Positions 1 to 64,000 of a stretch of 64,000 nucleotides of DNA are shown in pieces. Position 1 is the stretch's first letter, and the number at the start of each line of letters is the position of its first letter. Under the pieces are notes generated by a model. That model was given only the letters and a program-made list of their open reading frames with translations, was not told the origin of the DNA and did not search any database. The translations under genes were made by a program, and so were the position numbers. The stretch is from Cavenderia fasciculata (lineage: Eukaryota > Evosea > Eumycetozoa > Acytosteliales > Cavenderiaceae), in contig NW_004457644.1 of assembly GCF_000203815.1 (NCBI RefSeq), positions 496,001 through 560,000 on the forward strand, in the 5' to 3' direction.

Positions 1-214
1 TGCTATGATTATTACTATTACCATTACCAATTCCTCCAAGACTAGCATTACTACTACTATGTGTTAGGTGTCCATTAGTACTACTACTACTACTACTATT
101 AAGAGTTGATTGGTTGTGGTGGTGGTCGGTCACTTGCTCTTGTATCGTTACTCCTCCTTTACTCTTTTTCTTGTCACTACTACCAGTGAGTTTCTTTCTT
201 GAAAGTAACCCCAT
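1..214 (-). CDS. N-terminal part of an unidentified protein (runs off left edge)
   Basis: The minus strand has an ATG at 214-212 followed by an open frame to the window edge. It begins MGLLSRKKLTGSSDKKKSKG, then a His/Asn/Ser-rich low-complexity stretch. A basic N-terminus followed by Ser and Asn repeats is common in dictyostelid proteins and says nothing specific about function. The gene is divergent from the C2CD5-like gene, with about 1 kb between the two start codons. The start is supported by the long frame and by non-coding simple repeats just upstream. Only about 71 codons are visible, so no family can be named. Confidence 0.6.
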   Translation of the reverse strand, partial: MGLLSRKKLTGSSDKKKSKGGVTIQEQVTDHHHNQSTLNSSSSSSTNGHLTHSSSNASLGGIGNGNSNNHS

Positions 215-1221
215 CTTGTATGTATCTATCTATGTATGTATCTTTTCTTGTCTCGAAGAAGAAGAGGAAGAGGAAGTCTAATATTTTACAATCGTTGTCG
301 TAAGACTTTACAACAACAACTATTACTTTGATGTTATCTTATTACTGTTGGTTGACTACTATGATACTATTGTATTCTATTTTACACTATACTATAATTC
401 TATTCTATTACAATGTTCTTTGTTCATTACGATGGTGAACGGACGGTAGATCTGTGTATTATCGGACAGTGAGTGTTCTTGTTCTATCTATTTGTTTGTT
501 GTTCTGTTTCAATCTAATCTTACTATACCCCTATGACGGGGGAGAATAAGTCTACTCTAATGAAATAATAATAGTAATAACAAACTATTAATATATATAT
601 ATATATGATGTGTAATAATAATAAATTGGTACCGCAGTTTTTCCTTGGAGGAAGTTTTTTCCCCCCCCCCCTTTGTCCAAAAATTTTTGCTATTCAATTT
701 CATTGGACGGCAATCAATCAGTTGCCATGTACCAAAGATATGATACTTACTTGATCTACAGGTAATTAAATGTGATTACCTAGGTGTAATTAATGATTCA
801 TATCCTCTTAAAGATATTGTTGGATTATGATGATGAAGAGGAGATGGATGGATACATCGATCATTCATTCATCGGAGAATTATGTGATGAAACAATCAAA
901 TAATAATAATAATAATAAATGTCAGTATCAGTATCGATTCAAACAATATTGTTACACCTAAATATATAAAATATGTACTTTTATTAATTTAAAATAAGGG
1001 TAAAATCTTGATAATAAATTTTGAAGAGGCAAAAACTAAATTGCACTCATTTCATGTTGCAAACCTAGTTTTTGTTCGGTAGTCATCTTGATCCACTAAC
1101 AAACACATCTAGATCATTGTATATCAATATATAGTATTCAGAAGAGATTAGATTAGATTAGATTCATTCATTCATCATTGTCATTGTCATTATCATTGTC
1201 ATTATCTATCACATCTAGACG
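215..1221. other. Divergent intergenic region
   Basis: About 1 kb of A+T-rich simple sequence lies between two divergent start codons. It contains TA and TAA repeats, a C-run near 661-672 and ATT/CATT repeats at about 1150-1210 just before the C2CD5-like start. It presumably carries both promoters. I see no RNA gene or open frame of note. Confidence 0.6.
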
Positions 1222-4200
1222 ATGCCTTGTATATTAAAGGTTAGAATAGGTGAGGGTAGAGACCTACCGATTATGGATAGGTCGTCTGCCCTTGCCGATG
1301 CCTATGTAGAGATAAGGTGTGGACAGACTGATCCTCAAAAGACTGATATTCAGAGAAAGACTCTTAATCCCGTTTGGAATCAAGACTTTAGATTCGAGTT
1401 TGCCAATGAAGCTGATCTTCAAGATAAACCATTGGATATTAGGTATGAAACATCAATGAACAAACAACAATGAACTGAAACAATAAGTTACTCATATATA
1501 TATATATCTCTCTCTCTCTTTATTCATATATATATATATTTTAGAGTTTGGGATTATGATTTAGTTAGTAAGAATGATATCATTGGAACTGTATTGATTG
1601 ATTTAAATTGTCTTTTAGCATCAGATGGAGCCATTCAAACTATTCAAGGTTGGTTTCCTATATTTGATACATTGAGAGGTATCAGAGGTGAATTGTTTGT
1701 AACTGCAAAGTTGGAGATATTCAAGAATGAGAACCCTTTCAAAGATGCATCTGCCGGTGTACAATTCTTTTCAAGTATGTCCAATCATCATTCAATAATT
1801 CATTGTATATAGATATTCTAACTTTACACTCTTTTTGATCATATGTATGTAGTATCAACACCATTTTCAAATTATCGAATCTCAAGTATACATGGATTCG
1901 TAGAGGAATTGATTGTTGAAAGTGATCCTGAATATCATTGGACCGATACATTCAAAGCTTCAAGATTATCAAATTTTGAAAGACAATTTCTATTATATAC
2001 TTTATCTGGGTATGAACAAACTATACATGTATTCAATGATTTTAAGAAAATATATAGATACTAATCTATTTATTTATTTATTTTTAGTAAATTAAGAAGA
2101 CAAATGGGAAAAAAAGTATTGGATATGGGAGGAAATGCAGTGTTGGAGTATAAACAACATTTTGATTTGGAGGGTGACAGTGGTATTGTTGCTCGTGGAT
2201 ATGGGACGGCTGTGACGTTGAGAAGGGTGACAGATGCTGATTTGACATCACCGTCGTTGTTGTCACCAAAGGTGGCTGGTGGAGGTGGAAGGGAGTTGGT
2301 GACTTCATCTTCATTTAGTTCGACGCATTCATCGACACACTCTTGCTCGTCAGATGACGACCATCACCATCACCACCATCACCACCATCACCACAGTGAC
2401 AGTAGTTCGAGCTCTAGCTCTAGTTCAAGTTCAAGTTCGTCTGATGACGATCCGTTGGTTCCGCACACTACCGGTGGGTTGGGATCACACGAAGTACAGT
2501 TGTACACACTCAACACGTTTCAAAATCATTTGGTGGTGCATATTGGAGGTGTCGTCAGTGTAAAGTCGGTCAAGTTATTGAAAAAGAGTAATTCACAAGA
2601 GAAGCGTGACTCGTTTTGGAATGAGATACGTAACGAGATAAAGACACATGCGCATGCGTTGGGATGCACTCATATTGTGGGGTATACAGAGAGCACGGCC
2701 ATTCAGCAGAGTGAGGATCTGTGTATCTTTAGTGCGACGGGTACGGCTGTCGTGCTCGACTTGACCCCCATTTATGCGCACTTGTCGCGCAAGATGTCGC
2801 GTGTGGACGACTCGTCAGAGGATCTGACGGGCAGCTACAAGAAGCTGGCGATCCAGCCGAGCGCGGGTGCGAGCGTCGGCAGCTACGGCAGCAACCGCAA
2901 GCCAATCACCCGCAGCGGGTCGGTGAGCGGGTCGATCGACGAAGAGGGCAGTTTCCAAGAGACGCTCTTTCGTCGCGCGACACACCAACAGCATCAACAG
3001 CAGGAGAGCAGCGGACGTGGACGACGCGGTACACGACACACCAAGCATGGACATGGACGAGAGGCTGATTGCGCAGTCTGCCATATCCCGTATAACCACG
3101 AGACATCCCCCTTTGGCAACCAGCACTACCGCTGCTCCATGTGTAAAAAGAACTATGTCCCCGAGATCCTCCTCGCGACCATCGAGATACCCCCCGGCAC
3201 ACCCGTCTCGGGCAAGGGGTGTCTAGTGCAGTCGCGTGTCTGTAGAATCAAGAAAAAGGGCACCGGTGGTGACTCGGCCACACAGCTGTCCGACTCGGTC
3301 CCCTTTATCGAGTACGACCTCCACAACCAGCTCATGTACAAGCTTAAAGTGCTCGGTATGAACGCTGCATTTGGTCTCAAGACCCAGATCACCTTTAGCG
3401 ACACGCTCGTCATTGGCGTGGCGACCGCGACCGCCGTCTTTTTGACGCCACTCCCCACCCCACCCGTGCTCCAAATTGCACGAAACATCACCGAGAATGA
3501 AGACAGCAAGTTTTTGCAGCTGCTCGACATCCAGCGCAAGATCGAGGAGCTGTGTCGCTACAACAATGCACAACTGCAGGGTGCACCCAAAACCATCACC
3601 CCCGATACTTTTGAGCGATACAACTTTGTACAAACCAAACAACATGGACACAACCATCACCACCACCATCATCATCATCGTGGAAAGTCGCCGGCTGGAT
3701 TGTTGCTGTCAAATAGCGAGACGGAGGGATCGAAACAACCCGCAGCAGCAGCCGGCACAGATTCAGCGACAGTCGAAGAAGGAGACAGTACATCTGAAGG
3801 ACAACTATCCAAGAGTGACGAGAAAAAGTCTAGAAAGCATCTCAAACAATCCAAACAACAACAACAACAACAGACGACAACATCTAGCAGCAGCAAAAAG
3901 AAGAGTAAAAAGAGTAAAAAGTTCTATTACAATCATACATCTTCGAGTGAGAGTGATGATGATAATGCCAACTACAAGAGGAAAAAGGGTGCTGGTGTAT
4001 TATCATCTGCCAAAAAGAAGCAACAGCAGGCAAAGAACAAATCATCATCGTCATCACGTAGAAAGCGTATCACCCAATCATATTATGATGATGGAGATGA
4101 TAGTGTTGTGCATACAGGTACATTGTCATCGTCGTTTGACGCAGCTGCGTCGATAACTGAGGATTCGACTCATGATGAATCGCAGACTTCGTCGTCGGAT

Positions 4201-5697
4201 GAGAGTAGCGATGAAGGTGTGGTGCGCCATCACCACCGCTCGCGTCGACATATTAACCAGAGTTCGGGCCCATCTATCCGTACGGCCAGCTCGTCGATCA
4301 ATGCAGGTCGCAAGTCGTCGTCGTCGTCGAAACACACGTCGGAGCGTCAGATCAAGCAGAGTCGACTACGCGCCATGTCATCATCGTCGGGTGAGGAGGA
4401 CACGTTACCTTCACTCGACAAGGGTAATGATGCTAGCAGCACGTTTGTCGTTGAAGTGGACGACAAGACCGATGAAGACAAGATGACGACACTACTCGAC
4501 TTTTACACGCCTCCTGGATTCTCGTTGTGCAACACCGAGGTGCAGCCTGGCCAGGTTAGACCGATCCAAAATGTTCGTCTCATCACTGCGATCCGTCGTG
4601 TCGAGTGGGATGTCGACAGTCAGTACCTCAACAAGCAGTTGTCGGTATTGTTCAACTCGTTGTACGATTCCATCATGTTTAAGCTGCGCGAACTTGCCCC
4701 ATGCATCATTTGCGGGTTGAATGTGGACATTGAAATACCCGAAGACGACCAGCTGCAGATGTTGATCACCGCAATATGCGTCATTGAGAATGAAGACTAT
4801 CTTTTGATGCCGTCCTCAACATCAACCATGCAGATGCAGCAGTTGTACCAGCAGACACCCCCACAAATGGCCGACGCTGCACTACCCATCCCACCACCCA
4901 TATCGTTGTCGTCGATGGCCGGTAAACTCAACATCCCCCAGACCATCCACGTGCCTTCCCTCACCCCACCCGCACCTTCCACACCAGCTGTCACGTCGGT
5001 CAACACACCGTCCAAATCACCCCACCACCACAACAACCACCATCATCTACTCCATTCACTCGACCAAGTTGCTTCACAGGATCCGGCCGACCTCCAATTC
5101 GACATGTCTCCTCCACGGTCACCCATGAAGCGGTCAATCGACGTGTCGACGCACAACGAACGTATCTACGAGCTATTTGGGTCGCAACAGCGTGTCGTCG
5201 AACACCGCCATGTCGAACTGACCCCACTGTCCTATCTTCCAGGATGTCGTATGGAAAAGTATCTCGGACGTATCAATATCCATCTCATCAAGGAGAGTTT
5301 CTCGGTGCGTGAGAGTGGTGGTCTCGGTGTGTTTAGTCATGTCTTTATCACCGAAGCCAATGCCATCACCCGATCCCAGGTACTCAGTCTTGGAGGCAAC
5401 GCTCTCGTTGGCTATCACATTGACGAGTTTAATCTCATCCTCGATTCTGGGCCCAAAGGACAAGCCTATTCACTTATTAGTATCAGTGGTGATGCTTATT
5501 ACTCTACACCAATTATTCAACAACAACCTCAACAACAACCCCCTCAAAGTGGTAACATCAATTCAAGTACAAATCCAACCAATATTGGTAATACATTTAC
5601 ACCTATCAACAATTCATCTGGTATTCCCAATGTTGTATCAACTTCTGGTCTTTTAGTTCAAGAACCAACAAAGAAACAAATGATGGCATCGAAATAA
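1222..5697 (+). CDS. C2 domain protein of the C2CD5/CDP138 family
   Basis: Four exons (1222-1442, 1545-1774, 1853-2009, 2088-5697) join in frame to about 1405 residues. The first about 110 residues form a C2 domain starting PCILKVRIGEGRDLP, with the usual LNPVWNQDF segment. After the C2 domain comes RRQMGKKVLDMGGNAVLEY and FDLEGDSGIVARGYGTA, the signature that follows the C2 domain in C2CD5. Near residue 530 a CAVCHIPYNHE...CSMCKKN pair plus EILLATIEIPPG matches the zinc-ribbon-like part of the same family. Animal C2CD5 binds calcium and phospholipid and takes part in insulin-driven vesicle fusion of glucose transporters; here a membrane-trafficking role is inferred only. The protein is longer than animal forms because of His, Ser, Lys and Gln runs (His runs at 2363-2395 and 3655-3681). 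Internal exon sequence from about 2760 to 3560 is clearly richer in G+C than the ends. Confidence 0.88.
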
Positions 5698-6336
5698 TAC
5701 TTTAATTTAATTTCTTAAATCTTTTTTACAACAAAACAATATATAATATAATATATAATAATATTCCCAAAAAAACATTGTAAATAAATAAAACTCTCTT
5801 CATATATTAATATATATAAATAAATATAAATAAATAATAATTAAATTAGTATTTATTTATCTATATACAACCATCCCATTTTGGGTTTTTAAAATTGTGT
5901 GTGGAGGATGAGTCATTGGTCACAAACAGTCTGTTCAAATTTTAGTATAATACTTGATATCATCTGAATGATTCACTGTGTATTCGATTAACAACAACAA
6001 TTAAAGCAACTGAAAGATTACTTTTATTGATAGTATCATTGTTGGTTGTTGTTATTCTCAGGCTATTATCAAAACAGAGCTTTTACAAAAGATTCTTGAC
6101 TATTTGTCGTTATATATTTATAAATATAAATAGGTAGGTGATTCAGTGAGTAACATGACTCAACCTTTGGGTGATTCATCGACTGCTGTGTTTCAAAGCA
6201 TTTAAAAGGATGAAGGAATCAACAGGAAGAACATTCATTCATTCATTCATAGTATATCATCAACTTACTCATCATCAAGTTTCTTTACCTATCCCTATTC
6301 CCTCTCTCTCTTTCTCTTTCAATATATATACAAATA
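5698..6336. other. Intergenic region between C2CD5-like and Sar1-like genes
   Basis: A+T-rich spacer. The first 150 bases are A-rich and probably hold the poly(A) site of the upstream gene. A short upstream ATG frame of 17 codons (from 6154) precedes the Sar1-like start, which could reduce its translation, but there is no proof that it is in the transcript. Confidence 0.5.
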
Positions 6337-7095
6337 ATGTTTTTATTCGATTGGATCAATGCATTTCTTAACTGGTTAGGGTTCCTCAAAAATGAAGGTA
6401 GTTTAATTATAGTTGGTTTGGGTAATGCTGGAAAAACAACCTTTTTGTAAATATATATATTATTGATGAGACAAGACAACAATTAAATTATCTATATTAA
6501 TATTATTATTATTATTATTAATTGACAGATCAATTATTTCACATGATATACTCAAGGCTCATATGCCAACACTTAGACCACACCAAGATAGTTTTGTAAA
6601 TATTATTTAAAATATATTCAATGGAAATAATATTTATTATTATTTATATAATGTTATTATTTATTAATCTATTTATTACTATGATTTATTTAGACACTTA
6701 AAAATATCCATTTTAATGCATGGGATTTAGGAGGACAACAAAATTTAAGAAAACTATGGAGAGATTATGTTACTACCGATTCGAATGATATTGTTATATT
6801 TGTGGTAGATTCGAATGATCGCGATTTATTGGGTGAAGCCAAGTCTGAGCTACACGATGTTTTACAGTACAGTGGTAGTCGACCAGTACTCATTATTGGC
6901 AGTAAACAAGATATCAAATCATGTATGACACGCGACGAATTAATCCAAGGATTGGATATTGGCGACTATGTCACCGGTCTAACCACCGCACCTAAAATAG
7001 TTGATGTCCTCGTTTGTTCAAATGTTACTCGTCGTGGTCTACCCCAAATCATGAATTGGATTACTAAATGTTTTGAAATTGCCTATATCAAATAA
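6337..7095 (+). CDS. Sar1-like small GTPase, divergent
   Basis: Exons 6337-6446, 6529-6595 and 6694-7095 give 192 residues, the usual size of Sar1. The N-terminus MFLFDWINAFLNWLGF resembles the amphipathic Sar1 N-terminus that inserts into the endoplasmic reticulum. The P-loop is GLGNAGKT (27-34), the switch I region has PTLRP (50-54), and switch II is WDLGGQQ (69-75). Canonical Sar1 starts COPII coat assembly at ER exit sites. Two key positions differ: the Sar1 catalytic His after DLGG is Gln74, as in Arf proteins, and the NKxD guanine motif reads SKQD (129-132). This is therefore probably a second, specialised Sar1 paralogue rather than the main one. An Arl protein is the alternative, but the N-terminus and PTLRP favour Sar1. 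Confidence 0.82.
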
Positions 7096-7231
7096 TAAAT
7101 ACAAATACATGTACTATCTCTATCTATCTTTCTTTCTTGAACATCACCAACTTTGTAACGTTCATGTCTGAGCAAAGCTGCAGAGAGAGAAGAAATTCGA
7201 AAAATAAAAAAAATTAAAAAAAAAAAAAAAA

Positions 7232-7246
7232 CCAAGTGAGACTTGG
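7232..7246. other. Short perfect hairpin before the ATP synthase gene
   Basis: CCAAGT and ACTTGG flank a three-base loop, about 95 bases before the start codon and right after an A-run. It could be a regulatory palindrome or chance; nothing else supports a function. Confidence 0.3.
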
Positions 7247-7340
7247 CACACTCACATTATGATGGTGATCATTCATTCATTGTGTTAAGTAGTGTACTAG
7301 ATCTTTAAAGATATACATATATATTAGAGAGAGAGAAGAG

Positions 7341-7853
7341 ATGATCAGATCAATCGTTAGCAGAACAAGCAGTTTAATCAACAAGAGCAGTGTCAACACA
7401 TTCGCCCGTAGAACATACGCCACCGATGCTGGTGCCAACGAGGAGCTCTTGACCTTCTCGTTTATGGTGCCACACCAAGTCATCTTTAAGGACAAGAAGG
7501 TTCAGATGATCACTTTGCCAGGTGCCAAGAGCGTCATGGGTGTTTTGAAACATCACGTTCCAAATATTGCAGAGTTGAAGCCAGGTGTCGTCGCCATCCA
7601 ACACGATGCCAACACCACTGAAAACTACTTTATCAGCGGTGGCTTTGCCTTTATCAACCCAGATGCTTCATGCTACGTCAATGCCGTCGAGGCTGTCCCA
7701 CTCGACCAAATCGACCCAACCGAAGTCAAGAATGGTCTCCAAAAATATACTCAACTCTACAATGAAGCTGTCGACGAAAAGGATAAGGCTATAGCTTTGA
7801 TTGGTTTGGAAACTCACCAACATATGGCTCATGCTGTTGGTGTTACTTTGTAA
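7341..7853 (+). CDS. Mitochondrial F1 ATP synthase delta subunit (bacterial epsilon homologue)
   Basis: Single exon of 170 residues. Residues 1-28 are rich in Arg, Ser and Thr with no acidic residue and look like a mitochondrial targeting peptide, ending near RRTYATDAGA. The rest has the beta-sandwich of the family: LTFSFMVPHQVIFKDKKVQM, then ITLPGAKSVMGVLKHHVP and YFISGGFAFIN, followed by a C-terminal helical part. In the F1Fo enzyme this subunit sits in the central stalk with gamma and couples proton flow to ATP synthesis in the matrix. Length matches eukaryotic delta. The codons are more biased to C and G endings than the neighbours, as expected for a highly expressed gene. Confidence 0.93.
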   Translation: MIRSIVSRTSSLINKSSVNTFARRTYATDAGANEELLTFSFMVPHQVIFKDKKVQMITLPGAKSVMGVLKHHVPNIAELKPGVVAIQHDANTTENYFISGGFAFINPDASCYVNAVEAVPLDQIDPTEVKNGLQKYTQLYNEAVDEKDKAIALIGLETHQHMAHAVGVTL

Positions 7854-8668
7854 ATCTTTCTCTTCTTCCCTTATAATAATAATAACAGTATTTTAATAAT
7901 AATAATCACAACAACAACAACAAACATAATACAATTAACAAACAAATATCAAATATAATAATAATAGTAGTAATAATATAATAATGATTCGAGAGATATG
8001 TACAACGACTCTTTTTAGACAATTCAGAACCTCTCTTGCGACCATCATGATCATTTATCTCTATTACCAATGACGATTATTATACTTGGTAGTGGGTACA
8101 ACAATACAATGTTTCACTCTACAACAACAACAACAACAACAAAACAACAATATACTAAACCAACCAACTCTTATAATAATAAATTAAATTTATAAATCAA
8201 ATGTTGTTGTGATCTTCATCATCTATAATCCCCATCATCACCTGGGTGATTAGATTACTTTGTTGTTACATTCCAATCTTTTTTACACTTAGATTTTTTA
8301 TTCTGGTCAAGTTATTGAATCTGTACATCTCGTGATCAACAATAGGATTAGTAGTAGCAGTATCTAGTTTGTTGATTAATTATTAATTAGTAGTTTAGCA
8401 GCAGAAATGTCCTAATTTAGGTTGTGCACGTGACCAAATCAAGTAAAATCCATCAGATCAGAAGGTTGTTTGTTTGTTGGCTTGCAAACGAGTTTAGCCT
8501 AAAAACGACCCTCCAAAAGGTCAACCCACACGCGAGCCTCGACTATTGATGGTTTGGTTGACCACCCTTTGCACTAACTATTTAAACATCATCTTATCTT
8601 ACCATTTGTCAACAAATATAACAAACAAAATATATTTATAAACATAGAAAGATAGATAGATAGATAGA
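7854..8668. other. Intergenic region with an inverted repeat
   Basis: A+T-rich with CAA repeats near 7900 and 8130. From about 8440 the composition becomes more mixed, and GGTCAACC at 8519-8526 is matched by GGTTGACC at 8556-8563, about 105 bases before the hydrolase start. This could be a binding site or a short RNA stem. No open frame is convincing. Confidence 0.45.
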
Positions 8669-9311
8669 ATGAAAGCATTAATTATTGTTGATATGGTAAA
8701 TGACTTGGTATCAGGAGTACTAGCCAATACTGAAGATGCAAACAAGATCATTCCCCAAATTAAAAAGTTGGTTGATCATGCAAGAGCCAATAAGGATTGG
8801 TTGATTGTCTATGCCAACGATGCACATCACGAAGAAGATAGAGAAATGCAAGTTTGGGGTAAACATGCCATGGAAGGCACTGAAGGTGCACAAGTCATTG
8901 AAGAATTAAAGCCAATTGGTGGTATGTACATAATATAGATAATATAATATTATAGGCTATTGATTGATTGTTGTTTTAATTAATACTAAATATTATCTTT
9001 ATCTATATTTTTGTACAGGTGAAAGAGAGATAATTTCACCAAAGAGATTTTATGGAGCATTTGATGGAACTGGATTAGAAGAGGTAATGAAGAGTCATGG
9101 AGTTACAGAGACTGTTTTAGTTGGACAACACACTCATTGTTGTGTTAGACATACTGCCTATGGATCGTTTATGCGTGGATACAAGATTGTTGTTCCATCG
9201 GACGGTGTTTGTGTGTTCCCAGGTGTCGATAACCAAGCTGCTCTAGATTATTTAAAGAATATTTATCTTGCTGAAATTACAACTACAGATACTATTATTG
9301 CTGCAAACTAA
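8669..9311 (+). CDS. Isochorismatase-family cysteine hydrolase (nicotinamidase-like)
   Basis: Two exons, 8669-8921 and 9019-9311, give 181 residues, normal for the family. The catalytic triad can be placed: Asp8 in ALIIVDMVNDLV, Lys93 in SPKRFYGAF and Cys126 in GQHTHCCVRHTAYGS. Asp51 and His53 in YANDAHH recall the metal-binding DxH of nicotinamidases. Such enzymes cleave amides or vinyl ethers through the Cys; nicotinamidases turn nicotinamide into nicotinic acid for NAD salvage. No signal peptide is visible, so a cytosolic enzyme is expected. The specificity is inferred: an uncharacterised isochorismatase-like hydrolase is the safer name. Confidence 0.85.
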
Positions 9312-9422
9312 ATAAACAAAAAGTAAACTTTAATATTATTTAAATTTATACCCTTTTTTGACAAGTTCAAAGACTGATGAAAAAAACTAAAGTTTCATTC
9401 TTTCATTTTAGTTTAATATCTG

Positions 9423-9453
<31 letters not shown>

Positions 9454-9454
<1 letters not shown>

Positions 9455-12128
9455 TGAGTAGTAGTAGGAAAGATGAACAACACATTGATGAAGAATGGGA
9501 AGATATGATTCCTACATTGAAAGATGCTTCAAATGGTATATTGATATTGACATTATGAATATAGACTCGAAAACTAATCAAACGATCAAACGATCAATCA
9601 ATCAATCAATTAATAGAAATGAAGATAGGACAATTGATTCATTCGAAATCATTTTATTTAGATAGTGCTACACTTGCACTTGAGATTGGTAATACCAAGT
9701 TGGATAGTTCCTATGACCCAGAGCTGTTGGGTGTGACACCACAGTTGTTGTGGGAGATGGGAAAGGTACCAAAAGATACTACTCTATCGATTAAACAAGT
9801 CATTGAATTGATTGATACTTTAATGGGATTAGAGGTATGTTATGGAGGATAAACAAATAGTAAATTGATTGTCTAGTTTTATTTACCATTATTATTATTA
9901 TTATTGATTTTAACTTATTTAGGTTGGATGGATTGAAGGTAACCCTATATCATTTACATTATTCAATTGCATGTATTTACATGTATACAAGAAATTAGAA
10001 AACAAATATTTGTCAACCTATATCAAAATGTTATTATTATCTTGTGATGTTTGTTTTACTCATGTATCAAGAGGTGATATTTGTTTGGTAAGTTACAACA
10101 AACCTTATAGAAACTATCATTTAGAATGATCCTAATCCTCTAATCTCTCCTTTTTTGTTTCTTAGGAAGAAGATTTTAGTATGGCAACATTTGATTTTGA
10201 TTATGCAAGTGGAGAGAATGCAATTGAATTAACAAAGAGAATCAATGAATTGGAAAATGAATTGGGTACAGAAATTAAATCTTTGGAAGGAAAAGAAGAT
10301 TCTTTTGATACCATTAATGATTTAAAAGATTTAGCTGAAAGATTATCATTTAGAAAGGTAAAGTTAAAAAGAAGAAAAGAAACCTATATTATTATTATTT
10401 TGATTATTTACATTTACATTTTTATATTATATTTTATTTCTATATATATAGAGTTACTATATTGTATTATTTTCATTATTATCACCAAATATGACATTGG
10501 CAACTAAATCATTGGCCAATATTCAAATTGTTTTACAATCATTGAAAACAAAGGCATCAAAGCGAACTGCTGCTGCCAAGGTTAATTTACCCGATGGTAT
10601 TTTCAATCCACAAGTGGTCAATCAAAACATGTCTTGTATGAAATTCCCAGTCTATGTACCACGTAGTCACAGCGCAGTGATTGACTATTTTGACAAGATG
10701 ATGAGCGACATTGGATCGGTGTTCAAGATGCCCTATGTGATGGAGTTTTACCAAAACAAGCCAGCTGCATCGTCCAACAAACAACAACCACAGCCACAAA
10801 ACAATTTGTCGCGATTGGGTATTCTCGAGATACTAGACTACCACTTGTACTTTAGTAAATTGACACCACACATTATCGTGCGATCGATCATGCGTCGTCT
10901 ACTCTTTCCCAATCCCACCCAACAGTTTTTCAGAGCCAATGACTTGCAACACGCTCTCTTGGACTGGATGGGAGATTTTGGTGTACCCTTTTCGTACTTG
11001 ACCAACAAGGAACCCGATTTCCAAAAGTTCCTCGATCACTTTTCTGTTGCCTTTCAAAAAATACTCATCAACACTGCACTAAATCGCGCACGTCAACGTA
11101 GAAAGCTCCGTTACTGTCTGTTTGACCTTTCGATTCTTCAAAACGAGGCTGACATGATCGACAATAACCTCGCCAAGGACAAGACACAAATCTCTCTCAT
11201 GTTTGGCAGCTTTATCATGCAGCTCAAGGTCAAGTTGATGATTCAGTACTTGATGTTGGGTTTTGAGCTCGAGCTCTATTCTCCACACGAGTATCAGTTG
11301 ATCTACTGGTACTTGGACTGTCTCACCAACGTGCAAATCACAGTGCACCACTACACTCACAACCAAGCCATCAAGATTGTCCAATCTACACCCAAGTCTA
11401 AAAAGGATGCCAAGAAATTGGCCAAAAAAGGAGGCAAAGAAAAGCAGTCACCAAGTCTGCCGGTCCAAGCAAGAATGCTCCCGCTGCTGCCAACAAATCA
11501 AACAACGCAAATCCACCACAACCAGAGATACCACCAGCAACTCCCGAGAGATTATTAATTCAAGCACACAGACTTGTATGCAAGTCAATGTTTAGAGTCA
11601 TGACTGTTATGGAAATCATGGAAAAGGTCAAAAAACCAGACAGTCCATTCAGTTCACCAACCATGCGATTCCTCAAGCGATTCGACATATTCAACAACCC
11701 TCCTTACCAACAACCAGAAGCTCTCACCATCGAACAATTCAACGAGGCCTCTGACCCAAAGGGAAGCAGTGCCTTTTCTATTTTGGCATCTGTCATGGAG
11801 TTGACAAAACTTGTCAAACAAACTTTGGAATCTTTTAACAAATTCGAACCTGCTCCTCCATTTTATTTAATTGAAGAGTCTAAATTAATTCAACGTGTAT
11901 GTATAAACAAAAAAAAAAGTAAAAAGGTAAATAATAATTAACTCTGTTTTTTATTTCTTTTCTTTTTTTTAGGCAAATTTATCTTTAATTTTATTTATTC
12001 TTAAATTATTACCAAAAGAACATGAATCATTACCAGCAAATACTGAAATTAATACACCAAAGGGATCATTAGTCTTGGATATTACAAAGGTTTATTATCC
12101 AGGTTTAAAGATTGAAGAAAAAAAATAA
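9454..12128 (+). CDS. NatC N-terminal acetyltransferase auxiliary subunit NAA35/Mak10 (frame broken once)
   Basis: Exons 9454-9535, 9617-9834, 9923-10087, 10166-10357, 10452-11896 and 11973-12128. The protein would have about 752 residues, close to other NAA35 proteins. Family marks are IGQLIHSKSFYLDSATLALE near the start, GWIEGNPISFTLFNCMYLH, and the later LEILDYHLYFSKLTPHIIVRS block. NAA35 anchors the NatC complex (with NAA30 and NAA38) that acetylates N-terminal Met before hydrophobic residues, probably at the ribosome. Between about 11430 and 11455, in a Lys-rich low-complexity stretch, the frame shifts as if one base were missing; upstream the frame ends at 11558, and downstream the family sequence continues in another frame through RLLIQAHRLVCKSMFRV. 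An assembly error in A-runs is the simplest explanation; a real pseudogene is less likely because the rest is intact. Confidence 0.85.
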
Positions 12129-12621
12129 TTAATAAATAAATAAAATAGAAAAGATCGAGTAAGACTTTAACAATATTTAATTAGTTTGAAGCGTTAAAAA
12201 TATTAAATAAATTTTTATTTACAATTTTGTTGTTGTTTTGTTGATGTTGTTGTTGTTGTTGTTGTTGTTGGTTTGGATGGTCATACAACAATAGTTTTCT
12301 TGAAAATGGTTTTTAAAAAGACCATACCAATAAATTTGACTAAATTATTCTATATATTTTAGTTCACTGTGCACAAGGAGGGTTGAGGATGATGAGGTTG
12401 ATAATTTGTATATATTATTTAATGATCCAAACAACAATTATTATTTTGGTAAAAAAAAGATTAAGCAGTCTTTTTCGATTGCATGTAAAAAATAAATACG
12501 GTGAATGTTGTGGTAGTGATTTTTGTTACCAATAAATAATAATTGTTGAATATGATGAAATAGGATTGATAAAGTTGTTGAATCTGTTGGGTTTGGTTAC
12601 GATAAAATATTTGTGAGTGTG

Positions 12622-12655
<34 letters not shown>

Positions 12656-12675
12656 TGGAAAATATTTTGATTCTA
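12129..12675. other. Convergent intergenic region
   Basis: Spacer between the 3' ends of NAA35 (+) and the terpene synthase (-). It holds a TTG repeat near 12225-12270 and a GA repeat at 12626-12652. Probably both 3' untranslated regions; nothing else seen. Confidence 0.5.
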
Positions 12676-13777
12676 CTAAAGTTTGGACATCAAGTTGCCT
12701 TGATTAAATGAAGGACGCATTTCAATAAAAGGAGAGGTTGGTGAACAGTATCTTGGTGTTTGCATTGACCACATTCTAGAACCACTGATGAGAAAATGAA
12801 GATGATCGAGCATAAAGTAAATGTCTTGTTGTTGCTTTTCATTTTCAAATGGTTCGAGTGATTTGAGGAACGATTCTTCGTTGGCGAGGTAGTCTTGGAC
12901 AAAAAAGTGGATGAGGTTGACCATGTGGTTGTAACTGTCGGGAAGATTAAACTTTCTTTGTTGTTGGAAAAAATAAAGAGGATTGAGTGCGCCGGCATTA
13001 TCATTGACCTCCTTTTCATACGATACCAAATCATTGATAAGCGTTACAACAATGGCAATGTTTTCATTCATCTTGACCCATCTTGGCGACGACCAAATCG
13101 AATGATCCAAATAATGATCGATAAATACTTCTGACAATGTAACACATGGATAAGCTCCAATATTAATCTTTCTCAAGAATGAATATAATTCTATATGTGG
13201 TGATCCTCCATCCTAAAAAAAATTAATAAAAATAGAAATAAATAATTAATATTTAAATAAAGTAATTAAATATCTATTCTTTTTGTTATTTTCTTACTTT
13301 AACTTTGTTAAATGGAATGATTGAATCTATCCATTGAACACAACTTGTAATGAAACGATTGAATGTATCTCTTCTTCTTTTACCACACATTTCAAGACAC
13401 TTTTGACGGAGTCGGTAGCCAACCTTTTCGGGTCCAGAGGCATCGTCACACAATGTTCCTTCCATGAATACGGCACTCATACGACGGACAATTTCCAAAC
13501 TCTTGGTGTCATCATAGATTCCAGAGTCAAGGGCATCGTCAAAGGTAAAGAACCACAGCATTAACTCTCCACCCATGACCAATCTTTCAAAGTCGACTGT
13601 TGGCCAAAAGAATTTGGAGAGGCTGACTACATTGTTGTGTGCTACGATATCTCTCTTGTTATCAGGTCTCCATACACCAAATTCCAAACCTTCTTGGTAT
13701 ACATGATCGACATACGATGTTGGATTTGGTTTTAAATTCCAATGGACTGGAAACTTGATTTCGTTTAATGATAACAT
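12676..13777 (-). CDS. Dictyostelid-type class I terpene synthase
   Basis: Two exons on the minus strand, 13777-13298 and 13212-12676, give 338 residues, the normal size for microbial-type dictyostelid terpene synthases. The aspartate-rich metal motif is DDALD at residues 80-84 and the second motif is NDLVSYEKE (220-228), fitting NDxxSxxxE. Together they bind three magnesium ions that hold the substrate diphosphate. A WSMQTPRY segment near the C-terminus matches the RY pair that contacts diphosphate. The enzyme should ionise geranyl or farnesyl diphosphate and release a cyclic or linear terpene; the product cannot be predicted. In social amoebae such genes are mostly expressed in multicellular development. 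It stands next to a long non-coding stretch that could be its control region. Confidence 0.93.
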
Positions 13778-16700
13778 TGTTGAAATGAATGGTTGATTGA
13801 TGATGATGATGAAGGAGGGAAGGTAAAAATGAATGAAGGAATGATATGATTAATAACTTGATTTTTGTAAAGTAGAAGGAAGCTCTTAATGATCGGGTTT
13901 AAGTGATTGATTTGATTTGATATGATATAGGATTTTATATAAAACGTCTCGTGTGACCTAGAGTTACAAACAATCAAATAATAAATAAAAATAAATTAAT
14001 ATATAAATAAATATAATTGAATTCAAGGGAAAATAAATAGACAAGTGTGTAGTAAAGGAGGGGAAGGGAAAGGGTATGGTTATATGAACCAAAATTAAAC
14101 GAGTGGTCGTGTGATTGACCAAGTCAAGAAGTTGTAGGGTGGGAGAAAGACTTTTTAAAAATGTCTATGTTGGCCACACCCGGGATAAAAAAGGTGATGA
14201 GGTTGGATTTTTGGATGGTGTTGATCTTGCGTCAGATCAATCTCGGGGGTTTTTGTGTTGATTTTGCAAAAATGTGGGGGCAAAAAGTGAGTAAACAAGT
14301 AAAGAGGAGAAAGGAAACGGTTTTCCAATTGATTCGAATATAGATGTTTCAAGAACCCCCGATTCGATCACTCTAAGCTTGACTAAAAAGTTGACTTGAC
14401 AGATTTTTGAGGTTCAAACCACCAGATTTTTCACACAGAACCATCGATCGGGTCGGTCGCCTTTTAGTTTCGGAGCAATATTAAACAAGAGACAGATAAT
14501 AAATATTTAGTAGAGATAAAAAAATGTGAATTGATAATGGTCTGAAGAGTGGATATAAAGTGTGGTTGGGGTTTGAATAGGATATTAATAAATAGCTAAA
14601 AAAGAAAGCGACAACAAAAATAGCTGGTTCGGTTGTGATGGTAGGTAATAAAATAATCATTTTGGATAAACATAAATAAATGAATAAAATAGTGTTAAGG
14701 TGATGGATGGATGGATGGATAGGGTGGATGGTTCATATCCAACTGACTTTGATTTCTTTCTTTCTTTCTTTCGTCATCATGCCATCAAAAATTTTGATTT
14801 CTTTCGAATCACATACCAAATAATGCAATGCAAGTTTAGCTTGCTTTTGGTTAAAAAAGAATCACAACCGTTTTGGGAATATTATTTTTTTAAAAAAGTG
14901 TCTAGACTTGCTTGGGGAGGATAAGTATAGAAGGATCGCGATATATTGGTGAATGAGAAAAGGAGGAAAAAAAAGTTTTGTACAAATATCAAAATGAAAA
15001 ACCAAACTAACCGATTTGATTGGATGATATTATTTTATAGCAAATGCTGATGAAGTTGTGTATGTGTGAATCTGGAGGAAACTAGTCTAAATCAGCTGCT
15101 ATGCACTACCCACTACCACAATCACCACTATCCTAACGAATATTCCAGTTACGTAGTTGTAGTATAGTAGTAGCAGTAGGGATGATGATAATTGATTAAA
15201 ACGATAACATAGATTTAGGGTGATTGGTTGGTTGTTGGTAATGTAAGTTGGTTGATATTTAGTCAAGGTTGTAGTTTATACTTGCGTATACTCACACTCT
15301 TTTTGTTGATTTACTAGTTTTTCAATTTGTATGGATGATGGAGTGGTGGATGGATTATTTTTTTTTTTTTTGTCTCTGGATGGGAAATCAATATTTTACA
15401 AGTTGTGATTTATATTATATTATTTTATATTTCTGATTGGTTATTGTTGTTATTGTTGTTGTTGTTGGTAGGCTTTCTATAGTATTGTTGTTGTTTGACA
15501 GTTGTTGTTGTTGTTGGTATGATGAAATGGGTAGACCTCGAGAGAGAGAAAAAACAAACAAACTAAAAATTGGAAACAAGGGTTGGGTTTTGTTATTTGT
15601 TGTTATTGTTATTGTTGTTGTTATTGGATGCAGCAAATGAGTAGAAAGAGAAAAAGACAATGTAATAGTGTGTGGGGACAGACGGACAGACGGACAGACA
15701 GACAGACGGACGGGTGGTGGGTGGCTGATATTTTAAATTCCTTCCAAAAATAAACTACTATGATGCTTTTTATAACATTACCAACATCATCAACAATATA
15801 ATAATAATAATAATATTTACTTCTATAGATAGGTATGGGGGATTTTGTTAATTGTGATAATGGTTGTTGGTTAGCTTGTTGATAAGTTGTTGTTGTTGTT
15901 GTTGTTGCTGTTGTTGTGTTGTGTTGTTGCACACAACCCGACTTGAAACCAAACAGATAGATGTTATGATATCCACTACCACTTACCGTCAAAGTAGTGA
16001 TAGATTAATATTCAAACTACTTTAATCGATGCATGCAGAAATATAATTTCTTGGTGCCCATTATTTTAGTTTAAATTTCAACCTACCTCCAATCCTCTTC
16101 CTGTTATCTTATCCCCACTCACACACTGTCCGTCCGTCTGTCTACCTGCCCTGCTAATAAAATGTTTTATCACTATATCACAATTGTTGGTGTTAATAAT
16201 AATAATAATGATAATATTATTATTGGATTATTCTAGTTGCATTGGCAGCCAAGCAAACAAGCAGGCAGATATCACATAGTGTGAGTGGGGTGACTGGACT
16301 GGACTGGTTAATTGAGTTGCTGACACTACACCTAATCTTGAGTTACTCCTCTTCCTCTTCCTCCCAGTCTTTATAAATATCGAGTACTAGTACTAGTGGC
16401 TGTTTACATTCCTATTGCCAACCCATCCAACCAACCTTGCTTGACTGGTGGTGGTAGTGGTAGTGGTAGAGGTGGCGACTCTCCTCATTTCCTTCCTCCT
16501 CCTCCTCCACTTCACACACAATCCGCTACCCTCTTTCTTGGGGATGGATCGTTTGGTAATGGTGTGGTAATGATATTGATAAAATGTGTGATGTAATCTA
16601 TATTAATCTAATAATATTGTTGTTGTTGCTGTCTCTGTTGATCGTATTTCACAACCAATCATTGAACCCAGTACCAATACTTTAGTTAGTTTCCCATTCT

Positions 16701-17604
16701 TTCTATTCTTCTATTGCATCTTCTGCCAAACACTAGTGTGTTGTTCCAGGTGGTTGGTGAGCTGGTTAAAGTATGTAGTTGTTGTTGTTGTTGTTACCTA
16801 CTCTACTCTACTCTACCACAACACAACCACTAGACATACCTAGTAGAATCTATGTGCCAGCATATAGATAAGTTTCCATACTTGGTTTGGTCATTTGATT
16901 GATGGTGAAGATAACGATGCAAGAGATTCACACAACCAGATTGAGTATATCACCAAAAAAGGGTGGTGGTTCGTTTTTCCTTTCCTTTTATAGAGCAAGC
17001 AGAAATGATGATGATGATGATGATAATGATGATGCATGACACGATGAATGAATGAATCACCCCCAATAATAAATGAGTTGGGGGGTTGTTTTGAGTGACT
17101 GTAGTGTGTTTGTCGTATGACAGTTGAGTATGTGTGTGTTAGTTTGTGGTTGTTTAATTAATCTAAAATATTTGTGTGATAGATAGACATAGTAGTATTT
17201 ATCTCTACCTTTTCTTCCAACAAATAAACGATGATTGGTGGTACTAGTAGGTGAGTGGTGGTAGTAGTGATGGGGGTTCCAGTTTTGGTTGTTGATTGGC
17301 AATAGAGAGAGAGAGAGAGTTGGTATGTTAATATGATGGTTCGATGGTATTGACAATATCCAATCCTTTAAAATTTTTCTTCTTCTTCTTTTTCTTGTTT
17401 TTCTGCTTCCTTTGTCTTGATTAACCACCCCCAACTTCACCGTCATCAATCTACTGACATTTGGTCATATACATAATGTATAATAATGACAACACCCCTA
17501 TTTTCGGAACACCATGATCCGAATCATTTGATTGGACCGTCAAACATTGCCGTTGTTACTGCTGCTGTTTCTATATTGTTGAGATTGGTTGCGTCGATAT
17601 AGAT
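13778..17604. other. Long gene-poor region with simple repeats
   Basis: 3.8 kb between the terpene synthase start and the Tipin-like 3' end. It holds many short-period repeats: GTT/TTG near 15480-15640 and 15885-15925, GACA/GACG at 15676-15715, AAT near 16198, GAT near 17004-17035. Open frames in it are low-complexity readings of these repeats, with no family signature. It likely contains the terpene synthase promoter and the 3' region of the Tipin gene. I see no tRNA or other recognised RNA. Confidence 0.55.
15676..16150. repeat. Inverted GACA/GACG-type microsatellites
   Basis: A purine-rich GACAGACGGACA tract at about 15676-15715 is matched by its complement CTGTCCGTCCGTCTGTCT at about 16127-16144, roughly 420 bases away. 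The two tracts could pair as arms of a long hairpin. They may equally be independent tetranucleotide repeats. Confidence 0.4.
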
Positions 17605-19991
17605 TTATGGTTGAGGATTGGTTGGTGGTTTTTTATTGTTTGTGAGTCGTAGGGATACTACTTTTGGTTTGGGTGGTAGAGGTGTGGTTACATTAATTCC
17701 AGAACTCAAATCTGCCAGTCCACCAACATGATTATTATTGCTATAATTATTATTATTATATGTTGTGGTTTTATTCGATGTAGTTGAACTATTACTGTTG
17801 CCCATCGTATCGTTGGAAAAGGGATGATCATTCTACAAAAAATAAAAATATTGATTAATTAATTAGTTTGTTTAAAGGTTGATCATCAATCAATCAATCA
17901 ATCGATCTTTCTTTTTTGCAATCTAATCCAAAGTACGTTATAAATCACACACACACCCATTCACTCCAATCAATATCCATTCATCAACCAACTCTCTCCT
18001 TTTACCTCTCCTCTCTTTCCAAAGAGTACAAACCGTCCAGTTGTTTGTGTTGATGGATTGGGATTGGGATTGTTTTTTTTTTTAGTTTCAAAAGAAAGAA
18101 ATCAAAAAAAAAGAATAATTACACCAAAACTTGGAAATGATTGTGAATATGGAAATGGATGAATTGAAATTTACGATAATGATGAATAGAGTGAATGGGA
18201 AATAGTAATAGAAAGAGAGAGAAATAGAGTTTAGAGGGAAAATTGTACCATCCTTATCTGTCCTATATTAATGATTCTAAAAAATACAGGTTAAAAGAAG
18301 ATGGAGTGAAGTGTATTGATGGGATGAGCATCTATCAACTCGATCGAGGTATATATCCTGCGACAAGAGAGAGAGAGTACTGCTGCTGCTGGGACAAGTA
18401 CTTGGGTTTTAAGAAAGACAGTGTACGAGCACAAAGCCAACGTGGCGCTTGCACAAGAGGCGTATACCTGGGGGCCAAAGACGTACTAGAGATTTGGAGC
18501 TTTGATCTTGTTGACATTGTCATCACGAATAAACGACATCACGGCATAGACAATAAAAATTAAAATAGCCGGCTGATAAGTCTACTAGGAACGGTCGACA
18601 CTCCTGAGTCCTTGCGGGGCAAAGGGGGAGATGCCGACCATAGACGACCGGTCATTTAATATTAAATTTAATTGTTAGAGTGTGAGTGTTAGAGGTGAGA
18701 GTTTGTCTTTTTATCTAATTAATCTAAACATACGCATACCCCTTTCCGTCGTCGTTCCCCAGGTCCGACCATCTCAGTGGTTGCACTGTCGCCTCGCGTC
18801 TCGACCCCGTCCTATATCCCACCCTTTCCAACCGTCCAGCAGCAGCAGCAGCATCATCGGACCGATGTTGCCAACACACACCCAAAAAGAGGACCGAATT
18901 TCATTGTCCATCGCTACTCGACACTTGGGTCATTGTTGGGTAAATTACGAAGAGATAGAAAACGGGTAATTTCAATCTCCCAGAGTTTACCCCATTCCAA
19001 TCGACTCGAGATATAATTATATATACACACCTGAGGTATGAATAGATATAAATCTCTGAAACGAATAGAGAAAAGAGAAAAGAGAAGAAAGATAGCATCG
19101 ACAACAATAAATGACAAAAATAGAATCTATGTTTCCAACGTCCTCGACAAAAGAAAAGGGTTTGTTGTTGTTGAAAGAGATAACAAAGATAACATTGGTA
19201 ATTGATGACAACAACAACAATAGCCCAACATTAAACTTACACTTGATTGTCTATCTTTTTCATCTTCTACATCGTCTTGTGTAAATGGAACCCATGTTCC
19301 ATTTTCCAAAGCAGTTACAATATTCTAATTAAAATATTATAATGATAGATACATATAAATATAGAGTGAATTAAATATTAATATAAATATAAAGATAATG
19401 ATAATTAATATATTAAATTATGTTTTAAAACATACAACAACGGCTTGTGTTTTTCCTAATTTCTCGATTGTACTGATAGAATGTTCCAATGATATTGGAA
19501 CAATACCTCTTGACCAATTTTCAAAAGTAGTAAATAATGTTGTCAAATTTTCCTAAGAATGAGATGAAATGTTAATAACCTTTTTCTTTTGTCATTGTTT
19601 AATCATTCATACTACTTACTCTTGGAGTAAACTTTGAACCAAATTGTTTCTTTTTTAACATTGTGTAGAGTTTTGAAAGACCATATTCCATTTGAAGGTC
19701 TTTAGTATCAAATACTCTCTTTTTTAACTTGTTTTTCTTTTTGATCGATATAGACATATCCTTTGTTGTGAGGTTGTTGGTAGTGGAGGAGTTATTGGTT
19801 GTTGATCGAGGTGCTGGTATTGTTGTAGGCGGTTTGTTTGGTTTAACAGCATTGTCTAATTCCTCTGGAATGTAATCATCATCTATAAATTCATTCATTG
19901 GTTCACTATCATCAAATACGTAATCATCATAACTGATATCATTATTATTATTATTTTTATTCTTATTTACATTATTATTACTATTACTATG

Positions 19992-20030
<39 letters not shown>

Positions 20031-20171
20031 TACAATGTATTGATCTTGATACTCTTCTTCCTCTTCCTCTTGAACAACAATCACTCTTTTTCTGTTTGAT
20101 CTGAGAGTTGACAACTCCTCATCGTCACCACCCATAGCTACTATATCTATATCTGATTGTTGTTGAGACAT
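17605..20171 (-). CDS. Tipin/Swi3-like replication fork protection protein
   Basis: Four minus-strand exons, 20171-19620, 19552-19436, 19324-19241 and 17832-17605, close in frame to 326 residues. The first about 135 residues are acidic and Asn-rich. The core Swi3 domain follows: FDTKDLQMEYGLSKLYTML, then KFTPRENLTTLFTTFENWSR and the PISLEHSISTIEKLGK segment, which matches the GLPxL...F...L...YxxW..xLFPK..F...IxxVEKLG pattern of Tipin, Swi3 and Csm3. These proteins bind Timeless and stabilise stalled replication forks in the nucleus. The last exon is low complexity and lies 1408 bp away; its start is a good acceptor and it stays open, but the joining is inferred. If the third intron is not removed the protein ends soon after DRQSS. 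Confidence 0.72.
17833..19240 (-). other. Unusually long intron 3 of the Tipin-like gene
   Basis: The other introns in this window are about 60-130 bp, but this one is 1.4 kb if the last exon belongs to the gene. The donor is GTAAGT at 19240 and the acceptor is preceded by a T-rich tract at about 17850. It contains two G+C-rich islands (18300-18660 and about 18735-18870) described separately. Confidence 0.5.
18300..18660. ncRNA. G+C-rich island, possible structured RNA (family unknown)
   Basis: This block stands out from its A+T-rich surroundings. GTACG at 18423-18427 can pair with CGTAC at 18482-18486, enclosing the hairpin GCCA-ACG-TGGC (18436-18446). Further on GGTCG at 18593-18597 can pair with CGACC at 18635-18639, and GACCGGTC at 18646-18653 is palindromic. 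Open frames on both strands look unlike protein. I could not match it to SRP RNA, RNase P, spliceosomal RNA, 5S rRNA or the dictyostelid Class I RNA motif. It may be an intron-hosted RNA gene on either strand or a chance G+C patch. Confidence 0.3.
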
Positions 20172-20462
20172 TATTACTATATTGTATTAGTCTACTAAAA
20201 CAAATCACATAACTATGAATGAACTTATAAGATTTTCGATAATGATGCTCATGAGTGAAGTCTTGCAAATATTGGCGCCAAAAAAAATTAATAAATAATA
20301 TTATTAAAAAAGGCTATCTTTTTAAAGAAAGATACATTTGTATATACTCTGTGAATTATTCATATATAGACTTGGTCCCAAGTTGGTTCCTTCAATCCAA
20401 AGTATTAGACATTTATGGTTGGCAAGTGTGGTGTGACACCTGGATCTAATTTATTTATTTAA

Positions 20463-22226
20463 TTATTTTTTGATTGGAGTATTACTTGGATAAATATGTA
20501 TATGGTTTCCATTTTTTCTAAAATTTAAATAGATTGCACGGAAATCCAATGGACTTTTATTCTCCAAGTCGATGATGTTTCCCAATCTACGTTGTTGTCG
20601 ATAGATTCCACCGAAAAAGGTTTCACCTAGATTCATCATCACATAACCATTGTCTAATCGTCTAATGTAGATGTCCAATGTGGTCAAAACCGTAAGGCCT
20701 AGATGTATATGCTCAACATTTGAACAATTGATGATTTGATCGATTCGAATACTGCAATCATCATTGTGCAAAGGTACATCGCTACACTCGATGTTGAGTT
20801 TCTTGAGACGATGTGGTAATATAAAATGAAGAGGATTATCGGTTATTGAACTATTATCATTGTTGATTATCATGGTTGTTGGAAGTATGAATATTGATGT
20901 ATCTTGGATTTTTGTGATATGACATTCAAATTTTTCCAGTGATGTTGGTAAATAGATGATTGGTGGTGGATAATCACCTCTTTCGTAGAGCAATTTACGT
21001 AGCGTTGGTGGGTAATTGAATGGTGATTCGTAATTGGTTGATGTTGCAAATTTAACCAATCCACTTGGGAATATCGCTTTTTCGGGGTTAATAACATTGA
21101 CCCACAGATCTTTAACAGAGTCTGGAATAAACTCTGATGATACTGTGCATTCGCAGTGCGAAATATGCAATATTTCTAATCCGTGGGGTAGTGTCCATGG
21201 ATCAAGCACTGCTCCATTGATGAGATACAACTCTAATCTCAAGAGGCCATGAGGAAAAAAGTCTGGTGGGAGTCTTGAGCTGGTACCCATCGACATCTTT
21301 GTAACCTTGGGTGGAGGTTTGGTCGAGCCAAAGAACCGATAGTCCATCGAGAGGTGTTGCAGGTTGGGTGGGAAGAACGATTGTTTCATGGTGTGTGGGT
21401 CTAATGGTAGTCTAAGGCAGAGTCTGGTGAGTGATGTGTTGGGATTGGGAAGGAGAATGTTGGTGGCTGGCATGATGGGATCGATGAGCGAAGAGGAAAG
21501 ATACAAGTCTGTTAGAGATGTCAGGTTGGATAGATCAACCGAAAATACATCCCTACAAGCATAGGAGATTTCCAAATGGGTCAGTGATGGTGGGAATTGA
21601 ACGTCGACTGGTAGTACTCTATATGAATTGATTGTCAATGATGTCAGAGATGGCCATTGAGAGATGGATGATGGAAATCGTGGTAAGATTGTCTTGAAAT
21701 GTACTGTCATGGTAGTGATGGATGTGAGCAGTGGCGGAATATCTTTAATTTCGTCAGAGAACTCATTCAATGATAGAGATGTCACTTGAGTAGGATCTTC
21801 GACAGATTCCAAGATAGATTCTCTTGTTGGCCATACACTGTGGATCGCCAACGAGGTAGTTGTAGTTGGTTTGGAGAGTTCTAATGCTTTTTTGGTTTGA
21901 AAGGCCAGTAACGATGCGTTGAAAATCTCTTTAAACGGTTGCATATGTGAACTAACAACTGAGTACATGTGTGTGCCCGCATACAATCGACGAGTATCAT
22001 CTGGTTTAATACCTTTAAAAGTAATAACCTGTGCATACATTTTCTTAAACTCTCTATAGTATGCTTTACATGTCATCAACAGACATACTATATCTTGATT
22101 ACATTCTAGGTCATTGATGATCTTGAGTAATGTTAAATCTGATAATCCTCCTCTCGGTGCTAATGACAACAAAGAAGGGGATGATGAAGATGATGATGAT
22201 GACTGTTCACTCATTGTTTTATACAT
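20463..22226 (-). CDS. FNIP/LRR-like repeat protein with an F-box-like N-terminus
   Basis: Single exon of 587 residues. After a Ser run, LSDLTLLKIINDLE and NQDIVCLLMTCKAYYREFK form the F-box-like start seen in many dictyostelid FNIP proteins. The middle is a solenoid of about 22-residue units with the LPxxLTxLxIxx pattern, for example FPPSLTHLEISYA and LPHGLEILHISH. The C-terminus has the family ending IRRLDNGYVMMNLGETFFGG. Such large, lineage-expanded families may act as substrate receptors of ubiquitin ligases, but no function is proven. The gene is the intact member of a tandem pair with the broken copy just upstream, and both share N-terminal and C-terminal DNA sequence closely. Confidence 0.8.
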   Translation of the reverse strand: MYKTMSEQSSSSSSSSPSLLSLAPRGGLSDLTLLKIINDLECNQDIVCLLMTCKAYYREFKKMYAQVITFKGIKPDDTRRLYAGTHMYSVVSSHMQPFKEIFNASLLAFQTKKALELSKPTTTTSLAIHSVWPTRESILESVEDPTQVTSLSLNEFSDEIKDIPPLLTSITTMTVHFKTILPRFPSSISQWPSLTSLTINSYRVLPVDVQFPPSLTHLEISYACRDVFSVDLSNLTSLTDLYLSSSLIDPIMPATNILLPNPNTSLTRLCLRLPLDPHTMKQSFFPPNLQHLSMDYRFFGSTKPPPKVTKMSMGTSSRLPPDFFPHGLLRLELYLINGAVLDPWTLPHGLEILHISHCECTVSSEFIPDSVKDLWVNVINPEKAIFPSGLVKFATSTNYESPFNYPPTLRKLLYERGDYPPPIIYLPTSLEKFECHITKIQDTSIFILPTTMIINNDNSSITDNPLHFILPHRLKKLNIECSDVPLHNDDCSIRIDQIINCSNVEHIHLGLTVLTTLDIYIRRLDNGYVMMNLGETFFGGIYRQQRRLGNIIDLENKSPLDFRAIYLNFRKNGNHIHIYPSNTPIKK

Positions 22227-22381
22227 CTACATATTAACCATAATATATATGATTGCAACTAACAAACAAACTTTGTAGTTTTGAAAGTTCAAAAACAAAT
22301 AAAGTAATAATATTTCAAAAATATGAAAGAAGAAGTTGCTGCTTTCATGTCACCTCACCCAATTTATTTTTAATTATTTAA

Positions 22382-23917
22382 TTATTTTTTGATTGGAGTA
22401 TTACTTGGATAAACATGTATTTGATTTCCTTTAACTCTAAAATTTAAATAGAGTGCACTGAAATCTAATGCCCTTTTATTCTCATTCCAATGATGTTTCC
22501 CAATCTATGTTGTTGTCGATAGATTCCACCGAAAAAGGTTTCACCTAGATTCATCATTACACAACCATTGTCTAATCGTCTAATGTCGATATTCAAATCT
22601 ATAAAATGTAAAATACTCATCTTTAGATGTTCAACATTTGAACAATTGATGATTGGATCGATTCGATTACTGAAATCATTTTCATCAGATACTTGGACAC
22701 ATGAGATTTCTAGATTCTTGAGACGATGTGGTAATACAAAATGAAGAGGATTGTCTTTAGTATTATCATTGTTGATTATCTTGGTTGGGGGAAGTGTGAA
22801 TATTGATGTATCTTGGATTATGTTCATTTCAATATCCAATGATTCAAGTGATGTTGGTAAATAGATGATTGGTGGTGGTGGATGATCACCTCTTTGATAG
22901 ATCAATTCACGTAACGTTGGTGGGTAGTTGAATTGTGATTCGTAATTGGAGGATGTTGCAAATTTGACTAGTCTACTTGGAAATATTGTTTTTTCGGGGT
23001 TGGTAATACCGTCAACACACAAATGTTCAACAGAGTCTGGTATATACTCTGGTGTGATGGTGCATTCGCCGTCTATAAGACTCAATGCTTCTAATCCTTG
23101 GGGCAGTGCTCCAGGGCCGAGGGCTGCTTCATCATTGAGGAGATACAAATCCAATACCAAGAGACCTTGGGGAAAGAAGTTGGGTGGGATTACGGGTGTT
23201 TACCGACATTTTAGTCACCTTGGGTGAAGGTTTGGCCGAACCTCCAAACAACTCGAAATCCATCATTAAATATTGAAGGTTTGGTGAGAAGAATGACTGT
23301 GTCATGGTTTGTGGGTCGAGAGGGACGGAAATATCCAGAGCAGTGAGTGATGTGTTGGTATTGGGAAAGAGGATATTGGAGGCTGGGACTAGATCCATGC
23401 CCGAAGAGAAAAGTTTGAGCGTTTTTAAAGATGTTAGGTTGGATATGTCAAGAGTAAATAGTTGACCGTGATGAGGATGGTGGTTGATATGCAAGTTGGT
23501 CAGTGACGGTGGGAATTCAAAGACTGGTATCCTCGGAGAATTTTAACAAGGTCTCTATTGATGGCATCCCAGTGAGTGTTGACAGCGGTTCGATACTGAC
23601 TTCTTTGTTGTTGTTGGTTTGAAGATGTGATGCAATTTAAAGGAGCTCATTTGAGAACTAACAAAAATGAGCGTGTTCACGTTTGTCGAACCCGCATACA
23701 ATGTACGAGTATCATCTGGTTTAATACCTTTAAAAGTAAAAACCTGTGCATACTTTTTCTTAAACACTCTATAGTATGCTTTACATGTCATCAACAGACA
23801 TACTATATCTTGGTTACATTCTAGGTCATTAATGATCTTTAGTAACAACAAATTTCTCCTCCTTGAAAAAGAGGAAGAAGATGATGATGAAGATAGAGAG
23901 TCATATCTTTCATTCAT
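22382..23917 (-). pseudogene. Broken tandem copy of the FNIP/F-box-like gene
   Basis: The same architecture as the neighbour at 20463-22226 in the same orientation, with near-identical N-terminal DNA and the same last codons before the stop at 22382-22384. The reading is damaged: stops lie between 23555 and 23495, roughly 110 residues of the neighbour are missing there, a frameshift lies near 23160-23190, and a last one near 22480 ends the frame early at 22465. Three open pieces remain (23917-23555, 23494-23132, 23160-22465). It probably arose by tandem duplication and then decayed. Use of introns to bypass the breaks is unlikely since no good GT/AG pairs fit. Confidence 0.75.
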
Positions 23918-24184
23918 TGTTTGAATTTATTATATTATTATTTGTATGCACTTGTCTATATAATACCAAAACTATAGTTTGTTTTCAACCTTTTGTGGAC
24001 AAACAAAAAAATGAACTTCAAAAAATTCGAATAATTATTTAATTTATCAAAATTATTTTTGTCAAAAGACTGCAAGATTGATTATTATTAATAATAAGCT
24101 CGCTCATACTTTCATACTAGTTACAACTTGTTATCATTATCACAACTACTACTATTAATGAACTTATAGTAGAATTGATAGAGA

Positions 24185-24197
24185 ATGAGTAACAGTG

Positions 24198-24252
<55 letters not shown>

Positions 24253-27200
24253 CACAACATCACAGTCATCTTTATCATCATCTCCAGCACTTACTTCTTC
24301 TTCACTTCAACAACAACAACCTCAACCTATAATCAAACCAATTATAAAGACAAGTTTAGTAAACTCACGATTAGAGATCAATGATGTTGTACTCAAAGAT
24401 ACTTGTGTGTTGAGAAACTTTAAGTTAATCTCTGTCGTCGATTTCGATGTACAGGTTAACTTGCGAACAGATCTCTTGCAGAATGTTATTGCCTTTCAAT
24501 CGAGCAATGAGAATCTTCAAGACCACGAATCAGAGGTAGCAGTACAAAACGATGACTTTAATCAACTCTTTAATGAAGTCAACTTTATAGAGTCGATTAA
24601 ACTCAAACCACATGAAACAAAGAATATTGTCATGTCATTTAGACCATCTTATATTGAAAAGGTAAAAAGATAATAAGAAGAAGAAGAAGGAAGAAGAAGA
24701 AGAAGAATGATCATTATTAATACATACAACTTCTTTTATCTTTTGTAGAATGAAGAAGAGATAACATCATTTGCAAATAATCGTAATGACAAATTTAACA
24801 ATTATTTTGAAATGAAGGGAAAGATATACTTATCAACTACACCATTGGATATAATAGATGAACAACAACAACAAACTATACAATCAACAATGCAAAAAGA
24901 TGTATGTTAAACAATAGAGATACTTATCTCTCTATTCTATTGCTAACAATTAATTATTTTATTAATATTTAGGTGGCAATTGATTTTTCTGCAAGAATAT
25001 GTAGATCATTATTAAAAGTAGATGTAAATGAAATTATATTTGATGATTGTGTAGTTGGAGCAAGTTATGTTAAAGATATAACTATTTGGAATCGATCAGA
25101 GATGCCATTGAAATTCTCAATCTATTGCAAGGAAAAGATTATGAATCTATTCGAGTTGACAGATTATGCAACATCTCTACCACTTTCACCAGACAGTCAA
25201 ATCATCCCATCCTACTCATCAATGGGCATTCGTCTCACTTACAAACCAATCTCAATCGGTCAATCAACCTATAAAATGAAGATTGAAAATAGAAATAATA
25301 ATTCAAATTATGAACTCATCGTCATTCATTCTTCTGTTTCTGCTGAACAACAAGTTGTAAGTAGTAATGAAATATTATTCAAATTGTTTCAATAATCTTA
25401 TTTAATTAATTGATTTATTTATATTTTTTTTAGGAATTAATTCAAGTTAGTAATAATTCATTGGATTTGGGTGATTGTTTTAGTGATATGCCAACATATG
25501 GTACATTCACTGTAAAGAATATGTCAGAAGAGACGATTGATATCAATTTCAGCAGTGATTTGGTGGGTGAGCAGGTGACGTTTCATTTAAAGGAGGACGA
25601 TGATTCGTCGGGCAATAGAAAGAAGCCGGATGGATCGTCAACACTGGCGATTGGCGAGCATAGGGATGGCGACGGCACGTTGTTACAGGGCAAGGGTGGA
25701 GAGACGGTCGGTAGCAGCCACAAGGAGAAAGAGCAGTCGATCGAGGAGCTGACGCTCAACCCTGGTGCAGAGCGTGTCATTCAGATTCGGTACTGTCCAT
25801 CTGCAGTGTTTCCAGGTGTTGATAGTCGCTCGCACAGACTATCACCCAAAAACTTTAGAGTGTTGATAAAGTATAGTCGCGCACACAACAAGAGTAAGCA
25901 GCGTAACAAGACAATCAAAGTGACATCGAGTGTGTGCTCGTCGGCGGTTCGTGTTCAGGAAGAGTTTAATCTTGGTGATTGCACAGTCGGCACACTCAAG
26001 CAGCCGAGCATCCACTTGCAGAATTTGTCAGATTTGCCAACCACGGTGCATCTTCGATACCAGTCCAAGGTCATTGCGTTCAAGACACATACGGTGCAGT
26101 TACCTGCCAATCAGACGGTCGACCTCGTGTTTGACTTTTTGCCGCGCAAGAATAATCCCGAGTACCGCAAGCAGATCACCTTTATCAACGCCAGTAATCC
26201 ACACAATGACCAGTACCTCGAAGTACGTGCTAATAATGCAGACGAGCAGAGTGTGTCGATCCACAGTCGCTACTATCATCTCGAGACACCCTTCTCACGA
26301 AACTACATCGACTTTGACGAAGTCATTGTCAACCGTCCTTCACTGCGTACATTCAACATAAAGAATACGAGCAAGGGTAATCTGGCGCTACAACTCAACA
26401 CGTCGCTGCCAGAGGAGATTCGGCTGTACCGACAAAACACGTGGACTGACTTGTCGTCACTCGCCAGCACCATCCAGTCGTACCAGCAACAGCTCGGTCG
26501 TCAACACCTCATCCACGAGTACATCAACAAGTTTTTCGAAGGTGAAGATATCGAACCGATCGGCAAGTTGTCATCTCGAAAGATTCAATCGTCCAATAGT
26601 CAGTACCTCGATCTCGCCGTCTCTGGTAGCAAAGCATCTGCCAAGGACAAATCTTCTTCTTCTTCAGCTTCTATCCAACAATCAAACGATACTAGTGGTA
26701 GTGGTAGTAAAACACCATCCATCTCTAGTTCTACAAGTGGAACTTCTTCAAACACTCAACAATCCACATCATCAACAAATACATCATCCTCATCAACCAA
26801 TAATAATAATGTAAATAGTAAAGAGACATCTTCATCATCATCATCATCTTCTTCTTCACATACTCCAAATGTAATTGTTGGTACAAATAACAATAACAAT
26901 AATAATAATAAGAAAAAGAGTGTTGGTGACAATTCAACCAATAATTCTAGAACCAATTCAAGAGCAAGTTCACCAACACTTGAACTTGAAAGAGGATTGG
27001 CAGGATTAAGAGAGAGTAACGATCTAATGGAAGATAGTGATTTGGATGGTGGTGGTAACAATAGTGGTAGAGGTATATATAATGGCGACAATATCACCCT
27101 TTCACAATTGGTACAGTCATTTGAAGACAATGATTTGCCATTGTTTACAGACTATGAAAGTGAAACAAGTTATATCACCTCTCAAATTGAAAAATACAAA

Positions 27201-30200
27201 CAACTCGAAGTATTGATTCAATCGAGTCAATTGGTTCAAGCAAATACTATTGAATTGGCCAAAGATGAAGAAATCACAATCTACATTGTATTTGTTGTCA
27301 ATCAATCCAAGAGACCTTGGTTGGGTGGTAAATTGAAAAACATGGAAGCTAAATTATTCTTGTCCTTACAAAAATTGGATGAAAATGATATTTCAAATAA
27401 TCCAAGTCGTGAATTAAATGTAAGAAAAATAGAGATATAAATAATTAAAAAAAAGATATAATAATAATTAATGAAATTAATCTATTTTATTTTATTTTTT
27501 TATAGATTAGTACCAAAGTTTGTAAATCAATTATGGATTTGGCACAAAGAAATATTAATTTTGGAAATATTGTACAATATGATTATCGTGCCAAAACATT
27601 GGTTATTAATAATTTAACTCAAGTACCATTGATTTATAGAATTAAAAAATCTGGTTCTATTACATCTGGTAATTTAAATATTGTAAATGCTGATAGAATG
27701 GGTATTATTAGACCATTTAGAAAAAGAGTAAGCAATTAAAAAATATTAAAATATTATATTTGTTGAGCTATTATTTATTTACTTTTTTTTTAATTTTCTT
27801 GTAGGAAGTACAATTTGTATTTAAACCAACATTTTCAGGAATATTTGATGAGAAATTGATTATTGAAAATATTTATGATAATGCCAATAATCAAATTGTT
27901 CACATCAAGGCAAATGTAAAGAAACCAAGACATTTCTTCCTCAATACATTGGATGTTGATTTTGGTGTTGTCATGATCAAAGGAAAGTCACCAACCAAAC
28001 GTATCACCCTTACAAATACAAGTAATCAAAAGAGAACATTTAAAATTATTGATGATACTCCAAGGTATGAAAAAATATTCAAATATCTAATATTAAAAAA
28101 CAAATGTATTAATAATATTTTACTTTAATTTAGTTCATTTGATAGTTGCTTGAATAAATTATTTTTCAAGTTGGAAGAGAAATTGGCATTAAGTATTTCG
28201 AAAGAGACTGAAGTAGAGATTGATTTATTGGAAAGAAAATTAAAGATTTGTAGACGTAAAGGACAACATGAAAAGGCATTAAAGATCAACATGCAAATTG
28301 AAAAGTTGAGAAATGTTGGAACCAATACATCGATCCCTGTTAGTCGTGCTACATCTCCTTCAACCGATATGATGATGGATAATGCTGAATCCAAGTCATT
28401 GGATCAAGAGGGTGGTGAAGATAACAATTCTTCTTCTTCGTTCACCGTTGTAGAGGTTGCCGAGACTGCTACGGTTGTATCACCACAAAAACCAAACTAC
28501 AAGATTGGAGACAACTCTATTACATTTGAAGTAGAAGGTGGTGGCATTCAAAATGTACTAGTCTACTTTTCACCCATTCCCAAACCAGGAAGAAGACAAT
28601 GGTACGGAAAGGAGGAGGGAGGTGGATCGATCCTTGTCTACGAGTCCAAGAATATCGATGTTACCAAAAAGATCAATTACACATCGACTATTTGTTTCGA
28701 CGAAGAGACATATAGACAAAATATGATGAATACTTCATTGTCTGATGCATTTTCTGGTCAGTCTGGTATACCATCATTGTTGTCGATAAAGTCACCTTCA
28801 CCAAAGTCATTGGCATCACCTTCGTCGCCAGTCACTGGTATCTCTACTACCACCACCACCACTACTACTCAATTGGGTAGTTCCAATTCATCGGCATTCT
28901 CAATATCAAATAGTAGTTCTATTGGTGTTTTACGTCCTCTTGCAGTTAAACCATCTGCCTCTACTTCTACTTCTACTACTAGTACTACAACAACTACTGC
29001 TTCTGCTGCAACACAACAAACTATATTAACAGCATCACCACCAAAACTTGAAATGGGTGAAGTTAGAGTATACGAGGATATTCCATTTAGATTTACATTG
29101 ACAAATCATACAGGATACAAAGTTCCATTTGAATTATCAATCATCAATAATCAACCTTCCAACTCGCAACAACCAGGTACAAACAAATCATTGTTGCTCA
29201 AGGACAAGAATGGTGTGATCGATCCATATGGTAGAAAGACGGTTGAAGTCATTTGCCAACCTCAGGTACCAGGTCGCCAGACCCACACCATTTCCATCAA
29301 GAGTCCAGCTCATCCACAATATGAAGGAACATTCACAGTCTCTTTGGCTCCACGTCCACCTCAATATGTTTTATTCCCAGATTTACCATCATCTCAAACT
29401 ATTGAATTTGGTGATTGTTACTATGACAAATCTAAAAAGTTTTCGAAAAATTCATCATTTAGATTAGATAATCTTTCAAACGTAAGAAGACAAATTATAT
29501 ATATAATAACATATCATATTTCTAACTTTTTATTTTTATTTATATACTCTTTAGAAATCACTTTATATTTCAATGAAATCAAATTTATCAATGCAAATAT
29601 TTGTTTATCAAGATGAGAAATTTACAAAACCAGCAGATAATATCTTTTTAAAGGGATATGAAAAGACAAAAGTTTGGATTTGTTTACAACCAAGTATGAC
29701 ATCTGAGAATTATGTAGATGGACAATGTAGAGAATTGGTTGGTGGTATTCGTATCAAGGTTCAAGATACAGATTATAACTTGCTCTATGAAAACTCGATC
29801 AAGTTTACTGCAACTGTTGGCAAGAGTATTTTACGTGTCGGAAAGACACTGATTGACTTGGGATCAACTAGAAGTGCAGGAGATGTGATTGGTGGATCGT
29901 TTGGTATTGCTAATCTGACCACTTTGCTTCCTCTCAACTACACACTCACTCCATCCAAGAATATCAAGTTGACCAAGACAATGGGACGTTTGGAAGGATC
30001 CGAAGTGCAACATTCACTCTCCAAGGAAAAGATATCGTTTTCTTTGCATACCTCTGTCTATGGATTGTACGAGGAAAAGATTACTATCCACAACCAAAGC
30101 TGTACCGGTCAGAAACTCGATGTCATTGTTCGTCTGCTAGTCGATGACAGCTCGTTGCTCACCAACTTGCCACTCAACTCAAATTCATGTGATTTCCTTA

Positions 30201-33200
30201 AATTTGACGATATCTATGTGGCACCGGCACGTGATGCCAACTTGGTTGACAAGAAATCTACTGGTTTTGCCATTGCCACGTATATGGGGTCAGACGAGGT
30301 ACTTAAACAACAAAAAATCACGCCATTCACCATGCGTAACTTTTTAAAGTATGATATCCGTATCTACCCCAAGTCCAACATCAACATTTATCTCTTTTTG
30401 CACGATCCACAACCTGACGAACTCAAGGGATGCACTTTGACCAACGACAAGAGAAAGTCGATGCGTCTGTGTGGCAAGCCATTTGTCTTGACCAACGACC
30501 AAAAGATACTCGTCTATCCAGTACCACCTGACCCCGAGTCGGCACTCACCCCCAAAAAGAAATCGTTGCTTTGGAAGGGTCGCAAGGTTCAGTTTATGGG
30601 AACTCTTGTGTTTGAACGTTCCGATTCGACACACTACCCAATCGGTCCAGGCGAGGGCAAGACACACATCTCCAAGCTCGTCAGTATTTCAGGCTCGTTC
30701 TGTATGTCATTTGGTCGTCTCCTAACTCCAGAATTGGTTGATATTGGTAGAATCGGTTATGAAAACTCTTGGAAAGAGGTCTATATCAACATTGATATTC
30801 AAAACTCTAGTGAAATCCCTCTCTATTTGAAATCTCTTCCACTTCCATCAAAGTCTATGAGATTCCTTTTAACTAAACCAACAACTAATAATAATACCAA
30901 CAACAACAACAACAACAACACTGCTACGACCACCACTTCTACTACCTCTACTACTACTACTACTACGACTATAAGTATGAGTACTGGTACAAGTAACACT
31001 ACTAGTTCATCACAACTTGGTGAATTTGAGGAATTCCAAATTCCATCATTAGAATCAAAACAAATTGTATTGGCAATTGATCCAAGATTGATTGAAAAAA
31101 CAACGGCTGGACCAATATCATTGTCTGTTGGATTTGACAATTTGTACAATCCATTGAACAAGTTACTAGTCAATGTTAATTTATTCCACACTTTACGTGT
31201 TCTTGGATTTGGTAGATTAAAGGATAATAATGAATTTGTTATTCCTACCATTTACCATCCTCCATTGGTTGGAGCATCGTCTCAGTCGGATGATTGGTTT
31301 ACCATTGAAAACACATCGACCAAGTCACTCAAGATCAATGTAGATATTGAATTGTTGCCACATATTGCCGATTTGATCACTGCCGAGATTGTACACAAAT
31401 CATCCAATACACCAATTCCAAGTTTCCAAATGCGTGCTGGTGAAGTACTCGAAGTAAGATTGCGTGCCAAACCTAGACTCGACCGACGTATGGAAGCACC
31501 AATTGAGGAGATGACCCTTTTCGGTAGAATGACCATTGCTGCCAACAACTACCCACTCGAAGTCGTTCCACTTAGAGGTACCATCCTCCCAGGCCAAACA
31601 TTCTCCCTCTCAACACAGAGAATGAATCTTCACGCCATGTCACGTATTTCAAGAGGTGATCACGGCGACGAAGAGCAACGTTTGCAAAGCTTGACAGACT
31701 ATTTTAAGATTCGTAATCTCTACTCTCACTTTCCACTAAAGTATCGTGTAGAAGCTGTATTCAAGAGTGATGTAACGACGTTCCCAAGCAAAGAGGTTAT
31801 TAAAATCGAGCCAGAAGAAGGAGAGATTCCACCAAACGAAACTGGATCGGTCAATGTCATTGTTGATCTACCACCAAACGATGATATTCCTCAAAATAGT
31901 ACCTTCCAAGTATTGATCACTTCTCTCGACTCTTTTAACAAGGAATCACAAAAGATGATGGTTAATATTTTAGCAGGTAACAAACCAATGTCAACAACTT
32001 CCTCTCCATCTACAACCCCTCTCCCAACACAACAACAAAATATATCTTCATCTTCATCAAATAGTGTTAGTGAAATCATTCAACCAACACAAGAAGTAAA
32101 GGATAAGACTGTGAGTGATGTCAAACAACAACAACCAATACAAACAGTTGAAAAGGTTTCAACTTCTACTTCTACTACTGCTACAGCTGCTACCACGACA
32201 ATTTCTACAACACCGGTAATTGAAAAGACACCAACAGTTCAACAACCTCTTACAACAACTCAAACTGTTCAACCTACTGCTACTCAATTAGATAGAGAAT
32301 CAATTATAACAAGTGGATCAAATACAATTCAACAAGTTGGTACACCACCAATTATAGTTGGAGAACCAAAGATATCATTAAAGGGATGTACACCAATTCC
32401 AAAGGCAAAGAATAGTTATGAGATTAATTTGAATCAACAGGAATTCTCATCTGGAAATGTTCAATGGGAATTGACATTGGAAAACAGTTCAAACCGTTCT
32501 TCACAATACCTTATGTATACTACCAAACAAACCGATGAATCGTGGCTCAGTATGAGTAGAAATAGTGGAAAGATTGAAGCACATGGAAGACACACTATTA
32601 CACTCATCTTTTCAACCAAAAAGATGGATATGTATTCAACCTATCTCATCATTGAAAACAAGAATAATCCAAGTGACATGAAATCGATTCATATACAAAT
32701 GGAGGTTGTCGCCAAACAAAACACTCATTTCACAGTATGGGTCGATGGAAGAAACACAAGTACTCCTTCTATTGATTTGGGTGATGTGTTTTACAATTGC
32801 ACATACACTGATCGTTCGTTTATCGTTTCAAACACCTCTTCAATGCCTCTGGACTTTGTGATCACCACTTCGTTGCTTCCATTCGATCCGACCGAGGTCT
32901 GCTTCTCGCTGTCGCGTTCCTATCTGCGCTCGTTCAACTCGCTCTATGTCGATGCCAACTCGCAAGTCAAGGTGTTTATCTTTTTCCATCCGTCGTCGCC
33001 ATCGGGCAACAACCTCAACATCACTCCCGACATTCAAGACGCATTTTCACAAAAGGAAATCAAGATATTTGTAAACTGTAGATTGATTCGTGACTATCAA
33101 CATGTCATCACGTTGAATGCTACTTGCAGATACCCACAGATCCGTCTCTCCGAATACAACACTGTCTTTATCGGTCGTGCTTTTACTCCAAGTTCCAACA

Positions 33201-34576
33201 ACCCACCACAACAAATCAAGTCAGAAGAAGAAGCTGCTGCTCTACAACAATCAGGAAGCAATAATATCGTTGCATTAAAAGATAGAAGTGAACTAAAGAA
33301 ATCTTATGAAGCTCCAAGTGGTAGTAGTAGTACAAGTGGAGGATCAACTGGAGGAAGTGGAAATAATACGCCACCATTGACTGTAACTACCTCAACAACC
33401 ACCACACAACAAAAGGGTGGTTCATCTAAAAAGATTGATGTTGAATTTACAACCAATGATAGCCGTGAAGTTGTATTGTACAATAACTTTATCGGTGGTA
33501 AACCACTAGACTTTTGTGTAAAGTCTGGCACAACCTTTTTCCTTATTGAAAGCGTCGAATGTGGACGTATTGAATCAGATGGAACTAGTTCGAGTCGTAT
33601 CCTAGTACAACCAAACACAACAGCCATCTTGGAAAATATTAATATGTTGATCAAGGAAAAATACCTCGAAGAACATATTATCGTTTACAACAAGAATAGA
33701 TTGTCAGAGAAATACATTGTATCGCTTCGAATCACAATTGGAAATCTAACAGCCTTTTCCTCGTCGTCTGGTATCAAGGGAGGTTACCATTACCGAAATT
33801 TGGAATACCGTATCACCAAATTCAACAAAAAGTTTAAAAAGTTTTGGTACAAGATCCAACAACAACACCAACAACTATTGACAAGTTCTTCTTCATTGTC
33901 TCCTACTACAAGAGTTGAACAAAATCCAAGTTCATTGCAAACAACACAAGATCTAGTCTCTCAATCCTCTTCATCATTGTCCAATACAACTGTTTCTTCT
34001 CCAGTGGCCACCTCAACCTCTGGTGATAATATCATCATTACTAGTGTTGACACCAACATTGATGGAGGAGATTCAAGAGTTCAAATCGAGAAATTAAAGG
34101 ATTTGATTGAAATGGGAAGCAAGAATGAAAAATATCACACATTGTTATTTGATCTTCATCATGTAACCAATGAATTAATTCTTTTTGGTTTGAAAAAACA
34201 AGTTGGTCAATTAACTTCAAATTTAGCTAGTTTATTTTATTGGTAAATAGAAATAGGAATAGAAAAGAAATAATTTAAAAGAGTAATCATTTACTAAACT
34301 TTTTTTCATTTTACTTTTAGTAATTTATTAAAACAAAATATATTTAGAATTACTGTATCACCTATAAGAATAGAAGAATTAAGATCAACTTCTATGTTTT
34401 CAGCTTGTATTCACAGTCTAAATGAATTCCTTAGTTATATTCCAGAAAAGAGAGAAGATTTGGCTGAATTAAGAAATCTTCAAGACCTTTTCAACAAAAA
34501 ACCATCACCAAAGGAAAGTGATGATGAAGATGACGATCAAGATAATAATAATTCATTTAAAAAGAAAAGATCTTAA
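24185..34576 (+). CDS. Giant protein of repeated ASH/MSP-like domains
   Basis: Nine exons: 24185-24661, 24749-24901, 24973-25356, 25434-27419, 27506-27727, 27805-28064, 28134-29481, 29555-34242 and 34321-34576. They join in frame to about 3257 residues. Many beta-sandwich units have the ASH/MSP pattern of a LDFG-like strand, then FxxxNxSxxPxxF: examples are NSLDLGDCFSDMPTYGTFTV (near residue 345), LDVDFGVVMIKGKSPTKRIT, LIDLGSTRSAGDVIGGSFGI and SIDLGDVFYNCTYTDRSFIV. Between domains are Ser, Thr, Asn and Gln runs. Proteins with such domain chains in other eukaryotes (Hydin, CFAP47, CFAP65, DLEC1, Cep192) act at cilia or centrosomes. No signal peptide or membrane segment is seen. A cytoskeletal, perhaps centrosomal role is inference; a Cep192 relation cannot be excluded. 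Confidence 0.75.
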
Positions 34577-34689
34577 ATAAATAACCAATGAATATATTAA
34601 ATATTAATTTGTTTGGCGCTTTCCCAAAATTAATTTTGATTTAGGTATTGAATGTGATTATAATTTATTATTAACATGTTATATCTCTC

Positions 34690-36375
34690 CTCTCTCTATT
34701 ATGTGAACCACCTGAAGAGTTTATAGAGATTGTTGCACAGTTGGCTATAGAACCAAACAACAACTACATAAAGAGTAAACCACAAAAGAAATATGACCAA
34801 CTAGTTTTACAAAAACTGTGGAACTACGTTGTCTTGGCTGTTATATCTCATTGGCAAATCAGAATTACCAACTGTAACATCCATCCTATATGAATCATTA
34901 CTACGAGAAAACTTCTTAATAACCTTTAATTAATCTATAGATTAAAGAATAGGCAATCGTTATAATTAATGACACTTTGAGTAAAGATAATAAAGAAAAA
35001 GAGGATCTAAAGGAAACAATGGGACAACTCGAAAAGAATTTAGTACATATGGGTATCAATACTGCTTATTTGATTCAATTATTGATAGATAATCGTTATG
35101 ACTTTTCAAATGAAACTATCAACATGATACTCGACGTTGTAGTGAATCAAGGTAACCTTTATATATTTTTATTTATCAATAGCTTGAACTAACTTTTTAA
35201 TTTTGATTCTAGATGACGGTGATATTCGTCAAGTTTTGAAACCTTTATTGGAACATGACAATAGAGAGATACCATTATTACTATTGAAAAAATCATATGA
35301 AACTTTTGGTAGAGATTATTTATTATCCAATCAACTCGTTTATCTCAATGGAAGTGATATTCAATTCCAACAAAGAATGATTGATGTTTTATTAAAGCAA
35401 GCTGAATTGGATTCAAAAGACCGATGGGGAAAAACTAAAGAATACTATTTCCTGTATAGGATTAAGAACCTATTCTCACTAAAGCATCTCACTGGACCAC
35501 CTGATTTGGTTGTCGATACGATTCTGATAAGATTGACAATGGCATTTGATTCTTTTATTCCCTCTCCCAGTGAACAAGAAGAAGAAATCTGGATTAAAGT
35601 TATCAAATTAATTATTACTCCTATTCATTTTAAAAAGGAAAAATTAAAAAAAAAGGATTCTCTAATCTAATCACCCACTTTGTTTTATTTATTTATTTAT
35701 TTAGGTAACAAGAATATTGATTCCAAAACTATTTGATAATTTTAAACGGTCGAAAAACAAATCAAACAAAAGAAAAGACAAGAGAAATATATAAGAGGTT
35801 ATGGAAATACATTTGTTAAACTTGGTAATATGGTTGGATTGAAATACTTTAATCGATATCTATTTGAGTTTATGTCTATCTATAGATCATTAGAAACTAC
35901 AAACCAAATGATTTTGGTTGAATTATTGTTTCATAATAATTGGAAAATTGTAGAAGATGCCAAGTTTCCAATTAATCTACCCACATTGATTAGACCAGTC
36001 TCTCAACTTTTAGTAGACCAAGATATTCCACCAGAAGAAAAAGAAGGCATCCTCAGAACGGTGAATTTAAGCAACCCAATCGTTGGGATGAGACCATATC
36101 TTGGTTTGTTTGTGACACCAAATATGCCAAATTTTGGGGCAAAGCCTAACACTTATAGTAGTTTTTATAGTTGTTGTGCAATTGTATTGACAGAGATGGT
36201 GGATTATTATCATGGTGCCACCAAATTCGTTTTGGACACTTACTACAAGTTTGTCTCATTGGTCTTAAAATCAATTGATGTCACATTGAAAAACTCTGAC
36301 TCTCACTACCTATGGGCCATCCAAGGGATGGTTGATGTAATGCAATGTAATAACTATATAGATACTTGGCAAATA
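34690..36375 (+). pseudogene. Decayed coding region of an unknown protein
   Basis: Protein-like stretches occur in changing frames. From about 34690 the reading EPPEEFIEIVAQLAIEP continues to SHWQ, then the frame shifts near 34855 to ELPTVTSILYESLLREN and stops; the next piece has an in-frame TAG at about 34950 before AIVIINDTLSKDNKEKEDL. A spliced piece 34977-35150 to 35213-35640 stays open, and 35830-36375 reads YFNRYLFEFMSIYRSLETTN and GMRPYLGLFVTPNMP. The balance of helices and hydrophobic residues suggests real ancestral protein, but I recognise no family. The last piece ends at the inverted-repeat element, so an insertion may have killed it. Confidence 0.5.
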
Positions 36376-36381
36376 TATAAT

Positions 36382-36452
36382 TCATCTTTTATTATATATA
36401 TTAATAATCATTTACAATCTAATCTAAAGTCATTATTACTATCTATATATTA
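36382..36452 (+). repeat. Left arm of an inverted repeat around the Gag-like fragment
   Basis: About 70 bases that recur in inverted orientation at 37347-37414. About 50 bases from 36401 to 36451 appear identical, including ATCATTTACAATCTAATCTA. The arm begins TCATCTTTTATTA. Confidence 0.75.
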
Positions 36453-37240
36453 TATATATTATTATAAAAGATAGGTGACCGTTAGGGGCGACGGTATAAC
36501 TAAGAGAGATAGCGACGGATCTCATTTGAACAAAATCCGTGGTTCTTTCTTGTAATTCTTTATTGATGGTCTTGATATTGTAAAATTCATTTTTGTACGC
36601 CAGTACAAAACTTCGATTGTCATTATTTTCGTAAACACGACCAGCAATGATGGTGAAAGCATTTGTAAATGACGAGACCGTCCACTTGGTATCATAACGG
36701 AATTGTGTGAGCACACGGTTCATCACGGCAAGGTCAGTGGAACCGGATGCAAAGACGGTGAGGAACGCTTCTCTAAATGAACCCCAATGTTCGAATTCCA
36801 GATCTACCGTATTCCTAAAGACAGATAGGAATCTAGCTGACATTTTCTTGATGGCGACATACACTTAGTAAGGACCAGGTATTGAAATATCGATTTGATC
36901 GAGCCAGTGGGCTACATCATCACATTTGCTGATGGTCTCGATGCTGTTGAACAGGATTTTACCAGTACCATTACACCACAATGCTTTGTCGAAATCCTTT
37001 CCTTCCACAGAGTTGGATGATACACTAAGAAAACTGGCTACACTCTTTACAAAAGCATCGTCCGTCATTCGATAATCATTGTTTTCCAATAGGTAATGCT
37101 TGACTCTATTCTCTGGGTTGGCACTGATTCCTTTGGCTGCAATTTCTCTAGATTAGGAGCAGGATGTGAGTCGTCTACCTTGTTGGATGTTGTCGTCACT
37201 CGTACGATTAATGAAGTTTGAAAATTTAAAATTAAAAAAA
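36439..37240 (-). mobile_element. Broken retrotransposon Gag-like fragment
   Basis: Read on the minus strand, from about 37240 to 36477, one frame holds a Gag-like protein broken by two in-frame TAA codons (at about 37154-37152 and 36867-36865). Key pieces are ALWCNGTGKILFNSIETISK, FEHWGSFREAFLTVF and the following VLTQFRYDTKWTVSSFTNAF, which resemble the W..F...F...L.Q...SV..F..AF pattern of retrotransposon Gag capsid proteins. No protease, reverse transcriptase or integrase is present. The fragment is flanked by inverted repeats of about 70 bp, and it ends exactly at the left arm. It may be a remnant of an LTR or DIRS-like element, or a non-autonomous derivative. The Gag call rests on pattern only. 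Confidence 0.5.
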
Positions 37241-37346
37241 AATTAAAATGAGTTTCTATATACAGAAATTTCGTTTATAAAAAGATACTTGGCAAATATA
37301 TAATTAGTTTGTGAGGTATATAATAATAATAATATATAGATATATG

Positions 37347-37414
37347 AATATATAGATAGTAATAATGACTTTAGATTAGATTGTAAATGATTATTAATTA
37401 TAGTAATAAAAGAT
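37347..37414 (-). repeat. Right arm of the inverted repeat
   Basis: Reverse complement of 36382-36452, including the shared core that reads TAGATTAGATTGTAAATGAT on the plus strand. Outside it the sequence returns to A+T-rich spacer. Confidence 0.75.
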
Positions 37415-37604
37415 GACTTAATGTTTATTGATTTCATTGGTCTTTTATAGTTTGTTGTTCGAGACTAATTGACAATAGTTTAGTCGTTAGTATTTTATCC
37501 AGCATACTTTCTATATTTGGCACCAGGATTAATATGTTGAAAATTAGATGAAATATCATTGACTAATCATTGAACTGTACTTTAATTTACAATCTGAATC
37601 TAAC

Positions 37605-38158
37605 ATGCAAGGTGAGAGTTTGTCAATGAAACAAACACAGACAATAATGTCAATTTATGACCAGTTGGAACAAAAAATCCAACAACAATGGATAAATATG
37701 GAAACATCGGTAAAAGAAAACAATACTACCTGTGTGGCAACATCAATTGGACAATTAATGTTTGAGATTAGTACATCAAGAACCCACTTTTCCAACATGC
37801 ACAAACAACTAGTCTTTGATCAACTTGCAAATACTTATTCGACAATGACTGAATTATTGCAAAGTTTATCCAAGATTGTTTATAACCTATCATGGTATGC
37901 CAACTGCAATTCATAAATTAGAATACCTTGTAAATAACGAACAGGATGGTGGAATTGAATCTTTGTTTAATTTGTACCAATACTTGGTACCATCATTTTT
38001 CCTATTTTCACTCTAGAACGTTGGGAAATATCGCATTTTGTAGAGTCAAGAATGAAGTATTCAAAATTCAAACACCTCCTGGTTTTATTGATGAAATTCA
38101 ACTTTATTGTCCACAATTTATCCTAAAAAAACAATTCAAAAGAAAACAACAACCTTAA
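37605..38158 (+). pseudogene. Short coding remnant, unknown protein
   Basis: From ATG at 37605 a frame of about 100 codons reads MQGESLSMKQTQTIMSIYDQ and is rich in helices. It ends at 37916; the neighbouring frame continues as MPTAIHKLEYLVNNEQDGG to 38017, and after a possible acceptor (CTAG at 38013-38016) a third piece reads IAFCRVKNEVFKIQTPPGF to 38158. It may be the 3' part of the decayed gene at 34690-36375, cut by the retroelement, or a small gene with an intron I cannot place. No family is recognised. Confidence 0.35.
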
Positions 38159-38196
38159 AGAAAAAAGGAAAGAATAGATTTTGAAATAAATAATTA

Positions 38197-40208
38197 TTAG
38201 TTATTAAAATTAAATTGCGAGTTTCTAATTACTATCTTTTCGGTTAAACTTTTCCATATAGTTGCACTCTTTGAAATTAAATTGTAATACACGATCCAAA
38301 GGTTACTGAGTTCCTCAAATGTTTGGTCTTGAAGCTTTTTACCTCCCTCTGTTCTAAAATCTAAAACTACTTTTTTTTTGAGAGGAATATCCTTGTGTGT
38401 GGTGTTACATCTTTGCATTGAGAATTTGTTTCCTTCAACCAATAATTCTATACCCCATTGTCTTGTATCATTGACATAAAAGTCCAAATTTGTATCGATT
38501 CCAAAGTATTCTCCAACATTACAGCAGTCTAGAAAATAAGTATCAGGTTTGTTAGGAATATTAATTTAAAAATTAAGTTAATTAATTTACATACAAACTT
38601 CAGTGGGAAGAGATCTGCAAGCAGCTAGATAAAAAGAATGTACAATCGTATCCTCTGAGAGACTCCCATTTGAATTGATTCCTAATATATCCATTCGCTT
38701 TATAGTTTCACTGATAAAAGTTTCAAAATCCAAGTTGGTGGGGATTGAGGTGTTGTCACTTCTATTTCTAGTATCAAAGTATCCTGCTTGAAGAAGAGGT
38801 GATGCAAATCTAACATTGTCATCGTCATAAACTGTAAGGAGGCCGAGTTTCACAAGAGAGGTTTGGAGTGTGGTAAAAGAGAAAGGCTTGTGCTGAACAA
38901 TTGCAAATTGATCAAGGTAATTACGTTGTGTTTCGTCAAGTCTATCAATTCCTGCGAAAGCTCGACACAAAGTAATTGCATTGATAAAGGCGTGTGAGAG
39001 GATGTGAGAAATTATCTGTTCGTCTGGTGTTGGTGATTTAAACTTGTTGTAAATATTTCGATGGTAGATAGTGACAAGTCCAGGGTGCCCACTAGTTGAT
39101 TTCCAAATTATTTTTCGTATACTCTTTGAGATTGTGAATCCTCCATTCTTTTGATAGACCGAGTTACATTTGGTGATAATTTCTTTAAACTCTTCCTTTG
39201 AATACCCCATTGTTTCAATTCCCCTAGTTAATGGAAAAGTAGAAGGAATACTAATATCAGATAGAGTAGTATTTTTCTCACCATAAGCGCCCACGAAAAG
39301 ACAATCTATAGATATAAATTCAGTTAGTTTTGTTTGATCAAAGTACTTTGAAAAACCGATTAATATATTCATATAACATAACTTACAAAAGTTTGGATTT
39401 ACATTGGTTGTGGTAATACTGTTGACCAATTGCCAAAACTGACCAGGAGATTTCTCTCTATTGAAAATGATTTGAAGTTCATCAAGAAGGATGTATGTTG
39501 GTGTGGTGGCTAGACTCCATTCTTTAAAAGTTTTTCCACTATTGTCTCTCCAATATTGATTGAAATCCATGTCCTCTCTCAACTCGAGGAATGACAACGT
39601 GACTACATTTCCTTGACCTTTGAGACTATTACCCACTAATTGTAAAAGAGAGGTCTTGCCAGTAAAAGGAGGTGATCGAATATAAATACAATGTTTCTCT
39701 CTTAACAATGTGACTATCTCATTTACTCTTTCAGTTCTTAAAGAAACCATGGGATCGTGGATAGATAATCCATTACTAGCTAATTAAATAAAAAAAAAAA
39801 AAAAAAGTTAATAATCCTTATTCATTTTTCTTTTCTTTCTTAATGTAATACAATCATACAAGAATGAATGCCATTAAACGTTGAAAAGTAGAATGTGTCT
39901 TTGTTCTCTAAGAGAGAGAGAGAGGAGGGAGAGAGGAAATGACAAAAGATTAGTAAGTAAACTAGCTGTGGTTTTATATTTATAACAGTACGTACGTTTT
40001 TGTGGATTAGCTAGATCAAAGAGTCTTTGTGCTCTACCAACTGTGATAGAAAGAGGTGGACTTGTCAGATCATCACGGCTTTTTGTTGACAAAATCAGGT
40101 ATCCATCAACATTGACTCGATGATCTTGCGATCATTGTCTCCATCAATAAGATTCAAGAATCGTACAAGTTGTGATGGTGTTGTATCTCGAGTGAGAACA
40201 AAGGTCAT
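38197..40208 (-). CDS. Crinkler-type ATPase with C-terminal nuclease-like domain (frame broken once)
   Basis: Minus-strand exons 40208-39996, 39779-39387, 39305-38595 and 38528-38197 total about 549 residues. The P-loop is SPPFTGKTS near residues 107-115 and Walker B is YILLDE near 167-172. A GHPGL motif and a VRFASPLLQAGYF block follow. This matches the ATPase module of eukaryotic Crinkler (CRN) proteins. The last exon has LDFYVNDTRQWGIELLVEG, whose Asp455 and Glu467 fit the restriction-endonuclease-like fold fused to these ATPases. In oomycetes and chytrids CRN proteins act as effectors in host nuclei; in free-living amoebae a role in conflict or element control is only inferred. Near 40107-40112 one base seems missing: the first frame stops there and a second begins. 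It is either a recent inactivation or an assembly error. The typical ubiquitin-like CRN header is not seen. The 81-bp intron 39306-39386 has no stop and could be retained. Confidence 0.75.
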
Positions 40209-40421
40209 TATTTCTAAATGTATCTAGACATAAATTTGGTTACCTGAATAACACACAAAGTTCAAACTATAAAGAAAAATAACTTTAATACAAAAAAAAA
40301 AAAGAAATTGGTTTCTTTATTTTATTCAAAAAAAAAGTAAAAGAAATAAGATTTTTATTACAATGAAAAATATATGAGTAATGTTATTTGTGTATATATA
40401 TATATTTGAAATTTATAATAG

Positions 40422-42749
40422 TTATTGTTCAAATATTGAATCTTTTAAAATGGCATTTAGTAGGTTTGAAACTTTTGATTTGGCAAGTGCTGTGACATTC
40501 ATAATTTCGATACGTTGTGATGGGATGGGAGTGTCCACTGAAATTTTCTTGAGAGTATCTTCCATGAGCTCTGAAAGTTGGGTAGTGGTTGATTCGAGAT
40601 CTTCTTGTAGGAATTCAAAGAGATCTTTGGCAGTTTGGAGTCGAGGTGCCATATTCTTGGTCAACTCGCTTTCAAATGAAAAAAATGCGTATATATATGT
40701 GTGTTTGAGAATACATTTGCATTCGAGCAGTTGTTCTATTCCCTTTTCAATGTATTGTGCTTCCAACCATGTCGAAACCTTTTCCATTTCCTCCATCTTG
40801 GCTCTTGCCTCTTCTCTAATAACCTTTTCCAATTTTCTTGTACTTTCATGATTTATCACTTTTTCTGAATAATGTAAATATCTTTCTAATGCCTCACTAA
40901 ATAAATATAAATTAAAAATAATTAATTAATATTTAAATTCTTTTTCTTTTTTTCTTTTCTTTTCTATTTTCTATTTTCTATTTACCTATTTTTTAATTTT
41001 TGATCAATTTCTAATTGTTCTTTATGTTTTTTTGAACGCTTCCAAGGTAAAATTGATTTCTTGGTAGTTGGTTCTTTGTTGACTTTGTTACATATATAAA
41101 AATTTTGGTGACCTTTCCAAGGTCGCATGCAAACCCAACACCATTCATAGGTGCATGATCTACAGGTCATATGATTACATCCTCCATTCTTTTCAATCGA
41201 ACTTTGGCATTTTGGACATTGTTTACAATTTACAGATTTCCAATGTGTAGTCTCTGATTCATCTCTACATTTTTGTTCCCATAATGCCATTTGTTCACAT
41301 GTACATGGTAAATGTGATTCTCTATGACATTTTAAACAAAATCTAAAAATTAAAAAAGAAAAAGTTAATATTAAATTATTTTTGTTTTGATTTGTTTGTC
41401 TATTTGATTTACCTAAATAAACATTGGGAACATTGAACTATATCTAATGAAGCATCGGATGAATCAGAAGTGACTATACTTTCGCAACCTGGAGTTGGAC
41501 ACCATCTCATTTCAGAGTGTTGGAGGTATTTCTTGGTTGCAAAACTTTCATATTTCTGGTAGAGGAATGGAGCAATGAGATGTTTGATGGTGAGGTCATC
41601 GACGACCGATGTACACTTGAAAAATGGACACCGAATATTTGCTTCACCTTCTACAATCTTCCCACCAAGATATTGTGCCCAACATTCATTGCATATAGAG
41701 TGACCACAAGTTGGTAATGCAGTTGCTTCTGTAGTTTCATCATCTCCACAAATTGAACAACCAACTGATGCAATAATATTATTATTTGAATTGGATGTAC
41801 TAGTCTGGTGGTTGCTACTGCTGGTGGTAGTGGTATCATCGTTGCTACTGACAACAATCAATGCAGCTTGTTGACGGTGTTGAGATTGTGATTGTGGTTG
41901 TGCCTCACTACCACCTGAAAACTGTGCATGATGATGGTGGTATTCAATACCAGCCTCTGTACATACTTCTTGAGTTGATTCAAAGTATCTAGTGAGTAAT
42001 TTCTCACGTTTCCAATTAAAATGTTTGAGTAGTGTATGTGACTGGTTGAATGTAATCGAGAGAAGTTGAGCTACTTCGTTGATCTCTCTTTTTTGTTCTT
42101 CGATCAATTGGTCAGCATCTAATGTTCTACTGCCAATTCCTCGACTACCAAGTTCAGTCTCTACATCTCTGAATCCATCGAAAACGTTGACATCGTCGTC
42201 AGAGTCAGAGTCAGAGTCATCATTATCGTCGTCGTCGTTGGAACTATAAGATGTGTCATCTTGTTGATCACCACCATCTTCATTGTCGTTTGCGTCGTCA
42301 TCGCTACTGCTATACATATTATCTACTTGGTCGCTACTTGATTGGTCGTCGTCACCGCCTTTGGGTTGTTCATCCTCACCGTCATTGTTGATCAGAACTA
42401 TATTGAATGAGTCTCCACCACCACCACGACTATTATTCAACTCTGTCTTTGGTGAAGAATGTAATGATATGACAACTTGCTGTTCAACAAGATCGTCGTC
42501 GGCGGATGAATGATTCAAATTGATGGTGTCTTCCAAATGTAATTTTTGTATCTGGATCTTTGGACTCTTTTTTGATGATGAAGATGAAGTCGGAGATGAT
42601 GACAATGATGATGAAGAAGGTGATGGTGTAGTTGTAGTAGATGCAACAGCCGACGATGACAATGTCGGTGAAGAACTATTACCATTACCACTACTACTAC
42701 TAGGGTTATTGGTTGGTTTTCTCTTTTTAAATAATTTTGTTACCAACAT
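40422..42749 (-). CDS. Ariadne-type RBR E3 ubiquitin ligase
   Basis: Exons 42749-41413, 41342-40986 and 40896-40422 join to 722 residues. The first about 200 residues are Ser-rich and acidic, as in Ariadne proteins. A UBA-like helix bundle follows (EINEVAQLLSITFNQSHTLL). RING1 starts CSICGDDETTEATALPTCGH; the IBR follows with CPTPGCESIV and FCLKCHRESHLPCTC; RING2 (Rcat) is CPKCQSSIEKNGGCNHMTC, where the Cys of GGCNHM is the catalytic one that takes ubiquitin as thioester. The helical Ariadne domain closes the protein. Ariadne ligases work with neddylated cullin-RING ligases and UBCH7-like E2 enzymes. The gene lies 213 bp upstream of the Crinkler-like gene in the same orientation. Confidence 0.93.
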
Positions 42750-43616
42750 CTCTTTTTTTTTTCTATCTCTTTTACAGTAGATGAAAGGTACAGAATAGTA
42801 TGTATTATATTTATATTATTAAATAATGAATGAATATATGACTGAATGAGAGAGATATATTATAAATTCATTGAATACTTTGTGTGTCAATATAAATAAA
42901 CTAGTTTAATAAATAAATAAAATAAATAAATAATGATTGATTGATCGACTGAGAAGAAAGAGTATTATTATTACTATTATTACTTTCAACGCATAGACAC
43001 ACGAACACACCAGCACCCAAACAAACACACACCACTTATAAATAAATTGTTTTAGGGTGATAGGAGGGAGAATATTATATTGTGTTGGAGAGGAGAAGGA
43101 CAGAGGGGGGGAATGTAAATATAGATTTGCTTATTCTATTCTATTCTATTCCTATTGACGATCTCGCTTCCCCTTGATTGTAATATGATGAAGAAGAAGA
43201 GGATGATTATGTATGTGGATGGTTGATTGTGATTGGTTTGATTGACTACTGCACTCAAAACTTTATCTCTCTCTAGTACTATTATTATTATTATTACATC
43301 AACTTTGTGTAAAAACGGAAATGATCCAATGATCTTTATCGGTTCCCCTTTATGAATGAATGAGCCCATCATCATCAGCATCACGATGGATCAACAACTG
43401 TTTGTCTTTGTTCTTCTTTCCAAAATCTTGAAACTGTTTTGGCACCATTTTTTCGATGAATTCATTTCGCTATTAATTGTTTTTTTTTGGCACCAATATA
43501 TCTATTTTTGGCCCAGCCGGGAAAAAAGATCAATGAATCCAATATTATTGAAAGACAGACAGACAGACAGACAGACATCTATCTTTATATCGTTCTCTTT
43601 TATTATTATTATTATT
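42750..43616. other. Intergenic region upstream of the RBR ligase
   Basis: A+T-rich with TAAA repeats near 42910, a G-run at 43106-43111, an ATT repeat near 43283 and an ACAG repeat at about 43553-43576. No gene-like frame. It probably holds the RBR promoter and the 3' end of the ankyrin-like gene. Confidence 0.5.
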
Positions 43617-44201
43617 TTATTGCTTTATACTAATATAATCATGACCATCTTTAGTTGGTATTAAATATTGCTTATAGAGATGATAAAGTTCGTATTCTCT
43701 GTCGGTGTTGGGTGTTGTGGGGATTCCTCCCTCACTACTATTAAATACACTTTTGTCTAGTAATTGATTAGATAATACGTATTCCAAAGTTTGACAATAT
43801 TCTATTGATCCATCTCTAAAATATGGTAATCGTTGAACAAGACCTTCTGTTCTATTGAGATGAAGGAATCTAACTGTTTCCAATTGTCCGCATTCAACTG
43901 CATTTGTCATTGCTCTATTAGTACACCCTACTTTTGTTTGGTGATCATGTAGAAACTAGTTTTTTTAAAAATAATAAATATTGATTAATATTGGTTGTTT
44001 TGGGATATCCATTGATGGATGATTTGAATGATTTGTATGATGATGATAACAAACCTTTACAATGTCAATATATCTTTCAGCAGCTTTATCCATTGCATCA
44101 GTTGTACATCCCTCTGTTCTATTAAAATGTAAAAACTTTAAAAATGTAAATATTAGTAAGTATGTAGGTACTCAGCTTTTTTCAAAATTAAAGAAAATAT
44201 A

Positions 44202-44232
<31 letters not shown>

Positions 44233-46011
44233 ATATATACCAACCTTGACAATATCAATATATCCATTCTCTGATGCTTTATCCATTGCTTTTTTTGTCC
44301 AAATAGGTGAAGTTGGTAGGCTCTGATGAATATATTGAATGATATCTAATCGACCATGAGTACAACAATTATTGATCAAAACAGCGGTAAAAGGTATTTT
44401 GTAATAATCATAAAGAAACTTTATGATTTCAAAGCCATTTTGTTCGGGTTGTACAACTCCAACATAATTCATTATATGGTTTGAAGGTCTTTCTGTCCTA
44501 TTTAAAAATAGATACTATTAATAGAGAGAGAGAGAGATAGATTAATATTGAATATAGTTATATTGTGTATATATATATATACCTTTAACATATCAATGTG
44601 ACCATTAACAACTACATTATCCATCCCACGTGTTGTACAGCCTTCTTGTCTATTTTGATGTAGGAATTGAACTATATCCATGTCACCTCTTGTAACTGCA
44701 TGATTCATGCAATCAGTAGTACATCCTTCAGTTCTATTGTAATGTAGGAACTGAATCATTTGTAAACTCTTTGCTCTATCCATTGCTTTAGAGGTGCAAC
44801 CCTCCGTTCTATTTTGATGTAGGAATTGAACTATATCCATGTCACCTCTTGTAACTGCATTATCCATGCAATCAGTAGTACACCCCTCAGTTCTATTGTA
44901 ATGTAGGAATTGAATCATTTGTAAACTATTTGATTTATCCATTGCTTTAGTTGTACATCCAGCTGTTGTATTTTGATGTAACCATTCAACAATAGAAAAA
45001 TGTCCATTTTCACATGCTAAATCCATATCATCGGTCGTTTCTTCTTCATCTGTATAATAACTCTTTAAATACTAATTAGGGGATAAATAAATATATATAA
45101 GTATAATAATAATAATAATAGTTTGAGTGTTGTTGTTTCATTTCACTTACCTTGACTATTTCAATATGACCACCTGCAATAGCTCCATTCATAAACGATT
45201 GATCTGCATTGATATCGGGTCTATTTTGATGGATGAGCTAATATATATATATATATATATATTGATTGATTGATTATTAAATGAATTGAGTTAATTAAAT
45301 AATTATTTGTTTGTTTGTTTGTTTCTTACATACCTTTACCAAATCAAGATCACCTTGTTGACATGCCAATTCTAAAGAATGATCAGTGAATGATACACCT
45401 CTATCTACCAAAAATGTGATTATAGGATGGTGTTGATTGGATACAGCCGTTTCAAGACACTCATGGTCAAAGTCAATAAAAGGCTCTAATAACTTTAGCA
45501 TTGGTAAATGTCCATTCTCTGCAGCTACATCTGGGCAAGAGTTAAACAGAATGTTATTAGAGTACTTGTTGATCATGTAATCTAATATATCGACATGTCC
45601 ATTTGAAGCGATATTGTGTGCCAAGTCTTGGTAGTATGGTGGATATAAGCCTTTTGTATTGGGATTAAAATCTGGTGACCATTCCAATAGATGCAATAGT
45701 GTATCCAATGTTGCATTTTGATGTGAACAGTATCTAGTGATCGTATTCATTCTTCTTTCAAACAAAAAGTGGTCACTTGATGGTAAATAGTGTTTGATAA
45801 ACTGCCATGGCATTGCATATTCTGTAATCATACCAAGAAACTCTAACTCCTTTATATCTCTTCCTTTTAAATACCTATTCTCTAGAGAATAGATTCGCTC
45901 CGATATCTCTTCAACATGTTTGAATATTAATTGTCTAATATACCCAACTCTAAATATTGTTAAATATGTTGTTGTTGTTGTTGTTGTTGTTGGTAAAGAG
46001 GATGAGGTCAT
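43617..46011 (-). CDS. Ankyrin-like repeat protein of a dictyostelid family
   Basis: Six exons: 46011-45334, 45237-45151, 45071-44583, 44514-44245, 44135-44055 and 43955-43617, giving 647 residues. Every junction is phase 0 and most exons end in the same IVK or MLK motif of a repeat, so exon borders match repeat borders. Repeats look like FLHQNRTEGCTTKAMDRA followed by GDMDIVQ, a divergent ankyrin unit; upstream are more standard ones such as AAENGHLPMLKLLEPF and ACQQGDLDLVKV. The N-terminus (IRQLIFKHVEEISERIYSLE) is the usual start of this family. The donor of exon 4 is the rare GTTGGT, chosen because it keeps the phase. Function unknown; protein binding is expected. Confidence 0.82.
44652..44970 (-). 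repeat. Two tandem 159-bp units in the ankyrin-like gene
   Basis: The sequence starting at 44652 recurs from 44811, a period of 159 bp or 53 codons. Both units encode LHYNRTEGCTTDCM and TRGDMDIVQFLHQNR nearly unchanged. The close DNA match indicates a recent tandem duplication inside exon 3 without frame loss. Confidence 0.8.
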
Positions 46012-46125
46012 GACTCTCTACTCTACTCTACTCTTGTTGCAAATACATTCTAGAATCAAAGTGAAACATAGACAGTAAGACAAAGAAATTATTATCTTTC
46101 TTTATTTTTTTAATTTCTATTTTTT

Positions 46126-46449
46126 TTATTTTTTGGGCTTTATGAACTGGCAAATGCCCAGCAGCAGAATGTTCTTTGCTGCGCTGGTGTCTTTGTTAAA
46201 CCATGATTTGCATACTGGGTAATACATCGATTCCCATTTGATATCACATGGGGAATTTTGTTTGCGGAGAAGAACCATTGTTTCTTTGTTGCCAAGAGAC
46301 TTGCCAGATTCATAATCATGTGACGAAACATAGTCGCTATTAGACTTGTTCCCATCCTCTTCATTATGAATTTCATCAAGTTTTCTTTTTTCACAATTAG
46401 TTGGAGTTGTTGATGGTGATGGTGGTGTTGCTGGACAAAATATTCTCAA
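46126..46449 (-). pseudogene. Possible TnpB/Fanzor-like C-terminal fragment
   Basis: A minus-strand frame of 107 codons ends YYPVCKSWFNKDTSAAKNIL and a short basic tail. The WFNKDTSAAKNIL segment resembles the last catalytic motif of TnpB and Fanzor nucleases (W-N-R-D-x-N-A-A-x-N-I), with Asp at the RuvC III position and a preceding Cys pair partly kept. Upstream no other RuvC motif or start of such a protein is seen, and nearby minus-strand sequence up to about 46900 has only short protein-like scraps such as FPNFENPIKYPQRVICQLC. It would be a relic of an OMEGA/IS605-type element. The match is short, so chance remains possible. Confidence 0.4.
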
Positions 46450-48695
46450 TGGACGCTCTCTTTTCTATAGAAAATTTCAAAAATACCATTGACAAGATCT
46501 TCATCCAACTTTTGGCCAACTACTTTAAGGGGTATTCACTTGACCAAGTCTTTAATATATCTCTCGTCCCTATTCTCTAAACCTCCCCAATTGTTTATTT
46601 TTAATACCAATGGTCAACTAAAAATTAAAGTTTTAAATTTGTAGTATGATAACTCGGCCACTCCCTCCTCTTCATCTCCTGGCCTACATCTCTTTCATCC
46701 TCTCTGCCTCCTCTTCAACAAACAATGAAAAGAGAAAGAGTTATTCATACACACACAGTTGACAGATGACACGTTGTGGATATTTAATGGGATTCTCAAA
46801 GTTGGGGAACAAATCAAGTATAGTTTGAGTGTTGGTGGGAATTGATCGATTATGAAGCAATGCTTGGAGTGCGGATTTGTTTCGGTAGGTATATTCATAA
46901 GTTTCCAAACAATGCAATTTGTTTACCGCGCGAGGGCAAAGTTGATTGGTCGTCGATTTCTTCTTTCATAAAGATTGTATGTGTTTTCTTTCTTGATGAT
47001 GGGTTTTTTATTTTAAATCTATAACAAGTCTGTATATATTGGTATTAAAATTAAACAACAAAGTTCATCCACCACCACCGCCACTACAAGAGAGGTCGCC
47101 AAGTTTCAATCTCGTATAAATTTTCATAATTTATATCAAGTTTGACCGCTCTTGTGGCCCACCAAAACATCCACCTAGTAAATTCATCACAATTGTCAAA
47201 CCCTCAACTAATCATATTCATGCCATATATATTATACTTTAAATAAATCAATTGATTAAAGACGAGTTGGTCCATTTTTAAAAACTATAAAGATATGTAT
47301 CTTGTAAAATTACTGTCATAAATACTGTTTACCAATTATTACTTATTTATTATCTTTTAGAATGGGTGGTTTTGATAGAACGAATGCGAAATTGTCCATG
47401 ACCACTATAGCCTTGATGGGTTTTAAAGAGCTAATTACAATAATACTAGTATGTACCAAATAAATAACCATGATATCGATATAAGATTAAGCTACCATTA
47501 CTCTTGAGCATTCACAATTGTTTTGAGATTGACCACTTCTGAATTATTTGATTATTGATCCATTCCAAATATACTAACCATCTTGTCTAGCGTTGCTGGA
47601 TTGAACACTGCTGACACCAGTGCATATAATGTTGAAGATCCAAGGCGCCTACACCTTTTGTGTTGGTATTTGTCTTTTTATTTGATTAATCGTGATCCAA
47701 AAGGTATCGATCCATGTTGCACGTAGTTTTATACAATAGTACTATGAGATTTGCTTTGAATACCATTTTTTTTGTTTTAATAATCTTTGAAACGACGATC
47801 CAATACCAACAATAGATACAACTCTTTGTGCTCTTTCTGTTTATATCATTTGTTTTTCCAAACAATGCTTTCTAGACCTCATCTTAGCCCATGGCTAAAG
47901 GCGACTTTACGGAAAGTACTTTTTAGCAGGGTGAATCTCTCGCAAATTTTTTTGGCAACCATTTGATAGATAATTAAAAGATCTATCGATTGGTAAAGAA
48001 TAATTAAAAATAAAGAAGACCATAGAGAGAAATAAGTTTTACAAATAAATAGATTCTGAGGTACTCCCAACCAAAAATTTTCAAAACCCCTCAGAAAATA
48101 AACACTCATTTCTTACTAAAAGCATTTATTGTATACCCCTAACCATCAACCTCGATAAAAATATATACATACACACACGCAGCACCCTATGTTTCACTGC
48201 GCATCGCATCGCACCAACTTAAAAGTGTAACTTAAAAACCACTATGCAACACAACATTCTTTCATTCAAACCACTCACTCTAGTGTGTATGTATGGATGA
48301 TGGTTGTGAACATACATCAACCAAGAGATATATAGATGGGTGGTTCAACTTGACTGGGAAGGAGGTTCATTCATTCATTCATACAACTTGTTCACAATAG
48401 AAACAAAGATAAATGGGATAAATTTGGGTTGGTTGAGGTGAGTGAGGGGAGAAGAATAGGGCAGCACATTTGATCAAAAGTGGGATCGTTGGCTCGCCAA
48501 TGTATGTATGTCCATCTTTCAATTCAAATCATCATCATCATTTCCTTTCTCATCATCATAACCACAAAATTATTTATATATATAAATATAGAAAGAGTTA
48601 ATAATAATAATAATATTTATAAATAGAATAATCAAAAAAAAAAAGATCAAAAGGGGAAATAATAGTAAAAAGAATTAATACTTACTATTATTATT
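46450..48695. other. Intergenic region with possible coding scraps
   Basis: 2.2 kb between the TnpB-like fragment and the membrane glycoprotein gene. Around 47362-47455 and 47525-47720 the plus strand has readable scraps such as GGFDRTNAKLSMTT and IPNILTILSSVAGLNTADTS, the second behind an in-frame TGA, which may be remnants of a lost gene. The last 500 bases before 48696 are A+T-rich promoter-like sequence. Confidence 0.4.
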
Positions 48696-50899
48696 ATGTA
48701 TCGACCATCAATATTACTACTCATTGTTGTTCTATTTTTTCTGGGAGTAAATGGATCAATATTAGAAGACAAGAATAATTGTACATACACTTCAAAAGTG
48801 TCTGGCAACTATGAAGATGCACAGAGTTGGTCTTGTGTTCCCACATTTGAAACCAATATGGTGATCAATACAACAGTGGTAGTGTCTACCAATACTACCA
48901 ACTCTAATATTTACAGTGTCAATCGATATGTCCAGAATGGAGGTTCACTCGTACTAAAGTATATTGCTCAATCGATTTACGATCAGACCTTTATCGTTGG
49001 TGAAAACTCTTCCATCGTCATTTCCAACAACAAAACAACAATGACTATTGACAAGGGAAAGGTATTATCCATTACACAAGGTGCTACATTCTTAATTTCA
49101 AAATCATCAATCTTGATTGAAACACCATTGGTTAATATTTCAAATTCTGGAAAATATATTTTTGGTATGCATATAAAAACACAACATTTATAAATATATT
49201 AAAGAAAAAGAAAGAAAGAGATTAATTATTATTGTTTATTTAATAAATTTAATTTTAGATAAATCAAAAGGAATCATTCCACCATTTCACATGTCATATG
49301 GTAGTTTATTCAATACCACACCATCATCTGAAATTCAAATCCGTCCAGTTGATTTTGAGAGTAATGATACATTGACTTTAGATAGTGGATCAAGATTCAT
49401 TTCAATTCTATCAAATATCTCTTCTAAAGTTGAAACAAAGATATCTGATTCCCAAGTCACCATGATTGGATCTTTTTTTAATCAAAAAAATTCAAACTAT
49501 ACAACTGTATGATGCAAACAAACAAATATTACTAACATAATAATAATACTAACTATAATTATTATTATTATATGATATATAGAAATTATCAAAGATATTG
49601 TTTAGCAATTCATCGATTACTTTTAGAAATGTATGTTTCCTGAAAAAAAAGAAACGGGAGTATTAATACTAATTTGATTTCAAAATCCACTTCCATATAT
49701 ATATATATATAGTCATCGTTTTCATTTATAGATAGTAGTATTACATTTAATAATTCAGATATACATTGGGATCAATTAACACCTCCAGAAGAAGGAAATG
49801 GAAATAGTTCAACAAAATCTAATTATACAGATTATACTAGAATCAATCTATTCAATTCGACTATTATTAATATTGGTGATGGTAGTAATGGTGCATTCCA
49901 TCTTGGAAGAGTATTATTGACTATAGGCCAAGTCAAAAACTCATCTATTTGTCAATTGATCAATAATGCCAGTATGACCTTATCAAATGTATCCAATATA
50001 AATAATAATGATGTATGTATTACAATATATATATATATTTTGATCCCAACATAATTTAAACTAACAATCCTTTTGGACTTGTGTATACTAGTTTTATATT
50101 TATAATAATGGATATTTAGATATTAGTGGAGGTGTTTTAAATGCAAGTCTTGTACCATCAAATTCTATGGCTAGTAGATTAGTTTTAAAACGTGCTACAC
50201 TCTCTTCAAAACAACCAATTATTCTTAATAAGGGATCGATTGAAGGTATCGGTGAAATCGATGGATTCTTGAATATTAGTAAATCAGCATCACTAGGTAG
50301 ATACCCAGAACCATCAATCATCAACTTTACCAAACCAGTAGCATTTGAATTTAATTCAACCATTCATGTCATTTTGAATTCGAATCAAATGTATCAAACT
50401 AATTGTATGTGATGGCCATCCCATCTTTGAGATGATAAATGATGAATAATATTATTGTTATATTCTAATCAATCACTCTCTCTCTATTATATGTCTCTCT
50501 CTAGATACTTTCAATTCTACGATTGAAATGATGAATGCAACGATGAATCTAACAATAGACGTATGGTTTTTGCTAACGAAATCAAATGAAAGCTTTGCTG
50601 GAGAGTACTTGGTGGTGGGATTTAACTCTACGATGGAAGGACAACGCGTCAACAATGTCAAGCTTCTCGTCGACTTGGTTGGATTCCCCGAACCATATAA
50701 AGCTACCCTAAAAAAGGCTTGTAGATTTAGTACTGAAATTGGTCCAAATGGTTTGTCGATCACATGGAACAGTTGCAGCATTGCTAGAGAAAAAGAGAAA
50801 CTCGTAGGCTCCTCTATACTCTTTTTGTTTATGTCTCTAATCTTGGTAGTTGTCATTGCATTTATAGGTTATCATTTAAATACTCATCATTTAATTTGA
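48696..50899 (+). CDS. Type I membrane glycoprotein, unknown function
   Basis: Six exons, 48696-49164, 49259-49506, 49583-49630, 49713-50012, 50092-50404 and 50505-50899, give 590 residues. A signal peptide is clear (MYRPSILLLIVVLFFLGVNG). The long extracellular part holds many NxS/T sites and short beta strands (GSLVLKYI, SSIVISNN, STIEMMNATMNL), suggesting a beta-helix-like fold. The start NCTYTSKVSGNYEDAQSWSC recalls the N-terminal NWxDxxxW module of dictyostelid surface proteins. One membrane helix, SSILFLFMSLILVVVIAFIG, lies near the C-terminus with a tail of about ten residues. It is therefore displayed on the cell surface or in endosomes, possibly in adhesion; no family is firmly recognised. 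Confidence 0.78.
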
Positions 50900-51228
50900 C
50901 CTATAACAAATAACAAATAACAAATAACAAACCTAGATAGTGTACGCACTCACACCCACACACAAGATACTAGTCTTCTTCCCTCTTTTCTTCTAAAGTT
51001 TAAAAAAAAATAAAAGCTCAAGCAGAGTATTAAATTTTATTTGTATGGGCGGGCTTTGAGGTTACAGTTCACCTCAAATCTTTCTACCGCCTTCTCTCTT
51101 GCAATGAAGAGAACACCGACCCTAGCGCAACGACATGTGACCACTATTCTATTATCTTATAATCTTCTCATAGATAGAGATAGAGATAGATATAGAGATA
51201 GAGATAAAGAAAGAAAGAAAAAGAAAAA

Positions 51229-54200
51229 ATGACAACTGTAGCAAATACAACATCATTTGAACATCAATTGAAAAGTGGTCAATTAGTTGTATCAGATGTC
51301 GTTGAACTGATCAATAGTAATAATAACCAAGCTGGTGGTAAAGATATACACCTATCAGAGACATTCTCATTGTTTACTGACGCTGTCAATGGTATTGATA
51401 ATAAAACTATTGAATCAATTAAATCAAAGCTATCAAACAGTATGTGTATAAATTAGACAAAAATAAATCAAAACAACTAATCAAATCACATGTGATACTA
51501 ATTATATATATATATATATATGATTCATTATAAATTAAAAAAAAAGATAAACCTGTAACATATTATATTAGAGGAAGTGATATTGAAAGTAATGGACAAC
51601 GTCAGAGTAAAGTGATGCAATCACTTTTCAAACCTGATTTGGAAAGTAATTGTATCACAGTTCCAAGTCAATACACAATCGAAACCATTCAAAAAGTAGC
51701 AACTTACTTGAAACGATTGGTTACTCCTAAAGGTGAATCGTTTAAATCCGTAAGTAATAGTTAATCATCATCATCATACTCATATCAGATGACCATCCTA
51801 ATCTTTCTTTTTTTTTTTCTTTTTTTTATACTTTACTTTACTTTAGGCATTTAATTGTAGACATGAATTTAGTAAGGATTTGAAGGCCTTAACTTCCAAG
51901 ACCTTAACAAGTGTAGATTGTAGAGTATTGTATTGGGATACATCAAACATTATCAATTTTAATGTTGTACGTAAGGTAGTAGGAGTAGGTCGTAGTAACC
52001 ACCCGAGTTGGAAAACTAATTAATTTATTTAATGTATTTAATATATTTATTAATATATTTATTTATTTATATTTATATATTTATTTTTAATTTAAAAAGG
52101 AAAACAATGAATTGGTTCATGAAATGCTTAGTAAAGATGAAATTAAAGAGTACTGTGATTTAATTGACGCTTTGAGCCAGTTCAAGTCTGTTGGATTTGC
52201 CAATGAAGACCAAAGAGAGCTACCCTATGATCGCCAACTATTTGAAAATTTAGGGATTGATCCAAAAGACAAGAGAATCATCGAGTACCTCACGACCAAA
52301 CAAATCCTTAATGATTATTGCCCAGATATTGACAATGCCGATTTAAAAATAGACAATCTATTCAAAATGATTAATCATTCTCTTTTTTTAGATATTCAAT
52401 CCAAATTGAACCAAAGGATGAATGATTTGATTGGTACTAGTAGTACTAGTACTTCCTCTTCTTCTTCTTCTTCTTCTTCTTCCTCGTCTACAATTTTTTT
52501 AAATATTTTAGAGTATCCAGAATATCATACTGTATGTACTGTTCCACTAGTATTAAAAGAGTTTGCAAGTTAATATATTAATATTATTATTATTTCATTT
52601 TCCAATATTATATAGGAATGTAGAGATATATCATCAGCAATGATTAATAGATTGGTTGACTTTATTCAAGACAAGTTGTATCTTTCATTGCTTGGTGAAT
52701 TCACTGCTATTCCTCATTGCTCGCCAAATGACTTCCCAGATGACTTCCCAAGTGCCGCATCGTCCAATGCCGTCCTCCAAAGTTTACTCAAGGATGCAAA
52801 GCTAGACTGGCCAAACAAATTAAATTTACTTGATGTTAATGACCAAACCCGAAAGTGCCTAGTCAAACACACACCCACATCCGATGGCAATACAAGTAGC
52901 TTTGAAATTATTCATGATGGTCATGTATGTTTTAATAATCAAAATCATCAATTCATTCATTTACTCAATTTATTTATTTATATATTTATTTATATTTATT
53001 TATATTTATATATTATAGATCAAATGTACTTACTATAGTTTGAAACCAAAGCAATGGTCTATTCCTTCGTTCCATTCTGATTGTTCAGACAACAAAAAAA
53101 AGTACTTTAATCCAGAAGCTCAACTTTTATTAACAGATTTTAATACAATTTCAAGGGAATTATGTTTAGAATCTACTTTTAAAATATTTGCATTTAATAT
53201 GACTCCTGCTGTAGGTAGTATTAGTAGTAATCAACCATTTTAATATTAATATCATTCATTTATCAACCTATAGATTAACCCTACAGAAACAGAGAAAAAG
53301 ATTGAGAAATATGGTCTAGTGCCATTAATTAATTTCCCAGCCATTCGATTCCAAACTAGGGATACCTATCAAAATTTTTGTCATACTTACTACAAACTTT
53401 TGGCAAAGTCCGATAATAATCTCAGTCCCCAGGAGAAGTGTCATCAGCTGCTACAGAAAACGTTTACAACACCTGATCTCTTCTACTCTTGTGGTCGTTC
53501 AATTGTATTCCTAAGTAGTGCTGCTGTATGTTTCAAAACATTAATATTCCATTTTGTATGATATAAATATATTAATATTAATATTTTGCAATTTATTCCT
53601 CTACCTAGGTTGCTAAATTAAAAAAAGATGTCGAGAATAGCTCAAAACAAGATAACAAAGGTAATCCCATTTATACTCCAAAGCAATCAAAAGGTTTGGG
53701 GTCTGTCAATACTTATGAACACAGATCACCTTCTGATTTATCAAAATCTAATCATACCGGTTTTGGTGGTGGTGATAAATCCCCATTTACTCAATACTCT
53801 TCTTCGTTGTCTCGTACAAAAGAATCAATTGATCATAGTTTACAAGGAGGTGCTATTAAAATGATGGATTTACAATCAGCCACCACCACCACCACCACCA
53901 CCGCTGTTTATCAGCTTGATATTTCCAGAGAAGAAATCGACGCACATGAATACCAACCAAAATTACCAACTAAACAACAAATGTAAGTTATACCAGAAAA
54001 AATATTATTTACCTTTTTTTTTTTAAAATATTATTAACCTTTTTCTTTTTGTTGTTTAGTGATCAATCAAGTAAAATATTTGTTGGAGGGTCATTGGATG
54101 AAATCAAATTGGAAGAAGAGCAGCCTATTCAATATCGCCAATCAAATGTGACCAAAGATGATTGCAAAATATCTGAAGATAGGGAAATAGGAACTAAATC

Positions 54201-55625
54201 AACCTTTGGTAATATTATTTATGCTGGTACATTCCATAACCTTCGTACCTTGATTCTTTTTACCGATCAATTTAATTTAGAAAATCGTATGTCCAAAAAT
54301 CCTATCCATTCATTCATTCATTCTCATTCATTTCTAATCAATTTTAAATATTTTTTATTTCTCAGCTGAATCATTTATTGCTGGATTAAATCAAAGAGCT
54401 ATTGAAGAATACTTGTACATGTTGGACATTTATTATAAATTCCATCTCAATCATTCAAACTATTTAAAAAAGGATATCAAATCTTTTATTGTAGGTTTGA
54501 CTCGTTTCCTTTTGTTTACCATTAAGTCAAAGCAACAATTGGGAAAAGAACAAATACTTCACAAACTGTTGGTTAGAACTAGAATCAGTGAATATGTATT
54601 CAAGAGTCTTCAAGCATTAATGGTTAATCAAAAATATGATACTCCTACACTTCATATTTTAACCAATTATCTTTTATATTTCTCTCAAATTGAACAATCT
54701 TGGGATTGGGTAAGCTAAATAATTATATTTATATTTATATATTATTTATTAATTTTATTTAATTCTTTTTTAGTATTCAGAAGGATCCGGACTAAGAGTA
54801 TTGTTCAACTTTTTAAAAGATTTGAATCAACAGAAATCACTTTCAAACAATCATAGAATAGCTTCATACCAAGTCTATCTATGTTTTGTTCATATGACTA
54901 AAAGTGAAAAGTTGGTTCAATGTATTGCATCTGACAAGATCCAATTACATAGCAATCGAAGCATGTCCAATTTGATTGTTGCATTGTCAGATCTGGTTGT
55001 AAAGTACAAGGCAGATACAAGAATCCAAATTGCCAGTATGCAAATCACCAACAATCTCTTTAAAGTAGAGTCTCTTCACCAACTGCTACTCAGCTCGTCA
55101 CTGCTGAGCACCTTTATCAGACACTTGTCAATGGGTAGCCTTGAACTCATCCAAGAGTTTACCATGTTGGTTGACGATATTTATCCAACCGTCCTCAAAC
55201 CAAAAGACAAGCAACTTGGTGGAGTCGCTCACACTCTTACCAAATACTTGTTGACTCTTTCCGGTGACTCTGATGAATTTAAATCAATTTCTGCATCACT
55301 TGATAAATTGATTAAACTATCAACTACAGTCGATCAAGATTGGAAATCAATTACGTCTAGTGGTATACTTAATTACTTTAAATCAATGATTGTCAACAAA
55401 AACTCTTCTGGTGACCAAACAACCAATATTAGTGATCAAATCAATCAAACTACTACTGGTTCAAACTATGCAACATTTGTTGCATGGAGACAAAACCTAT
55501 CTAAAAAGCAACTAACTCAAATGAAACAATCATGTGATCAAGGTTTAAAATTAAGAAATATCGATTGGACTGAATTATTGATTCAAAAAAAAGACAAAGT
55601 AAACACAAATAATAAACACAAATAA
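51229..55625 (+). CDS. Large unrecognised protein
   Basis: Eleven exons: 51229-51439, 51547-51749, 51847-51966, 52100-52531, 52616-52924, 53019-53210, 53274-53525, 53609-53982, 54060-54286, 54366-54709 and 54774-55625. They join in frame to about 1171 residues. There is no signal peptide or membrane helix. The first half is mixed with Ser and Thr runs (52441-52490 and 53879-53903). The C-terminal 350 residues are helical and Leu-rich (FIVGLTRFLLFTIKSKQQLG, IASMQITNNLFKVESLHQLL), like an armadillo or HEAT-type solenoid. I do not recognise the family. All eleven exons splice with good GT/AG sites, so the gene looks intact. Confidence 0.72.
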
Positions 55626-57964
55626 ACACAAACAAATAAACATAAACAATTACAAAAAGAAAGGTATCATGTCATTGCTTGACTACTTAATGTCAACAAG
55701 CCCCACAAGGTATCAGTGTACTTTTTAGGTTACAAAGGTGGGATAAGCTATTTAGATGGAACTTTTGAGGGTTCAGTTTGTTTAATCATCCGATACCTTG
55801 AACAACAATAAAAATAGCTCACAAAAGAGAAACTGTATCACTATACACACTTGCATAGAAATGTATTTGAATTTTCACCATATGAAAAGTTATGGGTCAT
55901 AGACGAACGAATGACCAAAAAGAAAGAAAACGAAAAATAACTTCCTCCTCCTGGGTATGGAAAATAAATATTATATTATATATTAATATTTAATATTAAT
56001 TAATTCATGGTTATTATAAACGATTAGGAGGAATGAATCTGATGGATATCTCTCCCCTCTATTTTCGAAAAATGTGGTGTCATCGGTAATTTCAAGATTG
56101 AAGGTGGAATGACTTGATATAGGTGTCTCTCTCCACTCGGACTGCCGATTGATTGTTGATTAAGGTGGGGTGAGTCCTAGAGAGAGATAGAGAGACGATA
56201 AACGAAGGATTTTGATTCGATCTCTCTTTGAACAAGCAAGGGAAGGGTAAATTAAATTAAATTATTACTATTATTATTCTTATTTACACTGGTTAGGGTT
56301 CTTCATGGGTCGTATCCCCCGTCCGCAAAACATCATCCAAGTGTCATTCTCGCTCACTTCTTCTTCTTCCTCTTTCATCTTATTGGCCGCCACCTCGTTT
56401 CGTTACCTGAACAATCATCATCATCGAGTGACCTGCACCTCGAGCAAAGAGAAAGTTTATTGTTTTTTTTTTTTGTTTTTCTTTTTTATTTTTTTCTTTG
56501 TCCCTGTTTTCTTTTTTTTGAAGATAGCTTGAAATCGAGATAATATTAGATTTGCGACCAGACCAAACAACAAACAACAACTTTTAGAAATATTCATAGT
56601 TATATATCATATCACACTCGACGAGTAACTAAAAATACCACCACCGTCACATCCACACAGAAAGAGTAGTAGTTCTATGCGAGAGCAGCATTTCATTATT
56701 TCATAGGCTTAGCTACTATAGTTCTTCTATTAGGATACAAAGACAAAGACAAAAAAAGACAGACAAAAGTCATATCGATTAATAGAATACAGATTTTAAA
56801 AGGGTATGTGTTTATCACTCTGCAGAGTAGTAGTATAGTGGTAGTAGTAGTCAGAACAGTGGTAGTAATAAGAGATTACAGTAATAATGCATTCAAAGTA
56901 AAGAAAGAAAGGGGACGGACAAACTCGACGCGTGATAAAGATATTATTATCATATCATATATATCTATGTTGTATATCACCATACAACCAGTTTGGAATG
57001 TATTGGTTATCATGAAGTAATAGATAGAGTTTTGAGGAAGAGTAGATAAAAGAAGAAAAGGGAGTAAAGAGAGAGATGTACCAACAACAGAACAACAATT
57101 GGAGGATTGTCTGTCTGCTACTGTTGTTGTTGTTGCAATTAAATCAATAATGAATGCGATGCGAGCAACCCAACAACCCAACAACACTCCCACACGACTA
57201 CATTATACAATCCCAAATTTATCCCTCTTCCTTTTCTTTGTGTACCCCCCTACCCTGTTAATGTTGTTGTATAATAAAATTATATTATCCTCATACCATC
57301 TACACACCACACATATAAATATAAATTGAAACAGCGCAGCGCAGCGGTAAGGAAGGAGGGAGGGATGATGTGTGTGCATCACAACAGAACACAAGGAACG
57401 TGCCAGCAGCATTCTTTTCTTTTTAAAATAGTTTGTTAGATTAAAACTATTGTTGTTATTGCATCATCTTTACCTCTCTTACTTTTACCCCCCCCCCCCC
57501 CTCCCCACTCACTGCTGCTTGCGCAGTTCATGTTCATTCATTATCCACCTCCCTTTATTTCTTCTTCAGGTTTTACTTTTAAACAACAACATCAACAACA
57601 ACAACAACTAGTTAATCGTATCATCGTCTTTGTCGTAGCAGAATAGAATAGAATAATAGAGTAGAATCAACAAATACTTCCTACTTTTGACTACTACTCT
57701 CAGGAAAGAAAGAAAGAAACAATATACTTATACCCCCCTTATTATAATATATCAATTTGCAGTTCAGTTTTGACAATAACTTTATAACAACTACACTATT
57801 ACGAATCATTGGTTACTCTTTCTTGTTGGAACACTTAAAAAGCAATCAAATCAAAAAAAAAAAAAGGTAGTGGTCTGTTTGCAAAGGATATCCATCGCAC
57901 ATTTGGTAGATTGATTGACAGAGAGAGATAGATAGGATCAAACCTTTTTTTATTGTTTGGGCAA
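55626..57964. other. Long intergenic region upstream of the sestrin gene
   Basis: 2.3 kb without a convincing gene. It contains GA-rich tracts near 56180, a T-run at 56462-56474, GTA repeats near 56825-56870, a C-run at 57488-57501 and CAA repeats near 57585-57608. Open frames here are low complexity. It likely holds the sestrin promoter and 5' leader. Confidence 0.5.
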
Positions 57965-59921
57965 ATGTCTACTATTAAACAACATCAAAGGTCAGAAAGT
58001 GGTAATGGGAACATATCAGGTACAGTGGCCCAAGTGTCTTCAACCACAACAACAACAAACATAACCACATCTTCATCCTCACTTTCTTCTTCATCTGATT
58101 GGAAGAAATATTCTTCAGGTAAACTATAAACTCTAACATATATATAATATATATTATTGTTTGTTCATTATTATTTATAAATCCCTTCCTTTTTTATTTA
58201 TTTATTTTTAGATTTAATGGAACATCAACCAAGTAGTCATTATTCACCACCTCAATCACCGTTGAGTGTTTCCGATCCTCTTGGGGGATACTTTCAAAAT
58301 CTTAGATCACCAGATACCAATGTCCGTAAATCGGCCGTTGAGAATATTATTAGTCTATTGACCGCACCAGAAAATGAAAAATTATTAAGAACAAACATCA
58401 CAAATATAGTAGTATTGGCAACAGAATCACCATTTGAAGAAATTACAGATGCATTTTCAACTTTATTATCAACTATACAAGTAAGCAAAAAGAAATAGAT
58501 ACAAGACTATCTATAATAATAATATATTTATACTTGTTTACTTTCTTTCTCTCTAGGAAAAATATCATATACCAAAACAAAAAACAACATCATTTATAAA
58601 TGAAACACAATTACCACCATTAAATAGTAATGATCAATTAACAAAGAGATTATTTCAAGAAGCATTTTTACAATCGGGAAGAGTCAACCATATCATACGA
58701 TTGTTGGGCTGGCATCCACAATATTTGGAGAGATTTTTAGCATCGTACAACAAGGTGATGCGTGACCAAGGACCACTTCCACTGCCATGGAGAAACTATA
58801 TAGGGATTTTGGCATCGGCAAGATACAACTGTGGCTATTTGGTGGCATTGCTCGAACACGAATATCTGCATAGTGGAGGCGACCCCAAGTGGTTGCAAGG
58901 CGTCGATCACATCCCACAAAAACTAAAGAACCTCTTAAAGATTGTAGAGATGATGGCACATCAACCATGGCTCTTGCCCAACGTCGATATCGAATATTTG
59001 GTCAAGGGACAGGATGCCTGGTCAATAGCAGAGCTCGTGCACGCGATGATATTGATTTGTACATTTTTATCGTTGGCAGGTTTTGTCTTTTCGTGCGGTA
59101 TCCTGCCCGAATATGGACTAGCCTCGACAACAACACTCGACGAGAGAACATCGTTCTCGCTCAACGAAAGCGACTGCGAAGTGGAGGATTTGACAGCGTC
59201 GGAAAACACCATCAAGGTGATGGAGCTGCTCAAAAAGAAAAAGGAAGAGCAAGAGGAAGACGACTTTGAAGACGGCGGGCCCGAGATTGATCGTCAACAA
59301 GAATTTCACAATGCAGGCAACATTGACGCCGACAATAGCAGCAGCAGCAGCAGCGGCAGCAGTAGTTTGGCCACCACCTCGTCGTCGACTTATGGCGGCA
59401 TCGTAGACATGTCTCGCTACAACTGCAACAATCAGCTGACACACACCGACTTTGATGTCTCATCAAAGGATTATACCATCTTTTCCGTTCAAGACTACTC
59501 GTGGAAGGAGCACGGCTATGAATTGGTCAGTCGTATCTTTCCCGACGCCGCTCCCCTCCTCGACGAGGAGTTCTCTTTTGTCTATACAATGACCTACTAC
59601 CGTTTCAACAATAGCACCGACATTGACACTCTCCCCTTCCGTAGAGCCGTCTGGTACTATGTACAGCGTGTCAAGGGTATGTGTCACGACGACTACAACT
59701 ACCAAGAGGTCAACATGTTCCTCAGTCGCAATCTCAAATACTATGTCAAAAAGGCTGTCTGCTTCCCAGACAATATCTCAAAAATCGATTACTCCAAATT
59801 GGGTTATGATCTCAAACCAGATGAAAAATGTCATTTAGCTCTCTTGGCTGTATGTTCTCATAAACAAGCAGCTCTTCTCTATGGTCTCTATACTGTAATG
59901 TCTTATCAAAATCGTAGATAG
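57965..59921 (+). CDS. Sestrin
   Basis: Exons 57965-58118, 58212-58480 and 58557-59921 give 595 residues. The family core begins LQSGRVNHIIRLLGWHPQYL, then ASARYNCGYLVALLEHEYL and the matching HQPWLLPNVDIEYLV and FVFSCGILPEYG blocks. The C-terminal half has SRIFPDAAPLLDEEFSFVY, FRRAVWYYVQRVKG and the conserved HDDYNYQE, the part that in animals contacts GATOR2. Sestrins respond to stress and amino acids and restrain TORC1; the N-terminal half has an AhpD-like peroxidase fold. Here Cys233 and Tyr235 are kept but the position of the catalytic His is Leu240. An acidic and Ser-rich insert lies between the halves (about 59210-59400). The N-terminus before residue 60 is low complexity. Confidence 0.93.
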
Positions 59922-60005
59922 AATAAAAAAAGTAAAGAGAATATTATATTTAGGAAAAAAAAAATAACAAATGATAATATAAATATATTTATATTACTTT
60001 TTTAT

Positions 60006-62218
60006 TTATTTGGTTTTTGGAGCACCCATACCAAGAGTAATTTCATTTAAATCATCACCATAGTCTCCAACATCTTCATCTCTTTTCTTTAGTAGGAATT
60101 TATCTTTAATTTTATCTTTTAATGTTTTCTTTTCAACTTTTTCATGTGTTGTTATGGTTGTAGTGGTTGAAACAATTGGATCAACAACGGCAGGTGAAGT
60201 TTTGTTACGATGATCAAAAAAGTGATGATGTTTACTTCCAAGACTACCACCACCTCCAAGAGAAGAAGATTTGGCTGACATTTCTTTCTTTATGGTTGTT
60301 GTAGTTGTTTTGTTATTATTATCATGATTCAAAATATCATCTGTCAATTGAACAGTTTTACTTGTTGGTGATCTTATAGATGAATAATCATTTGATTGTC
60401 TTCTTGCTCCATATAAAATACCACCCATTGATGGTGAATCTTTGGTCGAGGTGGTTCGGTCAGGCAAGACACCTGTTATTTTGGACAAGGCAGGAATCAT
60501 TGATGCACCATATGGAATGAATTGATGGATAAATGGTAGGATTGATTTGGTACGATCCAATAACTTTGGAAGGTTGGGTAGTACCTCTTCCATGTGGGGT
60601 ACGAGGAATTCAAGGTACGGTGCGAGATAGTCGAGTTGTGGGATAATGACGTCGATGTGATAGACCAGAGTACCGAGATGAGGTAAAAGAGCAGGTAGGT
60701 ATGGTGAAATTTGATGCATATGTGCTGCCAATGCATCAATGTGAGGGAGGAGGTATTTACAGTGTGGCAAGAGTGCTCCGGCATAGGGCATCAATACTCC
60801 AATAAAAGGACTGAGCTTTTTAATGTGAGGCAATAGCATTGATGTGTATGGGAGGAGCAAGTGGATATTGGGGACGAGTTGATCAATGTAGGGAATGAGA
60901 CTGGCTTGTGAATCGAGTAGTTCGTCAATGTGGCCAGACAGTAGAGTAAAGTGGGGCATCAACACTGGAATGTATGGGTAGAGCTTGTTGATGAGTGGGA
61001 TGAGACGATGACTGTGAAACATTAATAGGGCCGAGTGTGGCAACAACTGGTCGAGATAGGGTATCAACTTTGGTGAATAAGGTAGTAGTATTTTGCATCG
61101 TGGTGCGAGTATATGTGCGTATGGCAAGAGTTGTTTGGCGTGAGGGATGAGGATCTTGATGTATGGCAAAATTTCGTTAATGTGAGGCTCGAGAATTGGA
61201 ATATAGGGGATGAGATCGTCACCATGGACCAGTAAAAGGTCAATGTGAGGTGAAAGTACTTGGAGATGTGGCGCCAACAGTGGAATGTATGGTGATATTT
61301 GTTTGACTTTGGGTATAATCAAACGAGCGTGAGGAATGATCGAGTTCATGTTGGCGAGAATGATATTGATGTGTTGCATGATAATATCCATATCTGTCAT
61401 TATTTGTGGTAGAAATGGTTGGAGTTCGGCTAGTCGTGGCAAAAGCATATCAACGTGTGGTAATAGTTGGTCGATATAAGGTATAAGATGGTCAGTGTAT
61501 GGAAGTAAAAGGTACATGTGTGGAAGTAGTCTTGGCAGTTCTGGTACCAATTTTGGTACATATGGCATTAGAGAACGACATTTTGGTAGTAGCATGTCAA
61601 TATGAGGTGCTAGAATCGATGCTTGTGGTGCCAAATAATCGATATAGGGTACAATATCATTTAGATAGGGTGTCAACTTTTCAATGTTGGCAGCGACCAC
61701 TGATATATTTGGCATTAAAACGTCGATATGTGCCATTAACAATCCAAAATGATTCGATAGTTTTGGAAGGTTTTGTAGTAATAGATCCATGTGAGGTTCA
61801 ATCTTTTCGAAATTAACCAATAATACATCCATATGTGGTGCCAATATATCGATATTATCCATCAACATTGGCAATCTCTTTTCCAATTGTGGATATCTAT
61901 CCAAAAGTGGATCTCTATAATAAATAAAGGTTCTAAAATTTGGTAAAATCTTATGTCTATATTTTAATAATACTGGAAATAATTTTATCAAATTTCTAAA
62001 AAGAAAAGAAATAAAAGAAAAAGAAGAAATTAATATTACTTTTGTTTATTTATTTATTTGTTTGTTTATTTATATATTATTTATATTTACCTTGCTCTTG
62101 ATAAAAGTTTTAAACTATCATATGGATATAATATGATATAAATGATTGATATTATAATAGTCGCCCATAATGTAGTTGTTAAATAGATACTATTTGTATC
62201 AACAATTATTAAATTCAT
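60006..62218 (-). CDS. Membrane-anchored protein with a 66-unit heptapeptide array
   Basis: Exons 62218-62091 and 61995-60006 give 705 residues. Residues about 14-33 (LTTTLWATIIISIIYIILYP) form one hydrophobic segment near the N-terminus. From about residue 87 to 548 the sequence is an unbroken array of about 66 seven-residue units with the consensus L-L-P-[HY]-[IL]-x-x, such as LLPHIDA, LIPYIDQ and LAPHLQV, without a single insertion. After it is a polar tail with Ser, Thr and His runs and a basic helix (KTLKDKIKDKFLLKKRDED). A Pro in most units excludes a normal coiled coil, so a regular solenoid is expected. I do not know a characterised family with this repeat; a membrane-linked scaffold or tether is only a guess. 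Confidence 0.85.
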
Positions 62219-63172
62219 TGTCTCGAGTATTCTTCAAACTATATATGTAGTTGTACAACAATTGTAATAATTGATATTTAAAAAAAGTATAATACTACTA
62301 CTATTTGTCAACCAGAGAACAAAAAGGTTGATTTTTGTGATGAATTGGTTGATTGGTATGTATGTTATTGGGTTGTTTGTGGAGTGGAGTAGTGAATAGA
62401 TTGTTTTATTGGATCTACTTTTATAAACCACAAAGTAAGAAGAAGAGTATGTATGATACTCTTTAATTGTTATTGTGTAAACCACACACTCTTTTTAGTT
62501 TGATATCTAATAAATGATTGACTGTGTAGTGTTGCTCTGTGTTGATGTTACGTTGTTAATCTATTTAATATCTTGGATGCATGTTATATAAACTACAATT
62601 GTAAAATAAAACATATAATTATTATTATTATTTAGAGATCAACATTAAATATAATGGGTGTGTTTTAAATGACTACTATGAAGATAATGATAGGTGTTAA
62701 AGAGTACTACTATTTCTTTTAAAACTCTTTAATTAACCCATTAAAAAAGGTGTGTAATAATAAATAAAAAATCAATTGTGTTGTTGCATTGGAATAAAAA
62801 GATGTTTTAATATTTTTAAATAAAGGGGTAATAATTTGGTCACACCGTTTTTCGTCTCAAATGGAATTACTTTTTATGGATGGTATGGAGAGAAAATTAA
62901 ATAAAATAATTATTTATTATATTATTATTATTTGAATGAGGAATAGGATTATTATTATCACTATTATCTTTTTTTTTTTGACTTTTGTTTTGGATTGTTT
63001 GTTATTGTTGTACAAATGGGTGTGTGTTGGAGAAATTAAATTATCCGTTATTATTATTATTAATAATGATGAATTTGGTATGGAATTTGGTATGGCATGG
63101 TACCTTTTACCCTTCCATTGGAAGTTTTGGTCTAAATCTATCTATATAATTATATTTATATTTGATTCGATT
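62219..63172. other. Intergenic region
   Basis: A+T-rich spacer upstream of the heptapeptide-array gene and downstream of the acidic-protein gene at the right edge. A T-run lies at 62969-62979. Small frames here are low complexity. Nothing else seen. Confidence 0.5.
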
Positions 63173-64000
63173 TTAATGTTTTTTTCTATTGCTACAAGTG
63201 GAAAGATATTTTTGAAGTAATTCTTTTGGTGATTGAATGACTAGATTGTGATTTCCACTGGCACGAAGAACGTCATGAAGTTCTTTAATGTCTTCGGTAC
63301 TGAGTTGCAATGAATCGATTTCACTAAAGTCAATTGGCTTGTCAATGTTTAGTTCTTTGAATCTACTGTTGAGTAGAGGTGAGCAACATCTCTCGTGATT
63401 GGCTGGACTGAGATTAGATGTGTGTCCGGGACGTGTAGCATGTTGGTGTTGGTGGTGAGCATGTCCTGGGTGTCTGTTGGGTGATGAGGTGGAGGAGGAG
63501 GTGGAGGAGGGGGATGAGGTGGAGGAGGATGCGTCAGTGTTTCTGTCCATTGGCGGTCTATGCGATTGCTCAAAACTGTCACGAATAGCCATATCATATG
63601 GCACGTTAATGTACATGTTTTGTTTATTCTCCACCTTGCTGTTGATATCCAACAATTGGTTGTGAAGTAGTTCCAAGTAGTTGATCAAATCAATGATCTT
63701 GTTTTGTGTAAGCTTTCTGAATTTTCTTAACTTGTGTGGACCATATCTAGCATCTTCTTCTTCATCAGATGATGAGTCAGATGAAGATTCAGAATCATCT
63801 GAAGAATCATATGAATCATCGTCATCATTATTATTCAATTCAGATAATTTAGTTGCCAATAAATCTGAATGAGATATTTCAAGCTACAAACCAAACACAC
63901 AAACAAATCCAAATATTTATATTAGTCGTCTGTAAAAATATCTATATTTCTATTTTCTATTTTCAAACATACCTCTGATTCTTTTTTATGTTGTTCTGTT
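63173..64000 (-). CDS. 3' part of an acidic unrecognised protein (runs off right edge)
   Basis: Exon 63883-63173 is preceded on the minus strand by an intron (63884-63972) and by the end of an earlier exon, 64000-63973, reading TEQHKKESE. The visible part is about 246 residues. It has an acidic run of Asp and Ser near the start (DDDDSYDSSDDSESSSDSSS), then a helical basic part (GPHKLRKFRKLTQNKIIDLI), a Ser-rich and His-rich linker, and a C-terminal helical motif (IDSLQLSTEDIKELHDVL). No family is recognised. The stop is at 63175-63173. Confidence 0.7.

Follow-up and report, generated by a model that had tools for sequence, protein, structure and literature searches.

What kind of protein is built of dozens of consecutive seven-residue units, most of which carry a proline? 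The question is raised by a gene at positions 60006-62218 of the window, by which we mean the whole stretch of 64,000 nucleotides that was analysed. The reading that we favour, with a probability of about 0.5, is a long tether: a rod formed by an amphipathic helix, anchored in a membrane, curved by its prolines and packed against partners.

The initial annotation had placed this gene at 60006-62218. These limits were borne out; the gene, however, lies on the minus strand and is spliced, and translation of the plus strand gives 60 stops. After GT-AG joining, two exons on the minus strand yield a 705-residue product with a single stop at its end. Exon 1 (62091-62218, minus strand) carries the start codon, a transmembrane segment and the first heptad-phased residues, and accounts for residues 1-42 plus two bases of codon 43. 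It is followed by a GT donor at 62090, after which the spliced frame stays open through all 705 residues, and by a 95-nt, 12% GC, GT...AG intron (61996-62090, minus strand) that contains stops in the exon 1 frame. Exon 2 (60006-61995, minus strand, stop codon included) translates to 663 residues. The 95-nt GT-AG splice (62090 to 61996) is put forward from the DNA, and the heptad phase, which runs on across the intron (LKLLSRA, RNLIKLF, PVLLKYR, HKILPNF), supports it. The reading frame is genuine: codon usage of the array correlates at 0.81 with that of six other ORFs of the window when read in frame, as compared with -0.16 to 0.49 for the five other frames.

Outside the array, a hydrophobic segment at residues 13-31 (62126-62182, minus strand) is a probable signal anchor; the 19-residue hydropathy maximum is 2.02, centred on residue 20, and that of the array is 1.59. 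The single N-terminal hydrophobic segment from which membrane attachment had been proposed earlier is thus present. It is followed by Lys/Arg at K37, R41 and R43. Residues 44-70 (61914-61994, minus strand) already have hydrophobics in the heptad phase of the array (LIxxF, LL, ILPNF, FI) and are listed as units -4 to 0. The C-terminal tail (residues 554-705; 60009-60464, minus strand) is polar and of low complexity, with a mean hydropathy of -0.97, a codon-usage correlation of only 0.46 and AT-rich third positions, and is nearly all coil in a single-sequence AlphaFold2 model.

The array itself consists of 69 contiguous heptads (residues 71-553; 60465-61913, minus strand) with no insertion or deletion. 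A strict, unbroken period had been described before for about 66 heptads at residues 87-548; the period held, while the extent had to be widened. Indeed, there were 138 identities at a lag of seven residues, against 44.7±6.2 in shuffles, and among the lags from 1 to 70 identity exceeded 0.12 at multiples of 7 only. Lag and Fourier analysis of the array gave no 11- or 22-residue signal. The unit consensus is [D/P/K]-x-L-[L/I/M]-P-[H/Y]-[I/L]. Column 3 is L, I, V, F or M in 69/69 units, and columns 4 and 7 are hydrophobic in 57 and 60 of the 69, respectively. Column 1 is non-hydrophobic in 64 units (hydrophobic in 5, Pro in 12), column 2 is mixed (hydrophobic in 35/69), column 5 is Pro in 50/69, and column 6 is His in 25 and Tyr in 18, so that 43/69 have one or the other. 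Units without Pro cluster toward the N-terminal end, with 8 among the first 11: the Pro-poor units 1-11 (61683-61913, minus strand) have the column-5 Pro in 3/11 cases, and the Pro-rich units 12-68 (60486-61682, minus strand) in 47/57. Similarity at lags of 4 and 6 units exceeded that in shuffled unit orders (p 0.0015 and 0.0045; 12 lags tested), a weak sign that the array may have grown by blocks.

At the DNA level the units have diverged, as had been claimed from the outset: Tandem Repeats Finder listed no 21-bp array at the heptad array, mean DNA identity between units was 0.419, and at positions with the same residue codon identity was 0.333, compared with 0.341±0.006 when codons were permuted. 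Since codon identity is at the permuted level, the DNA of the array is saturated. Saturation, taken together with the in-frame codon usage, argues that the array is old and that its pattern is maintained at the protein level. The exact period and the saturated DNA thus support the initial view that the spacing is under selection, acting on the amino acids.

The Fourier spectrum of hydrophobicity peaked at 103 degrees per residue, that is, 3.5 residues per turn, the 7/2 periodicity of coiled coils. On a helical wheel drawn at this angle, columns 3, 7 and 4 are adjacent and span about 103 degrees, and the Pro column lies about 155 degrees from the centre of this hydrophobic stripe, nearly opposite to it. 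The initial annotation held that Pro excludes a standard coiled coil. We found, however, that the register is exactly the coiled-coil 7/2 and that Pro faces outward; because Pro lies almost opposite the stripe, it does not exclude coiled-coil geometry. Proline within a helix bends the chain away from the Pro side, so all bends of the array would point toward its hydrophobic face, and with Pro in 50 of 69 heptads about one backbone carbonyl per Pro unit would be left unbonded. When bends of 10 to 26 degrees were combined with a residual twist of -20 degrees, background or assumed values that make the outcome a model and not a measurement, the chain coiled into a left-handed superhelix with one turn per 16 to 11 heptads or so; at 26 degrees this rough model has about 11 heptads per turn, a radius of 15 Å and a pitch of 69 Å.

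Structure prediction favours helix for the array. Single-sequence AlphaFold2 gave mostly helix in the array, in a poor model whose pLDDT averaged 45.3 (56-70 in blocks of ten residues across residues 81-250 of exon 2). An assisted run took the middle third of the array (161 residues) and was given the two remaining thirds as further rows of the alignment, matched heptad to heptad and gapped by complete heptads; these rows are from the same protein and are not homologues. Its five models spanned pLDDT 51.4 to 77.6, and the best (77.6, pTM 0.59) has helices at 4-12, 14-19, 21-26, 28-68, 70-138 and 140-160, amounting to a nearly continuous helix in which stretches of 41 and 69 residues pass through five and nine Pro units, respectively. 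Disorder, named initially as the outcome that would refute a new fold, was therefore not what this model with same-protein rows predicted. The undescribed fold with a regular superhelix did not emerge either: what the model contains is a single helix with hardly a break. Foldseek found no significant fold match, although such a search tests the shape of a lone helix poorly.

A separate feature of the assisted model (60948-61430, minus strand) is that single-residue interruptions of the helix occur at column 6 of all five Pro-less units and nowhere inside the 18 Pro units. In this model the pattern is opposite to simple breaking by Pro and is not accounted for by the rod reading; the single-sequence model follows no such rule.

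We propose that the product is a single-pass membrane protein, anchored at its N terminus, the bulk of which would be one very long amphipathic α-helical rod in strict heptad register. The period, the stripe, the position of Pro and the saturated DNA, all observed directly like the open frame, support it, as do the predicted helix, the match of an array profile to designed barrels given below and the N-terminal hydrophobic segment. Against it speak the carbonyls that so many prolines would leave unbonded, the same-protein rows and wide spread of the assisted models, the interruptions at Pro-less units, the scarcity of Pro in the matched barrels and the lack of a significant Foldseek match. Columns 3, 4 and 7 would line up as an unbroken hydrophobic stripe for packing on other helices, either of other copies or of the same chain. 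The column-5 Pro, nearly opposite the stripe, would bend the helix slightly every two turns toward the hydrophobic face, and several chains could in that case wrap into a curved, multi-stranded rope or tube. The positively charged residues that follow the hydrophobic segment point to a cytosolic rod. At the heptad rise of 10.5 Å, 69 heptads would be about 720 Å long if straight, and we infer that it serves as a lengthy structural spacer or tether that projects from the membrane; like this role, the oligomer, the curvature and the topology are deduced. Should the rod prove to be helical and to assemble, most heptads would be shown to tolerate an outward Pro while the coiled-coil register is kept for about 480 residues, and regularly placed Pro may determine how a long assembly curves. 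The array would thus be a ready natural sequence for a direct test of a protein-design rule.

Relatives were sought by profile, genome and pattern searches. Exon 2 passed no Pfam or NCBIfam cut-off, and single array segments gave weak Pfam matches to six families (best E 0.033). A xenorhabdolysin-B-like NCBIfam match (E 0.015, with 14.8 bits where the cut-off is 40) and phmmer matches to the PDB (E 0.013-0.88) were set aside. A five-segment profile matched designed six-helix barrels in heptad phase (8qad, E 6.9e-11; 9r1o, E 8.3e-9); the best single stretch reached E of about 0.02, and the aligned stretches contain hardly any Pro. As the matched barrels are synthetic, this is a likeness of pattern and not of descent. 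A search of the same genome (31.0 Mb, 21 contigs), in which the best candidates were scored, returned the gene itself and two further sequences (E 4.4e-4 and 9.1e-4), and thus no paralogue was seen among the candidates scored: the former is the RNA polymerase II C-terminal repeat in another frame, and the latter a low-complexity stretch aligned to the tail of our protein. The polymerase repeat (L002, 1483-1953, plus strand) is open in this other frame, with heptads such as NFTKLFT, and matches the array weakly; a 21-bp repeat can thus mimic a heptad array.

A scan of viral contigs with the single protein confirmed no relative. A three-unit pattern retrieved 20 viral and 38 prokaryote stretches, including FFPYFPP tracts in phages and short ORFs whose units are almost identical. 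Since this pattern misses the heptad gene itself, its negative carries little weight, particularly in prokaryotes, for which it was the sole scan. Two further patterns, both of which match the heptad gene, found 62 and at least 120 stretches in viral contigs, with no array of comparable length among the matches listed. When 233 loci and the window were scored, the next-longest arrays among the matches listed were the polymerase tail (L002), with 27 units, and L164, with 24 units and a unit DNA identity of 0.83. Unit DNA identity was below 0.60 in 23 of 249 rows (the window included, L001-L003 excluded, L001 being the locus of the heptad gene itself), and among the matches listed the longest of these besides the window had 17 units (L197 and L062). 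A Lachnospiraceae ORF (L027, 4881-5147) has 12 LLPRLKT-like units that are a 21-bp DNA tandem (87% matches), and its opposite strand is also open.

An unlikely, though still serious, alternative is that the helix rests along the surface of a membrane or of a lipid droplet, in the manner of perilipins or apolipoproteins, with Pro letting it follow the curvature. The array is indeed long, repetitive, gap-free and amphipathic, its hydrophobic face is broad, the protein has a membrane segment, and the array matched apolipoprotein A-IV weakly (E 0.45 and 1.9). The excerpted text of PMC5889406 describes 29 tandem 33-mers without indels in perilipin 4, and a footnote there mentions an amphipathic helix kinked by seven prolines. 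However, the lipid-binding repeats named in that excerpt are 11-mers forming a 3-11 helix (PMC5889406), whereas the lags of the array are raised at multiples of 7 only, not at 11, 22 or 33, which fits helix-helix packing. The net charge of the array, -10 (28 K+R versus 38 D+E), also argues against a surface helix.

An α-solenoid, in which short, interrupted helices stack in a compact superhelix, appears improbable. The repeat is punctuated by Pro, two of five array segments matched HEAT_EZ weakly (E 1.3 at best), and the interruptions of the assisted model at the 5 Pro-less of 23 units could be corners. A seven-residue unit, however, is too short to hold both a helix and a turn, the 41- and 69-residue helices of the assisted model run through several Pro units, and exon 2 stayed below every solenoid cut-off: in Pfam its only match of HEAT/ARM type was Importin_rep_6 (E 1.8; 9.4 bits against a cut-off of 23.9). 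The initial statement that this is not a known solenoid family is supported for exon 2 at these cut-offs.

Very improbable, in our estimate, is a variant in which the proline-curved helices form a tube, the anchored chains being arranged as a left-handed multi-stranded barrel whose Leu/Ile-lined lumen could carry lipids between membranes; if true, it would be an all-helical counterpart of bridge-like lipid transporters.

The strongest database match of all was to PHROG 305, tail length tape measure (exon 2, E 1.7e-14), which would suggest that the protein is, or descends from, a phage tail tape measure gained by transfer. Furthermore, tblastn (E up to 10, best 1e-4) hit 371 of 50,697 phage records, and the 20 listed were all annotated as tape measure. 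Two such proteins, one of them encoded by the tape-measure gene of phage Deloris (L004, 1637-4174; the other is L005), carry a run of five consecutive heptads, e.g. LVPAFIQ LVPKIAE LMPSIVS, four of the five with Pro. The PHROG 305 match, however, survived shuffling of units (2.5e-12) and reversal of the array (2.7e-9) and was lost on shuffling of residues, in controls that used the 483-residue array with one sequence per kind, the original match having used the whole of exon 2. The match thus reports the period and not ancestry. Lags of 7, 15 and 22 are raised side by side in the one tape-measure protein that was measured, and the intron, the codon usage and the neighbours of the heptad gene are eukaryotic. 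Descent from a tape measure is rejected by the shuffling and reversal control and largely refuted, and we give it almost no credence.

That the array is an artefact, either non-coding satellite DNA or another gene read antisense or in the wrong frame, has next to nothing left of its probability: similar words elsewhere are often DNA repeats (unit DNA identity of at least 0.6 in 17 of 18 scored prokaryote rows), as in the 21-bp tandem of L027, and the polymerase tail matches in another frame, but here there is no DNA-level repeat, codons are saturated, codon usage fits in frame at 0.81, and the opposite-strand frames of the array hold 25-40 stops.

The window contains other genes. A sestrin (PA26, E 1.3e-153) adjoins the heptad gene at 58701-59921, and an ARIH1-like ubiquitin ligase lies elsewhere. 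Such genes mark the genome as eukaryotic, and its gene content and composition suggest a social amoeba. A 1557-aa ORF at 29573-34246 (plus strand) matches the fourth Ig-like domain of CFAP65 above cut-off (37.5 versus 27 bits); upstream of it, an ORF at 25461-27440 resembles a Cep192 domain below cut-off. To our knowledge social amoebae have no cilia, so the CFAP65 match is surprising if the host belongs to this group. Two adjacent minus-strand ORFs, at 20463-22226 and 22465-23160, have similar stretches; the shorter matches FNIP repeats, which are typical of social amoebae, and the longer has no match at E 0.001. They look like a tandem pair of which one has been shortened. A 1197-aa ORF at 2104-5697 (plus strand) has C2CD5-type YbjQ-like domains (E 3e-69).

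Among known systems, HEAT/ARM-type solenoids share helical repeats with the array, which differs in its period of 7 and in scoring below their cut-offs with exon 2. Actinophage tape-measure proteins (PHROG 305) share hydrophobic stretches with Pro and a short LxPxIxx heptad run in the two proteins looked at, but have lags of 7, 15 and 22 (one measured) and a run of only five units, and the match of the array is independent of unit order. Perilipin 4 and apolipoproteins, as presented in the excerpt of PMC5889406, are likewise very long, gap-free, amphipathic and repetitive; the array, in contrast, repeats every 7 residues, not every 11 or 33, has Pro in the majority of its units and comes with a transmembrane anchor. 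The designed six-helix barrels have strict heptads with the L-L-x-x-I spacing in the same phase as the array, the helix of which is predicted, whereas the array has Pro in 50/69 units and a His/Tyr column, and no designed loops between helices. In the excerpted text of PMC8503928 a Type-2 α-helical barrel has an hpphhph heptad with four hydrophobic columns; the fourth of these in the 8qad register corresponds to column 1, hydrophobic in only 5/69 units of the array. Finally, a canonical coiled coil has uninterrupted heptads with a 4-3 core spacing, as found here (columns 3 and 7; 69/69 and 60/69), and no regular Pro within the helix, whereas here Pro is regular (column 5, 50/69; column 1, 12/69). 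The regular Pro places the array outside the definition of a standard coiled coil, and it resembles a coiled-coil variant, in the form of a membrane-anchored rod of heptads studded with Pro, more than an established new fold.
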